Source: Tubulanus polymorphus
Lineage: Eukaryota > Nemertea > Palaeonemertea > Tubulaniformes > Tubulanidae
Assembly: GCF_964204645.1 (NCBI RefSeq)
Contig: NC_134031.1
Span: 14,469,307 to 14,533,306, forward strand
Length of the DNA stretch: 64,000 nt
Reading direction: 5' to 3'
Position numbers and translations under genes: made by a program
Notes under the pieces: model-generated
The model's input: only the letters and a program-made list of their open reading frames with translations
What the model was told of the DNA's origin: nothing
Databases searched by the model: none
Shown here: one piece after another, positions 1 to 64,000 of the stretch
How positions within the stretch are numbered: position 1 is the stretch's first letter
Layout of the letters: the number at the start of each line of letters is the position of its first letter

Positions 1-1800
1 GGCGATAGGTACAAGAAATCATTTTGTTTGACATGAAACATTTAAAAAAAGATGAAAGGGGACATTTTTGTGCTGGTTCATTTTCCGATTGGGTGGAGAA
101 AAAGGAAAGGGCGAGTGAATAATTCCGTCGCCACTGGGAGTCGAACCCATGAACGATCGATCGATCGATGGGTGATTTAAGTTGCATATTATGTAAATTA
201 CTGACGCGTCTAATCTAACGATTTATCATTGATATATTTGATAATTGAATTTCGACAGTTTAAACGGGAAAGATGATCGTCGAAGGCGTCGTCTCTATTA
301 GCAATATCGGATGCTGTATACAGCATTGTAGATTGGTTTATGACGCGCGTTTAAATGATTTGTCGAGTGAAAATTGATACTAATTCGGGGTTCGAAACCG
401 GCTGTGACTCTCAGTTCAGTAATATCACAACACACTGGGTCAACAGTGCATCTTCCAACGAGAATTCACTCCCCTCATGGGGAATGAACCCTAAACTTGG
501 ATTTGAATAAATTCCCGCCCATGCGCGAATACAACCCCCCCTAAAATTCAAACTCCTGACGATAATTCTACCTAGTAATCGGGTAATAGGTACTATAGAA
601 CTCGTTCTATGCAGGTACAGAGTTCCGGGCTGTGTCTGGTCGTCATCCGTTACGACACATAATTCTTGACCTAGGATAGTCTGATTAACAGTTTATACAG
701 CTCTCACCCAAATCCCTCGTCCCTCTTATAATATGTGAGTTTACTGTCCGATAATCTGTATATTTTACAAGGTAAAGGCTTGATCCTGCCCATAGGGTGT
801 AGTTAAGTAGAAACCATCGTATAAATGTTTACGAGTAGCAATTAACCTATTCTCGTACCCGTCGAGATGTACGTACACCAAAGACTCGGTTTACACTCGT
901 GAAGATCGTCCATGTTTATGATTAATGGAGATCTTTACCTGTTCATTGAATAACCTTTTTAAATGGAGTCAAACCCTCCCAATCTCCCACTACAGGCCAA
1001 CTCATTAACCCGCCTTTGTATTTGTAGCAATTATTTTGCCTTACCTTTGATTGACAACTCATTAAAACCAGTTTCTTTGATAAAACGTTAGTAAACCTAT
1101 CGCTTGTCCCTCATGTCGTATAATGGAATTCAATGTTGATCGCACAACATTCGGTACTAAATACAAGTGTTTTAGAAAAGGAAGTTGGTGAAATTTGAAT
1201 AAGTATTGGGAATCAGAAATATTCGGTTGCAAAGAAATTGTAAACTGCAGAGAAATTATAAACTTCATAACTCGGACATTAGTTCCGATGACTCGCATAT
1301 CACTCTCAAGTTTCTGCAGAAATTTCGTATACGACTGAATCTGATTATTTGAAGATATTTATCTAAGAGTTGGTAGAAAAGACCTAAGGTTGACTTTTGG
1401 TAAAATTCTGCCACTGCAGCTAGTGACTGATTATAACCATTATAACAATTACAAATTCCGACGAGTCACAATATATCATTATACAATATAAACGGTTTGC
1501 GTCACGATTCAAGTGTTTAATCAACATTTATATTTGTAATTATCGTTTATGACTCGACCCCCGTTGAGTCTATGTGAGCCACAGCGGGGATACCAGGGGT
1601 CACAGCTTTGAATAAACGATATCAAAATAATAAGCAAATAATTCATGTGTAATTAATGATCTTCGTGTCAGGCAGACAATTTAATTTGCCTCTCTCTTCC
1701 GCCCGGGAGTAAATGGGTACCTCCTGAGCGATCGGTATAGTCAACATCTCTCCAGGGAGAGATGCCTGATTCAGATTCAGAGAGCGAGATAATAGAGACA
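1..1800. other. Intergenic, no gene seen
   Basis: No convincing exon, RNA gene or long ORF is visible. A short tRNA T-arm-like sequence (about 121-160, minus strand) lacks a matching acceptor stem, so it is probably a SINE scrap. A GATC-rich simple run lies at about 154-168. Confidence 0.5.
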
Positions 1801-1917
1801 CAACACGCCGTGATCTATTACTAGTTGTGTTCCTTCAAAATGACAAACAAGGCATCAGATAATAAGTTTGTGTTCCTCAGGGTATCGAAAGGCCATATTT
1901 CATTTGATTGTTTGTCT

Positions 1918-2058
1918 CGGGGTTTCAGTATATCCACCATGTTGGATTTCATTATATCCGCCATATTGGATTCAATATTATTCGCCATGTTGGATTGTTT
2001 GTCTCAGGTTTCAGTATCCGCCATTTGTTGGGTTTCATTATAGCCGCCATATTGGATT
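1918..2058. repeat. Degenerate ~22-bp tandem repeat
   Basis: Variants of a unit containing CCATRTTGGATT are repeated about five times (for example TATCCGCCATATTGGATT). Short spurious ORFs arise from it. It abuts the TA microsatellite. Confidence 0.6.
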
Positions 2059-2128
2059 CGTCTGACTTCAAGACATATCAATGTGTTCCAAAATCCTTTA
2101 CTCAATTCATCTCCAGTGCTCTTTACGA

Positions 2129-4612
<2,484 letters not shown>

Positions 4613-4832
4613 ATCACACGAGTGATTTTGGCCGGTGCCAAATTTGGGCCGAAACAACTGTTTACACGGGGGCCAAATGAGCCCGTACCGGTACCTGTTT
4701 TGCCCTGCCAAAACCGTCGTACCAGGCCCGAGCCAAATTTTAGCACAGGTCAAATTATTGAGTGCGCGGGTCAAATTTGACTCGGACCTGATCTGCGCCA
4801 ATTTGGCCTGGGCCAAATCGTCTCCGTGTGAT
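4613..4832. mobile_element. MITE with GGCCAAAT subrepeats
   Basis: The left end ATCACACGAGTGATTTTGGCC-like sequence is mirrored by the right end GGCCAAATCGTCTCCGTGTGAT, giving an imperfect terminal inverted repeat of about 20-30 bp around 220 bp. The interior holds repeated GCCAAAT motifs in both orientations. No clear target duplication was found, so the family is unassigned. The open frames across it come from the repeats. Confidence 0.5.
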
Positions 4833-6488
4833 CCGTGTGATCGTAGTAATCCATAATCCCATCATCTTACGTTCTGATTCTCTGATTATTTACCTAGTCG
4901 CTTACTAATTAATCATTCTTAATCAATCTTGTCATTCATTAATTCGATTGTAATCAACGTGGCCACTATGTAGTCTCCAATTAGTGTTACTCTCCATATA
5001 AGTACTCTGTTGTTTTCACCATTGAATTAACTCATTTACCTGATGAAGCTACTCTATACGCTAGAAGTACGATCGACAAGTACTAAATTTGTCTTTTTCC
5101 AGGAATCCAGAGCTAGATACATCCCGGAGCGTTATTGGAGATTCCCCAATAACGTAAAGTTGTATGATTTGTTCAACTCAAATTTCTTAAAAAAACTGGC
5201 GTTGTATATACGCAAATGCTTAATACATTTCTAATGTTAAATGTTGCAATGTCTATTGTAAATTAATTTTGTGCTCTGTGCAATTGTATAATTGTGGAGT
5301 AAATAAACTAATTGTAATTGTAAATTTACGTTTACTGATCCTACGTTCTACGACGGATGCTTAGCTTTGAAAAGATCAGTTTTGTTTTCGAATATTCGTC
5401 GGAAAAAAATGAATATTGAATTATTACTCGATCTATACTCAATCGATACCAACAGCTGTGGCGTTATAATTAAAAGCGTTTAATTACGTATTAATTAAAG
5501 GCCGGGCCGTACTTGACGGAAACTATTTCACTATTAACTACTTAACTTTATCGAAAGGGTCCGTAATTAGTAATAAAGTTGTACAAAAATAGCCGACTGC
5601 TGTCTGGCTCACGATCGCACTGGTTTTATTGACTTCGAGCTAATCGCGGAATCAGAAAGAACGCAATAGATTGTCTCTAGACTAATAAAACAATTGGATT
5701 GGGGAACTCGGTAGCGTTAAGCCTGTAGCTGTTATTCTTTCAACGAGTTGCTTTTCCTGACAAATTTAGTATACGGTGCAGTCGTCGTAAAGCAGAATCT
5801 TCAATATCTAATATTCTATCCAAATAAACCGCAGTCGGAAACAACACATTTTAAACGTTTTAAAGGTCTCGTTTTAAGATCTTAATGTTATCGTGATTCT
5901 AATAACTTCAATAACTTTAATAAATTAATTACTTATTGAGGGCTTGAAAATTACTCTTAGTGTTTTTGATAACTTAAGCCTAGCTGGGCTAAAAATAAAA
6001 ACAATTTGAGAGAACCTCTTAAACGCAAATATCCGCTGTTCATCAGAGTTTACAAATTCAGAATAAATACCACGACAATTTTTCGATATGCTTGAATTCG
6101 ATTGTACTTATTTTTCGATAAATCGAAAGAAAAAGTAGCAACGTCGGCGAATTTTCACTTTCAGCTTTAACGAATGATGTGAAGAGCGAATTGGAAGTGT
6201 CGAAGAAAAGGTTTCTGACAATTGTTCGCAGATGTTTATATGTGGTAATTGGAGGCATTGTGGCGATACTTGACCGAACACTTGTTAGTTCTTATTTCTA
6301 TATAATATGAAAGCACGTTTATAGTTGCAGCCACTTTGATATCAATTGAGGTTTACATCCGAACCGGGTAAGCAATTTATTGTTGTCTTTCATTGTTAAT
6401 ATGTCTTATAAAAACGCTATCATCAGTTTCTGGACCCAGTTCATAAATGGTTTTCTTAATACGGGTTTTTTAGTTTGTGGTAGAAATT
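4833..6488. other. Intergenic, no gene seen
   Basis: AT-rich with short ORFs only (up to 66 codons) that lack recognisable domains or plausible splice partners. Confidence 0.5.
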
Positions 6489-6735
6489 AAATGAACTTAG
6501 GCTGGTCTTAAGTTGTTAAATTGGCTATAGGAACAAATTAGCTTTGACCGGTCTAAGGTTTTTAGATTTGGCTACAAAACCAAAGTAAGCTTAGACTGGT
6601 CTGAAGTTGTTAAATTAGCTATAGAAACAAAATACGGGCTTAGGCTGGTCTGAAGTTGTTAGATTGGCTAAAAAACCATAGTGAGTTGAGCCTGTTTTCA
6701 GGTTGTTAGATTGGTTATAGAGATAAAATGAGGTT
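6489..6735. repeat. Degenerate ~57-60-bp tandem repeat upstream of the VWA gene
   Basis: Four to five units contain variants of CTTAGGCTGGTCTGAAGTTG followed by TTAGATTGGCTATAGAAAC. The block ends about 230 bp before the start codon of the large secreted gene. A related single copy lies in its intron at about 21528-21590. It could sit in the promoter or 5' UTR intron; no role can be read from sequence. Confidence 0.6.
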
Positions 6736-6962
6736 TAACTGGTCTTGACCGTGCATCAGTCCAATGTAGCAACAAAATCGACAGTGTTAAGTTAAAATCT
6801 AGTCAATTATTACAAAATGAACTTAATTTATATAGAGAAACTCTAACTCTGAAAGACTGCGTCCAAATGGGAAAAGGGTATTTCTTACATACGTAAAATA
6901 CAGATGAAATTTATGGATAAGTGATGTTTCTTTTTTTGATGATTAGACGATAAGTAACAAAG

Positions 6963-9900
6963 ATGAATTTGTTATCCGTTGTGGTTGTAGCTGTATCAAT
7001 TCTAGCAGGATTTGCTTCGTGTAAGTAGAAATTTTGAAATTTCGATCTTGAATATAATTCGGATGAATGCAATTTTTCGAAAGAAAATACATACCCTTGG
7101 CTCTCATTATGTCATTAGATGCAGTTCTTTTTGATCAAATCATTACTATACATCCACGCTATCTTGTAGTAGTAGAATTCATTGAATAAGATGTATTTTG
7201 TATGAACTAGTATATATGCACCTTCATGGTCTGAAGCAAGTCATCCTCTATGAGCAGGGATTCGAACCTGATGGTATAAAATGGCTAGACTCAGCCGCGA
7301 TACGGTACCCTGTAACACTAGACCGGGTGCGCGGGTTTGCCACAAGAAAGCGGAGCTAATCAGAGTGAATGTCTTTTGTATTATCACTGAGGCAAATTTC
7401 ATTGAAGAACTATAAATCGGAAAGCCCGGCCTATAATAAAACGGGACTTCTGATTAGCTTATAATGACATTATTTAAGCTGCGCACCTGATCTTGTGTGG
7501 CAGGGTTTCGTACCGTAGCAATCTCGATGCCAAAAAGTTCGAATCCCTGCCGAGGGAGGATGGAAGCAAATAAATTGAATGGAGATGTTTTTAAAAAAAT
7601 GTGCTTTAAAATAAACAAATAACAATTAACCTATTCCAGGTGAGAAATTCGCTCAGCCATTAGACATCGTGGTGATAATTGCCGACAATGAATTGACCGG
7701 ACCTAAGGGTATCGATCAAGCGAAAACGTTCCTAAAAGGTCTCCTCAATTCGGTGAAAATATCTCAATCGGCCGTCAGAATATTCTCAGTACTGATGAAG
7801 AAGAGTATGGCCACCATGAGGCCCGAATACGGAGCGCGTAAGTACCACATGAAAGAGTTTATTCTATGTTTTGTTACTATTTCATATGTTTTTCTTTAAA
7901 TCTTAGAATAAGGATTGATCGTTTTATTTATTTGATTGGTAGATTTCGTTTGATTTTCTTTCTTTGATTTGGCGTCCCTTGCAACTCGCCACACCTGCCA
8001 GGATCCAAACTTGATTTTGAAATCGGAAATCGAAGTACAGATATAGTTATGTGATCGGCGGTCGGGTTTACAGATTTGATTTTGTTTAAATCGAAGTCCA
8101 TGTAAAAAAATTCGATTCCGGTTCATTCAAACGATCTTCCAACCAGCTTGATCCGACTGATGGGGGTCAACTCTTATTCACAACTACGAGTAATTGCTCG
8201 TAGCTCACAACTATATGGATTTTGAATTTTCATTTGGATTGAGGGTTTACATTTGAAGTTTCCGAAACATTTGAAATGAACAAATTATAATTCTTGGACA
8301 CAAACTTAACAAGCGTCTGTAAAACTGGATCCTTTTTACGTCAAGCGTCGCCTTACTCGGACAAACAAACTGGGACTGGCAAAATTGGTCCACGGTAGGC
8401 TTAGCCCGAGTTCAGCATTCGATACGTTTCAGAAAAATGATTTCGTTTTTCAGAAATCTGGGTTAGGCGAGGTGTATCATTCTTATCTCTCATTTCAATC
8501 AATGCCATTTCATTTTGTGTCCACCCTGAAATACCACCACATGAGTTATAATTCCTTCGAAAAAATTCCTAATGGTCAATCGTCTAAGAAATATATTCTC
8601 TTTCCTCAGAGGACAGCTTGGCTGAACAGTATGCTAAACTATACGTGGCTGACGTTGATAAATTTGTGGTCTATGAAAAGTCGCCGACCAGTTTCGATCA
8701 CATGACTCAATTTCTGGGAATGTTACTGCTGCAACATTTCATGGAACGGAACACGCCAGCTCCTAAACTCCTGATCATCGTAGGTAAGTACGTGCACGAC
8801 CTTAATAGGGAATGTCGATTTCGACTACTACCCGCAGTTGGATTCGCCCACATGCCGAGAAGAGTTTTAGCTGAGCCGTACGCGTTTACCTGGTGTAAAA
8901 TCAATACACTCTAAGACGGTAGTGATGTGTAGATTATACCAGGGACTCTAAAACGACAGTCCATGAGTACGCGTACTGTGTAGATTATACCAGCGACTCT
9001 AAAACGACAGTCCACGAGTATATGTAATGATTCTACAAGAATAAGAAATTACGAACATAGAGCAGCTTTATCGAGCAGATAAATGAACAGGGAATAATAG
9101 TTAATAGGGAAATAACTGTATTTAAAGTGGAGGCGCTGTTTCTTCAGCAACTTCACCTATTTACCTGATGAACCTACTATAAATACTCTAATTAGCGAGT
9201 GTTTCCTAAATGAAATCAGTTAACCTCCATCGCAGCATAACTTGTTAAAACGTTTATCATTTTGACACCAGGTTAGCAGGTCATCTTCTTTACAACTGTG
9301 GTACTCTGCTTCTCCTTATATACACCGTTTTTCCTCAATTAACCAGTCAAATCTGGTGATTTATAATAAAATCAGTTAACGAATGAATCAGACCACGCCT
9401 ATACTCCCTAAACGCACAATCGCTGTATTTTGACAGGATTTATACGGAAAAACATTTTATTTCCCTGATTCCCAATTCGGTACTCGGTCACTTAGCGCGA
9501 AATATCAATTTCCGTCAGTATTTCATTTTTAAGTATTCTACGTAATTTCTGTTTTTGCGCAGGTAATCCGGGAACTTCAGAAGAGAAATCCTGGAATTCC
9601 CTGATGATTGAACTATGGAAGAACTACATCACTAAATATTTCACGACTGTTTTGATACCGTGCGCCCGAACAAAACCGGACCCCGCGTTTATCAGCAGTT
9701 TGGGAAAAATTACGACGCTTTCTGCTGGTGCGACTTTCGCTAACATTGCGCCGTCAATTCCGAAAACAGCCGGGGCTGCTTTACCAGACGGATGGTTCAT
9801 TCCTGACAAATATTTTCCCTTACAAAGTATGTAGGCCCCACTGATATTATGAAATCCTATTCTAAGAACAAAAAGAGCTCTGAAATGTCGCCTTGAGCTG

Positions 9901-12900
9901 ATAACAGTTTATTCAACAGTATATATTAGCTATCTTCAGGAATATCAGAGGGATGTAGTCGAAACGCTGAATAAACTTTTAGCTCGGTGAATCATTTTGG
10001 AATTATTTCCACTAATGAATAAACGAGTGTTTCGTCAATGGTAATTAAATTAAGTCATGGTTTTTACAAAAAGCCGATATTCCTGGCACGAGGCTCTCTA
10101 CCGCACTATAAGGGCTCAATGGAATGGGATCGGTGACTATGTGGGAGGGGTTGTTAAACCTGGGGGAGGATATCTTAACGGATTGAGTGAGATAATTTTT
10201 CTGTATTGTTTTTTGTTTTATTTTTTATTTTCAGTGTTCGCATTCACAGATAAACGTGAGTTCAAGGGATATTATATTTCAACATTCAGAAATATTTCTA
10301 TGAAAAGACTGTAGTGAACTGATGTAAATCTCAGTATAGTTAACGAATAAAAACCCGACAGTAGATTAGGAAACAAACTGTTTCTACAAATCTACCGTGG
10401 GTTTTTATTCGATATCTATGAAACTTGTCATTTACAGCGGAAAACATTTTTCTTTCTTGAAAACACGCTGATCTTGGCTGTTATTTTCCTATCTGCAATA
10501 ATGTGTAGCTGGTTCATTCTCTATCATTCTCATTTCTGATATTATCGATGATATCTCGATATATTACAATATCATCATTTTTTCAGTGATTCCGGAGAAA
10601 TATCGTAAAGTTCCCGATAAATATTTGAAACCGATTCCGATACGAGTGACGCAATCGAGTTCAACGAGCATGACGTCACAAATTGACGTGTCGAAAAAAG
10701 GTAGGAAGAAAAATGATATCTAAATTCTTGATTTTCTGAATTGAGAATTTTGGTCGAAAGACAAAATACATAAAATCCGCGCACACTAAAAACAAAATGA
10801 ATCTCAAATTTAGTTTGTTTGACGTATCGACTATCCGAATAGTCGTCATCGGGAATACAGCATTTCTAAGTTAGGATTTGACTTAAATAGTGTAAAATGA
10901 ACTAATTTCAACCCGGAGTTACCCCCCATTTTATTCATACATGCTCTAACTCACTGGGTCCTAAAGACGACTATAAGGATATAATTTTAACGCCAAACGC
11001 TCGACTTGTGAGAGTGTGAAATGTCGTGTCTTTCTGATTTTAATTTTCGATGAATGAAAATTAGCTTTTAATGGTGTCTATAGGGGTTTTAAACTTGTCA
11101 TCTGTTCTCCACGTCAGAGAGTGTACGGCCATTCTACCATAAGCTCGAGGAAGCATTTCGGGCCCATTTCTTTCTCAATGTGAGAATTTAATACGATCGT
11201 CACAACTCGACCCAGGGTGGCTCATCAAAGGTTAATGAGCACAACCATACTTTATCTCTTTCTCTCCATTGCAGTTAAAAAACGTTTCGATATGTTGATA
11301 TTTTTGGACCGATCCGAATTCACCGGCGAAAAAAAATTCAATGAAATCGTCGCAACGATTAAACAACTCATTAAAACCTACTGGATCTCGCCGTCACACG
11401 CCAGATTCTGGATATTCGATTTGAAAGGTCACCAGATGATTATCTATCCCCTCGGGTATTACGGACCGAACGCCGACAGCACTGAACTACAAAGCGCCTG
11501 GACCGCAACTTACCTATCGTTCGTCGACAATATTAAATACAGTAAAGGTGTCGCTACCGATATGTATATCATGTCGCAGTTCATGTTCTGGGTCGTCAGT
11601 AACGTTCAGGGTAGGTAGAATTTCTCCCTGGTCGAATATATACTACTTAGAGTCTTATTCGTATTTACTGCTCATCGATAGAAATTTAATCCTGCACTGA
11701 CAATCTATACAAAAATAATTCATAAGTCGATTAGACCGAGATCATCGGTGACAGGTTATTGGTTGGAGTGAAATTAAAGATAAACAAATCTTGTCATATA
11801 AAATGAATACGGCCACTTCCATAAAATCCCCTAACATTGATTCTTTAGATTTGACTATGTTGTGATTACGTCGTAGGGAGATTTTATAGAGGTGGCCATA
11901 CTTTCGGCAGAACAGTGGATACATTAATGTGATGACGATGTTTCTATGGGATTTAGTTTATAACTGTCGAATAGTTGAACGTCCCAATCGTTGATGTCGT
12001 CATCACATAGGGCGAGCCGATAAAACCCGTTAGATTTTGGCGTGGTCGCCTCGTGGTCTACTGTCCTAGTTGTCCGCTAGATTGAGATCTAGTCGAAGGT
12101 AGTTGCTCAAACTGCACCGGCACGTTTTGGTGCCGCCCTACATATAGTCAAACACTGATAGGTGGTGATGGTTAAGAGCAGTGCCAGAAGTTACGCGCGC
12201 TCATCGGGGATCAAATCCGGGTCTCATACGTGGAAAGCAAGCGTGGTAGCCAGTAGATCAATAGAACTAGTCCACTTGGCCAGTGGTTATAAGGCTTGTC
12301 CTATATGTGTAACTTTGATACTTCCCCAAGCCGCAAAAGTTTTTCTTTTAAATTCACCAGCGAAAAGGTGGAGGTTAATTCAGTATTGTCACAGCTAGCT
12401 ACAAGAAACTTACTTTTTTAACCTCGATTTTGTTCATAATTTCTCTTTAAGGGGGAATATGGCGGCCGCAGTCGACCACACCGACACCGCGTGTCGTACT
12501 CATGATGGGATCGTTCAAACCGAAAACCGACGCAAAGAACAAGGAAATATCGGCTATATTTAGCGGACTGAGGCCGTACGTGTTTTTCACTCTGGTACCG
12601 ATCGCTCAAACTTCAGCAGATCAGAAATTCTATACTCTACTAGCATCGGCTAATCTCGGTAAACCAGGGATGGACGTAACGGCAATTATGACCTTCATCG
12701 GAACTATGATCACGAAAGCACCCAGTACGTACAATACGGCCTATTCGAGACCCTTCCGAACGTTTTTCCAAAAATTCCAATTTTTAGAAAAATGGCTGCC
12801 ACCAAATACTTAAAGATGTCTAACAATCAATATTGTTTTCATGTGAATAAAAATCTCTTTTCAAAATGGCGGCCTGCGTGAATTCTACATCATATATTGT

Positions 12901-15900
12901 CTGAACAACCAGGCTAACATTCGAAACCTCTAGAGTAGAAACTCCTATATTCTAAAAAATGGCAAGCTGCACGATAATTGTTAAAATGATATCGTTGACA
13001 TTTCCAAACATTTCCAGCTCTTTTACTTCAAACTGTAAGAATGACAATTTGTAAAAAAAAATGGTGACGTGCATGACTATCATAATGACATCATCGAAAT
13101 TTCTCCCAAAACCAATTTTTGGTATTGGAATTAGATTTTGAATATTTTTCGATTCAGATATTCATAGACAAAATTTATTCTTTTAAATTTTCTAGAAACA
13201 CCAAAAACGATTCCGACGAATGGAATTTTGTTTCCGAACCAAAATAAGTACATCACAATGCAAAGTAAGTTTTCATTCATTTATTTCTTTATTTTCTCCA
13301 TTAATTTGTACATGTGAGTTTAGAACATTCGTTCAATAACCTATCTATATTTTCAGTAAACGTTATGCAAATTCTTCGTAAGTACGAAATGATTGTTTAA
13401 TCATACTTGCATATTCGTTTTTTTTCAATCTAATTAATAATTTCTATTAGAAGAAAAATCATCGGTCATCGAGTTTTTTAAGTCGTTGAAGTATTCCAAA
13501 AATCTTTCAATTCTTTCAAAATAATTTTACCCGTGACTTTGAACTGAATATGTTTTGACATTGGTGTTAAGGTGAAGTGCACAAGAGCATCCAAAGTGCA
13601 TTACCCAGTAAAGGCGCTCAAGTGGCACCAACTCAGACCACACAAGTAACATTGAAAGGTAATACATGTATTTTAATTCGAACATCTGTTTTATCTGTTG
13701 AAGGCATGATACTAGAATTTTTATTGAAAGCAAGCACCCACCAGTAACACAAGGTTTTGGTTAAGATAAACTCTGAGGATACGATCAGATCATTCCCAAT
13801 GTTTGTCTAGGTCCCGATTCCGAATGTTCGGTTAAAATTTGAAATTATAATCGTTTCCAGTTTTCCAGTTCTCTAGAGTCACATTTTCACCGAGAATTCT
13901 GGAACTGAATCCTCAAGTATAGAATATGATAGAAATGGTATATATATATATTCTATATATATTCTAAGAAGCCTTACTCAGTTGTGCTAAATATGAACTC
14001 AAATCGATACCTTTGTTTTCTTCCCTGTGAGAAAATGAATTTGTGATAGAAATGAACGTTAGAAGAATCTTTTCCAGCTGATACAATATGCTTTATTCTT
14101 TAGAGTATATTCGCTCTCGTCTCCCGGTGTCTCTCCCTCTAGATTTCGGGGACCCTCCTTAGATAGCCACTCGCGAATCTACCACGTCGCGCAAGCGTTA
14201 ACTATGCCTAAATTCCCATTTGTGGTAACAGCAACTGTTTGAATTCGCCCTTTTCCAAGAATAATTTAATCAATTCAGTTTTCTGAGAAAGCGATAATGG
14301 TCCCTGGTAGCAACTGTAACTAATGTGAAAACCACATGCTGATCTGATATTAAAACAATGATTTGTGAAATTGACGACTCCAAAACTGAAAAGCCGAATT
14401 AGTTCGGTTCAAACATAATTTAGTGATGATACCAGGAACTGTGAAATTGTTCTAAATGATCTATAGCTGCGGTTACGCATGAATTATTGAATGAACATAA
14501 TTAAATTGTTTTCCTAATATCTGCCGCAATCTTTCAAAAATATACAAATGTTATTTTACTCGCTTGATAGAGGCACCCGAAACCAATGCGTTTTTCATTT
14601 CCGCAATCTCTGCAATCAAATTAGTTTATCCTGCATTACAGAAATCACGTCGCAGCTGATGTTCTTCATAGACAATTCACCAGAAACCAGTCCAGAAAAA
14701 GTGACCGAAATAATCAAAATCATCACGACTTTCATTCAAACTTATCGAATCGGACCGAAATTCGCAACTGTTTACATTTTCTACGTCGTCGATAAAACTC
14801 CGAAAGTAATTAAAGTAACGCAACAACAAAACATCGACTCGTATGTGAAAGAAATTAAAGCTATTCCTACAAAGAGTGACACACCAGATATTACATTCAT
14901 ATTGATGCGGTAAGAATATTGTCTCTATACTTATCCACAAGCTCTCGGGGAACAGGGTTCAAACGCCAATCCTTTTATACCAGAACAGTTAGGGGTACGC
15001 TCTACATGTAGACTGTGTCGGCGGAAAGAATCGAAGCCTTTTTGGGACTGCTCTCCCACCACAGCTGAGAGGAGAGAGGGTTCACTAATTATAAAAAAAA
15101 CTTTTTTGACGCCGTAAAAACCGTTACAATAATGTTAATGTACATTGATACCTAGTATGCGTTATGTGAGGGGTTCTGTGTGAGTCGATGTGCACTACCT
15201 CATCGATATTGGCATTTCCAAAATAACAACTACAATTGTGAATTTTGGCATTGATTTTGTAACTAAATATATTTCATAACTGTTATTTTATTTTCGATAA
15301 ATTATGATGAACATCTTTGAGAGGATGTGCACTACGTCATCAATATATTAGACTGGTTGCCAGTCAATTCAATTCAATTATTGATATATTCAAATCTAAC
15401 TTTAATGATACTTGACATTACATGTGTATATGATTGATATCATCGTCTTTATTGCTTATAGTATTAAGCAATATGTGTGTTGTTTTTCAAGGCGTCAATA
15501 AACTTTCAAGGTAGTTTTCTTGTGTTGTAAATTTGTAGATACTTTGTGCAAACGTTCCTGTCTGAAGTGAAACTAGAACCGACGATACCAAAGATTATAA
15601 CTCTATACGGTTCCGTCGCTCCGAAATCTCCGAAAGCGCAAACCGAATTCAAAACCATCATCTTACAAATGAAAACCTTTTTCTCCGTATCGGTCGTTCC
15701 CGTCGCCAAGACGACGAATATCGATTTCCTGAAAACCGTCGTCGGGCAGACTTTCGTGGTTACCATGCCTACGACGTTCGACGTAAAACAGATAGTCGTT
15801 AAAATGACGACGATTGTTCAGAAATTCACCGATGTTCAAAAAGGTAAAGATTTCCCACCAAAAAAGGCTCTGAAAAAAGGGTTATCACCTTAATTTCCAT

Positions 15901-18900
15901 TAATTTCAACAATAATTTTTATTAGGGATTTTGATAGATAGCAAATTATTTATTTTCTATAAGCTACTCCACTGATGCTGCCAAATCCAACCAAAGTGAA
16001 AGAGATCGTAAAAGATATCGGTATTGTATAAACTTGTTTTCCTATGACTTCGAATCAATGACTTAAAATATTTAGACATCACCTATGAATTTATGTTAAT
16101 ACAGATACCATCGCAAAACCAACCGGTTCCTCAGAAACCCCGGCCGTAAAAACAACCTCTCAGCCAGGTCAGGAACAAGCCACACCGGCTACTGGGAACG
16201 GAGGCACCACAACGCCTACTGGGAACGGAGGTACCACAACGCCTACTGGGAACGGAGGTACCACAACGCCTACTGGGAACGGAGGTAACACAACGCCTAG
16301 TGGGAACGGAGGTACCACAACGCCTACTGGGAACGGAGGTACCACAAAAGTCCCTGGTCAGGCGAAACCTAGTCAGGTGAACCCAAGTCAGGTAAAACCA
16401 GGTAAGTTAAAAGTTAAATGATTCCAAGTGACAGAATTCACATTTTTTATGGAAACCATTTTTTCCAAATTACAGAAATCACGTCGCAGCTGATGTTCTT
16501 CATAGACAATTCACCAGAAACCAGTCCAGAAAAAGTGACCGAAATTATCAAAATCATCACGACTTTCATTCAAACTTATCGAATCGGACCGAAATTCGCA
16601 ACTGTTTACATTTTCTACGTCGTCGATAAAACTCCGAAAGTAATTAAAGTAACGCAGCAACAAAATATCGACTCGTATGTGAAAGAAATTAAAGCTATTC
16701 CTACAAAGAGTGACACACCAGATATTACATTCATACTGATGCGGTAAGAATATTGTCTGTAGTGAACGCGTTGCGAATGAATAGTTTGGATCCCAATTCG
16801 TGAAAACATTATTTTCATTTGACCCTTAAATCGAATCATTCAACATCTGATGTTGTAATTAGGGAATTCACAGAGGCGTCTATATCTCTTCAAACCACGT
16901 TTGTGTGGTTTTATTATCATTTTATTTTGACTTGTAGATACTTTGTGCAAACGTTCCTGTCTGAAGTGAAACTAGAACCGACGATACCAAAGATTATAAC
17001 TCTATACGGTTCCGTCGCTCCGAAATCTCCGAAAGCGCAAACCGAATTCAAAACCATCATCTTACAAATGAAAACCTTTTTCTCCGTATCGGTCGTTCCC
17101 GTCGCCAAGACGACGAATATCGATTTCCTGAAAACCGTCGTCGGGCAGACTTTCGTGGTTACCATGCCTACGACGTTCGACGTAAAACAGATAGTCGTTA
17201 AAATGACGAAGATTGTTCAGGAATTCACCGACGTTCAAAAAAGTAAAGATTTCCCAAAAATAAACAAAGGGTTTTCAATTCAATTTAAGTGTATATGTTT
17301 TTTATTTACTCAATATCATTCTGTCTTCTGCTTTTAAGAAACTCCACTGGTGCTACCAACTCCAGACAAAGTAAAAGCGATCATAAAAAACATAGGTATT
17401 TTATAAATCAGTAGATTTTCGAGGATTTATGGAGAAGTTGGCCGAGATTTGTTGGTCTATTTCTCATCACAAAACATGTCTTATAACAAAGAACGATGTT
17501 TCATTCTAGATGCTGTTGCAAAACCGATCAAACCTACAAGTTCTGAGGAAAAACCAGAGAAGGAGAAGCCAGAAAGTTCTGAGGAAAAATCTGGAAGTTC
17601 TGAGGAAAAACCAGAGAAGGCGAAGCCAGTCAAGGAAAAACCAAACAAGGAGAAGCCGGAAAGTTCTGAGGAAAAACCAGGGAAAGTGAAGCCAGAAAAG
17701 GGAAAACCTAACAAGGAGAAGCCGGAGAGTTCTGAGGAAAAACCTGGAAGTTCTGAGGAAAAACCAGGGGAAGAGAAGCCAGTCAAGGGAAAACCTAACA
17801 AGGAGAAGCCGGAAAGTTCCGAGGAAAAACCTGGAAGTTCTGAGGAAAAACCAGGGGAAGAGAAGCCAGTCAAGGGAAAACCTAACAAGGAGAAGCCAGA
17901 AAGTTCCGAGGAAAAACCTGGAAGTTCTGAGGAAAAACCAGGGGAAGAGAAGCCAGTCAAGGGAAAACCTAACAAGGAGAAGCCGGAAAGTTCTGAGGAA
18001 AAACCTGGAAGTTCTGAAGAAAAACCAGGGGAAGAGAAGCCAGTCAAGGGAAAACCTAACAAGGAGAAGCCAGAAAGTTCCGAGGAAAAACCTGGAAGTT
18101 CTGAGGAAAAACCAGAGAAGGAGAAGCCAGTCAAGGGAAAACCAAACAAGGAGAAGCCGGAAAGTTCTGAGGAAAAACCTGGAAGTTCTGAGAATAAACC
18201 AGAGAAGGAGAAGCCAGTCAAGGAAAAACCAAACAAGGAGAAGCCGGAAAGTTCTGAGGAAAAACCTGGAAGTTCTGAGGAAAAACCAGGGGAAGAGAAG
18301 CCAGTCAAGGGAAAACCTAACAAGGAGAAGCCAGAAAGTTCCGAGGAAAAACCTGGAAGTTCTGAGGATAAACCAGAGAAGGAGAAGCCAGTCAAGGAAA
18401 AACCAAACAAGGAGAAGCCGGAAAGTTCTGAGGAAAAACCTGGAAGTTCTGAGGAAAAACCAGAGGAGAAGCCAGTCAAGGGAAAACCAAACAAGGAGAA
18501 GCCGGAAAGTTCTGAGGAAAAACCTGGAAGTTCTGAGGAAAAGACAACACAAAGAAAACCTGGCCAAGTGAAGCCGGCAGGTCAACAGGGAATCAAAACA
18601 CCAGAAACTCCGGGTACATCAGCACAAACAAAACCAACCGCGCCTGAAGGTGAAACCAGTGATGTTCCGACTGAAACTGATAAAGGTAACAATAGAAGTG
18701 AAACGAATACGATCTCGTTGTATTCATCCTTGAGCTAAATCTTAAAACATAAAAACAATTCTGCGAACAAGATACACATATTGCAAAATTCGGTGCATTA
18801 TTTTCATCTGTTCACAGAGAAACGACCACACGACTTTTTCATTTTCCTCGACGGTTCAAATCGCGTCTCAAAACCGGCTTTCGAAACTTCTCGCACGTTC

Positions 18901-21900
18901 ATACTCGAGATCCTGAAGAGGTAAAAGTTCGTTCGTTCGTTCGTTCGTTCGTTCGTTCGTTCGTTCGTTCGTTCGTTCGTTCGTTCGTTCGTTCATTCAT
19001 TTTAAAATTTAAAATAGACTGGATCCAGTTCCATAGTTTTGAGTAACAGTGAACCCAGTTACTGTTCAACTCTTGTAAAATTTGATTCACAACTGTTGAA
19101 CTGGATCCAGTTGAACGATCACTCTTCTAACACAGTGATACAGACGAAACTTAAGTCTTAAGTCTAAGTCATGACTGTGCAACTTATCCCTGGGTTAACT
19201 GTTTGAGACTGTTTGTTGAATTACAGGTATGAAATCGGACCGTCACAGACGACTCTATCAATTGTTTTTATCGGAGGCAAAAAAGTCGTCGCTATTGACG
19301 TCGATGGTTCGAAACCGATTACCGAATACACCACACAGATAACACAACTACAATACAGTCCACAGGAACCAAATATCAAAACCGCCGTGGAGCTGATGAG
19401 CGTGGTAAGTGAGGAGAATCGAACCACCAGGTGTCGTCACAAACAATAAGTAAAATACATTCGAGCGAGAATGTGAGTGTGTGTGGTGTGAGGAATTTTA
19501 GGCTAGTACAGTTTGTCCGGGTTACCAAATCAAGATATTCTAACAAAATTTACCTATCAAATAAATAACAGGGGCAATCCCTATTTTAAGATCAGAAACC
19601 TCGGTCTCGTTTCTACGCGAATAGAACGTCTCACGTTAAACGGCTTGAAAATAGATAGTTCCCTCCCGTAGTGTATTGTCGATAGTATGTAAATGTATAT
19701 ATTAGGCCTATAGATAACTTTGTTATGTTTCAAATTGTTTTAATTTCTCTCCTGTCTCCTGTCTATATAGTTGTTAACAAATGATGAAACTATGATGTTA
19801 TGAACGTCAAATTTCGTATTTTGAACAACAATTTGTAACCCGGTGGAACATTGGTGGCGATTGTTACTTATAGAAGTGGACAATGTTAACCGATGAATAA
19901 TATCAGCATACCTGAGTTGAAAGTTCGAACCCCTATTTTACCGAATTTCGTGAAATTCACGGATTTTATATTTCTGCTGAAGAACTGTTTGCTTAATTTT
20001 TTTCATATAATTTCAGTTCATTCTAAACCAAAGAACAACAGGGGACATATTCACAAATCTACTCGTTATGGGTTCATTGCGAACCACAGTTACAAGCGAA
20101 ATCACGAAACTGAAAACGTTTTTCGCCAAAATATCACCCATCATGGCGATTGCGGTTATGGACGATGGAGCGACGACAAAAGATACTGATTTCCTGAAAA
20201 CTGTTTTAGTCCCATCAGCGACCGTACAGTACATCAACTTCATCGCTAACAAACCGGCCACCTATTATCTGAATCAGTACATTACTGTTACCACAAAAGT
20301 TTCCTTCAGCAGTGAGTCCAACAAAATCCAATTTAAAAATATCTTATTCATTAAATTAAGAATTGTCTTTTTAAACGAAATTTTCATAGAAAAATTTCAA
20401 ATCATTTTCCTTTCAATTTATTTCATATTGCCCTATTCCGAAATAAGAAAAAAACATCTTAAAATCGATCCTTCATATTTTCGAAGTAAACAAAATACAT
20501 CTGCATATGATTTATTGATAATGCGATGTTTTTTATTTTATTTATTAAAACCTAATACGTATATTTCTGTTCTCATTAGCAAACAGATGTTGATTCATAT
20601 TGCAGAAATGTCGATCCAAACTGTGAAAACCAGTCAACTTGCTGTATTCAAATCCTTCTATACTTTAAACGGTAATTTGTACTGATAATGTATCCTATAA
20701 TTCATCTTTGTAAAAATGTTGAAAATTTGACTAAAAATTTGAAAAAAAAGTTTGCTGTTTATTCGAATTCAACTCAGATCTATCAAACAGGGTTAAGTTG
20801 TTCAAAAGTTAGTTGGAGTTGAAACTGTCGATAGATGTCATGATAATGATGCAATTCTTATTGTCACTATGTCAAATATCCATCAGTTTCAACTCTAAGT
20901 TTTCAGCAACTGGCCCCGAATTGATGAAAATATCTTTTGCACAATTTGCTCATTAACGACATTAAAATGAGAAATGCTTTTTTGGATTTATCCACCAGCT
21001 ATAATCTCAACAACCCCCCAATCCTGAAATTTCAAATTTCAACTCATCCGATAAAGCATGGCTGTAATGAAACAACTAGATACACGTTTATGGTTCCATA
21101 AACAATTCGATTTTCAATTAAGGACTTAGATCATGAAATTCCACTTGGTGAATAGAAATGGCGGGTTTTTTCAAAGTTCCGAATCATATTTGATAATACA
21201 TATTTCTATATTTCAGATATAAGGGGTTTGATTCCTTCGCAGTTTTTAGGTAAATTTTCTCGCAGCGGATTTACATTTTTATTTATTCACTCTTTTCTAC
21301 AAATCGTTAATTCTTTCACAATTATTTTTTTTTCAGTGACGGATGCCGGACAAAAGAAAGGTAACAATTCACATTCTGGGACCTTTTCGTGCAAATGTAT
21401 TAAGATAACATTGATGTCTTTGAGTGAAAAATATGGAAATATATTCATATTCAAATCCTCATTCATAAGTATGGAACTGGTCCAGGACCCAGATGCACAG
21501 TCGTGACTTAAGTCCAAAGTTTTATTAAATTTTAAGTCTGATCTTGAGTTCTTAGATTGGCTATAGGACTAAGTTGGTGGTCTAAGCCATGACCATATGC
21601 AACCGGCCCCTGAAGACAAACATTTTTACGAATTTTCGCGAAGATTTTTGAATCTCATTTTGTTCACAGCTCCGACTGAGAAACTCGATATGATCTTCAT
21701 ACTGGACGCGTCTAAAGACACCCCTAAAGCTGAGTTCGATAAAACGAAAACTCTAATTCTGGAGATTGTTGATAAATTCCCGGTGGATTCCGATAGCGGA
21801 AGTCGGTTACACATTATCTACGGAGACGGACACTCGGTGAAACTGGTCGGAATTACGTCATCATCTAACCCAGTTCTTGTTAAACGTATGGCTAAAATCA

Positions 21901-24900
21901 TACTTGATAAGGTATACATATCATTTGTATAATATTTAGCTTTGGTCGTCGGAAATTTTCAAATAATAATCCAAAGATTTTCGAATTACTACCGTCTAGA
22001 TTTTTTTAAAAATTTCTCTGAACTTTGTCTGTACGGAAATCACTCGATTAAGTTGGATCTTTTTGGACAGGACAGAATATGTTCGCCTTAGGCGGGAAAC
22101 AGTAGACTCTACTTTCGTTTGACTTTTAAAGGAATAGAAATCAAACTCAAAGGTCCTGAACTATTTCGCCAAAGTCTGAGTTTTGTTACGGAATCGATTT
22201 GAGTCGTGTCCGTAGAATCAAAGTTCTAGGTATACAACAGACTCATGACCGATGGCGGGCTTCAAATTTTCTGTCTATTCTTCAATTCTCCTTCAATTTC
22301 TATCATATATATGTTTGACAGCCCATATAAGATGCCATCATCATATTCAACTCAAATTATTTGTATTTCTATGCAAATTAGATGATCTACCTAGGAGGAG
22401 ATGGACCAATCAACATCCCGTCGGTGATGCTTCTATTGACCAATGCACTTTCCAGTCCTAACTTCCTGCGAGCAACGACACCTAGAGTTGTAATGTTTAG
22501 CGGAAAATTCAACGTCAAAAAAGGCACCGAACCTGTGGTAAATATCTATCAGTTACAAAATTGGACTGGACCGTTTGCTCAAAAATTGGTTCAAGTCTGC
22601 TATAGTCCAAAATGGTCCATGACTATGGAACCAGTCCCCAGTGGATAGTTGATAGTGATATTTGAAACCTAATGGTTACCACTGATATACTGGACCAAGT
22701 TCCACAGTTGTGAGTTAAGACTTAATACCGAGTTAACTCATTGTAAATGAACTAAATATAACTCGGAGTTAACGCTAACTCATAACCACTGTGGAACATG
22801 GGACCTGACGGTTTACTCTAATCAATTATGGAGAAAGTGAGCTTTTGATTCATTCAATTTTAACTGAGAGAGCCGAATCTTGACCAACAACTGTGGAACT
22901 AGATCTAAAACCGTCATTTTAATACTAACATATCTCCCCAAATATCTACCCGTAAATAGCCCTACGCATATGCTGTTTTCGATTGGTCTCTACCAATTCT
23001 GGAATCTGGCGTGCTCATTTCGACCAGATTACAGTCTACCTATTCCGGAATAGTATTTATCTGTAAACCTGATAGAAGCGGCCGGTAGAGAGTTTGTAAT
23101 TTGTAAACCTGATAGGAGCGGCCGGTAGAGAGTTTGTAATCCGGAATTCCTACGTTCAATCGAAACTTGCCTAAATACGTGGTAATTAAATTCATTTTGC
23201 TTTCAAATTTTGATATTGATTTCAGATGAAGAAGATTTTCATGGATATGAAATCCATGTTTACATTCGTGTTTCTGGAGAAAGGCACTCAACTGGAAACG
23301 CAAGTGATAAAACAAATACATCCAGCCGGCTTGTTCGTGTTCTCGGGAACTTTACAAAGTGCCGCCTTCATGAAGTTCTTCATCTCGAAAATGACCACAA
23401 TCAAAACAAGTAAATAAATGAATTTAAAAAACCAAAGACACGGACAAGATCGAACCACTGAAGGGGAGGGAATTAGATGTGACTCGTTGCAGAAACAATC
23501 AATGAATTTTAACTCAACAGATCCATAAACTAGGCCTACAGCTATGAAACAGGGGCGACGTTGACTTAATTCCACAGTTGAGAATTGAGTTCACATTCGA
23601 AACATCAGAAATAAACTTATAATCTTAACCGTAGAATGAAACGTAAGCAAAAACTGTAAAACAGGGTCCGTCCTGGTGTTTACTATTGATTTCACATCTA
23701 GCCACCGACCGCTGCAGATCTGGGGCTCAAATACTGTTTAAAATCTACATCAGTTTTAATTCCCGTTGATTTAACTGTTCTATTCTATTGCTGTCTATTT
23801 CAGTTCATTACACAGTTATCTCCAAGACAGTCGTCAAATCATTGTCTGAAGTAATGACAGGTACAGTTATCTCTCAGTACGATCGCACGTGGATTCAATA
23901 AATATTGACTACAACCACTATGTCGCATGTTCCCTCGATAGCTCAGTTGGTAGAGCGGAGGACTGTAGAATGGTGACAAGTAGATATCCTTAGGTCGCTG
24001 GTTCAAATCCGGCTCGAGGGAAAGATATTTTATTGGTTTTTTTGTTTGAATTTTTTGGGAAATCAAAATGTCGCTTTCGGTAACTAATCGTAATTTCACT
24101 AAATTATTAAAGTCTTTGAGAATGAGATGTTCTTCTTAAGGTAACTAATCGTAATTTTACCATTTACCATTTGAAGCCATCGAGAATGGGAAAGTCGTCA
24201 TTAGTAATTAATCATAACATACTGAATCGTTGATTTCATTGAGAAACTAATCATAACTTTACTGAATCGTTGATTTCATTGAGAAACTAATCGTAATTTG
24301 ACTGAATCGTTGAAGTCATTGAGAAACAAATCGAAATTTTACTGAATCCTTGAAGTCATTGAGAATGGTAAAGTCGTCTTAAAAATCATAATTCTACTGA
24401 ATCGTTGAAGTCATTGAGAATGGGTAGGTCGTCATTTGCAACTAAAACACAATTGCTATATATATTTTTAGACGCCATGGAATCGTATACAACGATTCAA
24501 CACTCGAGCGGAACCGTTACGAGCTCAAATGCAAAATGTGCGGCAGGTTTTGTTTCCATTGGTTCCGGAAAATGTAAGAGTAAAACAGGAAGTAAGTGAT
24601 ACAAACAGGTCCCGGGGGATCAGTTTGAGGGGTAGATACAAAACGGGAGGGAGTGGGGTTTGCGCATCCCCTCCCCTAAAAATATCTAGTAGCCCTGAAT
24701 TTCACGGGTAAATGAAAAATATCAAATTCATACCTAGAAAAACGAAATCTACCAATCAAATCACTAACAGGGTCAATTCCTATTGTAAGATTAGATTAAA
24801 AGTTGCAGTTTTCAAATGCCATTGAAAAATTTCTGTTTCGGGAAAAAAGTAGCTAAAAGGGCACACAATTTGTGAGCAATAAAAGATAATTGCCTTTCTA

Positions 24901-25978
24901 TACTAGGCTTACAGCAAAATGTGAATGAAAATAGATTCCCGAAAATCAAAAAAGGCAATCTAAGGCACTCTCCTTTGCTCAAAAGGGCACTATTCTAAAA
25001 GAGATATTATTGCTACTCAATACGTTTAATCGGAAAATGGCAAATTTTTCCAAAAATCTAAAAAAGGCACACGCAAATTGAATGTGAAGGCAAATTAAGT
25101 GGCATGATACCAATAAATGGCACACAAATTTAGAGCAAATCTAGAATAAAGTCAGAGAATCTGCCTTGTTGACATCTTCTATCTCGATCAAGCGCTTGGA
25201 AAATGCATTAATATAACATGAAATTTCAAGACCCCAAGACCCCCTTTATATGCTACCACGTCGCTCGCTGGGCATGGATACTGGCCCTTTTCAAAGTTGG
25301 TGCCCTTTTTTTTCACTGTGCTGTAGTCATTGAATCGCCCTGGATCTGCGCCTGTTGCCATTCTTTCAGGATGCCCTTTTACATTATATGATATGACCTA
25401 TTTTGTAGATACACCCCTCTCTGTGTCAGACCCTAGATCCGTCCCTGTGTTGCCAGTCTTACCATTCTAACAATTTAAGAACGATCATCTAAGACAAATC
25501 TTTGACTCCGCCAGGGTTTTGAGTTCGATTCTGAATTACCAAATTTGTTTCAGAAATTTCATGCGCTCAGGGCATGCAATCACGACAGATAGTGAAAGGC
25601 AATTTAAGAATTCTGATGTGCTTCACTACCGGAACTCCGAAAGCAATGCAGGATAAACTATTGAATATGTTACTGGCTAGAATGTCGGCTGTTTCCAGTC
25701 AGACGTTCAGTAGCGGCTCGGCAGGGGGCGTCGTAGTGCAACGCCATTTCAGCAGCAGTAGAACGGTGACCAGTTCAGGCGGTATGATGAGTCACACAGG
25801 GGGCGGTATGATGTCTAGTCACAGCTTCGGAGGAAAGATATCGGGATCTAGTACCATGGGACATCTCGGGGCCAGCCACTCCTCACAGACGATCGTACGG
25901 GGAGGACTGTCATCGCATACATTCATGAGCCGCAGCAGTAGCATCAGCCACAGCAGCAGCAGTGGACGAAAAAAATAA
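6963..25978 (+). CDS. Secreted multi-VWA, low-complexity-repeat protein, 31 exons, 2076 aa
   Basis: Exons joined by GT-AG sites and reading phase: 6963-7020, 7640-7837, 8610-8783, 9563-9826, 10235-10255, 10587-10700, 11275-11610, 12452-12724, 13196-13264, 13357-13377, 13572-13658, 14642-14909, 15539-15843, 15964-16020, 16105-16401, 16476-16743, 16938-17242, 17339-17395, 17510-18685, 18818-18920, 19227-19404, 20017-20311, 20606-20671, 21217-21249, 21337-21360, 21670-21911, 22382-22537, 23226-23409, 23804-23860, 24472-24591, 25554-25978. Total 6231 nt, no internal stop. Residues 1-19 (MNLLSVVVVAVSILAGFAS) form a signal peptide. Six VWA-like modules (about 20-231, 277-479, 539-729, 748-1038 region, 1450-1641, 1683-1876) alternate with short linkers. 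Residues 1058-1449 hold an E/K/P/S repeat and the tail from about 1980 is Ser/Gly/His-rich. VWA chains with acidic or basic repeats occur in secreted matrix, byssal, shell and mucus proteins; a structural extracellular role is inferred. I do not recognise an ortholog. Individual exon edges could shift slightly. Confidence 0.85.
7240..7565. repeat. Inverted tRNA-SINE-like heads in intron 1 of the VWA gene
   Basis: CATCCTCTATGAGCAGGGAT plus TCGAAC at 7243 is mirrored by GTTCGAATCCCTGCCGAGGG at 7539. Both contain a pol III B-box (GTTCGAATCC), suggesting two facing SINE ends or a foldback repeat. Weak evidence. Confidence 0.4.
7640..9826 (+). CDS. VWA-like module 1 (exons 2-4)
   Basis: Part of the large secreted gene. 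Exon 2 begins after the signal peptide with a beta-1 strand and MIDAS-like turn (LDIVVIIADNELTG), exon 3 ends in the hydrophobic beta strand PKLLIIV, and exon 4 supplies the last third, including FTTVLIPCARTK. The MIDAS DxSxS is degenerate: a D is present but the serines are missing, so metal binding is doubtful for this copy. All three exons start and end in phase 1. Confidence 0.8.
8905..9020. repeat. Tandem duplication in intron 3 of the VWA gene
   Basis: GTGTAGATTATACCAGSGAC followed by TCTAAAACGACAGTCCAYGA occurs twice about 56-58 bp apart. Confidence 0.8.
10235..10700 (+). CDS. Linker exons 5-6, including a 21-nt microexon
   Basis: A 21-nt microexon (10235-10255, MFAFTDK-like) and a 114-nt exon (10587-10700) join VWA modules 1 and 2. 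Both are phase 1-1, so each can be skipped without a frameshift. The same layout (21-nt microexon then a linker exon) recurs at 13357-13377 and 13572-13658 after module 2, which supports duplication of a VWA-plus-linker block. Confidence 0.7.
11275..12724 (+). CDS. VWA-like module 2 (exons 7-8)
   Basis: Exon 7 (336 nt) contains FDMLIFLDRSEFTG, with the D-x-S of a MIDAS but no second serine. Exon 8 begins with a Pro/Thr stretch followed by PRVVLMMGSF, the central beta strand. I end exon 8 at a GTACGT donor (12725) because module alignment and phase both fit. Reading through gives a stop at 12811 followed by AATAAA at 12846, so a shorter transcript may end here. Confidence 0.8.
12725..12851 (+). 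terminator. Possible intronic alternative 3' end with poly(A) signal
   Basis: If the GTACGT donor at 12725 is not used, translation continues to TAA at 12811-12813 and an AATAAA follows at 12846-12851. This would release a protein of about 508 residues with two VWA modules. It is a prediction from sequence only. Confidence 0.4.
13196..13658 (+). CDS. Linker exons 9-11 of the VWA gene
   Basis: Exons 13196-13264 (69 nt), 13357-13377 (21-nt microexon) and 13572-13658 (87 nt, Ser/Gln/Thr-rich) are all phase 1-1. They connect modules 2 and 3. The alternative acceptor at 13451 would run into a stop and was not used. Confidence 0.65.
14642..15843 (+). CDS. VWA-like module 3 (exons 12-13)
   Basis: Exon 12 (268 nt) opens with QLMFFIDNSPETS, a MIDAS-like D-N-S turn, and exon 13 (305 nt) carries the beta strands IPKIITLYGSVAP and FSVSVVPVAK. 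The intron is in phase 2 and 629 nt long. Both exons are almost identical to exons 16-17 (module 4) although the introns differ. Confidence 0.85.
16105..16401 (+). CDS. Thr/Gly-rich repeat linker (exon 15)
   Basis: This exon encodes a Thr/Pro-rich stretch with about six copies of an 8-residue unit TPTGNGGT (24-bp repeat, 16187-16344). It then ends with GQ/KPSQV motifs before module 4. It is mucin-like and a good O-glycosylation candidate. Exon 14 (15964-16020), a 57-nt linker, precedes it. Confidence 0.8.
16476..17242 (+). CDS. VWA-like module 4 (exons 16-17)
   Basis: Near-duplicate of module 3. Exon 16 differs from exon 12 at four of 268 positions, all synonymous. Exon 17 is identical to exon 13 except for about four changes in the last ~40 nt, two of them amino-acid replacing. 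The separating intron is 194 nt rather than 629 nt and is unrelated in sequence beyond the splice sites. Confidence 0.85.
17510..18685 (+). CDS. E/K/P/S-rich tandem repeat exon (exon 19)
   Basis: One 1176-nt exon encodes about 392 residues, dominated by about ten copies of a 29-residue (87-bp) unit built from ESSEEKP, GSSEEKP, GEEKP or EKEKP, VKGKP or VKEKP, and NKEKP. It is preceded by the 57-nt linker exon 18 (17339-17395), and a Gly/Thr/Pro tail follows. The segment is intrinsically disordered, nearly charge-balanced and has many Ser-Glu-Glu casein-kinase-like sites. Similar repetitive low-complexity domains are known in biomineral and adhesive matrix proteins. Two antisense frames are open only because of the repeat's codon pattern. 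Confidence 0.9.
18818..20311 (+). CDS. VWA-like module 5 (exons 20-22)
   Basis: Exon 20 holds FFIFLDGSNRVS, the best MIDAS-like loop after the first strand. Exon 21 adds TTLSIVFIGGKKVV and exon 22 contains GDIFTNLLVMGS and ISPIMAIAVMDDG strands. Phases 1, 2, 0, 1 match. A (TTCG)n microsatellite lies 6 nt inside the intron after exon 20. Confidence 0.8.
18926..18994. repeat. (TTCG)n microsatellite
   Basis: About 17 GTTC units start just downstream of the exon 20 splice donor (GT at 18921). Length changes here could affect donor recognition. Confidence 0.95.
20606..21360 (+). CDS. Linker exons 23-25
   Basis: Three short phase 1-1 exons: 20606-20671 (66 nt), 21217-21249 (33 nt) and 21337-21360 (24 nt). 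They connect modules 5 and 6. They are short enough that exact use should be confirmed by transcripts, but phase and splice consensus fit. Confidence 0.6.
21670..23409 (+). CDS. VWA-like module 6 (exons 26-28)
   Basis: Exon 26 contains LDMIFILDASKDTP (D-x-S), exon 27 TPRVVMFSGKF, and exon 28 FTFVFLEKGTQ and GLFVFSGTL strands. Phases run 1, 0, 0, 1. The order and strand spacing match modules 1 and 5. Confidence 0.85.
23804..25978 (+). CDS. C-terminal linker, Cys motif and Ser/Gly/His tail (exons 29-31)
   Basis: Exon 29 (57 nt) has the same length and phase as linker exons 14 and 18. Exon 30 (24472-24591) encodes a segment with two cysteines (KCAAGFVSIGSGKCK). Exon 31 (25554-25978) adds two more cysteines near its start, then about 80 residues rich in Ser, Gly, Met and His (GGMMSHTGGGMMSSHS), ending GRKK and TAA. 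The four cysteines may form a small terminal fold or cross-link; this is an inference. Confidence 0.75.
23932..24021 (+). tRNA. tRNA-Tyr (GTA) with intron
   Basis: Acceptor stem CCCTCGA (23932-23938) pairs with TCGAGGG (24014-24020), discriminator A at 24021. The D arm TAGCTCAGTTGGTAGAGC and T arm with GGTTCAAATCC are canonical. Anticodon GTA is at 23965-23967 and a ~17-nt intron (23969-23985) follows one base after it, as in other metazoan tRNA-Tyr genes. Short T-rich runs lie downstream (24029-24050). It lies in intron 29 of the VWA gene, same strand. Confidence 0.93.
24075..24425. repeat. ~50-bp degenerate minisatellite after the tRNA
   Basis: Six or seven units contain AACTAATCGTAATTTTACTG followed by AATCGTTGAAGTCATTGAGA. 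It lies in intron 29 of the VWA gene. Confidence 0.75.
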
Positions 25979-26050
25979 TTCGAAGTAATTTGACATTTCT
26001 AAGAAACTGTAACCATAAGTAGCATTATGTCATTTAAACAATAATTGATG

Positions 26051-26056
26051 AATAAA
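26051..26056 (+). terminator. Poly(A) signal of the VWA gene
   Basis: AATAAA lies 72 bp downstream of the TAA at 25976-25978, with an AT-rich 3' UTR. Confidence 0.7.
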
Positions 26057-26087
26057 TCGATGACTTTAATCAAGCATGACATTCAGA

Positions 26088-26280
26088 ATCCTGTTCCACA
26101 GTTATGAGTTAGAGTAAACTCTGAACTCAGGATCCAGTTCAACAGTTGTGAGTTATAGTTAACTCTGAAATCAGGATCCAGTTCCACAGTTGTAATTTTC
26201 AGATGACCCTCTGAGTAAAAATGTGTTCATTTTCAATGAGTAACTCTTGAGGGTCAACTCATAACTGTCCTTGACAATAG
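26088..26280. repeat. Dispersed GTTCCACAGTTGTGAGTT repeat
   Basis: Three tandem degenerate copies of a ~45-bp unit containing CAGTTCCACAGTTGTGAGTT and TAACTCTGAA. Related copies occur at 19020-19110, 22690-22900 and, as GTGGAACTGGGTCC, at 60510-60660, so this is a family-wide dispersed satellite motif. Confidence 0.65.
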
Positions 26281-26599
26281 CTTAAATTGCTATCGCTTTT
26301 TCTGGTATCAGCTCCACGAGTCATCGAAATTAAACCCCAGCTTTGTATTCATCAGATATTCTGTTCTTATCAATTGTATTCGTTTCGAAAATTTTTACAG
26401 GTTGAAAATGAAACCAACGATAATCAAGATCTATCGCTTTAGATGAATTAAATCAGTCGAGTCTTCAATTTAAAAAAAACGTCTCGCTTTCAAATGTCAA
26501 TAATCAATTCAATTCGAAAATAAAGCTTTGCACGCAGTATATATATACGCATCTATATTCATAGTCCCGTTGAGTCGTAGATGCTCAGCTTTTTTATGT

Positions 26600-26770
26600 C
26601 ACTTATAGTTCCGTTCAGTAGGACTCATACACTACTCATTGTAGGCAAACTTGGTACCAACTGCAGCATCCCATGACGAAGAAATCAATATTCATTAGAG
26701 CTGTACCGTCGATGTCACTCGACTATACTTTGAATACCAGAATCATACCCTCATCTGGATAATTTGCGTT
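26600..26770 (-). pseudogene. Decayed copy of the orphan exon at 37254-37382
   Basis: On the minus strand this stretch aligns with the 37254-37382 exon-like segment (shared AANYPDEGM versus ANFPDESM, and DIDGTA versus DLDGAA), but has an in-frame TAG and a frame disruption. It is a relic of an unidentified gene or repeat. Confidence 0.4.
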
Positions 26771-27690
26771 TTGAAATGTGCTTTCCTTTCACCTAATCAA
26801 CATGCGGGACAATCAACTTACACGACATCTACATCAACATCTACCCGAGAAAAAAAATTATCATAAATTTTAATCGGACTACTTACACGTGGAAAACGAT
26901 TTAAAAAAATAAGAATATAGAAAACATCTTCAACCTTGCGATATAGTTATTTCCAAAATCTCGATATATACAATTAGGCAGCCGACAAAATGAACCCCAA
27001 TCAGTCGCTTTCCGGTTACGGCTGGTTGCTCGATTGTTTGACTGAACCGGGAACGAAAATTTGATTATGTACTTCGATTAAAACAAGAAATTCTGTAATC
27101 TTGACCGCCGATCACACAACTATATCCGTACTTCAATTTCTGATTTCAAAATCAAACCCCCTGTTTCGCTCCCGGCAGGTGCGGAAGGTTTGTAAGGGAC
27201 ACTGACTCAAAACAAAAATCAAACGAAATCTACCGATCGAATAACCACGTCAATCCCTGTATCAAATTTCTAAAAAAGTTTTTAAGAAAACATTGAAAAA
27301 ACATTGTAATCAGTCGAAACTTTCAAATCTCCAAATACTCCGTTTGCTCCGTTAACAATAACTCACTGGCTCTCAATCTCATCTGCGACGTTCAGTGGTC
27401 ATCTCTTTAGTCAGTTTTCGTTTTTGACGCGTATCAACTCTGACTGAAGAGGTGATGAGCTGCGAGAAGGGAGTGGTTATGAGAGGAAATTTTAAAGCCC
27501 TTACAAGGAGGAACCGTGTCGCTGCCGTTCTGGTAAATTATAGCGAAACTTTAATTGGTCTTGGCGTCATGTGATGGAGGCTACAGTGGAACGGTATATA
27601 CGAATCATGTTCAAACAATTATTTCCACTGAAATTGACAAGCGAACATTTTTTCATTCTCCGGTAGAATTATAATTCGAATCACATTGAC
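26771..27690. other. Intergenic, no gene seen
   Basis: No supported exon. A stretch at about 27030-27240 resembles the intronic stretch at about 7950-8110 in inverted orientation (shared AATCGAAGTACAGATATAGTT-like words), so it is likely a dispersed repeat. Confidence 0.4.
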
Positions 27691-28700
27691 TAATCTGCGC
27701 TCGTATTGTAGGTGTCACATAAAACGCGAGCAATTGATGAATACAAACAATGATTAACAGGTGGTGGTGGAAATCGGTCATTGTGTTCGTGAAGGGTGTT
27801 GGTAGAAACCGTATTTTTAAGAGTTGCAGATTTTGTCGATTATTAGCATCATTTTCTAAGGTGAGCACCAAATGCACTCGCATTGAAAATAGCTAGGTGA
27901 TGAATACAAACACTGATAAACAGGTGGTGGTCATTGTTTTTGTGAAGAATGGTGATGAGACCTCTGAGAACTGATTATTGGCATAATTGTTTTTAAGTGG
28001 TGCCCCGAATGCACCCTCATTCTAGGAGTAGCCACACCACCGAACGTGAACAATGCTCAATACAAATAACACTAATAAACAGGTCTACGGGAACCAGTTA
28101 TTGTCTTTATGAAGAATGGAAAATAGGACCTGTATATCCGACAGTTGATGATTTTGCAGATTATTCACATCGTCAATTATTGTCTTAGTTTGGCGTATTT
28201 TGCTCAGCGAAAATACATTTTCTAAGAGCATAGAAAGAATTACAATTCATGTGTATAAGTGCATACATGGATTGGCAAATTACATATCTAATTACTTATT
28301 TAAGGTGTGGTCGCCAAACGCACCCAAGCAGTCACGTACAACGCGGTGAATTGTTGGAGACAAATAGCGCTGATAAACAGGTGACGGGAACCAGTCATTG
28401 TGTTTGTAGAGAATGGCGTCAGCATTCTTCACAAACACAATAACTGGCTCCCGTCACCTGTTTATCAGCGTTATTTGTATTCATCACTTGTTCACGTTTT
28501 GTGTGGCTGCTCTAGAATACGAGCTTATTTGGCGCATGTGCTTTAGACAATTACACCAATAATCTGGCAATCTTCAACTCTAAGAAATGTAGTTCTCATC
28601 ACTATTGTTTACGACCACAATAACTAGCACCCGTCGCCTGTTTGTCAGCACTATTTATATTCAGCAGTTTTTTGCATTTTGTGACTGCTTTTAATGCGAT
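27690..28700. repeat. ~1-kb palindromic tandem repeat
   Basis: Units of about 150-180 bp with TGATAAACAGGTG, a CATTGTGTTTGTGAAGAATG-like stretch and a GGTGCACC-like segment repeat on the plus strand up to about 28415, then continue in inverted orientation to about 28690. The centre (28362-28475) is a strong hairpin. Probably a foldback or TIR transposon; no coding capacity. Confidence 0.7.
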
Positions 28701-30233
28701 TGCATTTGGTGGAGATAACTTTGACGACAACGAAAATAATCTAGAAAAAGGTAATTAATTTGTATTTCGGATTTTTACCCCTCTGGCAGAAAACCCTATT
28801 TATATTCTCGTTATTATTAGTATATTTTCGTTAATCATTTGCTTAAAAATTCTCCAATCAAATTCGATTACATATGTGTAGCAAACGACTGTATTAAACC
28901 AGTATAGCTGTCAAAATGTAAAAGTTTATCTGCAACCGTAGATTTCCTGTATAATCTTTTTAATTTGTGATCAATTTCTGCTTTCTCATTCTATCTCGTG
29001 AGAATCCCGATCCGAATGAAGTGCTTGTTTGAGTACGAATAGTTTCATAAGATACCTATCTAGTCAAAATACTGACAAATAATTGCTACGAAACGCAATG
29101 CTACATGCTTTTTAAGATATACGATTCTATTCAGTCTGCGTAGATTTACTGCGCGTACTGCCGCTATTAAAAACTTAAAATCTGAGACCGATCTTAATTG
29201 ATACCGATCATTCAAATCATTAGATCTTTCATGTAACGATTCAAAGTATAAGAAGGTAAAATCCCCCAACTTTTGAATGGATTGCAATAGATACCATTTT
29301 AAGGCCAATTTATTCGTATTATATGTAGTATATTCAATTTATTCTAATTGCTTGCCGTTGAAATATCATGAAATAATTATTTTACAACTTGAATAAGAAA
29401 TTGCAAATTGATAGTTCATCAATACTAATAGGTATCGCACAGTTTGAATTACAAGTTTAAGATAGTTCTTCGCACAATTCACATATATCTTTTCTCTTGT
29501 TACTTGGTTCGGCCATAGACTCTAAAACGAAGTTTTAGAGTCCATGGTTCGGCGCATCGACACATAATCAGGAGGTTGCTAGTCGGTCGAATCAATACAA
29601 ATTCATTTAGTAACGCAATTGAGTGTCTTTGTAACCAGCTCGGTGTTGTATCGGCAGGCTGGTTGGGGAATTAGCATTTACACCAGCGGTGCAGGATACC
29701 ATCCATCAGGAACAACAAGGCAGTTAAACCTTATATGTACAATTTCTATTGCATCCCGGAATGAGACTGATTATCTTAGTTTCACATACAGTCATACATA
29801 CATTACATACTAAGTCTTTATGTACAGAATCATGAGTATAAAGTGAGAACTATGTGCCAGACAAGTTGTAGACATCAGGACTCACAAACTAACACCTACG
29901 TAGTTACATGTTTGAGAGATTTATTCATTATTGATGAGCACCGACTAGAGCTAATTACTATGAAAACATATTGAGTAATGTGACATGTTGATAACCACAT
30001 TAAAGCACATATTGATACTATATTCATAAGTTATATTACATGTTATTGGTTTTGTTATCGTCATCGTCATCAGCAGCATCATTATTATCATTATTATTAT
30101 TATCATAATTAAGCATTTCATGTAGTAAGAGACATGAAATATGATGAACCGTTCGATATGAAATTGTAGATATACAATATACGATTATAAAATATGTTAC
30201 TTATGGTTCGTTACTTATATACGGGTGGAATCC
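28701..30233. other. Intergenic, no gene seen
   Basis: AT-rich. Only short ORFs without domains. A short perfect inverted repeat (GACTCTAAAACGAAGTTTTAGAGTC) lies at 29518-29542. Confidence 0.5.
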
Positions 30234-30857
30234 AGGTAATAATGCCTGAAGTAAAAATGCCACAGGTGAAAATGCCAGAAGGAAATGTGAGGAAAATTAA
30301 GCAAAGAATTTTTATTAACATTGGACCTCATTTATACTATATTTTACGTATTGAATGCACAGTTTAGATATATAAAACATAGAACGATAACCACACTCAA
30401 ACGTGGTGAACTAATAATAATGTAACAACTAGAATTTTCAGTGCACTCGGGAACTAGCTCGTCAAAATTAATCCAAAGTCAACAATTCCAACTTGATAAA
30501 ATATCTTTTATTCAAATGCTTGGTCGGCAACTGCTCAGTACAAACTACCAACCAAAAGTGTGCGTTGTGTCCCTCATTCTGTTTCAACTGACTCTTATAT
30601 CTATATATATATTCCTGCATAGTAACAAAAACTTAGGTATGAAAAACAAAGGTGACAGACAGTGAGTAGACAATTTGAGCAACAACATGCCATAAACAAA
30701 GACAGAAAGAACATATGACTAATTACTTTACAAACACGACTAACAAATACATTTCTAAACAAAACAACAAGTTGCTATAATAAGACAAAAACCCACTATC
30801 TACAGATTAAAAGAATTTAAAAACAAAAATTCATTTATTAAATCTAAAATATATATA

Positions 30858-30910
30858 AGACACGTCGACGTTTCGATCTCACCCTAGAGATCATCGTGAG
30901 GTGTGAGATA
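30858..30910 (-). ncRNA. Hammerhead-ribozyme-like motif of the Penelope element
   Basis: On the minus strand, CTCACGAT is followed by stem II GATCTC/GAGATC (30887-30892 with 30875-30880), then GAAAC (30870-30874) and GTCGACGTGT, whose GTGT can pair with ACAC upstream of the core (stem I). Penelope-like elements are known to carry hammerhead ribozymes at their ends. The core CUGANGA reads CUCACGA, so the essential G5 is replaced and cleavage is probably lost. Confidence 0.45.
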
Positions 30911-30954
30911 TTGACAAAAAACGGGTATATATACAGAGGAGAACAGGTTAATTG

Positions 30955-31451
30955 AGTAAATTGGTGAGTGAGTAAATAATTAGTGTTTGGCAAGGCATGA
31001 AGTAATATACTTAGAAAGAAGGGAATTGTGCGGAGAAAAGCCATTATTCAAATTGGCGCTAATATAAGAGTGACGAGTAATTACGGAAGACTCAACTATG
31101 TGGTGTTTAGTGTAATTGCTGGAAGTATAAATAATTTCGGCTTTATCAAAATTAAAACGACCAGTGACCAGTGTTCCGAACGTGATTTGCTACGCCACTA
31201 GCCGGTTTTTTTTTATTTATTATATCCTTTTTGTGTTCCGAAATTCGAGTTTTTAATTCACGACCAGTTTCTCCAAAGTAAATTTTATCACAGCCAAAAC
31301 AAGGAATTTTGTAAACTCCGCAGTCCAAAGGTTTAGATTGATTGTTTTTAACCAAAGCCTTACTAATTTTGTTTTCATACGTGAAAATGATTTGTTTATC
31401 CAGGGAGAGAGTGACGAAACTTTTCCAAAACAGGTACATACGGAATAACAA
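30955..31451 (-). pseudogene. Penelope-like element remnant: GIY-YIG endonuclease end
   Basis: A 99-codon minus-strand frame (31152-31451) contains GVYKIPCFGCDKIYFGETGR, then RISEHKKD. This matches the GIY-YIG endonuclease module at the C terminus of Penelope-like retroelement proteins, including the Cys pair between GVYKI and the YFGE segment. The reverse-transcriptase part is missing upstream, so the copy is 5'-truncated. Recognisable coding continues after the frame (FDKAEII, then STOP-interrupted) towards 30960. It is not functional. Confidence 0.8.
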
Positions 31452-32683
31452 TGAACTCTGAAATGTGTTTTTTTATTTTCTGGAGGTTTAGAATTGAAAG
31501 AAAGTACGTTAAGCGTTAGAAATAGCGATTTTCAAAATGTGATCAGATACGTCTGATTTTCTGAAGTATGATTTTACATCAGACTTCCAAATCGTGTATA
31601 CATCCGCCATTTTGACCGAATAATCCGATTTACTCATCATTTATATTTATGCCTGCCGCTTGCGATATGATCATATATCCTCTAATGATATTCAATGCAA
31701 TATGACATTTCGACGTTCAGAGAGAGCTCGTTATATGATCATAGGAAGCCATTGGACATCTTTATCAATAATATTTTGCCAAATAGCTTGTATGTGTTCA
31801 CATATACCTGTGACGTTTTGCACATCGATTTACAGTTTTCGTTTGTAAAATGACGCTGAATGGTTAACATTGTTTAGGTTTCATAATGGTAACGTTTTGT
31901 AAGGCGTCAAAAAACTATTCATCGAATTGTTGCTTTGATGTTATGAAATTGAGCAAACTAACTCGTCAAAAACTTCTTGATTTTAATCATCATACCTATT
32001 ATTATACCTAGAAATATGCTTTATCTAAACTGTGCATTCAATATGTAAACTCTGTGCATTCATTAGTACATTTGTTAATATTCATTTATTTAGAAATGTG
32101 TTACATATCATGACTATGTTCCCGTTTTGATTACAATTATATAAGAATATGTGTTAATTTTCTAATTTCCAATGATCTCAAAATAAAAATATCAATAATT
32201 TTAATGCTTATGTTTTATAGATTTGTGAGTTTACAAATTTGTCATTTTTTTATTATCATAGGCCAGAATATGTTCAGAACTGTGCATTCATTACGTAAAA
32301 TCTAGTGTAAATATGAAATTTCAGGTCCAATGTTAATAGATTCTTCACTTAATTTTCCTCATATTTCCTTCTGGCATTTTTACCTCTGGCATTTTTACCT
32401 ATGGTGTGATTTTTCCTCTACCATTTTTACCTCTGGCATTTTTACTTCTGGTATTATTACCTATGGCAATTCAAATTTGATCGAAAATTAACTCGTTTTC
32501 GGTAAACTTAGATTATTGCAGGTTTTTTATCTAATTTCCAGAACCACAGGTAGCACATTGAGGAATACAATAATAAAGGTCAAAACAATTTCTATAAGTA
32601 GTACAGATAAAATCAAATAAGGTCAAGTACACAAACTGAATTTTTCGTAACGTAAGTAGTAAGAATTGTGTCTATCATTTCAG

Positions 32684-34088
32684 ATGAATTATTTCATTAC
32701 CCTGGGAACCATGTTGCTGTTGATAACGTCATACGTGACGTCATGCCCGACAAGGGATAACAGTGGTAAGTCTTAATGTACTGCCATGCGCCCGAGTGTT
32801 ATGCATATTCTTTATCTGATGCGCTCAGTAAGACCTACCGACCGTTATCATATCCAGAAACCTCAGATTAAACTGAATTTTGATGGGACTGTTTTCACAA
32901 TACGTAATTAACCCTTAATTATTATCAAATCACTTATCATAACTAAATTATCATGATTAAATCAAGTTAGGTTTTTCACGAAACGTCACTTACGTTAATT
33001 ATAATCCAGTTAATTACAAAATTTGATTATCCCTTAGAGCATGAACAAATCATTTCATGGTTATAAGTTGCAGTTATCATTTATGAAATTTGATGTTTGA
33101 AAACAGACGAAGGCAATTTCTACAGCGTATTCAGTTTTCAGATTGTTTGTCTGAATAATTTGGATTTCATGCCTTATGTAAAGGATGTCAATACCAATAC
33201 TCTAGATTCTATTCATTTATCTTCAAACATAGATATGATAGATTTTTGCCGGTACTAGAGTACATATTTATGGAATTATATTGCTAAAAAGTCACCGCTT
33301 GGAAACCCCATTTACGACGATTGCTTTTGCAAACTTGAACAGCAAATCGGCTGTTGAATGTGCCGCCATTTTGATACACTTATATTGTGTAATGAAATCC
33401 CCTATGTAATAACAATTAGTTAATTATGTAATAAACGCTTTCGTGAAACCGAATTTCAATCGTAAGTAACTAAATCACGATTAATGAAATTTGATTATGA
33501 TTTAAGTCCTAATTATAATTAAAGTTAATAACGCTTTGTGAAGCCGGCCCCTGGCCCCTTTGCATCCATGGGTCAAGTGTAGATTCATTTACAAATCTAT
33601 TCAACTTCAATATTTGCGCTATTGCGCGATTGGCCTTGCAAAGTTTTAAGGGCCGCATGCTGAATGAAAGTGGGAGAATTGAGAGAAGAGAAAAAGAAAC
33701 AGAAGAGCTCTTCGATGAAACACATTCCAATTTTAGAGAACGTAAAACGACTAAGTTCTGTAGAGAATACAGAGGAACTTTGAGTCAAGCGCGATCCGGT
33801 AAAACGTGTCCAGGCCTGTGATTCTGAAACACTTCATCAACATATACCCGTTACAACCCGGACTTGGAATTATTATAGAAACCCTGACGACTGAGAAGGG
33901 CCTTGGAATACTTTTGTCTAATTACCCAACATCTAATTACACAGCAATCTTGTCATTTAGGGGGCACCACTACAGCTACGACGACAGCAACATCTACAGC
34001 CGCGCCTGACTCAACGCCTGCCGCGCCTACAACCGCGCCTACAGCCGCGCCTACAGCCGCGCCTGCAGCCGACTGCGACAAACCTTAG
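32684..34088 (+). CDS. Small secreted Thr/Ala/Pro-rich peptide, two exons, 69 aa
   Basis: Exon 1 (32684-32765) directly follows a CAG acceptor, so a 5' UTR intron is likely. It encodes a signal peptide MNYFITLGTMLLLITSYVTS, followed by CPTRDNS. Exon 2 (33961-34088, after TTTAG) fits in phase 1 and encodes a Thr/Ala/Pro-rich region (TTTATTTATSTAAP, then TAAP repeats) ending ADCDKP and TAG. Length 210 nt including stop. Two cysteines flank the Thr-rich stretch. Mucin-like composition suggests O-glycosylation. A further spliced exon (donor at 34096, acceptor before 34601) would be 3' UTR. No known family recognised. Confidence 0.6.
32880..33540. repeat. AATTA-rich dispersed repeat in the intron of the small secreted gene
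   Basis: Related words (ATAACGCTTTSGTGAA, GTAATTAACTA, AAATTTGATTATG) occur in both orientations, for example 32960-33040 and 33410-33540. This suggests a foldback element inside the 1.2-kb intron. Confidence 0.4.
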
Positions 34089-34095
34089 AACGTCG

Positions 34096-35150
34096 GTAAG
34101 TAAAATTTCAGAAACTTCGATACGCTCAAAAATCGAACTTCCGAAAAGCTAAATTTATTACAAAAGGTTTAGATAGAGCGCTGCCTCCTGTAGTGTATTG
34201 GAAATATGATGACAATTACCGCTTCGCTGTCGGGCTATCTACATCCTCCCTCGACATCGATAGAAGTTGTTAAAAGGCGTGAAAATTGGCCTGGTAATCT
34301 CCAAAAACGAGGGTGGATGAATTTTAGACGTAAATCCGAAAAATATGTGCAATTTAATAGAAAATGTTTCTCGTCACCAACAACATTAGCTTGGCATTTG
34401 ATGCAGTATTATTAATGAGCCACGTTGATGCAATTCTCAAAGCAAAAACAGCAGTCTTTTCACTGCGAGTGATGCAACATGTACATGTTACATAGAATTT
34501 AGATAGAAAATGAAAAAAGCAAAAAAGTGCTTCACAGTCTTCAAAAAATATTCCCCAACGAGAAATTGTCTAGTTCATTAAATAAAAAAAAAAATTTCAG
34601 AAATGCCTGCAGCAATTCAATAACGAACCTTACGACGCGTTGCTTTCTGAAGACAATGTGGAAATCAAGGCCACAGGTGAATGGGATGATCTAAATTGCC
34701 TGTAGTCAAGTATTGCCGTCTGTTCGAAACCGTGCAAATAGCGATGCAGTACAAATTGCAACTTCTTATACAACTACACATAGATTACCAATACGTGGCT
34801 AATTTGAGACGAATTGTTTCCGGATACATCCGTCGAGTAAAACGACGGGCTACTGGCACGCCTACCATCCCGCCAGATGGCACCACTACGATGTCAGACT
34901 TTTAACACTCGAACGAAATTAGCTCGACTGCGCAGTCGACTGTGGCAATCGAGGATTCATTTTTAGGCCAGAGCGACATTGACATTGGCATCATGGCATT
35001 GCACGTGAGAATTATTACACCACTTCTTTGTTTGCAGTGAAATCTTTCGTTTGCTATTGTAGCGATGCCGGCGACACGTAAAAACGAAAAATAAATCATC
35101 GGCGACATTCGGGTCGTTTTACGATAAATGGATCTTCCAATTTTTCGTAA
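34096..35150. other. Possible 3' UTR or unassigned exons
   Basis: After TTTCAG, an open stretch at 34601-34705 reads KCLQQFNNEPYDALLSEDNV and continues to a stop. It could be the last exon of an alternative transcript of the upstream peptide gene, but the phase does not fit the Thr-rich frame. A 69-codon frame at 34696-34905 shows no domain. Confidence 0.3.
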
Positions 35151-37430
35151 AACGATCCCATCTTCACCCGTCAAGGGATTCGAACCCACTACGCTAAAGC
35201 TGTTCCCCGAACCCCTTGACCTCACGAGTCGTTGGAGTCGTTACTAGCTGACCAGAATCAGGTCGTACCAATCACAGCGCTTGTAACAAACCGGCAGTAG
35301 ACTTCTGTTGGTTTTCCCGTTAAATGGACCAATCAGCGAACGTTTTACCGAACAAGGAAGTATTTCGCAAATCGATATATGACGTCATGCGCAACAGTGC
35401 CAGTAATGAAATCACGCTTCGTGAGGCCAGGGGGCTGGTGGAAGCGAGTTCGGGAGTGATACTGGACCCCTGGCAAGATCCCGAATTAGAAATAACGTGT
35501 GATAGCCGCTTCAATCTCATATTTCAAAAAAAAAATCAATGCGTCTCATTTATAGCCACGGTTTTGGGTCCTCTCTGAAATAATGCTTATAATATTCAAT
35601 ACAATATTTACTGATAGAATAAATCTTTACCCGCATCACGGGCTTTCTGCTGCACATTACGTCGTTTGTATTTTTTCTTAACTTGTGTGACACAACTCCA
35701 GCAGTAGTGGTTTCCTGGCTTAACTCCGAAACACGAAAAAAACTGTTACAGTATTTCTGAGCAAAACGCGCATTGACCACGAGCAGGAAAAGAGTTTCTG
35801 CCTCGGCCTTACTGCGATGCGCTTGGCTTAAGTCACTTGTGCGGAGATAAAGTTCGTTGATTCGTATTGGTGTACCCCTTGATCTTCAGAACTCCGCGTA
35901 ATGACTAGAATCCCTTCGAAACTCAACACGGTTTTAACTGAGCTTTTATTTCTTCATTCATTCATTATTTTCTCTACACGAATTCCACCTGGGACTAGCG
36001 AACCACGCCGAGGGATTGTGGAAGTAAAAATGTTTGGTGGCGCCGGTTATGTTTATATACTCGTGGTATACCAGTGCCGCTCTCTGCGATTATTCCACCG
36101 TGCGAAAAATATCAGAATAATCCCCGATGCGGTATTATGCTGCTTTTCAAAACTGATGTTGGATTTCAAGTATGAAAATACCAAAGGCGTGATCAATCAA
36201 ACTTTCTTGGTTTGGTACACTGGGGTAACGTTGTGCTGTTTGTCCCGTGTTTATCACGTTTCTGGCAATACAATAAAAGTCTTAGAGTGTCTACTAGTGA
36301 CCGCTGAGATTGGACGCATATGTTAAGACCGAGGCCTCAGAATTTAATCCCTTTTTGCCACGGCGCTGGAGCATTTCAAGTGACCCAACCTCTACCATCT
36401 GGTGGGCACTATTCAAGTTCAAATATTCGTTCAATAAATGCAAATACACCATCGGATATCCGCAATAAAGAAGAAAGTACAAAGAGAATTATTTTTGATT
36501 TAGATAACAACGTATAGATTCGTCAGACTCGGTGGGGGGTATCTTATTTTTCATTTGTCAACTTGGAATTTCAATGGAATCTGAAATCTTTTGCAACAGC
36601 ACGGATGCGCATTTTCCTCCTTGACGGGGGCTGCTGATGCCTCATGCCTGAAGAATGAATTGCTGACTCGACGTGTCCCGCGAATGTTGCTATTTTTAGA
36701 TCTCCGATTACAAAAAAAAACCTAAATAAATAGATTGATATGAATCTTACATTCTTGTGCTTGATAAATTATTCAAAAGCAAGACCATGTTACATTTGCG
36801 TCTATTTTTCTACATCACCAGCGTTCTGCTCCGAGATTGCTAGGATCAAGTTTAACGAGACGAGTGACTATACCCGGTTAAAACGGCTAGTCATCGAACC
36901 GGAATGACGGTCTATCAATACGCATAGAACTGTCTGACCACTTGTGTTTTATATCACCACATACGCATTAGTTTACTGTTTCTGATGTTTTGACTGTAAA
37001 CTCAGTCTCATCGCCGCGATAGCTGGAAAGAGAAACAAATAGAACCCGATGAAGACTGCAAATAGAACCCGATGAAGACTGTATATACGTAAGTGTACAA
37101 ATATGTATTCAATATTCACGTGCCTGTGCCGCTTTCTTACTGACGGTCTATCAATTCGCATAGCACTGTCTGTTTGATTGCGACGCATCCACGGACCTAA
37201 CTATGCACTGTATATTAGAAACACAAAACTGCTCCCCGTGTAAAAACTTTTACTTTTAGGCAAACTCAGCACCAGATGTGAAGTACCGATTGTGCACCCC
37301 TTGGCGGAGAAACCCATCCTCATCGGAGCTGCACCGTCGAGGTCATAAACTACACTTCGGATACCACCGACCATACTTTCATCTGGAAAATTTGCGTTTC
37401 GAAAAACTACAATAAACTATCGGACTATTT
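35150..37430. other. Unassigned region with decayed coding fragments
   Basis: An 84-codon plus-strand frame (35324-35578) has a helical, weakly DEK-C-like stretch. On the minus strand, 35590-35800 encodes a Cys-rich segment (CAFC, then FGVKPGNHYCWSC) broken by a stop, like a zinc-binding domain of a decayed transposon or gene. A 141-codon frame (35901-36326) shows no domain. None is supported as a functional gene. A T-arm-like hairpin at 35160-35228 (minus) is not a tRNA. Confidence 0.35.
37254..37382 (-). pseudogene. Orphan exon-like segment, 43 codons
   Basis: On the minus strand a CAG acceptor (before 37382) and GTAAAA donor (after 37254) bound a 129-nt open segment, phase 1-1. It contains VGGIRSVVYDLDGAAP, then MGFSAKGCTIGTSHLV. 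It is conserved in pattern with a broken copy at 26600-26770. No neighbouring exons were found on this strand, so it is probably a captured exon or gene relic. Confidence 0.4.
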
Positions 37431-37432
37431 AC

Positions 37433-37680
37433 TACGGAAGCCCCTAGGTGACATACGAGAAATTCTTTTCACAATTTCGACTTAATAAGTCGAATTTCGA
37501 CTTAATAAGTCGAATTTCGACATAATAAGTCAAATTTCGACATAATAAGTCGAATTTCGACATAATAAGTCGAATTTCGTGTTAATCAAGTCGAATTTCG
37601 ACTTAATAAGTCGAAATTCGACATGAAAATAAAACTCGAAATTCGACTTAATTAACTCGAAATTCGACTTAATAAAGAAG
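37433..37680. mobile_element. Truncated MITE with TTCGACTTAATAAGTCGAA satellite
   Basis: The left end TACGGAAGCCCCTAGGTGAC is followed by repeated palindromes of AATTTCGACTTAATAAGTCG, which switch to the opposite orientation near 37610. The right terminal repeat present in the copy at 47648-47940 is missing here. Confidence 0.8.
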
Positions 37681-38786
37681 TTTCAAGTTTCTAGGCGCCA
37701 TTTTGTGGCGGTCCCTCGAGGTCCCTATTGTTGCGATAATTTGCGCTCATTTTTAAAACATAAGTTTAGATTGAATATCATATAGTTCTGCAGTCCCTCA
37801 CTCGACGAAATCGATTTATACACCATTTTAAAGGTAATGAAATGCAGATATTTGCTGGCGATTCTTGGAATTTTTGAACGCAACAATTGAGAACAGTGAC
37901 GATGTGAAACCAAGGACCGCATATCTTAACCGTGCGTAAAAGAAATCGCAATATTTATTAATTTCAAAATATCTAAGTATCTCTTCAAGCTATATTTCCT
38001 ATTTTCACTGAAGTTAAAGAGGGTTATTTGCAGTTTAAGCCTGCGTTAAAATCTTTTGAATATCTTACCTGACGACTGATCTGTACCCGCTTGAGTTTGA
38101 GATTACGCGCAAAAGGGGTCTCCCACTGCGCATTGCAATTTCACTGAACATTGAGATTTATCATATCAACTGTAGCATTAGTTTATTTTCATTCAATTTT
38201 TCATTATTCATGATTATGTAATACAGTCAATCTACTGCATTCTAAACTGCGGTGCTTCTTCTAAATTACAGCATGCCGCCGGTCGTCTTGATACTCTACT
38301 CGTCGATTAATCATGGCTTACATTGTTTTTGACTTCTCCCTCCATGACCGGAAGAATTATATCTCTAGATGCTTTTAATCTTATTTTTCAATGATGAGGC
38401 AAAATCACCTGTCGCAGTACATTTCCTTTCAGAAAATATACCTTGTTACACCATACTATACATACTGTATAGTATAGCTAAACGACCGGCGCGCGTTGCA
38501 TCATGGGTAAATTTATTATAAAACATGGCGGATCTATTAAAGAAGGATTAACGTATCGCTGGTAAATTATCAAATATTTATCCATTATCAAAGCCCATAT
38601 TCAAGTGCCTGTGCCCCGGCCCGCTAAATCGCACTAGTTTCTAACCACAGGTATCGTAAACACACCTACGCCACCAAACATTGTATATTCATTAGGGTTG
38701 TCGGGCTTATCTGGAATTACGTCATAGCATTTGACTTTAGACGGGAATTCCGGAGGAAATCCTCGTATATGTCAATGAAATAGAAA
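37681..38786. other. Upstream region of EXOC8
   Basis: No other exon is seen. GCGC-containing sequence near 38480-38530 (with ATCATGGGTAAATTTATTATAAAACATGGCGG) may be the promoter or 5' UTR region; this is a guess. Confidence 0.35.
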
Positions 38787-40937
38787 ATGGCCTCCACTTC
38801 GACTATCGAGAATTTGGGGCGTACTTTATCCAGAGAAGATTTTAATGCGGAAACGTTTGTTTGTAAGATCGCGAATAGTGGAGGTGAGGATGATCTGATC
38901 GATATACAGCGCACTGTGCAGCAGATAGCAGACGAGACCGCCCTCAATCTGAAAAAAAATGTCTACAAAAACTACACTCAGTTCATCGAAACGGCGAAAG
39001 AGATTTCGATTCTGGAGGGTGAGATGTATCAGTTGAGTCACATGTTATCGGAACAGAAACTGCTGCTGGATGAAATGAAGGAGATGTCGCTAGTAAGCGA
39101 CGAAGTCGATGCCCGACAGTCGGCCCCTGGGCTCGAAGACGAGTCGGATGGTAAACCGGGCGAGGGTGCCGCCGAGACCCGTCAGAACGTGGCGTCGTTA
39201 CTGGAGAACGTAGAGGGGTGTTCACGCGTAACTGAGGTCCCCGGTCGACTCCTCGTCCATCACGGGGATCTGATGGAACTCGACCCTGAAACGTTTTCCA
39301 ATATCGAACAAATTCACGTTTATTTACTTAATGATAGTTTATTGTTCGCTACGTTGTTACCGCACGGGATAGGACCAGTTAAATTCAAATTTCAAAATCT
39401 GTACGAGTTGGACAGCCTAGCGGTGGTTAACGCGCGGGATATCGGTCACGTTAAAAACGCGTTCAAGATTCTAATGTTTCCCGATACTCGCATGCTTAAA
39501 TGCGACTCTGCGAAAGAGAAACGATTCTGGTTGGAAATTCTGGAGGAAACGAAAAAAAAGAAATCAGCACTCGAATCGCGTAAACGAGAGTCGGTCGTCG
39601 ACTTGCGGGAACAACGTAAATCAGTCGTCGACCCGCGGGTCAATAACCGAAAATCGATCGTCGACTCGCGCGCCGCCGATCGGCGGACGGACGAACCGGA
39701 TTCGAGTCCGGCGTTATCGTCCGTCATTGATCTATCCCTGTTGCACGAGGACTGGGTTCGGGAAGTCCCCGAAGATTTAGACGTTTTCGTCGCTCAGCGA
39801 GATTTCGAAAGCGCCGTCGAAAAAATCGCCGAAATCAACGAACATTTGAAACGCGTTCCGAAATCGGTGGCGCTGACGGAATATCGAGCTCGCATCGATC
39901 ACCGCGTGAAACATCTAACGGACGCGCTCGTTCAGGAGTTACGGGTTTCCCCGGAGCGATCGATGAGGGGCGGTCCTCGTGCAGCTCGTCGCGCCGTTAC
40001 TCAACTGATTAAACTCGGTCAGTCGGCGCGAGCCTGTCGTCTCTTCCTGCTCAATCGCGAGGCGATCATCACGTATAATTTGAAGCAGTTGAAACTAGAG
40101 GGCGCTGTCACCGTGTTCGTGCGTAAATTATGCGAGGTTTTTTTCTCGAGTTTGATCGATACCGGGCGAGAGTTCGATAAAGCTTTCGAAGGTCACTACG
40201 GCTGTTACTCGGAGTTCGTAGTTTGGTGCGAGGGTCAGATACGAGGATTCGTCGCGATCTTCACCAGTCAGATCCTGCAACCCGACACGAGCGAGATCAA
40301 TAAGAGCGTGTCGCTAGGGGCGATCGCCGAGTGCGTGCGAGTCGCGCGTCGTCATAGCGACCGGTTGATCGAGCTCGGTTTAGAGTTGACGTACATTCTG
40401 AACGATCACCTGCGGGTGATCGCGGAGAAAGCGATCACGGAACATCGCGATCAGCTACTCGAGGCGGCGAAGCACCGCGCGGCGGACGACACGTGGCGTC
40501 CGGAGAATCTATCGACGCGGGACGACGTCGACGCGTATCTGACGGAGCTCTCCGAGTCCGGACTCGTTACCATACGAGATTACGTCGATTCCGATTGGCT
40601 GTCGCTGACGACCAATACGACGCAATTCAGTCGCGCATTTTTAATCTACGTCGATAATTTGTGTAAGATCTACACGGAGGAGTTGCACTGCGCGATCATC
40701 GACTCGCTCGCCGACGTCTTGAAATTTCAACTGAAACACGTCGAACGAGCGTTGACGACGCAACAATTCATTAAAGAGCACGCGTTCGTGCTTAGCAACG
40801 GAGGGTTCATCGTCGACGTCGTGTTGAGGCGAACCGAGGAGAAACTCAGCGCCTGTACTGGTAACCACAGTTACCAGTTTTATCAAATTCACGCCGCGTA
40901 TAAACGTATAAAACAAAACGCCGCTCAGAAAGTTTAA
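38787..40937 (+). CDS. EXOC8: Exocyst complex component 8 (Exo84), single exon, 716 aa
   Basis: EXOC8 is a subunit of the octameric exocyst that tethers secretory vesicles to the plasma membrane and is an effector of RalA. The frame starts ATGGCCTCCAC and reads in order: an N-terminal Vps51/Exo84 helical segment (about residues 8-95, with NLGRTLSREDFNAETFV and ILEGEMYQLSHMLSEQK), an acidic linker, a PH domain (about 140-260, RLLVHHGDLMELDP to KRFWLEILEE), a basic repeat linker (RKSVVD units, about 268-300) and the C-terminal Exo84 helical repeats (about 310-710, EDWVREVPEDLDVFVAQRDF). Length is close to the ~725-residue vertebrate protein. The single-exon structure also occurs in vertebrate EXOC8. 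Codon use is GC-rich compared with flanks. Confidence 0.95.
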   Translation: MASTSTIENLGRTLSREDFNAETFVCKIANSGGEDDLIDIQRTVQQIADETALNLKKNVYKNYTQFIETAKEISILEGEMYQLSHMLSEQKLLLDEMKEMSLVSDEVDARQSAPGLEDESDGKPGEGAAETRQNVASLLENVEGCSRVTEVPGRLLVHHGDLMELDPETFSNIEQIHVYLLNDSLLFATLLPHGIGPVKFKFQNLYELDSLAVVNARDIGHVKNAFKILMFPDTRMLKCDSAKEKRFWLEILEETKKKKSALESRKRESVVDLREQRKSVVDPRVNNRKSIVDSRAADRRTDEPDSSPALSSVIDLSLLHEDWVREVPEDLDVFVAQRDFESAVEKIAEINEHLKRVPKSVALTEYRARIDHRVKHLTDALVQELRVSPERSMRGGPRAARRAVTQLIKLGQSARACRLFLLNREAIITYNLKQLKLEGAVTVFVRKLCEVFFSSLIDTGREFDKAFEGHYGCYSEFVVWCEGQIRGFVAIFTSQILQPDTSEINKSVSLGAIAECVRVARRHSDRLIELGLELTYILNDHLRVIAEKAITEHRDQLLEAAKHRAADDTWRPENLSTRDDVDAYLTELSESGLVTIRDYVDSDWLSLTTNTTQFSRAFLIYVDNLCKIYTEELHCAIIDSLADVLKFQLKHVERALTTQQFIKEHAFVLSNGGFIVDVVLRRTEEKLSACTGNHSYQFYQIHAAYKRIKQNAAQKV

Positions 40938-41276
40938 ACAGCGACATTTCGAGAGAAAAAAAGAAACAGTCGAAATCGTTAGAAATATCAAATATATGAA
41001 ATACATTCTAAACACCTTAAACTATTAATATTTCAATATTTCAAATCAATAATATTTGAATTTTTGAAAAATCCATTAAATTTAGCGTTTCTCATGTCAT
41101 TCTTACCAATATGTATTTAATGTTACTATTTGTTAAAACGTATGAAAACGATTTAATCAGCTTTTATTCTTCAACACAGCGCAGGATGATGATAATTCCG
41201 TAACGAAATGTTAATCGATGCTTTTGCAACATATGTTTATTGATTTCGACGTTAATAGTGCAATTTAATAGGATTA

Positions 41277-41282
41277 AATAAA
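41277..41282 (+). terminator. Candidate EXOC8 poly(A) signal
   Basis: AATAAA about 340 bp after the EXOC8 stop, in AT-rich sequence. Confidence 0.5.
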
Positions 41283-41632
41283 AAATTATCCTATCGTTAA
41301 TCATTGTCGCTTTTCATTGTAATTTCTTGGACGGTGCTGTTTTTTTTAAATGAGATTTGGGGGAAAATTCTTGTTGATGAATGGAATTCTTTGACCCAAA
41401 ATATGGCGTTGAGACTTTCTACAGTGCTGCCTAGTACAGAGGGACGATATTGGACTGAACTTGTTAAGTGCAAAGTGTATATATTTGCTGTCACAATGCA
41501 ATACTTTTTTAAAAATAAACTGGTAGTATTCAGTCGCGCTTCGAACGAGCCTGTCAGACTCACTACTACTCAGACTCACTACTACTCTGAATGAGTGATC
41601 AGCAATTACTAGGTACGAACCTGGGACACCCT

Positions 41633-41897
41633 TAGTTACTTACCTAATCGTTGGTGGTAAGCTTTTTATTATCGGATGTGGTTTGTGAAAATATCCGATC
41701 GTGAAACTAAACCACAGACAGGTTACTGACTAATGTCTGTCTCAGTCCAGTTTGCCGCGGCATTTTTGTTAGGCAAAGGATATCAAATGTACACATTTTA
41801 ATTGGTACTGACAGCTGATAGGGACCCTCAGTAACCTGGTTGGTATAAGCCCATCCGATTATAAAAAGCTTACTACCAACGATTAGGTAACTAACTA
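41633..41897. mobile_element. MULE-like MITE copy A
   Basis: Ends TAGTTACTTACCTAATCG and CGATTAGGTAACTAACTA are inverted, with 45-bp matching subterminal sequence (GGTGGTAAGCTTTTTAT). GGGACACCC flanks both sides (41623-41631 and 41898-41906). It contains a hairpin around CCGATCGTGAAACTAAACCA. The 9-bp duplication and terminal repeat agree with copies B and C. Confidence 0.75.
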
Positions 41898-42211
41898 GGG
41901 ACACCCCAATTTCAACGTCGTAGGAAAAATACTCGTACAGTAAGCTTAAACCTTGCATAAGTCGGATCCGCAAAAGTCGGATAAACGGACAAGTCGTATA
42001 AATTCAGAGGTCCCGTTTTTTTCTTAATTTCAAGTACATTTCTGTCCCAAAGTCGGATTCTACTAATCGGAAACTCGCCTGTCGTAGTGTAAAGTGTGGT
42101 CCCAAAATGTAAAATCCATTCAAATTGTTGTCTCGAAGTCGGATCATTTATTAATGATGTATGAAATTACGCTATTCTTTCATTCAGATGTTAAAAATAG
42201 GCTTCATCATA

Positions 42212-42372
42212 ACCTGGGTTCGGTTTCATACACTGGTATCAAAGTTATCCCTAGGGATAACTCCTAAGTCTGGTTAACAACCACCACAGTAACAATGAGA
42301 AACCATGGCTATGACAAATTTCAAAATGTTCCCAGGGACTATTTTGCTTGCACATCTATGAAACCCAGCCCA
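42212..42372. mobile_element. Small TIR element (CCTGGG-GGTTTCATA)
   Basis: The left end CCTGGGTTCGGTTTCATA and right end TATGAAACCCAGCCCAGG are inverted, about 160 bp apart. A terminal region similar in type (GGCCCAGTTTCAC) occurs at 60345. It directly abuts the target duplication of the Polinton-like element. Confidence 0.5.
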
Positions 42373-42677
42373 GGCATTAGTAATAGGGGTTTAGTTGTTC
42401 TAGATCAAAGGTCGAACGGTCGAGCTCGTAAAAATGAAAAACATGAAAATAATAACAATTTCTACTTGAATTAGTCGCGAAACTCATAAAAATGAACATA
42501 ATTTACATGAATTTCATATATTTTAAAAACATTTATATGTTAATTACAAAAGTGTGAGTAATAATTCATATTTTAACAGATTTCGAGTAAAAATATAAGT
42601 AAAATAAATGGACAACTAAAAGAGTATAAAAGTGTGAGTAAAGTGTGAGTGAAATAGTTTATATTTTAAACATATTT

Positions 42678-43046
42678 CAATATTTATATGTGTTAAATTC
42701 TTATTTTCAATATAAAAAGTAACGAGTAATTAACGAGTGAAATAATTCATGTTTAAATCATTGAATATTTATATTTATATGTGTTAAATTCTTATTTTCA
42801 ATATAAAAAGTAACGAGTAATTAACGAGTGAAATAATTTATATTTAAAACAGTGAATATTTATATTTATATGTGTTAAATTCTTATTTTCAGTATAAAAG
42901 TAACGAGTAATTAACGAGTGAAATAATTCATATTTAAAACAGTGAATATTTATATTTATATGTGTTAAATTCTTGATTTTTAATATAGAAAGTAACGAGT
43001 AATTAACGAGTGAAATAATTCATATTTTAAACATTGAATATTTATA
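42678..43046. repeat. ~91-bp subterminal tandem repeat, left arm
   Basis: About four copies of a unit with ATGTGTTAAATTCTTATTTT, GTAACGAGTAATTAACGAGT and TGAATATTTATATTTAT. The array lies just upstream of the arm ORF start in both arms (mirror at 46805-47175), where it may act as a promoter or a replication/packaging repeat. Confidence 0.85.
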
Positions 43047-43049
43047 TTT

Positions 43050-43670
43050 GAATGAGTTTTAATAAAAATTTTGTTATAAAAATGAGAGCCCAACTTTAAA
43101 ATCGAAATCAATGAAACCAATAAATCATTTTCACAGTTTAACATTAGAAATTATATTTCAGCGACAAATTTAGTGTCCGCCAGACATTATAAAATCGATA
43201 ACATAACTATGATTAATCAAATATTATCAAATGAAACATATTTAATTACTGAACTAGTAGATACTTTTGATAATGGCGTTAAAAATCCTAAAATGTTCAA
43301 GACAGTTTTAAATTTTAAAGGAATTTTAGATGAAAACATAATAAATATTCTTAAAACTCCTTTTAATAAAAGAGATAGTGATTTGATACTTTCAAAAGAT
43401 TATAATGATTTGATTAACTTAAGAATTGAAAAAAGACAATTATATTATTTCAATTTTGATAATAAACAAATTATCTATAATGAAAATTCATCAAATATTG
43501 GTATTCAATGTGAATTAGATAATGAAAAATCATTTAAAGATATTGTAGATAATGAAATTGTTGCGCCTAAATATAATCCTAATGAAAGCGTTTTATGTAA
43601 TTGTGGAAAATATTATACTCGAAGCAATAAATCACACCATCTTAAATCAAAATATCATAACACATATTAA
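43050..43670 (+). pseudogene. Left-arm copy of the zinc-finger ORF, N-terminally frameshifted
   Basis: Matches the intact 209-codon ORF of the right arm, but an 11-bp deletion in a GAA-rich stretch just after codon 11 breaks the frame. Only the C-terminal 165 codons (from 43173) remain open from a new start. Apart from this deletion the copies differ at very few positions. The C-terminal CNCGKYYTRSNKSHH finger is intact. Confidence 0.8.
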
Positions 43671-43763
43671 AGATAAAAACTAATAACATAACTGATGATT
43701 TAAAAACATTAAAACATCATTTTGATTTCAGTAACTATCCTAAAGATCATGAATTGTTTAGCA

Positions 43764-44105
43764 TGAAATGATAAATTGTTTGACAGTTGAAATGATAAAT
43801 TGTTTGGTAGTTGAAATGATAAATTGTTTGACAGTTGAAATGATAAATTGTTTGACAGTTGAAATGATAAATTGTTTGACAGTTGAAATGATAAATTGTT
43901 TGACAGTTGAAATGATAAATTGTTTGACAGTTGAAATGATAAATTGTTTGACAGTTGAAATGATAAATTGTTTGACAGTTGAAATGATAAATTGTTTGAC
44001 AGTTGAAATGATAAATTGTTTGACAGTTGAAATGATAAATTGTTTGACAGTTGAAATGATAAATTGTTAGACAGTTGAAATGATAAATTGTTAGACAGTT
44101 GAAAT
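43764..44105 (+). repeat. 24-bp minisatellite, left arm
   Basis: About 14 copies of ATGATAAATTGTTTGACAGT plus TGAA. The unit length is a multiple of three, so it stays open as repeated MINCLTVE; this is not evidence of translation. The mirror array is at 45787-46077. Confidence 0.95.
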
Positions 44106-44108
44106 GAG

Positions 44109-44601
44109 TTAGTTAATCAAAAATAGGGGTTTAAGTATTAATTGACTTGGATTCTTGTTAACCAATAGCGTGAATAGAAATCAAAAAGATTTAAATAAAA
44201 AAAACATAAGTTAAATAAGTTAGTATTAGATAAAGTAACTTATTGTTTTTTTATTTAAATCTTTTTGATTTCTATTCACGCTATTGGTTAACAAGAATTG
44301 ACTAGAATTCAAATAGATTTAACAAGAAATTCAATAACTTTAACTGTTAGTATCACTCTTGTATTATTTCATTGTTTCTCTTATTGAATAAGCCAACCAA
44401 CTAATATCACTCTTGTATTATCCTAGTCAAATGTAAAGAATTTACAATATCATATTTGAATGAATTAAAACATAAATTACTTCTGTGACTTCATTTTCAG
44501 AAATAAAGCATAATATGTATTTAATACATTAATACGTACTTAAGTACGTAGTTAAGTATGTACTAAATACCTTAATACTTAAACCCCTTTTTTTGATTAA
44601 C
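44109..44601. repeat. Nested inverted repeat at the element centre
   Basis: AGTTAATCAAAAATAGGGGT (44109-) pairs with ACCCC-containing sequence ending GATTAACT at 44601, about 30 bp per arm. Its AATAGGGGTTTA word matches the outer element terminus. Within it, 44151-44213 and 44236-44298 form a ~60-bp nearly perfect hairpin (ATTCTTGTTAACCAATAGCG arm). Confidence 0.85.
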
Positions 44602-44876
44602 TAATATTTCATACAATATTTCATACATTTCAGCTAATTTAACAGTCTTATTCTTAATTTGTAATTTAGTTTATGAGTATACAATCTACACAATTTAATA
44701 CTTAAACAGTTAAACAATCTAGCGGATTCATTGTAATCCTCTTTTATTAATGATAAATGTAAATATATAATTGAATATGATTTATACTTTTCCAAATATT
44801 TATAATGTAATCTATTTTTTATTTTTATTAAGTGAAAACATATAATTTATTCATTTTTATAAAACTAAGTAAGACA

Positions 44877-44941
44877 GGTACGAGTAAGAATCCAAGAAAT
44901 CTTACTTTCTTGGCAAGAATCTTGGATTCTTACTTGTACGT
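44877..44941. repeat. 21-bp arm hairpin in element centre
   Basis: GTACGAGTAAGAATCCAAGA pairs with TCTTGGATTCTTACTTGTAC across about 20 nt. It lies upstream of the 3' ends of the two minus-strand ORFs and could act as a bidirectional terminator or replication structure. Confidence 0.8.
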
Positions 44942-45075
44942 CTAGTGCATAGATATATAAATTAGTTTTTATAAAAATTAAAAACATAAATTATTAATCT
45001 AAGTATAGAAATAGTTAAATTAGTTAGAAAATATAATCTATTTTTATATTTTCAACCAATTTAACAGTCTTATTC

Positions 45076-45381
45076 TCAATTTGAATTATGTAATTTTTCA
45101 TCAAGTTCATGAATATATTTATGATTTCTCAAACTCTTTTTATTTTTATATCTTTTATTACATATTTCACAGCATTTAATATTATTCAATCTATCTGAAA
45201 TATAATTTATGTTATCTTTCAATTCTGTATATCTTATTTTACAAGAATCATAAAATTCTAACAACTGTTTTATAGTATAAACTGAGAATGAAAATAAACC
45301 TGAAATCATAATAATTGATTTAGTATTTTGTTGATTTTTGTATATTAGATGTAATATTTCTAATACCTTATTTTCACTCAT
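45076..45381 (-). CDS. Small C2H2 zinc-finger protein of the Polinton-like element, 101 aa
   Basis: An AT-rich intronless ORF. A central hydrophobic segment (SIIMISGLFSFSVYTIKQLL, about residues 22-41) may be a membrane helix. The C terminus holds one classical C2H2 finger: CCEICNKRYKNKKSLRNHKY followed by IH (C-x2-C-x12-H-x4-H). A single finger next to a membrane segment is unusual. It is unique to the centre, not in the inverted arms. No homolog recognised; short AT-rich proteins with one finger are common in large DNA viruses and virus-like elements. Confidence 0.65.
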   Translation of the reverse strand: MSENKVLEILHLIYKNQQNTKSIIMISGLFSFSVYTIKQLLEFYDSCKIRYTELKDNINYISDRLNNIKCCEICNKRYKNKKSLRNHKYIHELDEKLHNSN

Positions 45382-45428
45382 TTTTATAGTTAAAATATAT
45401 AGAATAAATTAAATTAAAAGATGCTGTT

Positions 45429-45647
45429 TTAATCCTCTAATTCTTTTAAATCATTAACTTTTTTATTGTTATTTTTTCTGTGATTGTTTCCATTTAACTT
45501 CTTTAATTTCTTGCTCAATTTTATATTTTCATTAATCAAATCCTTACTGATATTTTCATAATAAAAGAAAAGTGCAGCCAATATTAATCCTCCTGCTACT
45601 GAATAATGTTTCAAATCACTTTTCCCAGTTGAGATGAAACCATTCAT
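45429..45647 (-). CDS. Small predicted membrane protein of the Polinton-like element, 72 aa
   Basis: An intronless ORF with one transmembrane segment (YSVAGGLILAALFFYYE, about residues 15-31) preceded by a short N terminus and followed by a charged Lys/Asn-rich coiled-coil-like tail. It lies 47 bp upstream of the zinc-finger ORF on the same strand, so the two could be co-transcribed. This size and plan fit small virion membrane proteins, but homology cannot be shown here. Confidence 0.55.
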   Translation of the reverse strand: MNGFISTGKSDLKHYSVAGGLILAALFFYYENISKDLINENIKLSKKLKKLNGNNHRKNNNKKVNDLKELED

Positions 45648-45786
45648 TTATTTAAGAGAAAAATTAAACAGTTTATAAAATATTTGCTAGTTTTTAATTA
45701 AATATTTTATAATCATTTTTAAAATATTAAACTTTTAAATGATTAAATCAAATAACAATCAAATTTACAGCCAAACAATTTAACAT

Positions 45787-46077
45787 TTCAACAGTCTAAC
45801 AATTTAACATTTCAATAGTCAAACAATTTAACATTTTAACAGTCGAATAATTTAACATTTTAACAGTCAAACAATTTATCATTTCAACTGTCAAACAATT
45901 TATCATTTCAACTGCCAAACAATTTATCATTTCAACTGTCAAACAATTTATCATTTCAACTGTCAAACAATTTATCATTTCAACTGCCAAACAATTTATC
46001 ATTTCAACTGTCAAACAATTTATCATTTCAACTACCAAACAATTTATCATTTCAACTGTCAAACAATTTATCATTTC
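45787..46077 (-). repeat. 24-bp minisatellite, right arm
   Basis: About 12 copies inverted relative to the left array, with more variants (GCAGTTG, TAGTTG, degenerate TAACATTTCAACAGTC units at the inner end). Confidence 0.95.
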
Positions 46078-46171
46078 ATGCTAAACAATTCATGATCTTT
46101 AGGATAGTTACTGAAATCAAAATGATGTTTTAATGTTTTTAAATCATCAGTTATGTTATTAGTTTTTATCT

Positions 46172-46801
46172 TTAATATGTGTTATGATATTTTGATTTAA
46201 GATGGTGTGATTTATTGCTTCGAGTATAATATTTTCCACAATTACATAAAACGCTTTCATTAGGATTATATTTAGGCGCAACAATTTCATTATCTACAAT
46301 ATCTTTAAATGATTTTTCATTATCTAATTCACATTGAATACCAATATTTGATGAATTTTCATTATAGATAATTTGTTTATTATCAAAATTGAAATAATAT
46401 AATTGTCTTTTTTCAATTCTTAAGTTAATCAAATCATTATAATCTTTTGAAAGTATCAAATCACTATCTCTTTTATTAAAAGGAGTTTTAAGAATATTTA
46501 TTATGTTTTCATCTAAAATTCCTTTAAAATTTAAAACTGTATTGAACATTTTAGGATTTTTAACGCCATTATCAAAAGTATCTACTAGTTCAGTAATTAA
46601 ATATGTTTCATTTGATAATATTTGATTAATCATAGTTATGTTATCGATTTTATAATGTCTGGCGGACACTAAATTTGTCGCTGAAATATAATTTCTAATG
46701 TTAAACTGTGAAAATGATTTATTGGTTTCATTGATTTCGATTTTAAAGTTGGGCTCTTCTTCTTTCTTCATTTTTATAACAAAATTTTTATCAAAACTCA
46801 T
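46172..46801 (-). CDS. TIR-encoded zinc-finger protein, 209 aa
   Basis: Intact copy of the arm ORF. The N terminus is Lys/Glu-rich, followed by FNIRNYISATNLVSARHYK, a mixed helical middle with ILDENIINILKTPFNKRDSD, and a C-terminal finger CNCGKYYTRSNKSHHLKSKYH (C-x-C-x12/13-H-x5-H, positions about 188-207). Such CxCG fingers are frequent in virus-like and giant-virus proteins. Encoding it inside both terminal repeats gives the element two copies facing inward, as seen for TIR genes of linear DNA viruses. A DNA-binding or terminus-binding role is a hypothesis. Confidence 0.7.
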   Translation of the reverse strand: MSFDKNFVIKMKKEEEPNFKIEINETNKSFSQFNIRNYISATNLVSARHYKIDNITMINQILSNETYLITELVDTFDNGVKNPKMFNTVLNFKGILDENIINILKTPFNKRDSDLILSKDYNDLINLRIEKRQLYYFNFDNKQIIYNENSSNIGIQCELDNEKSFKDIVDNEIVAPKYNPNESVLCNCGKYYTRSNKSHHLKSKYHNTY

Positions 46802-46804
46802 TCA

Positions 46805-47175
46805 AATATAAATATTCAATGTTTTAAATATGAATTATTTCACTCGTTAATTACTCGTTACTTTCTATATTAAAAATCAAGAATTTAACACATATAAATA
46901 TAAATATTCACTGTTTTAAATATGAATTATTTCACTCGTTAATTACTCGTTACTTTTATACTGAAAATAAGAATTTAACACATATAAATATAAATATTCA
47001 CTGTTTTAAATATAAATTATTTCACTCGTTAATTACTCGTTACTTTTTATATTAAAAATAAGAATTTAACACATATAAATATAAATATTCAATGATTTAA
47101 ACGTGAATTATTTCACTCGTTAATTACTCGTTACTTTTTATATTGAAAATAAGAATTTAACACATATAAATATTG
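46805..47175. repeat. ~91-bp subterminal tandem repeat, right arm
   Basis: Mirror of 42678-43046, immediately upstream of the 209-codon ORF start. Confidence 0.85.
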
Positions 47176-47647
47176 AAATATGTTTAAAATATAAACTATT
47201 TCACTCACACTTTACTCACACTTTTATACTCTTTTAGTTGTCCATTTATTTTACTTATATTTTTACTCGAAATCTGTTAAAATATGAATTATTACTCACA
47301 CTTTACTCACACTTTTGTAATTAACATATAATTGATTTTAAAATATATGAAATTCATGTAAATTATGTTCATTTTTATGAGCTTCGCGACTAATTCAAGT
47401 AGAAATTGTTATTATTTTCATGTTTTTCATTTTTACGAGCTCGGCCGTTAGACCTTTGATCTAGAACAACTAAACCCCTATTACTGGCATTACCAACTAT
47501 TTCGGTCATAATAGTGTAATATCTGACCGCTGCACGGACTGCCATTGATCTGTTTTCAATTGTTGCGGACCTAGTAGCGTAGCAACAATGGTCCGTTATT
47601 TTTCAAAATGGAGTGATTGTTTTTTTAGAAAGAATGTGACTTAAAAA

Positions 47648-47940
47648 TACGGAAGCCCCTAGGTGACATATGAGATAATTTTTTTCATAATTTCGACTTA
47701 TTAAGTCGAATTTCGACATAATAAGTCGAATTTCGTGTTAATTAAGTCGAATTTCGACTTAATAAGTCGAAATTCGACATGAAAATAAAACTCGAAATTC
47801 GACTTAATTAACTCGAAATTCGACTTATTATGTCGAAATTCGACTTATTATGTCGAAATTCGACTTATTATGTCGAAATTCGACTTAATAAGTCGAAATT
47901 GTGAAAAAGTCTTCTCGTATGTCACCTAGGGGCTTCCGTA
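47648..47940. mobile_element. 293-bp MITE with palindromic TTCGAC satellite
   Basis: Terminal repeats TACGGAAGCCCCTAGGTGAC and GTCACCTAGGGGCTTCCGTA flank arrays of TTTCGACTTATTAAGTCGAA that change orientation in the middle. The direct repeats TAAAAA (47642-47647, 47941-47946) may be target duplications. A truncated copy lies at 37433. Confidence 0.85.
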
Positions 47941-47946
47941 TAAAAA

Positions 47947-49772
47947 CGTTCACCAGCGTGAAACTTTTTTTATTTTCAAAGATACAGACCATCACAACCA
48001 GCGAGAAACTTGTCGGAAATGTTCTGAAGTTTTGATTCATATAAGATATGATAAACGGAATCTGCTGTCTTTGAGTGAATTTCCAATTTCTTCCGACTTG
48101 ACAGGTTTTCGTCAAATCTGCGAAATTGTGTTTTGAGAGCTAAAAAGTAAAACATTTTTTTCCAAATCCAGTCAATATTTTTTGGTTTTTCTCTATGGCT
48201 TATATTTTCGCCGTTTGATGACAATTTTTTGATTGGTAGTTTTATTTCCTATCGTCGGAATATGGAGAAACGGGTGATTTTTACCATGACATATTGACAA
48301 TCGATGGCGAAAAAAGCTAATTTTTGGATTGGAAAAAGTACAACGATTTTTTTAAAGCTACCCATACTTATTTTATATCATCGATTCGCAAATTTTTCAA
48401 ATAAAATGATGGTAACGACAAAATTTTGATTTTACTTATGATATTTTAATAATAACAGTTAGAAGATGTTACGGCTTCAGAAATGCAGTTAATTGTTGCC
48501 AACGATAATTATCAGAACTCGCGCGTGCGTAATTTTCGTTCAGTTCGACTGATAGTCGAACTCGTTTTCCGATTTTCTCGACTACCCAAACTGGCGGGGT
48601 AGTCTAGGAATAGGCCAATGGAAACGCCGCTTGATCTCATTACAATAGGAGTCGGGCAAAGTTTCTGTTTGCCACGGCTGCGCGGTGACTCCACCGACAC
48701 AACATGCGGTTAATCGCACTAGGCAGTTACGTGCAAAACGCACAGAAAACTGCGCGAATTATTATCTGAAAATGAATTACCAAATCGTATTAGCTGGGAA
48801 AATTCGTTTTGGATATTACAGAAATCCGCGCGACGCAGAAGGTTACAAGAAAATACTATAGAACTCAAATCAAATTGATTTGAGTTCGATGAAAATACGC
48901 AGCTTTTCAGCAGCGTGGCACTCGATCCTTGGTAAAATATCTATATGCTTTTTCAGTTTTTTTTTTCTCGAGCAGCGCAGCGGGCACATCGAGTCGATAA
49001 CAGCACCGATTCAAAGAAATAACTATGATAATCACAGGAAAATAATCACAGGACGTGAAAATTGCCGCCACGTTTGTGTGGACCCGCATATAAATATATT
49101 CTATCGATTTAACAATTGCAATTTCACAAGAAGACAAAATTACCGAGTATGCTGCTCAGAGTTAAGCTGCTGCTGCGGAAATTGACTCCATCCCTATGAT
49201 AGAGCGTCCAATGCAATGTTATATTATATATATATTTTAAGTATATATTTGAATTTCAATTCTTTCTTCACAGATGAGTTTAGGCCTACAATTTGAACAT
49301 ATGTTCAGTTCATTCCAAATCTCATAACGAATTTTATTCATGAACTTTTAAACCAGTAAACCAGAGTCCGGACTTTAAATCGATTTTCTGTTATATCTCA
49401 TAAAAATACCTGAATCTTTTTTTCTTTTTCTTAATGCATAAATCAGAAAGGAATCTTTTTTTCTCAGGGCGCTTCCGTACCAATCATCAGACGCAATCCT
49501 CGAAAGTTTTACTATATATTTAAAATTATGAGAGTGGTTTTATATAAGGAAAATAGTAACGCAACGTGTGCTAATAACTTCCAAATCGACAAATCAATTT
49601 GCGAACGTAATTTCACCCGGGTAAAGCATTGGTTAACGGGAAATGCTTTTGATTCGTTCGAAATCAATGTATCCTGAAACAACAGAGCTTTGGACATAAC
49701 TGGTGTCCGTGTACCGTCTTCATTTTTGCCAGTTTGAGTTTGCATGATGAAAGCATACGTTGATATTGAGAT
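47947..49772. other. Intergenic, no gene seen
   Basis: No supported exon. A perfect hairpin ACTCAAATCAAATTGATTTG at 48862-48886 is notable. Confidence 0.5.
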
Positions 49773-50759
49773 GTGATGGCTGCAAAGAACATAAGCCGCG
49801 AAGAAGCGTGTGCACAACAATATGACGAATGGTCTGTTCGGTTCTATATCAATGTCTTCGTACTGCCGCCGATTATGGCAGCGGGTTGGGCGATGAACTG
49901 TTTCGTAGTCGCCACCTTAATTCGGCTGAAATCTACTCACCCGTCGATTCATCTGTTAAAATGTTTGGCTGTTGCAGATATGGGTTATCTATTTGGACAT
50001 TTCCTTGCCGATACTTTACGATATGTGTTGTTTTATATTTACTATGGTGATTTCGTATTCATCGACCCCTTCCACATTTACCCTAAAATGTACATCTATG
50101 GCACAATTCAAATTCGCAATGGATTTATGAATATTCGTAACTGGTTGACAGTTTTTATACAATTTGAACGATTCATAACGATTTTATTTCCGTTAAAGGC
50201 AGGTCGATTTTGGACTAAATCTCGTATGAATCGCATAATTTTCTCTTATTCTGTGTGTGCCTTTTTGTGGTATATTTACTATCCTATAACTTTAAAGGTA
50301 GAAAATTACATGGACCCTTGTCATGGGTTGAACAATCGACTTGTGAGAAGATATCCCAAGGAATATGTTACATTGAACAAACTGTTAGATCCTATCATCA
50401 GACTGGTTGTTCCTGCTTTGCTAATTCTTATTGTAAATACATGTCTTATTTTGACCCTTTATATCAAATTCAAACAGCGGAATGAATTATCGACCACACA
50501 AAAACAAGTGAGTGTCGGTGACTCTAAGGCAACGCGTATGGTGATATCGATGAGCATTACCTTTCTGATTATGGAACTGCCTGGGACATTTTCGAAGCTG
50601 AGGTCATACATTAGCCCAAATTCTGTAATATGGGAGGTAGCAATGGATATTGCTTACGTAACAAGTGACTTAAATTCATGTTTTAATTTTATTCTTTATT
50701 GTGCAGTTAATAAACAATTTTTACAGACGTTACGACGAATTTTGATCGCCTGTACTTAA
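49773..50759 (+). CDS. Rhodopsin-like GPCR, peptide-receptor type, single exon, 328 aa
   Basis: A seven-helix receptor. TM1 is near residues 24-52 (VLPPIMAAGWAMNCFVVATL), TM2 has LKCLAVADMG with Asp2.50, TM3 ends in FERF (in place of DRY) followed by ITILFPLKA, TM5 contains IIRLVVPALLILIVNTCLIL, TM6 has FLIMELPGTFSK (no CWxP) and TM7 DLNSCFNFILYC (in place of NPxxY). This pattern resembles invertebrate FMRFamide- or other neuropeptide-receptor-like orphan families. An ECL2 Cys (MDPCHG) is present but I see no partner Cys at the top of TM3. The single exon suggests expansion by retroposition, common in lophotrochozoans. Ligand unknown. Confidence 0.8.
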   Translation: MMAAKNISREEACAQQYDEWSVRFYINVFVLPPIMAAGWAMNCFVVATLIRLKSTHPSIHLLKCLAVADMGYLFGHFLADTLRYVLFYIYYGDFVFIDPFHIYPKMYIYGTIQIRNGFMNIRNWLTVFIQFERFITILFPLKAGRFWTKSRMNRIIFSYSVCAFLWYIYYPITLKVENYMDPCHGLNNRLVRRYPKEYVTLNKLLDPIIRLVVPALLILIVNTCLILTLYIKFKQRNELSTTQKQVSVGDSKATRMVISMSITFLIMELPGTFSKLRSYISPNSVIWEVAMDIAYVTSDLNSCFNFILYCAVNKQFLQTLRRILIACT

Positions 50760-51586
50760 ATCAAAGCTTTTTTGCTTTTTCTGCAATTTATATGGTTTCA
50801 GATCAGACCTAGACCCACAGTTATGTCAAATCCCATTGGTTTACCTCGGAGTTAGGGTCGTGAAACCAAGTCACAGTTTAAAGTAGTTAGTTGAAGATTA
50901 ATTATAATCAAAACTATCAAATAATCGGTCCTATTAATAAGATTTTAAAACATGTACTTATCCAGCAATTTGCTGACATAATAAACCAGTCTAAGTCTTT
51001 AGTCGCTAAAAAGTATAACAACATAACAGCTTAAGAGTAAGCTTATCACCCACAGCATAACTCGACTGGAAGTTCTGTAAAAACAAATTCTCAGTTTTTT
51101 GACAATTTAGACGAACATGAATTTACACGCACAGCTATGTTCCTATTTCATTATATGATTTTCATCAAAGACAGTCTGCTTATTGAAATGCAACATTTTT
51201 CCACAGGAGGCATGTCGAACATCAAAAATGAATACGACGGTACATCCGGCCGGTACCGGCGTAGGCAAAAAGCCCTAAACGTGGTACCGTAGCAGGGTGG
51301 AGATCGGCATCACTAAGTTTATTTTTCTAGGGAAATCAAATGAATACTGGTTGAACTGTGACACTGGTACGGTACCGACAGTAGAATCACTTATCCTGAT
51401 TTTGTGCGTAGACTAGTGACATCCCGCCCAGCGGGTGCAGAAGAGAGACCACGGTGCCGGTGGGGGGACTAAAATCTCACGAGACTTTCCGAGCCAGCCA
51501 ACGCCGTTGGGGTAGTAATCTAATATCTAGCCGTTCTTCCTCAATCAAGGGGAGTAACAACGTGATATAGGGGACCGTAGTTAGTT
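50760..51586. other. Intergenic, no gene seen
   Basis: 3' flank of the GPCR and repeat-like GC-richer sequence at 51235-51560; nothing recognised. Confidence 0.45.
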
Positions 51587-51918
51587 AGTAATAGGGAATA
51601 AGTTGTTTCAGGCCAAAGGTCGGGTTGAGCACACTCTCCCCATAACAACCTTTGACCTGAAACAACTTATTCCCTATTACTCTTGAAATATTCATATATG
51701 AACATTATTTAAATGAATTTCATATATTTTGAAATAAATATTCATGTTTTAAAAGTGAGAGTAAAATGTTAGCATAATAATCTAGAAAAATAAGATCATA
51801 TATAGATTTCAGCAATAAAAATTCAATTTTAAACATAAGTGTGAGTAAAGTGTGAGTAAGATAATTCATATTTAAAACATTGAATATTTATATTCATATG
51901 TGTTAAATTCTAACACAC
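51587..51918. mobile_element. Relic of the Polinton-like family
   Basis: 51587-51681 is a hairpin whose arms AGTAATAGGGAATAAGTTGT continue to CCAAAGGTC; the termini match the intact element's AGTAATAGGGGTTTAGTTGT and CAAAGGTCG words. Downstream, 51690-51918 resembles the subterminal arm (AATTTCATATATTTT, GTGTGAGTAAAGTGTGAGTA, ATGTGTTAAATTCT). The internal part is lost. Confidence 0.7.
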
Positions 51919-52669
51919 GTGAGTTTCGTTCATTTTCATGTTTTATTTTTATTCCATTCAGTGACGTTTTTCTATAATGGCCATGTGAAAATCCGACTTG
52001 CCCATAGTCGGATTTTTTCTAACTCGGATTTTTTGCTGGTTCCAAATGATCCAGCTTATGCGAGAATTAATCTCGGGGTAGATGGCGCATGCGAAATGTG
52101 GTTCAATAAGATCTCCTGTTTTTGAAAATAATTGTAAATACTGTTTTTCCTCCATATACCATGGAAATAGTTGAAGTTTAATAAATAGTTGTCGCATTGC
52201 AATCTTTCAATCACGGAAATTTAATAGTTCAACCAAATTCCAAAAGGTGGCGAACACATCACTACGAGAAATCTTCATATTTTGGTATTATGACCACTCT
52301 GAATCAGTATCACACCAAGGACACTCCAGTATATCTTCTATTCAACATCAGCATAAATCTGATCGAATTAGTATCAGCAATTACGGGGTTTGAACCAAAA
52401 CACCCCAGTATTCAGGTTAGAGGGCAGCACCTGCGGGTAACCCAAAAGTGACATTACGGTACAATTTGGGGCCGTTTAACTTTCTCGGTTTTGTTACGGT
52501 ACCTTCCTTTAGGTTAAAATAACAAATGGTGGCTTTTTGAAACGCGGAAATTAGGATCGAGACGGTTTGTTACATCTTACATCAGTCTTTTGACAGCTTT
52601 TGCGTTTCGTTGAAATAAGACGTCATTTGGAACCGATTTTTCTACAAGCTGAAATTGATAATTAGGATA
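51919..52669. other. Upstream region of DHX36
   Basis: No other exon is recognised. A short 84-codon frame (52197-52451) has no domain. The DHX36 promoter and 5' UTR are probably near 52480-52669. Confidence 0.4.
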
Positions 52670-55600
52670 ATGAGTGAATTTTGGAGGGGAAGAAGAGGTA
52701 GAGGAGGAGGCTCTGGCAGTCAAGGAGGAGGAAGAGGGAACAGATACTATCATTCAACAGGTAATCACCACACACAGACCCTGGACTGACCTGTTGGAGT
52801 AAATACTGAATAGACCTAAGCATGCCACGACTACATCTTCTATCTACTCCACGACTAGTTAGTTACCTAATCGTTGGTGGTAAGCTTTTTATAATCGGAT
52901 GGGCTTATACCAACGTTAGGGATGACAAGGACCAAAACACGGTTGAAAAAAGTAACACTTCAAAAATATACTTTCTATTCACTTCAGTCTACAATTAATG
53001 GCTTAATTCACAAACTAACACAGGTACCTTTCGAAATAATCCAATTTTATGTATGTTTCGAGTGATTAATCAACATTATTTTGAGAAATTAATTAATTTC
53101 TCCACAAATTTCGCCATTGGCCGCCATTTCTCTGTATTGCACATGTGGCATGATAAGACAAGGGGACCTACAAGGATTTATATAAAACTTCTAAGACGAA
53201 ACGACAATTTTTATTTTTGATGGTTTTCCAACTTACATTTCAAATCTTCGTGTTTTCCAAGATAAATAATGAAGTAATAAATTTTGGTAAAAGAAAAATG
53301 GGAATAAGTGTTGATTTCTTAATTTTTTCAATTTCGTCGTTTCGCTTCGTGAGTTTGTGCTGTTGTCCTGGCCTCAGTCCACAGGTGCCAGCACCTCCAG
53401 TAATTTTCAAAATGGCAGCTGTTGACTGGACGGAAATTTACTCTCACTTTACGGCCGATTTGCACATGGATTAAGATCGTCAGGTGAGGTGTTATAGGTA
53501 TCAGACAAACTACGAATCTGTTGTGCGTCGATTACAGCAAAAATTAGACGGATATCTTAAGAGACAATGAAATGCCAGGCAAATTACTCGTCAGTCAAAT
53601 TGGCTGACGAAGATTTCATACAAAAATGACCTTCCCATTCCTGACTGTGGTTTGTGAAAATATCCGATCGTGAAACTAAACCACAGACAGGTTACTGACT
53701 ACTCCACGACAGACCACAGGGGCTCGTCACGATAGCTGGGGGTCCAAAATCAAAGATTTGACCCAGTATCCTAGGTATCCTAAAATAGGTATTCTTTTTT
53801 GATAGGTGGTACCTAGGATAGGGATTTCAAGTGAAAATTTTCCAAACACTATAGAAACAATTTAAAGGGCCTAAATGAAAGAAGGGTTTAATATAAGATC
53901 ATAGCAATTTACAGAACTAAAATCGGTTGAGCCGTTCAAAAGTTACGAAGGAATTTGTCGGCTGAAAATCGCACTTCTCAGCCATAGAGTCTTCATTAGG
54001 AAATGAACTAAAGGTCATAAGGTCAAATGGTGACCAAATGATCAATTTCTTAGTTAAGAAACAATTGAAAGTAGAAAAGAAACTTGTATATCTTTGGGAA
54101 TTGTCATCCGATTTCAATCAAACTTGGGGAAAAATCAGAATAATAGTTTCCCTATTGATTATAAAACTTAAACTAATAATTAATTAAGCCAATTAAGGGT
54201 AATTAGCTTAATTAATTGGCTCATTGCCAGATCCAGGTATTCATCAGCTAAAAGCAGAAGATAAATGTTTACTTATTTGTGTTACAACTTTACAGGGATA
54301 AATATATGCGACCATAAATTGTTGCAGACCTCGCAACACATAGAAATTGGTTGCCATGGTAACCACTATAGCAACAATTGATTCTTGGGATCAATATGGT
54401 TGCCGGCGCTCGGAAAGTATTTCAAACCCAAAAACGCATCATGATTGGTATCAAAATGACCGTATTTATCCCAGCTTCCTCTATTTAATCAGGATTCATG
54501 CATTCAGTTGATTGGTAAGAAAATATTAGAGATCGAATAAGAATTCTTGAATTTCAAATTTAGGCCAAGTTGCGTTAGGCCTATAGGATCTTCATAGCTG
54601 AAGAAGATCCAGAAGGAACCTTTATGGTATATAAAGTACTCGAAGAAGGATTTATTAATTTACACTTTTATCTTTTGCAGGTGACTCCAAGAAATATGGT
54701 GAAGTTAAATAAGCCGAACCCATGTTGAAAAAATCATTATGCGAAATGTAGAATTGTAGGCAAATCCCTTAAAGCTTAGGCCTACCACTGGCTGAAGGGA
54801 GTAATTTAAACTGCAACCTTCTTATCTGAATAAGCTTCAATAGATAAGTTAATGGATTTGTGGATTGAGAATTTGATTGCTTGTAATTAATAAAATACAG
54901 CAATTAGAAATTTTGTGGCGGCCCAAGTCCAAAGATGTTCATAAGAGTTTGGCCATTTCAATTGTAGCTTATAGTTGATTAGTAAAACATAAATAAATTA
55001 TTATTTGATAAATAAATATTGTATTTTCATTTCAGTTTAGTTGTTATATGGTCAGTTTTATTGGGGAGAGGCAGGGGGCTCATCTAGCTGCTTTTTCAGT
55101 GTGATTGATGAGCCGAGCGAGGTAGGCCTAAAAGGCCTTCAGAATAACACACGGGATTTCTTTAGCTTCATCGGTTACATCAACCCCAAAGTTGCTCAAA
55201 ATAAAATTATTATCATAAACTTCATTGATCCTGGGAGAAAATGACTTAAAACAACTTAAAACTAGCGTAAACAGCTGATTTACACATGTAAACAAACGCT
55301 AACGCGAACCCGGAAGTGAATGAAAATGCCCGGATGTAGCAATTTTTTCGATACTTCCCAACTTTACAGCAATTTCCGGGGAAGACGGCTTAACGAATCA
55401 AACTAAAACCTTTTGCTATATACACTAAAACTACTATATTTTTACACCTGGGGGAGAACTAATTTCTAAATTTCATAATTTGATGAAATATATTGCATTT
55501 AAAACTTTATAGTGTCGCAAAATCGGTCAAATTGCCGGTACAAACAAGTACGGCATACCTGGATGTCAATCAAGAACTTTTGAAAACACCTGTGAAGGTT

Positions 55601-58600
55601 TCGTGATCCTCAGTCCCGCCCCTTTTTTGCGAGATCGCCTAGAGGTTGGGCATCTCAAAACTGCATTTTTCGAAATCCGCGGTGAAGAGTACACGCGCAC
55701 CTGTCAATCAACAATCTATAGTTGGCTAGAGTCCAACAGCTTGTAACTCGCGAACTACGCCGCGCATCAACATCGAATTTTCAACACAGTACAAGATGCT
55801 TATTATCTTCCCTCGAAAATTTAGTTCAAGTAAATCGGATGACAATTACTGAATTTATCAAGTTCATAACTTTTGAAGTGGGAAAAAACGGCACTATGGC
55901 CGGTTTTGATCACGTGATCTGAAAACCCTACCTAGGATACTGGGTCAAATCTTTGATTTTGGACCCCCAGCTATCGTGACGAGTCCCTGTGCGACAGACA
56001 GGACGAGAGCAGATTCACCTATACCTGTTGAGAACGACATGTGTTGGTTCTCCTATTTGATTCGTTGTTGTACCATCCCAGCTAGATTAATACATGGCTC
56101 GTGACTATCGGGTACCCAAATTCTATTTTTCTCTTGTTTTATATTAAAAGGAGGAGAAGAAAGTGCAGGTTCTTCTCACTGGAGCAGTCGCGGAGGAGCA
56201 GGAGGTCATCGGAAAGGAAAGAGAGGGTCAGCTGACCGAGATGGTGGAGGGGGTAGCAGTCGAGGCAGCAGGGGTCGGGGTAGAGGCAGGTATGTTGTTA
56301 GTTTGAATACCAGTCGTTGTTACGGGTTCATGAGGAACAACGGCTAAGTACTATGTGTGATGTCCCGGCCTGTCTACTGAACCCAGGACACCTTCCTGGC
56401 TGCTGGGCTGGGGACAGCTTCCTGTCTGCTTGGCCGCGGACACCTGCCTGTCCACTTCCACTGTGCCGGGGTTACCTTCCTGGCCGCTGGGCTGGGGACA
56501 CCTTCCCATCCGCTGGGCCTCGGACACCCTCCTGTCCGCTGGGCCTCGGACACCCTCCTGTCCGCTGGGCCTCGGACACCCTCCTGTCCACTGGGCTGGG
56601 AAAACTAATTACCGGTAAGTTTGATAAATGAGTGTAATTGATTTTTTTGCTAAAGGCCTCCCCCTGGACTGACTGGACGAGAGATTGGAATGTGGTATCG
56701 CGATCAAGGTTTAGCGAAACGAGCTGAAAATGATATCAAAACTGTGAGTAGTGATGAATTTCTTTTCAACTAGCTCCAGTACAATAATAGTCAAACTGGC
56801 TTGCAGTCTTCATTGGATCAGTCAATGCTTAATAACGGTACCGAAGTCATCTCTTAGATATTTTTGGTCTCAATTTGAGTATTTCCGAGTGTATCATTGG
56901 ATAACTTGTCAACATAGGGGCCTAATGATCGTCCCTACTTCAACGAAGCAGCAAGTTTAACTGTACTTTATAACAGCAGCATTTGCTGGGTAACCCTTTC
57001 AGTGCGTCTACACCGCAGTACGGTGTATGAATCGGTGATGGGTTTTGCTAGTACACCGCACTGCGGTGTATTGATGTAATTAGTAATTAGTAATTATCTC
57101 TCTTGAAAAATGGCAGCACCAGTCAAACATAGTGAAATATTAGTAACTAACGATACACCACACCATGGTGTAGACGCACTATAGAGGTATTCCCATTATT
57201 CAACACACTAGGGTGGAATTTCTCAAAATATTCAAATTATCTCCAGCACTATAAGGTATCAATTAGTCAGCACTGAAAGGGTTAATTGTTGATCAGATTA
57301 TTATAAGTTGCTGATCGTGTATTTTATTTCACAGCGTGTTGAAGTCAATATGGATTCGAGGGTAGAAAAACGTTTGCAGACGATAATCCGAGATATCAAA
57401 ACAGCGGAATCGGTACCGAAACAGGATTACCTCGGAATGCCACCCCCGCCTCGAGACTCCGACTCCTCCGAGGACGACTGGTGGAATAATGATTCTACGA
57501 CGCCCCCTAATGAGCGGAAACAACGACTGGTTCGGACAGAAACTCAAACCCGGGCGAACGCTTCAATGGAAGATGATTCTCACAGCGATGATGAAGATTT
57601 GGGGGAATTCGTCGATTTTTATCAATTGCGTTCGGAAGATTTATCGATTTATGATAAAGAGAGCATTGATATCTCACATATAGGTGCGTACGTCATACAG
57701 TCCCTGCTCGCTGAACCTCGTTGGTCCAGAACCTCGTCGGTCCAAAACCCTGTAAGTCCCGAACCCTGTTGGTTCAGAACCCTGTCATTCCAGTTTCAAT
57801 AAAATATAAATAACGAGACAAGTAGTACTATATAGGTTAGTTAGTTACCTAATCGTTGGAAGCTTTTTATAATCGGATGGTTTGTGGTTTGTGAAAATAT
57901 CCGATCGTGAAACCAAACCACAGACAGATTACTGACTATATATAGGTTATCTATTTATTTGATACACAAGCTTTCGTTGCTAGTGTATAGAAGCTTCATC
58001 AGGTGAATGAAAATTAAAAGTTAACCTATATAGTACTACTCGTCTCGTTAGTTATTCTAAACCCGGTTGACATGGCTACTCTATGAATCTTCTCAATGCA
58101 AAAGAGATTAACTCACTATTTCTGGTTCAATTGCTATTAATTACTTCACTGTTTCAAGTTGTCATAAGTTATTTGTCATTTGTACTGAAAATGAAATTTG
58201 AATTATTCTAAACTTTTACTTAGTCTAAAAGAAATTTTGAATTTGATGGAAATTTTCATTGTTTCTGTCCATAAATTTTGAGGAAAACTCTCAAACCGGA
58301 TTCTCTTCCTGTTAATGCAATTTTTCACGAGACACTTCGGCCCTGCAGTCTTCATTCAAGAACTCGAATGTTCGCTCTTGAATGAATTGCCTTTTTTTAT
58401 ATATAATGCACCTTCAGGACACTTTTTCTGCCAATTTCAACTTAATTAGGTGCGGGAGGCCTCCCGACCATAACTGATCGAACTGTCATAACTGTTCCTG
58501 TCGACTGGACCTCCTTCTATAAATATGTTGAACGAATTTGTTTGCTATGTATTAGAAACGGTTCAGAAGAATCCGAAGTTGGACGAAAAATTGAAAGTAG

Positions 58601-61600
58601 AATTTGAATTGAAGCGTAGCGAAGACCGCGGTTATCAGCGGATGCAAAAAGTCAGATCGAAGTTACCGTCGTTTCAAATGGCTGAGGTATGACTTCGAAA
58701 CTTGTTAATCTGTTCTAAATGATTTTACTAAACTGAATTTTACGAAGACAAATTTTCGTTCTGAATTTTTCCAGGATGTTTTATCGACCGTAAGAGAAAA
58801 TCAGGTCACGGTGATCAGCGGGGAAACAGGGTGTGGCAAAACTACACAGGTATCAAACTTTTTATATAAGCAGCAAATTCTTTATTGAAATCGCTCTTTG
58901 TCGCCTCCCCTCCCCATCATCATTTCATTTGAAAAATATGAAAATCCATTTTTTAACTGAAGGAAATTTTTACTAATCATTATCATTTCGGTACAAGACG
59001 AAATATTCAAATTGATAAGAAAAATGAAATGTTCCCTTTGAATTCAAACTGGATTGAATCTGGTTTTTTTTTTTAGGTGTCTCAGTTCATTTTGGATGAT
59101 TTTATAAAACGTGGCGAAGGATCTTTGTGTAAAGTGATATGTACTCAACCTCGTAGAATCAGTGCTATATCTGTGAGTATTATCTATAGGTGATTCTAAG
59201 CATAAACTGTAGAACTAGAATGTGCTGATTTAGAACTGGAATGACAGGGATGGATCTAGGGGGTGATCTCGGGGGTGGACCCCTGCCTTTCCACTGAGGT
59301 TGCCCTTTTCGTCATGACAAAGATTGTCAAAATCTGCAAATTTGACACTTCGGAAATTGCAAATTTTCGCATGAATTTCTTCAAAAATATCTAACACCGA
59401 TGGCGGGTCCCTGCTAGTAGACTGAAAATGCCTTTTCTTGTCTGGACCCCGGCCATCCAATTTTTCTAGGTCCGCCCCTGAATGTACTGATGTAGAACTG
59501 GCTGAGGCTCATGTTGTATTTTGTATTTTCTGGTCAGGTTGCTGAACGCGTTGCTGATGAACGATCTGAATCTTGCGGTGATGGAGGAAGTGTTGGATAT
59601 CAAATCAGATTAGACTGGTAACATGCACCATTACTCTTCTCTATCTCTCGTTCTCTCTCTTCCTCTCTCCTCTCTTATTTCTTCATTACCTTCCTCTTCG
59701 GCTTAAGATTGAGATTTCAGTTTTATTTTTCAGTAAGTTGCCCAGACAAAATGGTTCTATATTGTACTGTACGACTGGAATAGTTTTACAATGGCTTCAA
59801 TCGGATCCGTAAGTATTGACCAACACCTTCCCTTTGCAGCCAACCTAGGGGGGGGGGGGGGGCAGGATGGGGGCAGAAAAATCTTGAAAATATCAGGGAA
59901 AAACTCAGAGAATTTGACAAATTTTACCAGAAACCTGAACTTGGATAATTTGGATAATTCTATTAACTACAATTTCTTTACCAGTACGTGATTGGATGAA
60001 AAATAAATGAATTGTTACATTTTAAACCTGGAAGGGTTTCAGTCTAGTCCGCACCCTGCTGATACTACCCTCTATTGATTATGTTTATGAATTTAATTAC
60101 AGATTATTGAAGAGGGTCAGTCATATAATCCTCGATGAGATTCATGAGAGAGATTTACAGTCTGATTTCCTGATGATTATTTTAAAAGATCTGCTACCGC
60201 TTCGACCTAAACTGAAACTCATTTTGATGAGCGCTACTTTAAACGCTGAGAAATTCTCACGATATTTTGGTAAGTCAAGAATTTGATGATAATTCAATCA
60301 AATTCAGTTTAAGATCCTTTACCGTTACTATTTGTGTTGTTCTAGGCCCAGTTTCACAAGAAAGTTTAACTCAAATTTTTGTCGAAATTGTTATTGGTTA
60401 CTTCGTATTTTCAATGAGGACAACAATTCAAATTTAACCTTTTTTAGGCTCACACTTTTTCGTGAAACTGGGCCCCGGCGGTCAAAATTTCAAACTTAGG
60501 TGACAACTGTGTGGAACTGTCGAGAGCTGTGGAACTGGGTCCATAACTGTGGAACTGGGCCCATAACTGTGGAATTGGATCCATAACTGTGGAACTGGGT
60601 CCAGTGAAACTTTGTAACTGGGTCTAGTGGAGCTGGGTCCAGTGGATTGTGGAACTAGGTTCTGATTATGGGATTTGGGCAAAATCATGAAACTGTTAGA
60701 ACAAGATATTTCTTTCTTTCAGTTGTGCCGGGACTTTTATTTCAAATCTTAATAAACGCAATAAATGTTGTTTGTTTTATTCTAACAGGAGATTGCCCGA
60801 TGTTAAACATCCCTGGTTTTACCCATCCCGTTAAAGAGTACATGCTCGAGGACGTTATTCAGATGATCAAGTAAGATTTCAAAATTCAACCCGATCGTAT
60901 TGTTTCACTATTGCAAAAAAACGGTTACCGCAGTAACCGATGGTGTGATTATTTTTTTCGTATCAGTTACGTTCCGTCGGAGAAGAAAACTCGTCAATCG
61001 AAATTACGTGGAACTCGAGAAGAGAAACAAAAACAAATATTAGAAATGGAGAAATATCATCATTGGATCGATTCATTGAGGTTTGATTTGATTAACCCTT
61101 TCAGTGCGTCTACACCACAGTGCGGTGTATAAATCAGTGATAGATTTTGCTAGTACACCGCACTGCGGTGTATTGATGTAATTAGTAATTATCTCTCTTG
61201 AAAAATGGCAGCACGTGTCAAACATAGTGAAATACTGGTAACTAACGGTACACCGCACCGCAGTATAGACGCACTATAGTGCTATTCCTGTTATTCAACA
61301 CACTAGGGTTGAATTTTTCAGAATTTTCAAATTATCTCCAGCAACTATAGGGTATTAATTAGTCAGCACTGAAAGGGTTAATTGTTTGATCGATTAACTG
61401 ATTGATTAATGAAATGATTGGGCAACTGATTGAGTGATTGATTGATCAATCGATCGATTGATGATTGATTTTGATGACTGATCGATGATTGATCAATTAT
61501 TGATTCAGAGTTAGAATTGGGTGTTTTTTTTTTTTAATTTCAGAGGTTCAAACTATTCTGCTCAAACTGTCGAAGTTTTGCACAGATTGGATATTAGTTT

Positions 61601-64000
61601 ACAAGATGATATGATTCCAATAATAGTTGATTTAGTTGAACATATCTGTCGTACTGAACAGGTACGTGTAACCTGTTTTAATTAACACCTTTAACAAATC
61701 CTGCAACGTAAAGCTACAGATTACGATGTGAACTCTGCTGGGGTGAATGACTGCGGTAGGAATAGGGTAAGGGAGGTGCGAGATGCTTGCTGCGGTTGGA
61801 CAGGGGATCAAATGCAGTGCTGTGGAAGCAAGGGTGGTAAGGAACATATGCCCGAATTCAGCTGAATCTCTTGTTGTGAATATTGTTTTTGCTGGTAGGA
61901 AGGATCAATACCTTATACTTACCTTTTTGAAAGAACATATATTTTAAACTAATTTCTTTCTAACTTGTATTTTGTTACTCCTGTTGCTTTACTATAATGC
62001 TTAATTATATTTATCAACTGTGTATTTTTATTTGCAGGGCATAGATTATTATCGGTTATGCACTTTATAAGAAATAAGTTATTTCTATTGTTATTATGAT
62101 ATACTAGTGTTTTAGCCGGTTGGACCGATATCATTAAAACTAAAAGTAACAACTCCTGAGTCAATCAGTCTGACTGAGTCACAAATGTATCAATATTGTT
62201 ATTGTTTTTGCTTGTAGGAAGGTGCGATACTAGTGTTTTTACCGGGTTGGACCGATATCAGTAAAACTAATGATATGTTAACCAGTAGAGCGTTGTTCAG
62301 AACCGGTCTATTCCGGATTATCCCGTTACACAGTCAAATGCCGACTATCAACCAGCGAGAAGTATTCGAAAGGCCACCGCTTGGTGTGAGAAAAATCGTC
62401 ATAGCGACGAATATCGCGGAGACCAGGTAAAAATATCTGATCGTCTGTGGACAGTCAAACTCGTGTTAGTCGTAGCTGGGACGACGTACCTTTAACTAGA
62501 ACAAATCTGATCATATCTACAAATCTCTAAACAGATGTGCATACGATACTATGATGGCTTAGTAACAAATTCCACATGTCCAGGATCCAGTTAAAACTTT
62601 GCGCAATGGGGCCAGATTTGTAGAACTGAATGTACGATACCTGAATTGCGAAGCTAGGTCTACGGTCCCTGAATTCATGGTTCCCACAGAACACGGAAAT
62701 TGGGAAAAACTTGGGAATTTTGAAATAATAATTCCCGGTTTGGAAATATTTGGGAATTTGAAAAATTTTCCTCAAATCAGGGAAATATTTGGGAAATTCA
62801 TTACATTTCACATATAGCATTTGCCAAGGGCGATTTTCTTCAGCAATTTCCCTTGAAAATCACCTTTATCAACCAGTCACCGCTACAATGTTTACTGTAG
62901 CATGACGATATGTGTTCATTTGCATTTGGGAAAATTGAAAAATCCCCCATGAAATACTTGGGAAAAACTTGGGAATTTTGAATTCATATAACTGTGGGAA
63001 CCATGCTGAATGGTAAAACTGGGTCTATGATCCCTGAATTGTAAAGTAAAGCTGGGTCTTCAGTCCCTGAATTGTAAAACTGGGTCTATGATCCCTGAAT
63101 TATAAAGCTGGGTCTACGATACCTGAATTGTAAAACTGGATCTACTCCCCGAATTGTAAAGCTAGGTCTACGGTCCCTGAATTGTAAACTGGGTCTATGA
63201 TCCCTGAATTGTAAAGTAAAACTGGGTCTACAGTCCCTGAATTGTAAAACTGGGTCTATGATCCCTGAATTGTAAAGTAAAACTGGGTCTACAGTCCCTG
63301 AATTGTAAAACTGGGTCTATGATCCCTGAATTGTAAAACTGGATCTACTCACCAAATTGTAAAGCTAGGTCTACATCCCTGAATTGTAAAACTGGATCTA
63401 TGATACCTGAATTGTAAAGTAAAGCTGGGTCTACGGTCCCTGAATGTAAAACTGAGTCTATGATCCCTGAATTATAAAGCTGGGTCTACGATACCTGAAT
63501 TGTAAAACTGGGTCTACGGTCCCAGAATTGTAAAACTGGGTCTATGATCCCTGAATTGTAAAACTGGGTCTATGATCCCTGAATTCTAAGGTAAAACTGG
63601 GTCTATAGTCCCTGAATTGTAAAAGTGGGTCTACGGACCTGAATTATAGAATTGAGTCTACAGTGCTCGGACTCTTTTGAAAGTTTTTCTTCTGAGTGCT
63701 ATTTTAAAAAATGTTTTGTATATATTTTTTTCTAGTATAACAATCGATGATGTTGTGTTCGTTGTGGATTGTGGTAAAATCAAATTGAAGCAGTACGACG
63801 CCGAGAGGAATATCACAACTCTATTACCAGAATGGAACAGTTTAGCAAACTCTAAACAGAGACGAGGCAGGGCTGGAAGGTAATACAACCACCGGATCAC
63901 CATCTAGTGGAATTACGATGAACTATCAAATTTCTGGATGCTTTCAACACTTTTTAGTCCACGATATATCCCTTTGTACAAATGACAGAGTTCATCTATT
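52670..64000 (+). CDS. DHX36: ATP-dependent DNA/RNA helicase DHX36 (RHAU), partial, 15 exons visible
   Basis: DHX36 is a DEAH-box helicase that unwinds G-quadruplexes in RNA and DNA. Exons: 52670-52760, 56151-56289, 56656-56743, 57335-57683, 58556-58686, 58775-58849, 59077-59172, 59538-59617, 59734-59808, 60103-60269, 60789-60870, 60967-61080, 61544-61661, 62218-62426, 63736-63879; phases all fit and 652 residues are encoded before the window ends. Residues 1-76 are Gly/Arg-rich. Exon 3 carries the RHAU-specific motif [18 protein letters not shown], diagnostic for DHX36. Motif [11 protein letters not shown], Ia [48 protein letters not shown] and [10 protein letters not shown] are intact. An acidic insert (about 140-222) makes the N terminus longer than the human one. 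The C-terminal winged-helix, ratchet and OB domains lie beyond the window. Confidence 0.95.
52856..53701. mobile_element. MULE-like element copy B in DHX36 intron 1
   Basis: Starts TAGTTAGTTACCTAATCG and ends AGGTTACTGACTA, flanked by the exact 9-bp repeat CTCCACGAC (52847-52855 and 53702-53710). The subterminal regions match copies A and C. The 846-bp body has no transposase. Confidence 0.85.
53715..55991. mobile_element. 2.28-kb hAT-like non-autonomous element in DHX36 intron 1
   Basis: Terminal inverted repeats of about 60 bp start CACAGGGGCTCGTCACGATA and end with its complement (…CGTGACGAGTCCCTGTG). The exact 8-bp repeat CGACAGAC flanks it (53707-53714 and 55992-55999). hAT elements make 8-bp duplications and often start CA-N2-G. 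No intact transposase frame is inside. Confidence 0.85.
56370..56600. repeat. GC-rich minisatellite in DHX36 intron 2
   Basis: About seven degenerate units with GGGCCTCGGACACCCTCCTG. The last three are near-identical (26-27 bp). The pre-mRNA strand is C-rich. Confidence 0.85.
56994..57281. mobile_element. piggyBac-like MITE copy 1 in DHX36 intron 3
   Basis: CCCTTTCAGTGCGTCTACAC at the left and its mirrored GCACTGAAAGGG at the right, followed by TTAA (left flank GTAA, one mismatch). 288 bp, with internal short palindromes such as TACACCGCACTGCGGTGTA. Confidence 0.8.
57811..58050. mobile_element. Palindromic repeat (TAACGAGAC TIR) hosting a nested MITE
   Basis: TAACGAGACAAGTAGTACTA at the left pairs with its inverted copy ending CTCGTCTCGTTA at 58050. 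It contains a GATACACAAGCTTTCGTTGC and AGAAGCTTCATCAGGTGAA segment also found at about 4165-4205. MULE-like copy C is inserted near the left arm. Confidence 0.7.
57838..57938. mobile_element. MULE-like MITE copy C, 101 bp, in DHX36 intron 4
   Basis: Ends TAGTTAGTTACCTAATCG and GATTACTGACTA, flanked by the exact 9-bp repeat TATATAGGT (57829-57837, 57939-57947). Shares the CCGATCGTGAAACCAAACCA hairpin with copies A and B. Confidence 0.85.
59848..59873 (+). repeat. Long G tract in DHX36 intron 9
   Basis: Fifteen consecutive G, then CAGGAT and five G, on the transcribed-RNA sense strand. Capable of forming a G-quadruplex. Confidence 0.9.
60345..60477. mobile_element. 133-bp MITE in DHX36 intron 10
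   Basis: GGCCCAGTTTCACAAGAAAG at the left mirrors CTTTTTCGTGAAACTGGGCC at the right. No target duplication identified. It is followed by GTGGAACTGGGTCC tandem repeats (60510-60660). Confidence 0.7.
61096..61377. mobile_element. piggyBac-like MITE copy 2 in DHX36 intron 12
   Basis: CCCTTTCAGTGC...GCACTGAAAGGG, 282 bp, flanked on both sides by TTAA (61092-61095 and 61378-61381). Inserted about 11 bp after the exon 12 donor. Confidence 0.85.
61384..61510. repeat. ATTGATTGATC simple repeat
   Basis: Degenerate (TGATTGAT)n with CGAT variants immediately after the MITE. Confidence 0.85.
61878..62146 (+). pseudogene. Relic duplicates of DHX36 exon 14 and its acceptor
   Basis: 61878-61905 matches the polypyrimidine/acceptor and first codons of exon 14 (TTGTTTTTGCTGGTAGGAAG). 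62084-62146 matches its 5' part (GATATACTAGTGTTTTAGCC then GGTTGGACCGATATCATTAA), now with an in-frame TAG. Both lie in the intron just upstream of the real exon at 62218. Confidence 0.75.
63000..63662. repeat. 28-bp minisatellite in DHX36 intron 14
   Basis: More than 20 degenerate copies of CCCTGAATTGTAAAACTGGG plus TCTATGAT. It ends about 75 bp before exon 15. Confidence 0.95.

Follow-up and report, generated by a model that had tools for sequence, protein, structure and literature searches.

A short gene-bearing element in Tubulanus polymorphus as a probable satellite of resident Polinton/Maverick elements

The 64,000-nucleotide stretch of Tubulanus polymorphus DNA analysed here (the window) raises the question of what kind of element can combine Polinton-like ends with long, gene-bearing inverted repeats in little more than 5 kb. 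The element is 5,107 bp in full (42379–47485 in window coordinates, by self-comparison), starts with AGTAATAGGGG and finishes with CCCCTATTACT, with inverted repeats that start AG, and lies between two exact copies of GGCATT. These ends, the 6-bp duplication, the two near-identical arms of ~1.7 kb which together make up about two thirds of the element, and open reading frames for small proteins (209, 101 and 72 aa) had all been claimed in a preliminary description of the locus, and all were recovered here (Table 1).

When compared by blastn, the arms are 97.2% identical over 1,712 aligned columns with 26 mismatches and 2 gaps, and the 24-bp tandem repeats along their inner edges account for a large share of the differences. 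This high identity fits the recent mobility which had been suggested for the element. Each arm carries a copy of the gene we refer to as TIRp, and the two small membrane proteins MSEN and MNG are encoded centrally; an 11-base gap in the left arm relative to the right places the first codons of the left-arm TIRp out of frame. MSEN has a single hydrophobic stretch (residues 23–41) and a C-terminal C2H2-like finger which scores under the Pfam cut-off. The central region at 44151–44543, which contains a hairpin, has main matches in other copies which are 89–98% identical (genome search, local blast). The G+C content is 21–25% in 2-kb steps across the element, compared with 32–46% in the rest of the window. 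The left flank of the element is partly inside a dispersed ~160-bp repeat.

Table 1. Positions of the features of the short element in window coordinates.
Feature	Position	Strand	Basis
Left target site duplication copy, GGCATT	42373..42378	.	sequence
Left arm (terminal inverted repeat), 1,690 bp	42379..44068	+	blastn of element against itself, repeat search
Terminal ~125 bp common to the element and 17–18 kb elements	42379..42503	+	sequence search
91-bp tandem repeats, left arm, four copies	42680..43070	+	repeat search; mirror ~46777–47173
TIRp gene, left-arm copy, residues 16–209 open, 99.5% identical	43086..43670	+	tblastn
Helper polB remnant, left arm, residues 1169–1202, 79% identical, directly after TIRp	43661..43762	+	tblastn
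24-bp tandem repeat array, left-arm inner edge	43764..44106	+	repeat search; mirror ~45767–46078
Central hairpin, ~50-bp stem	44151..44298	.	fold -59.1 kcal/mol, z -18
Second short inverted repeat, centre	44878..44939	.	read directly in sequence
MSEN gene, 101 aa	45076..45381	-	ORF, selection
MNG gene, 72 aa; single hydrophobic stretch, residues 16–34	45429..45647	-	ORF, selection
Right arm (terminal inverted repeat), 1,712 bp	45774..47485	-	blastn of element against itself, repeat search
Same helper polB remnant, right arm	46080..46181	-	tblastn
TIRp gene, copy in right arm, open over 209 aa; zinc-finger-like CxCG...H...H motif at C-terminus	46172..46801	-	ORF, genome search, selection
Right target site duplication copy, GGCATT	47486..47491	.	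sequence

A genome-wide search with the end sequence returned 49 matches (the best 40 of 1,205 candidates were scored), and the family copies studied here are a best-scoring subset. Exact 6-bp duplications were found in 23 of the 24 elements for which both ends were read, with five of the six bases matching in the remaining one, and no other duplication length was seen amongst them (L006, L008/L009, L029–L034, L039, L040, L043 and L044, which had one end or no matching partner, were not scored). The window element is not a chance arrangement, as its ends are found elsewhere in the genome flanked by different exact 6-bp duplications.

The search also recovered the longer relatives with the same ends which the preliminary description had envisaged, in the form of 17–18 kb elements with an integrase, an ATPase and a PolB-like ORF. 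The five read (17.3–18.4 kb by end coordinates) share the terminal ~120 bp with the window element: the match begins at base 1 with 88–94% identity in L045–L048 and L051–L054, and at base 28 with 96% identity in L049/L050. There is a second, diverged lineage bearing PolB, to which bases 43 to ~184 of the window element are 91–96% identical. All five long elements have exact 6-bp duplications (TATCTT, GACATT, TACGAC, GCTAGT and TATATA), and they are probably the helpers of the short element, as we call them below. In the one helper scanned with Pfam (L045), an rve integrase (PF00665, 2e-9) and a Pox_A32-type ATPase (PF04665, 1.8e-11) were identified, the integrase ORF also having a chromodomain match just under the curated cut-off (PF00385, 7e-5); ORFs with the same starts were found by eye in the other four, with the L052 ATPase ORF listed with a later start. 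A 1,341-aa ORF contains KLMNNAFYGKT and YLDTDS, which we take to be PolB motifs, and is therefore regarded as PolB-like; it is whole in three helpers (L046, L048 and L051) and interrupted in L049 and L053, has a pooled in-frame pN/pS of 0.14 (3 sequences), and gave no PolB profile hit in Pfam, NCBIfam or PDB sequence searches. No capsid or protease was recognised amongst the scanned conserved helper ORFs using Pfam, PHROGs and PDB sequence profiles, and IMG/VR scans with a 253-aa helper protein and a piece of PolB gave no relative. The left end of every helper forms a terminal palindrome of 268–353 bp which is absent from the end of the window element (fold z -1.5), and end recognition may thus differ from that of the helpers.

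The association between short and long elements is also seen in their sequences and locations. End subtypes are common to the helper L051/L052 and the satellite L041/L042, and both groups cluster in the middle of chromosomes, where 85 of 94 helper PolB matches (on nine contigs, from the best 131) and 49 of 56 TIRp matches (on four contigs, from the best 150) are located, compared with 6 of 31 matches to an unrelated repeat (on the same nine contigs as PolB, 31 of the 41 listed; all three being best-scored lists). PolB, integrase and ATPase genes are missing from the window element, whose coding content is limited to the three small genes and 34 residues left over from PolB. The label of Polinton-like given to it earlier holds for the 6-bp duplication and the AG-starting inverted repeats, but the element is not itself a Polinton. 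Judged from its sequence, it is non-autonomous, having cis-acting ends in common with an autonomous element and none of its enzymes, and the existence of longer, same-ended relatives with Polinton genes supports the earlier suggestion that a virus-like element may have it as a non-autonomous satellite, which had been offered beside that of a new family.

The genes carried by the short elements appear to be maintained. Amongst the best 150 of 664 TIRp candidates scored, ~105 were stop-free by a hand count, and the best 150 of 376 candidates were scored for MSEN. Pooled in-frame pN/pS ratios were 0.29 for MSEN (8 sequences), 0.23 for MNG (6 sequences) and 0.56 for TIRp (16 sequences), the last falling to 0.38 in six sequences of the window element's subclade, compared with 0.87–2.26 in the two wrong frames (the tests excluded copies that contained stops or spanned <90% of the protein, as well as duplicate arms, copies identical to another and any locus already represented more fully). 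These ratios indicate that all three genes are under purifying selection, with only moderate constraint on TIRp across the whole set. None has a counterpart in the pieces of the five helpers by tblastn, and the best hhalign probability against 19 conserved helper ORFs was 5%. The satellite proteins had no more than weak hits in PHROGs and NCBIfam, no TIRp relative was found in an IMG/VR scan, and a single-sequence AlphaFold model of TIRp had a mean pLDDT of 33 with no assignable fold. The window element has no candidate capsid ORF, and none of its three proteins matches a family of capsids.

We note that the polB remnant following TIRp is present in five of the six elements of the window's subclade (it is absent from L040), starting at residue 1169, or at 1175 in L039, and that in L043 it extends to residue 1341 and then into other helper genes, making this a chimeric relative. 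By tblastn, the remnant was not found in the other satellites read (L021–L028 and L055–L062). Arm length across the family ranges from ~0.14 kb up to complete palindromes, with three of 13 elements (L022, L026 and L058) being palindromic over their whole length. The TIRp DNA in the two arms of one element is 98.6–100% identical, and in all six pairs this is closer than the nearest other element (95.4–99.2%) amongst the 25 copies compared. It is as if one end had been copied onto the other, though this likeness could alternatively stem from chromosomal gene conversion. Copying from arm to arm was also considered for the two ~6.1-kb RT elements of L055/L056, which are 99.6% identical, and was rejected: one is inserted within TIRp near codon 38 and the other just after TIRp in the opposite arm, and these differing points indicate separate insertions which are not evidence of arm copying.

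The window element is, in our judgement, probably one copy of a small gene-bearing satellite family which depends on the resident Polinton/Maverick elements. An ordinary internally deleted, MITE-like Polinton with the genes as passengers would also keep helper ends and a polB remnant, and the chimera L043/L063 resembles an intermediate in such a process; however, the remnant was seen in only part of the satellites read, and purifying selection acts on three genes for which no counterpart was found in the five helpers. The element is thus not a mere deletion relic, its genes do not look like leftovers of the helpers read, and we regard this explanation as improbable. Somewhat less unlikely is an origin of the satellites from another Polinton lineage in the genome which itself carries TIRp, MSEN and MNG. 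The five long elements read represent one lineage, the second being seen from its ends only (L010, L011, L017 and L018), the TIRp of L034 is just 41% identical, and the chimera does combine TIRp with helper genes. Against this, none of the long elements seen combines TIRp with a full PolB, and in a non-exhaustive inspection by eye of the best 131 PolB and 150 TIRp matches, the two lay at most 20 kb apart in only about two cases.

Two further explanations carry very little weight. Inverted repeats are common amongst DNA transposons, and the inner part of the window arm is mostly unlike the helpers, as might be expected of an unrelated DNA transposon whose own transposase is encoded elsewhere and whose 6-bp duplications are a coincidence, but this is contradicted by the termini shared with the long elements (88–96% over ~120 bp), by the end subtypes common to helper and satellite, and by the helper polB within the arm, and we give it hardly any credence. 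Nearly as improbable is an artefactual origin of the long and complete palindromes, through misassembly or fold-back reads: long-read data are known to contain fold-back chimeras, and two of the long-armed cases are on small contigs (L059 on C61 and L060 on C19), yet other palindromes are found inside chromosomes with exact flanking duplications, and arms differ by substitutions (97.2% identity in the window element, 94.6% in L022 and 89.1% in L026).

For the satellite, we suggest that the helper integrase would insert it in trans via the common AGTAATAGGGG end, that the helper polymerase would replicate it from the common ends, and that it may be packaged by the helper. The long gene-bearing arms could arise during strand-displacement replication if one end were copied onto the other, either by the displaced strand folding back or by the template switching between ends; each arm would in this way gain an inward-reading TIRp, and ends that no longer matched following an internal deletion would be made alike again. 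Adenovirus defective genomes provide a precedent in which one end is duplicated onto the other of a protein-primed linear molecule, giving symmetric ends by copying, but these are laboratory products and not a self-maintaining family of elements (we found no description of them in the open-licence literature, mostly from titles and the starts of abstracts). The zinc-finger-like TIRp might conceivably have the DNA ends of the satellite or of the helper as its target, and one guess for the two membrane proteins would be a role in particle association or exclusion. More tentatively still, and with somewhat less than even confidence, we propose a self-maintaining satellite which uses the integrase, polymerase and possibly capsid of the helper, adapts to or competes with the helper through conserved genes of its own for DNA-binding and membrane proteins, and exists as an end-copied inverted molecule ranging from short repeats to complete palindromes, as a chromosomal counterpart of the transpovirons.

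A satellite which depends on Polintons and has selected genes of its own would imply a long-running relationship between helper and parasite, and bears on the open question of Polintons as viruses in animals. It would offer a handle for testing Polinton replication and packaging, and the graded series of arms, together with the captured helper polB, offers evidence on the formation and renewal of long terminal repeats. Were the satellite genes to hold the helper back, they would act as a natural check on the spread of Polintons, as virophages can on giant viruses.

No gene-bearing Polinton satellite was found described in the titles and abstract starts of the open-licence literature. Polintons, as described in PMC8097293 and PMC4028283, have the same 6-bp duplications, terminal inverted repeats and AG-starting ends, and the window element has terminal sequence in common with the resident ones and a remnant of polB; it differs in being 5.1 kb rather than ~17 kb (15–20 kb), in lacking polymerase, integrase and ATPase, in having arms of two thirds of its length with a gene inside, and in its three own genes. 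Polintons are reported to encode capsid-morphogenesis homologues, with particles not observed (PMC8097293). The account of endogenous mavirus-like elements in Cafeteria includes three truncated copies among 33, as well as Ngaro retrotransposons of ~6 kb which have entered these elements, in some cases within TIRs (PMC8547959); the family here differs in having at least 150 scored TIRp matches, conserved genes of its own and complete palindromes. The transpovirons (PMC7031253, PMC8877843) are described as small linear elements of ~7 kb with few genes whose replication depends on another virus, and for which DNA-binding and membrane proteins have been suggested to be important for carriage (PMC7031253). 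The window element is likewise small, has few genes and would rely on the replication of another, but whereas transpovirons have giant viruses and virophages of amoebae as helpers, the probable helper here is a chromosomal Polinton with shared ends.

The window element was confirmed as a discrete unit with ends AGTAATAGGGG and CCCCTATTACT, exact flanking GGCATT duplications and long near-identical arms (1,690 and 1,712 bp; 97.2% identity), much as the preliminary description had it, and its A+T content is higher than that of its surroundings. From the end inward, each arm contains the end sequence, four copies of a 91-bp repeat, an inward-oriented gene for a 209-aa protein (TIRp), a short polymerase-gene remnant and an array of 24-bp repeats. 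The right-arm TIRp gene is open and the left-arm copy has an 11-base gap close to its start; the protein has a CxCG...H...H motif at its C-terminal end. The centre contains a strong hairpin (stem of about 50 bp; z -18 on folding), the main genomic matches of which are 89–98% identical, together with the short genes MSEN (101 aa) and MNG (72 aa), whose products each have a single hydrophobic stretch, with MSEN also having a C2H2-like finger scoring below the Pfam cut-off. Neighbouring features and those of related genomic pieces (L numbers) are listed in the table.

Coordinates of the window element and of other features in the window and in related genomic pieces
Sequence	Position	Feature	Remarks
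Window	42379–47485	Window element	5,107 bp
Window	42213–42374	Dispersed repeat of ~160 bp	Stops at the target site duplication or a few bases short of it; scored copies at 86–93%
Window	47682–47904	Tandem repeats of ~20 bp on a palindrome like TTCGACTTATTAAGTCGAA	Immediately outside the window element
Window	17407–18738	Long EEKPxxEKP-type repeat ORF	Open on both strands
L008	1489–1501	Satellite end	Flank AGTAATGGCACG in common with L009, on a different chromosome; its beginning resembles that of an element end, as would fit the movement of a larger unit
L009	1683–1695	Satellite end	
L034	9–533	TIRp relative at just 41% identity, containing a stop	MNG relative nearby (L014, same place)
L055	631–6744	~6.1-kb element with reverse transcriptase (RT) and RNase H	99.6% identical to that of L056; in both, ORFs overlap strongly; one in each arm of a single satellite, at different points
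L056	1271–7378	~6.1-kb element with RT and RNase H	

A search for longer relatives sharing these ends had been proposed earlier, and five elements of 17.3–18.4 kb were found which have the terminal ~120 bp in common with the window element (from base 28 only in L049/L050). A profile scan of one of these helpers identified ORFs including a Pox_A32-type ATPase and an rve integrase with a chromodomain; ORFs that begin in the same way are present in the remaining four. A further helper protein, at most 1,344 aa long, intact in three helpers and interrupted in two, is presumably a family-B polymerase (PolB) by its motifs; it had no match to any PolB profile or solved structure searched. More conserved ORFs occupy the positions expected for capsid genes, and none of those scanned was recognised by Pfam, PHROGs or PDB sequence profiles. 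As the 131 scored matches to a 301-residue PolB piece (of 2,091 candidates) are 93–100% identical, helpers are numerous, with little divergence among those that scored best. In a second lineage (L010, L011), PolB is 40–58% identical in its N-terminal part.

Across the genome (268 Mb, 77 contigs), which by its gene content resembles that of an invertebrate animal, there were 49 matches to the terminal 182 bp of the window element (the best 40 of 1,205 candidates being scored). We read 24 two-ended elements, 17 of them short (including the window element and one on contig C10 whose ends are L041 and L042), five long and two belonging to a lineage of greater divergence; the 6-bp duplications are exact in all except L028, where five of six bases agree. 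TIRp and MSEN each had 150 scored matches (of 664 and 376 candidates, respectively), and about 105 of those to TIRp are stop-free by hand count. The best-scored TIRp copies (49/56; four contigs) and helper PolB copies (85/94; contigs C1–C6 and C8–C10) lie mostly in the middle half of chromosomes, unlike the repeat to the left of the window element (6/31 scored copies). The L034 TIRp relative would represent an older satellite branch.

The Polinton affiliation suggested earlier is supported by the ends and insertion signature held in common, but not by gene content or size, and the most fitting description of the window element is that of a gene-bearing Polinton satellite, which very probably works through Polinton enzymes. 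TIRp, MSEN and MNG were not detected in the helper pieces by tblastn, and profile comparison of the satellite proteins with 19 conserved helper ORFs gave a best probability of 5%; the main uncertainty is that another Polinton lineage, beyond those read, might carry the three genes itself. All three are under purifying selection, with differences most frequent at third codon positions and pooled in-frame pN/pS values of 0.56 for TIRp (n = 16; 0.38 in the window element's subclade, n = 6), the least constrained, 0.29 for MSEN (n = 8) and 0.23 for MNG (n = 6), compared with 0.87–2.26 in the wrong frames; the helper PolB value is 0.14 (n = 3). Because these genes were not found in helper pieces and are under such selection, we infer that the satellite is not a deletion relic.

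In five of the six elements of the window element's subclade, a fragment of helper polB comes after TIRp (residues 1169–1202 in the window element and L044, 1175–1202 in L039, 1169–1236 in L041/L042 and 1169–1341 in L043); L040 had no such remnant in the stretch examined. The L043 piece is continuous with the adjoining helper genes, the first of them at 98%, and helper ORFs go on through the next 8 kb (L063), where 6/10 matches are at least 94% identical and the lowest 30%. Since the TIRp–polB join carries on in this way, L043/L063 is a chimera of satellite arm and helper as far as read (the right end lying outside), and the window element's subclade looks to have descended from a satellite–helper chimera by deletion. 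The remaining satellites read have no polB piece by tblastn (L023 has one in its flank only), and therefore the satellite genes need not derive from this helper.

All five helpers have a terminal palindrome of 268–353 bp at the left end (L045, L047, L049, L051 and L053), and the one folded forms a long hairpin (z -18). To our knowledge, such palindromes have not been reported for Polintons, and an open-licence literature search also produced none. Sequence comparison and folding found no palindrome of the helper type at the window element's end; palindromic ends near TIRp occur elsewhere (L025, L029 and L033). Bases 43–184 of this end match the second lineage (L010, L011) at 91–94%, and so it may be mosaic, combining sequence from two helper lineages.

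Arm length by self-comparison ranges from ~0.14 kb (L028) through 0.3 kb (L024, L027) and 1.7 kb (the window element, L057, L060) to 2 kb (L059), and 3/13 elements are palindromes over their whole length (L022, 3.1 kb; L026, 1.3 kb; L058, 6.1 kb at 98.4%). TIRp copies in the two arms of one element are 98.6–100% identical (6/6 elements with two comparable copies), against 95.4–99.2% with the nearest other element (25 copies compared), the arm pairs being closer in all six cases. Such a pattern would be expected if one end were copied onto the other, while the linear molecule replicates or through later conversion; the data are compatible with both, and we favour replication because the whole-length palindromes sit between exact target duplications.

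Searches of open-licence literature listed no description of a gene-bearing Polinton satellite, and within that scope its novelty is provisional. According to a study covering truncated virophage-like elements of Cafeteria (PMC8547959), their TIRs must have been regenerated, which provides a precedent for the end copying proposed here, and the RT elements inside the satellite arms of L055/L056 resemble the Ngaro insertions in virophage-like elements noted in the same study.
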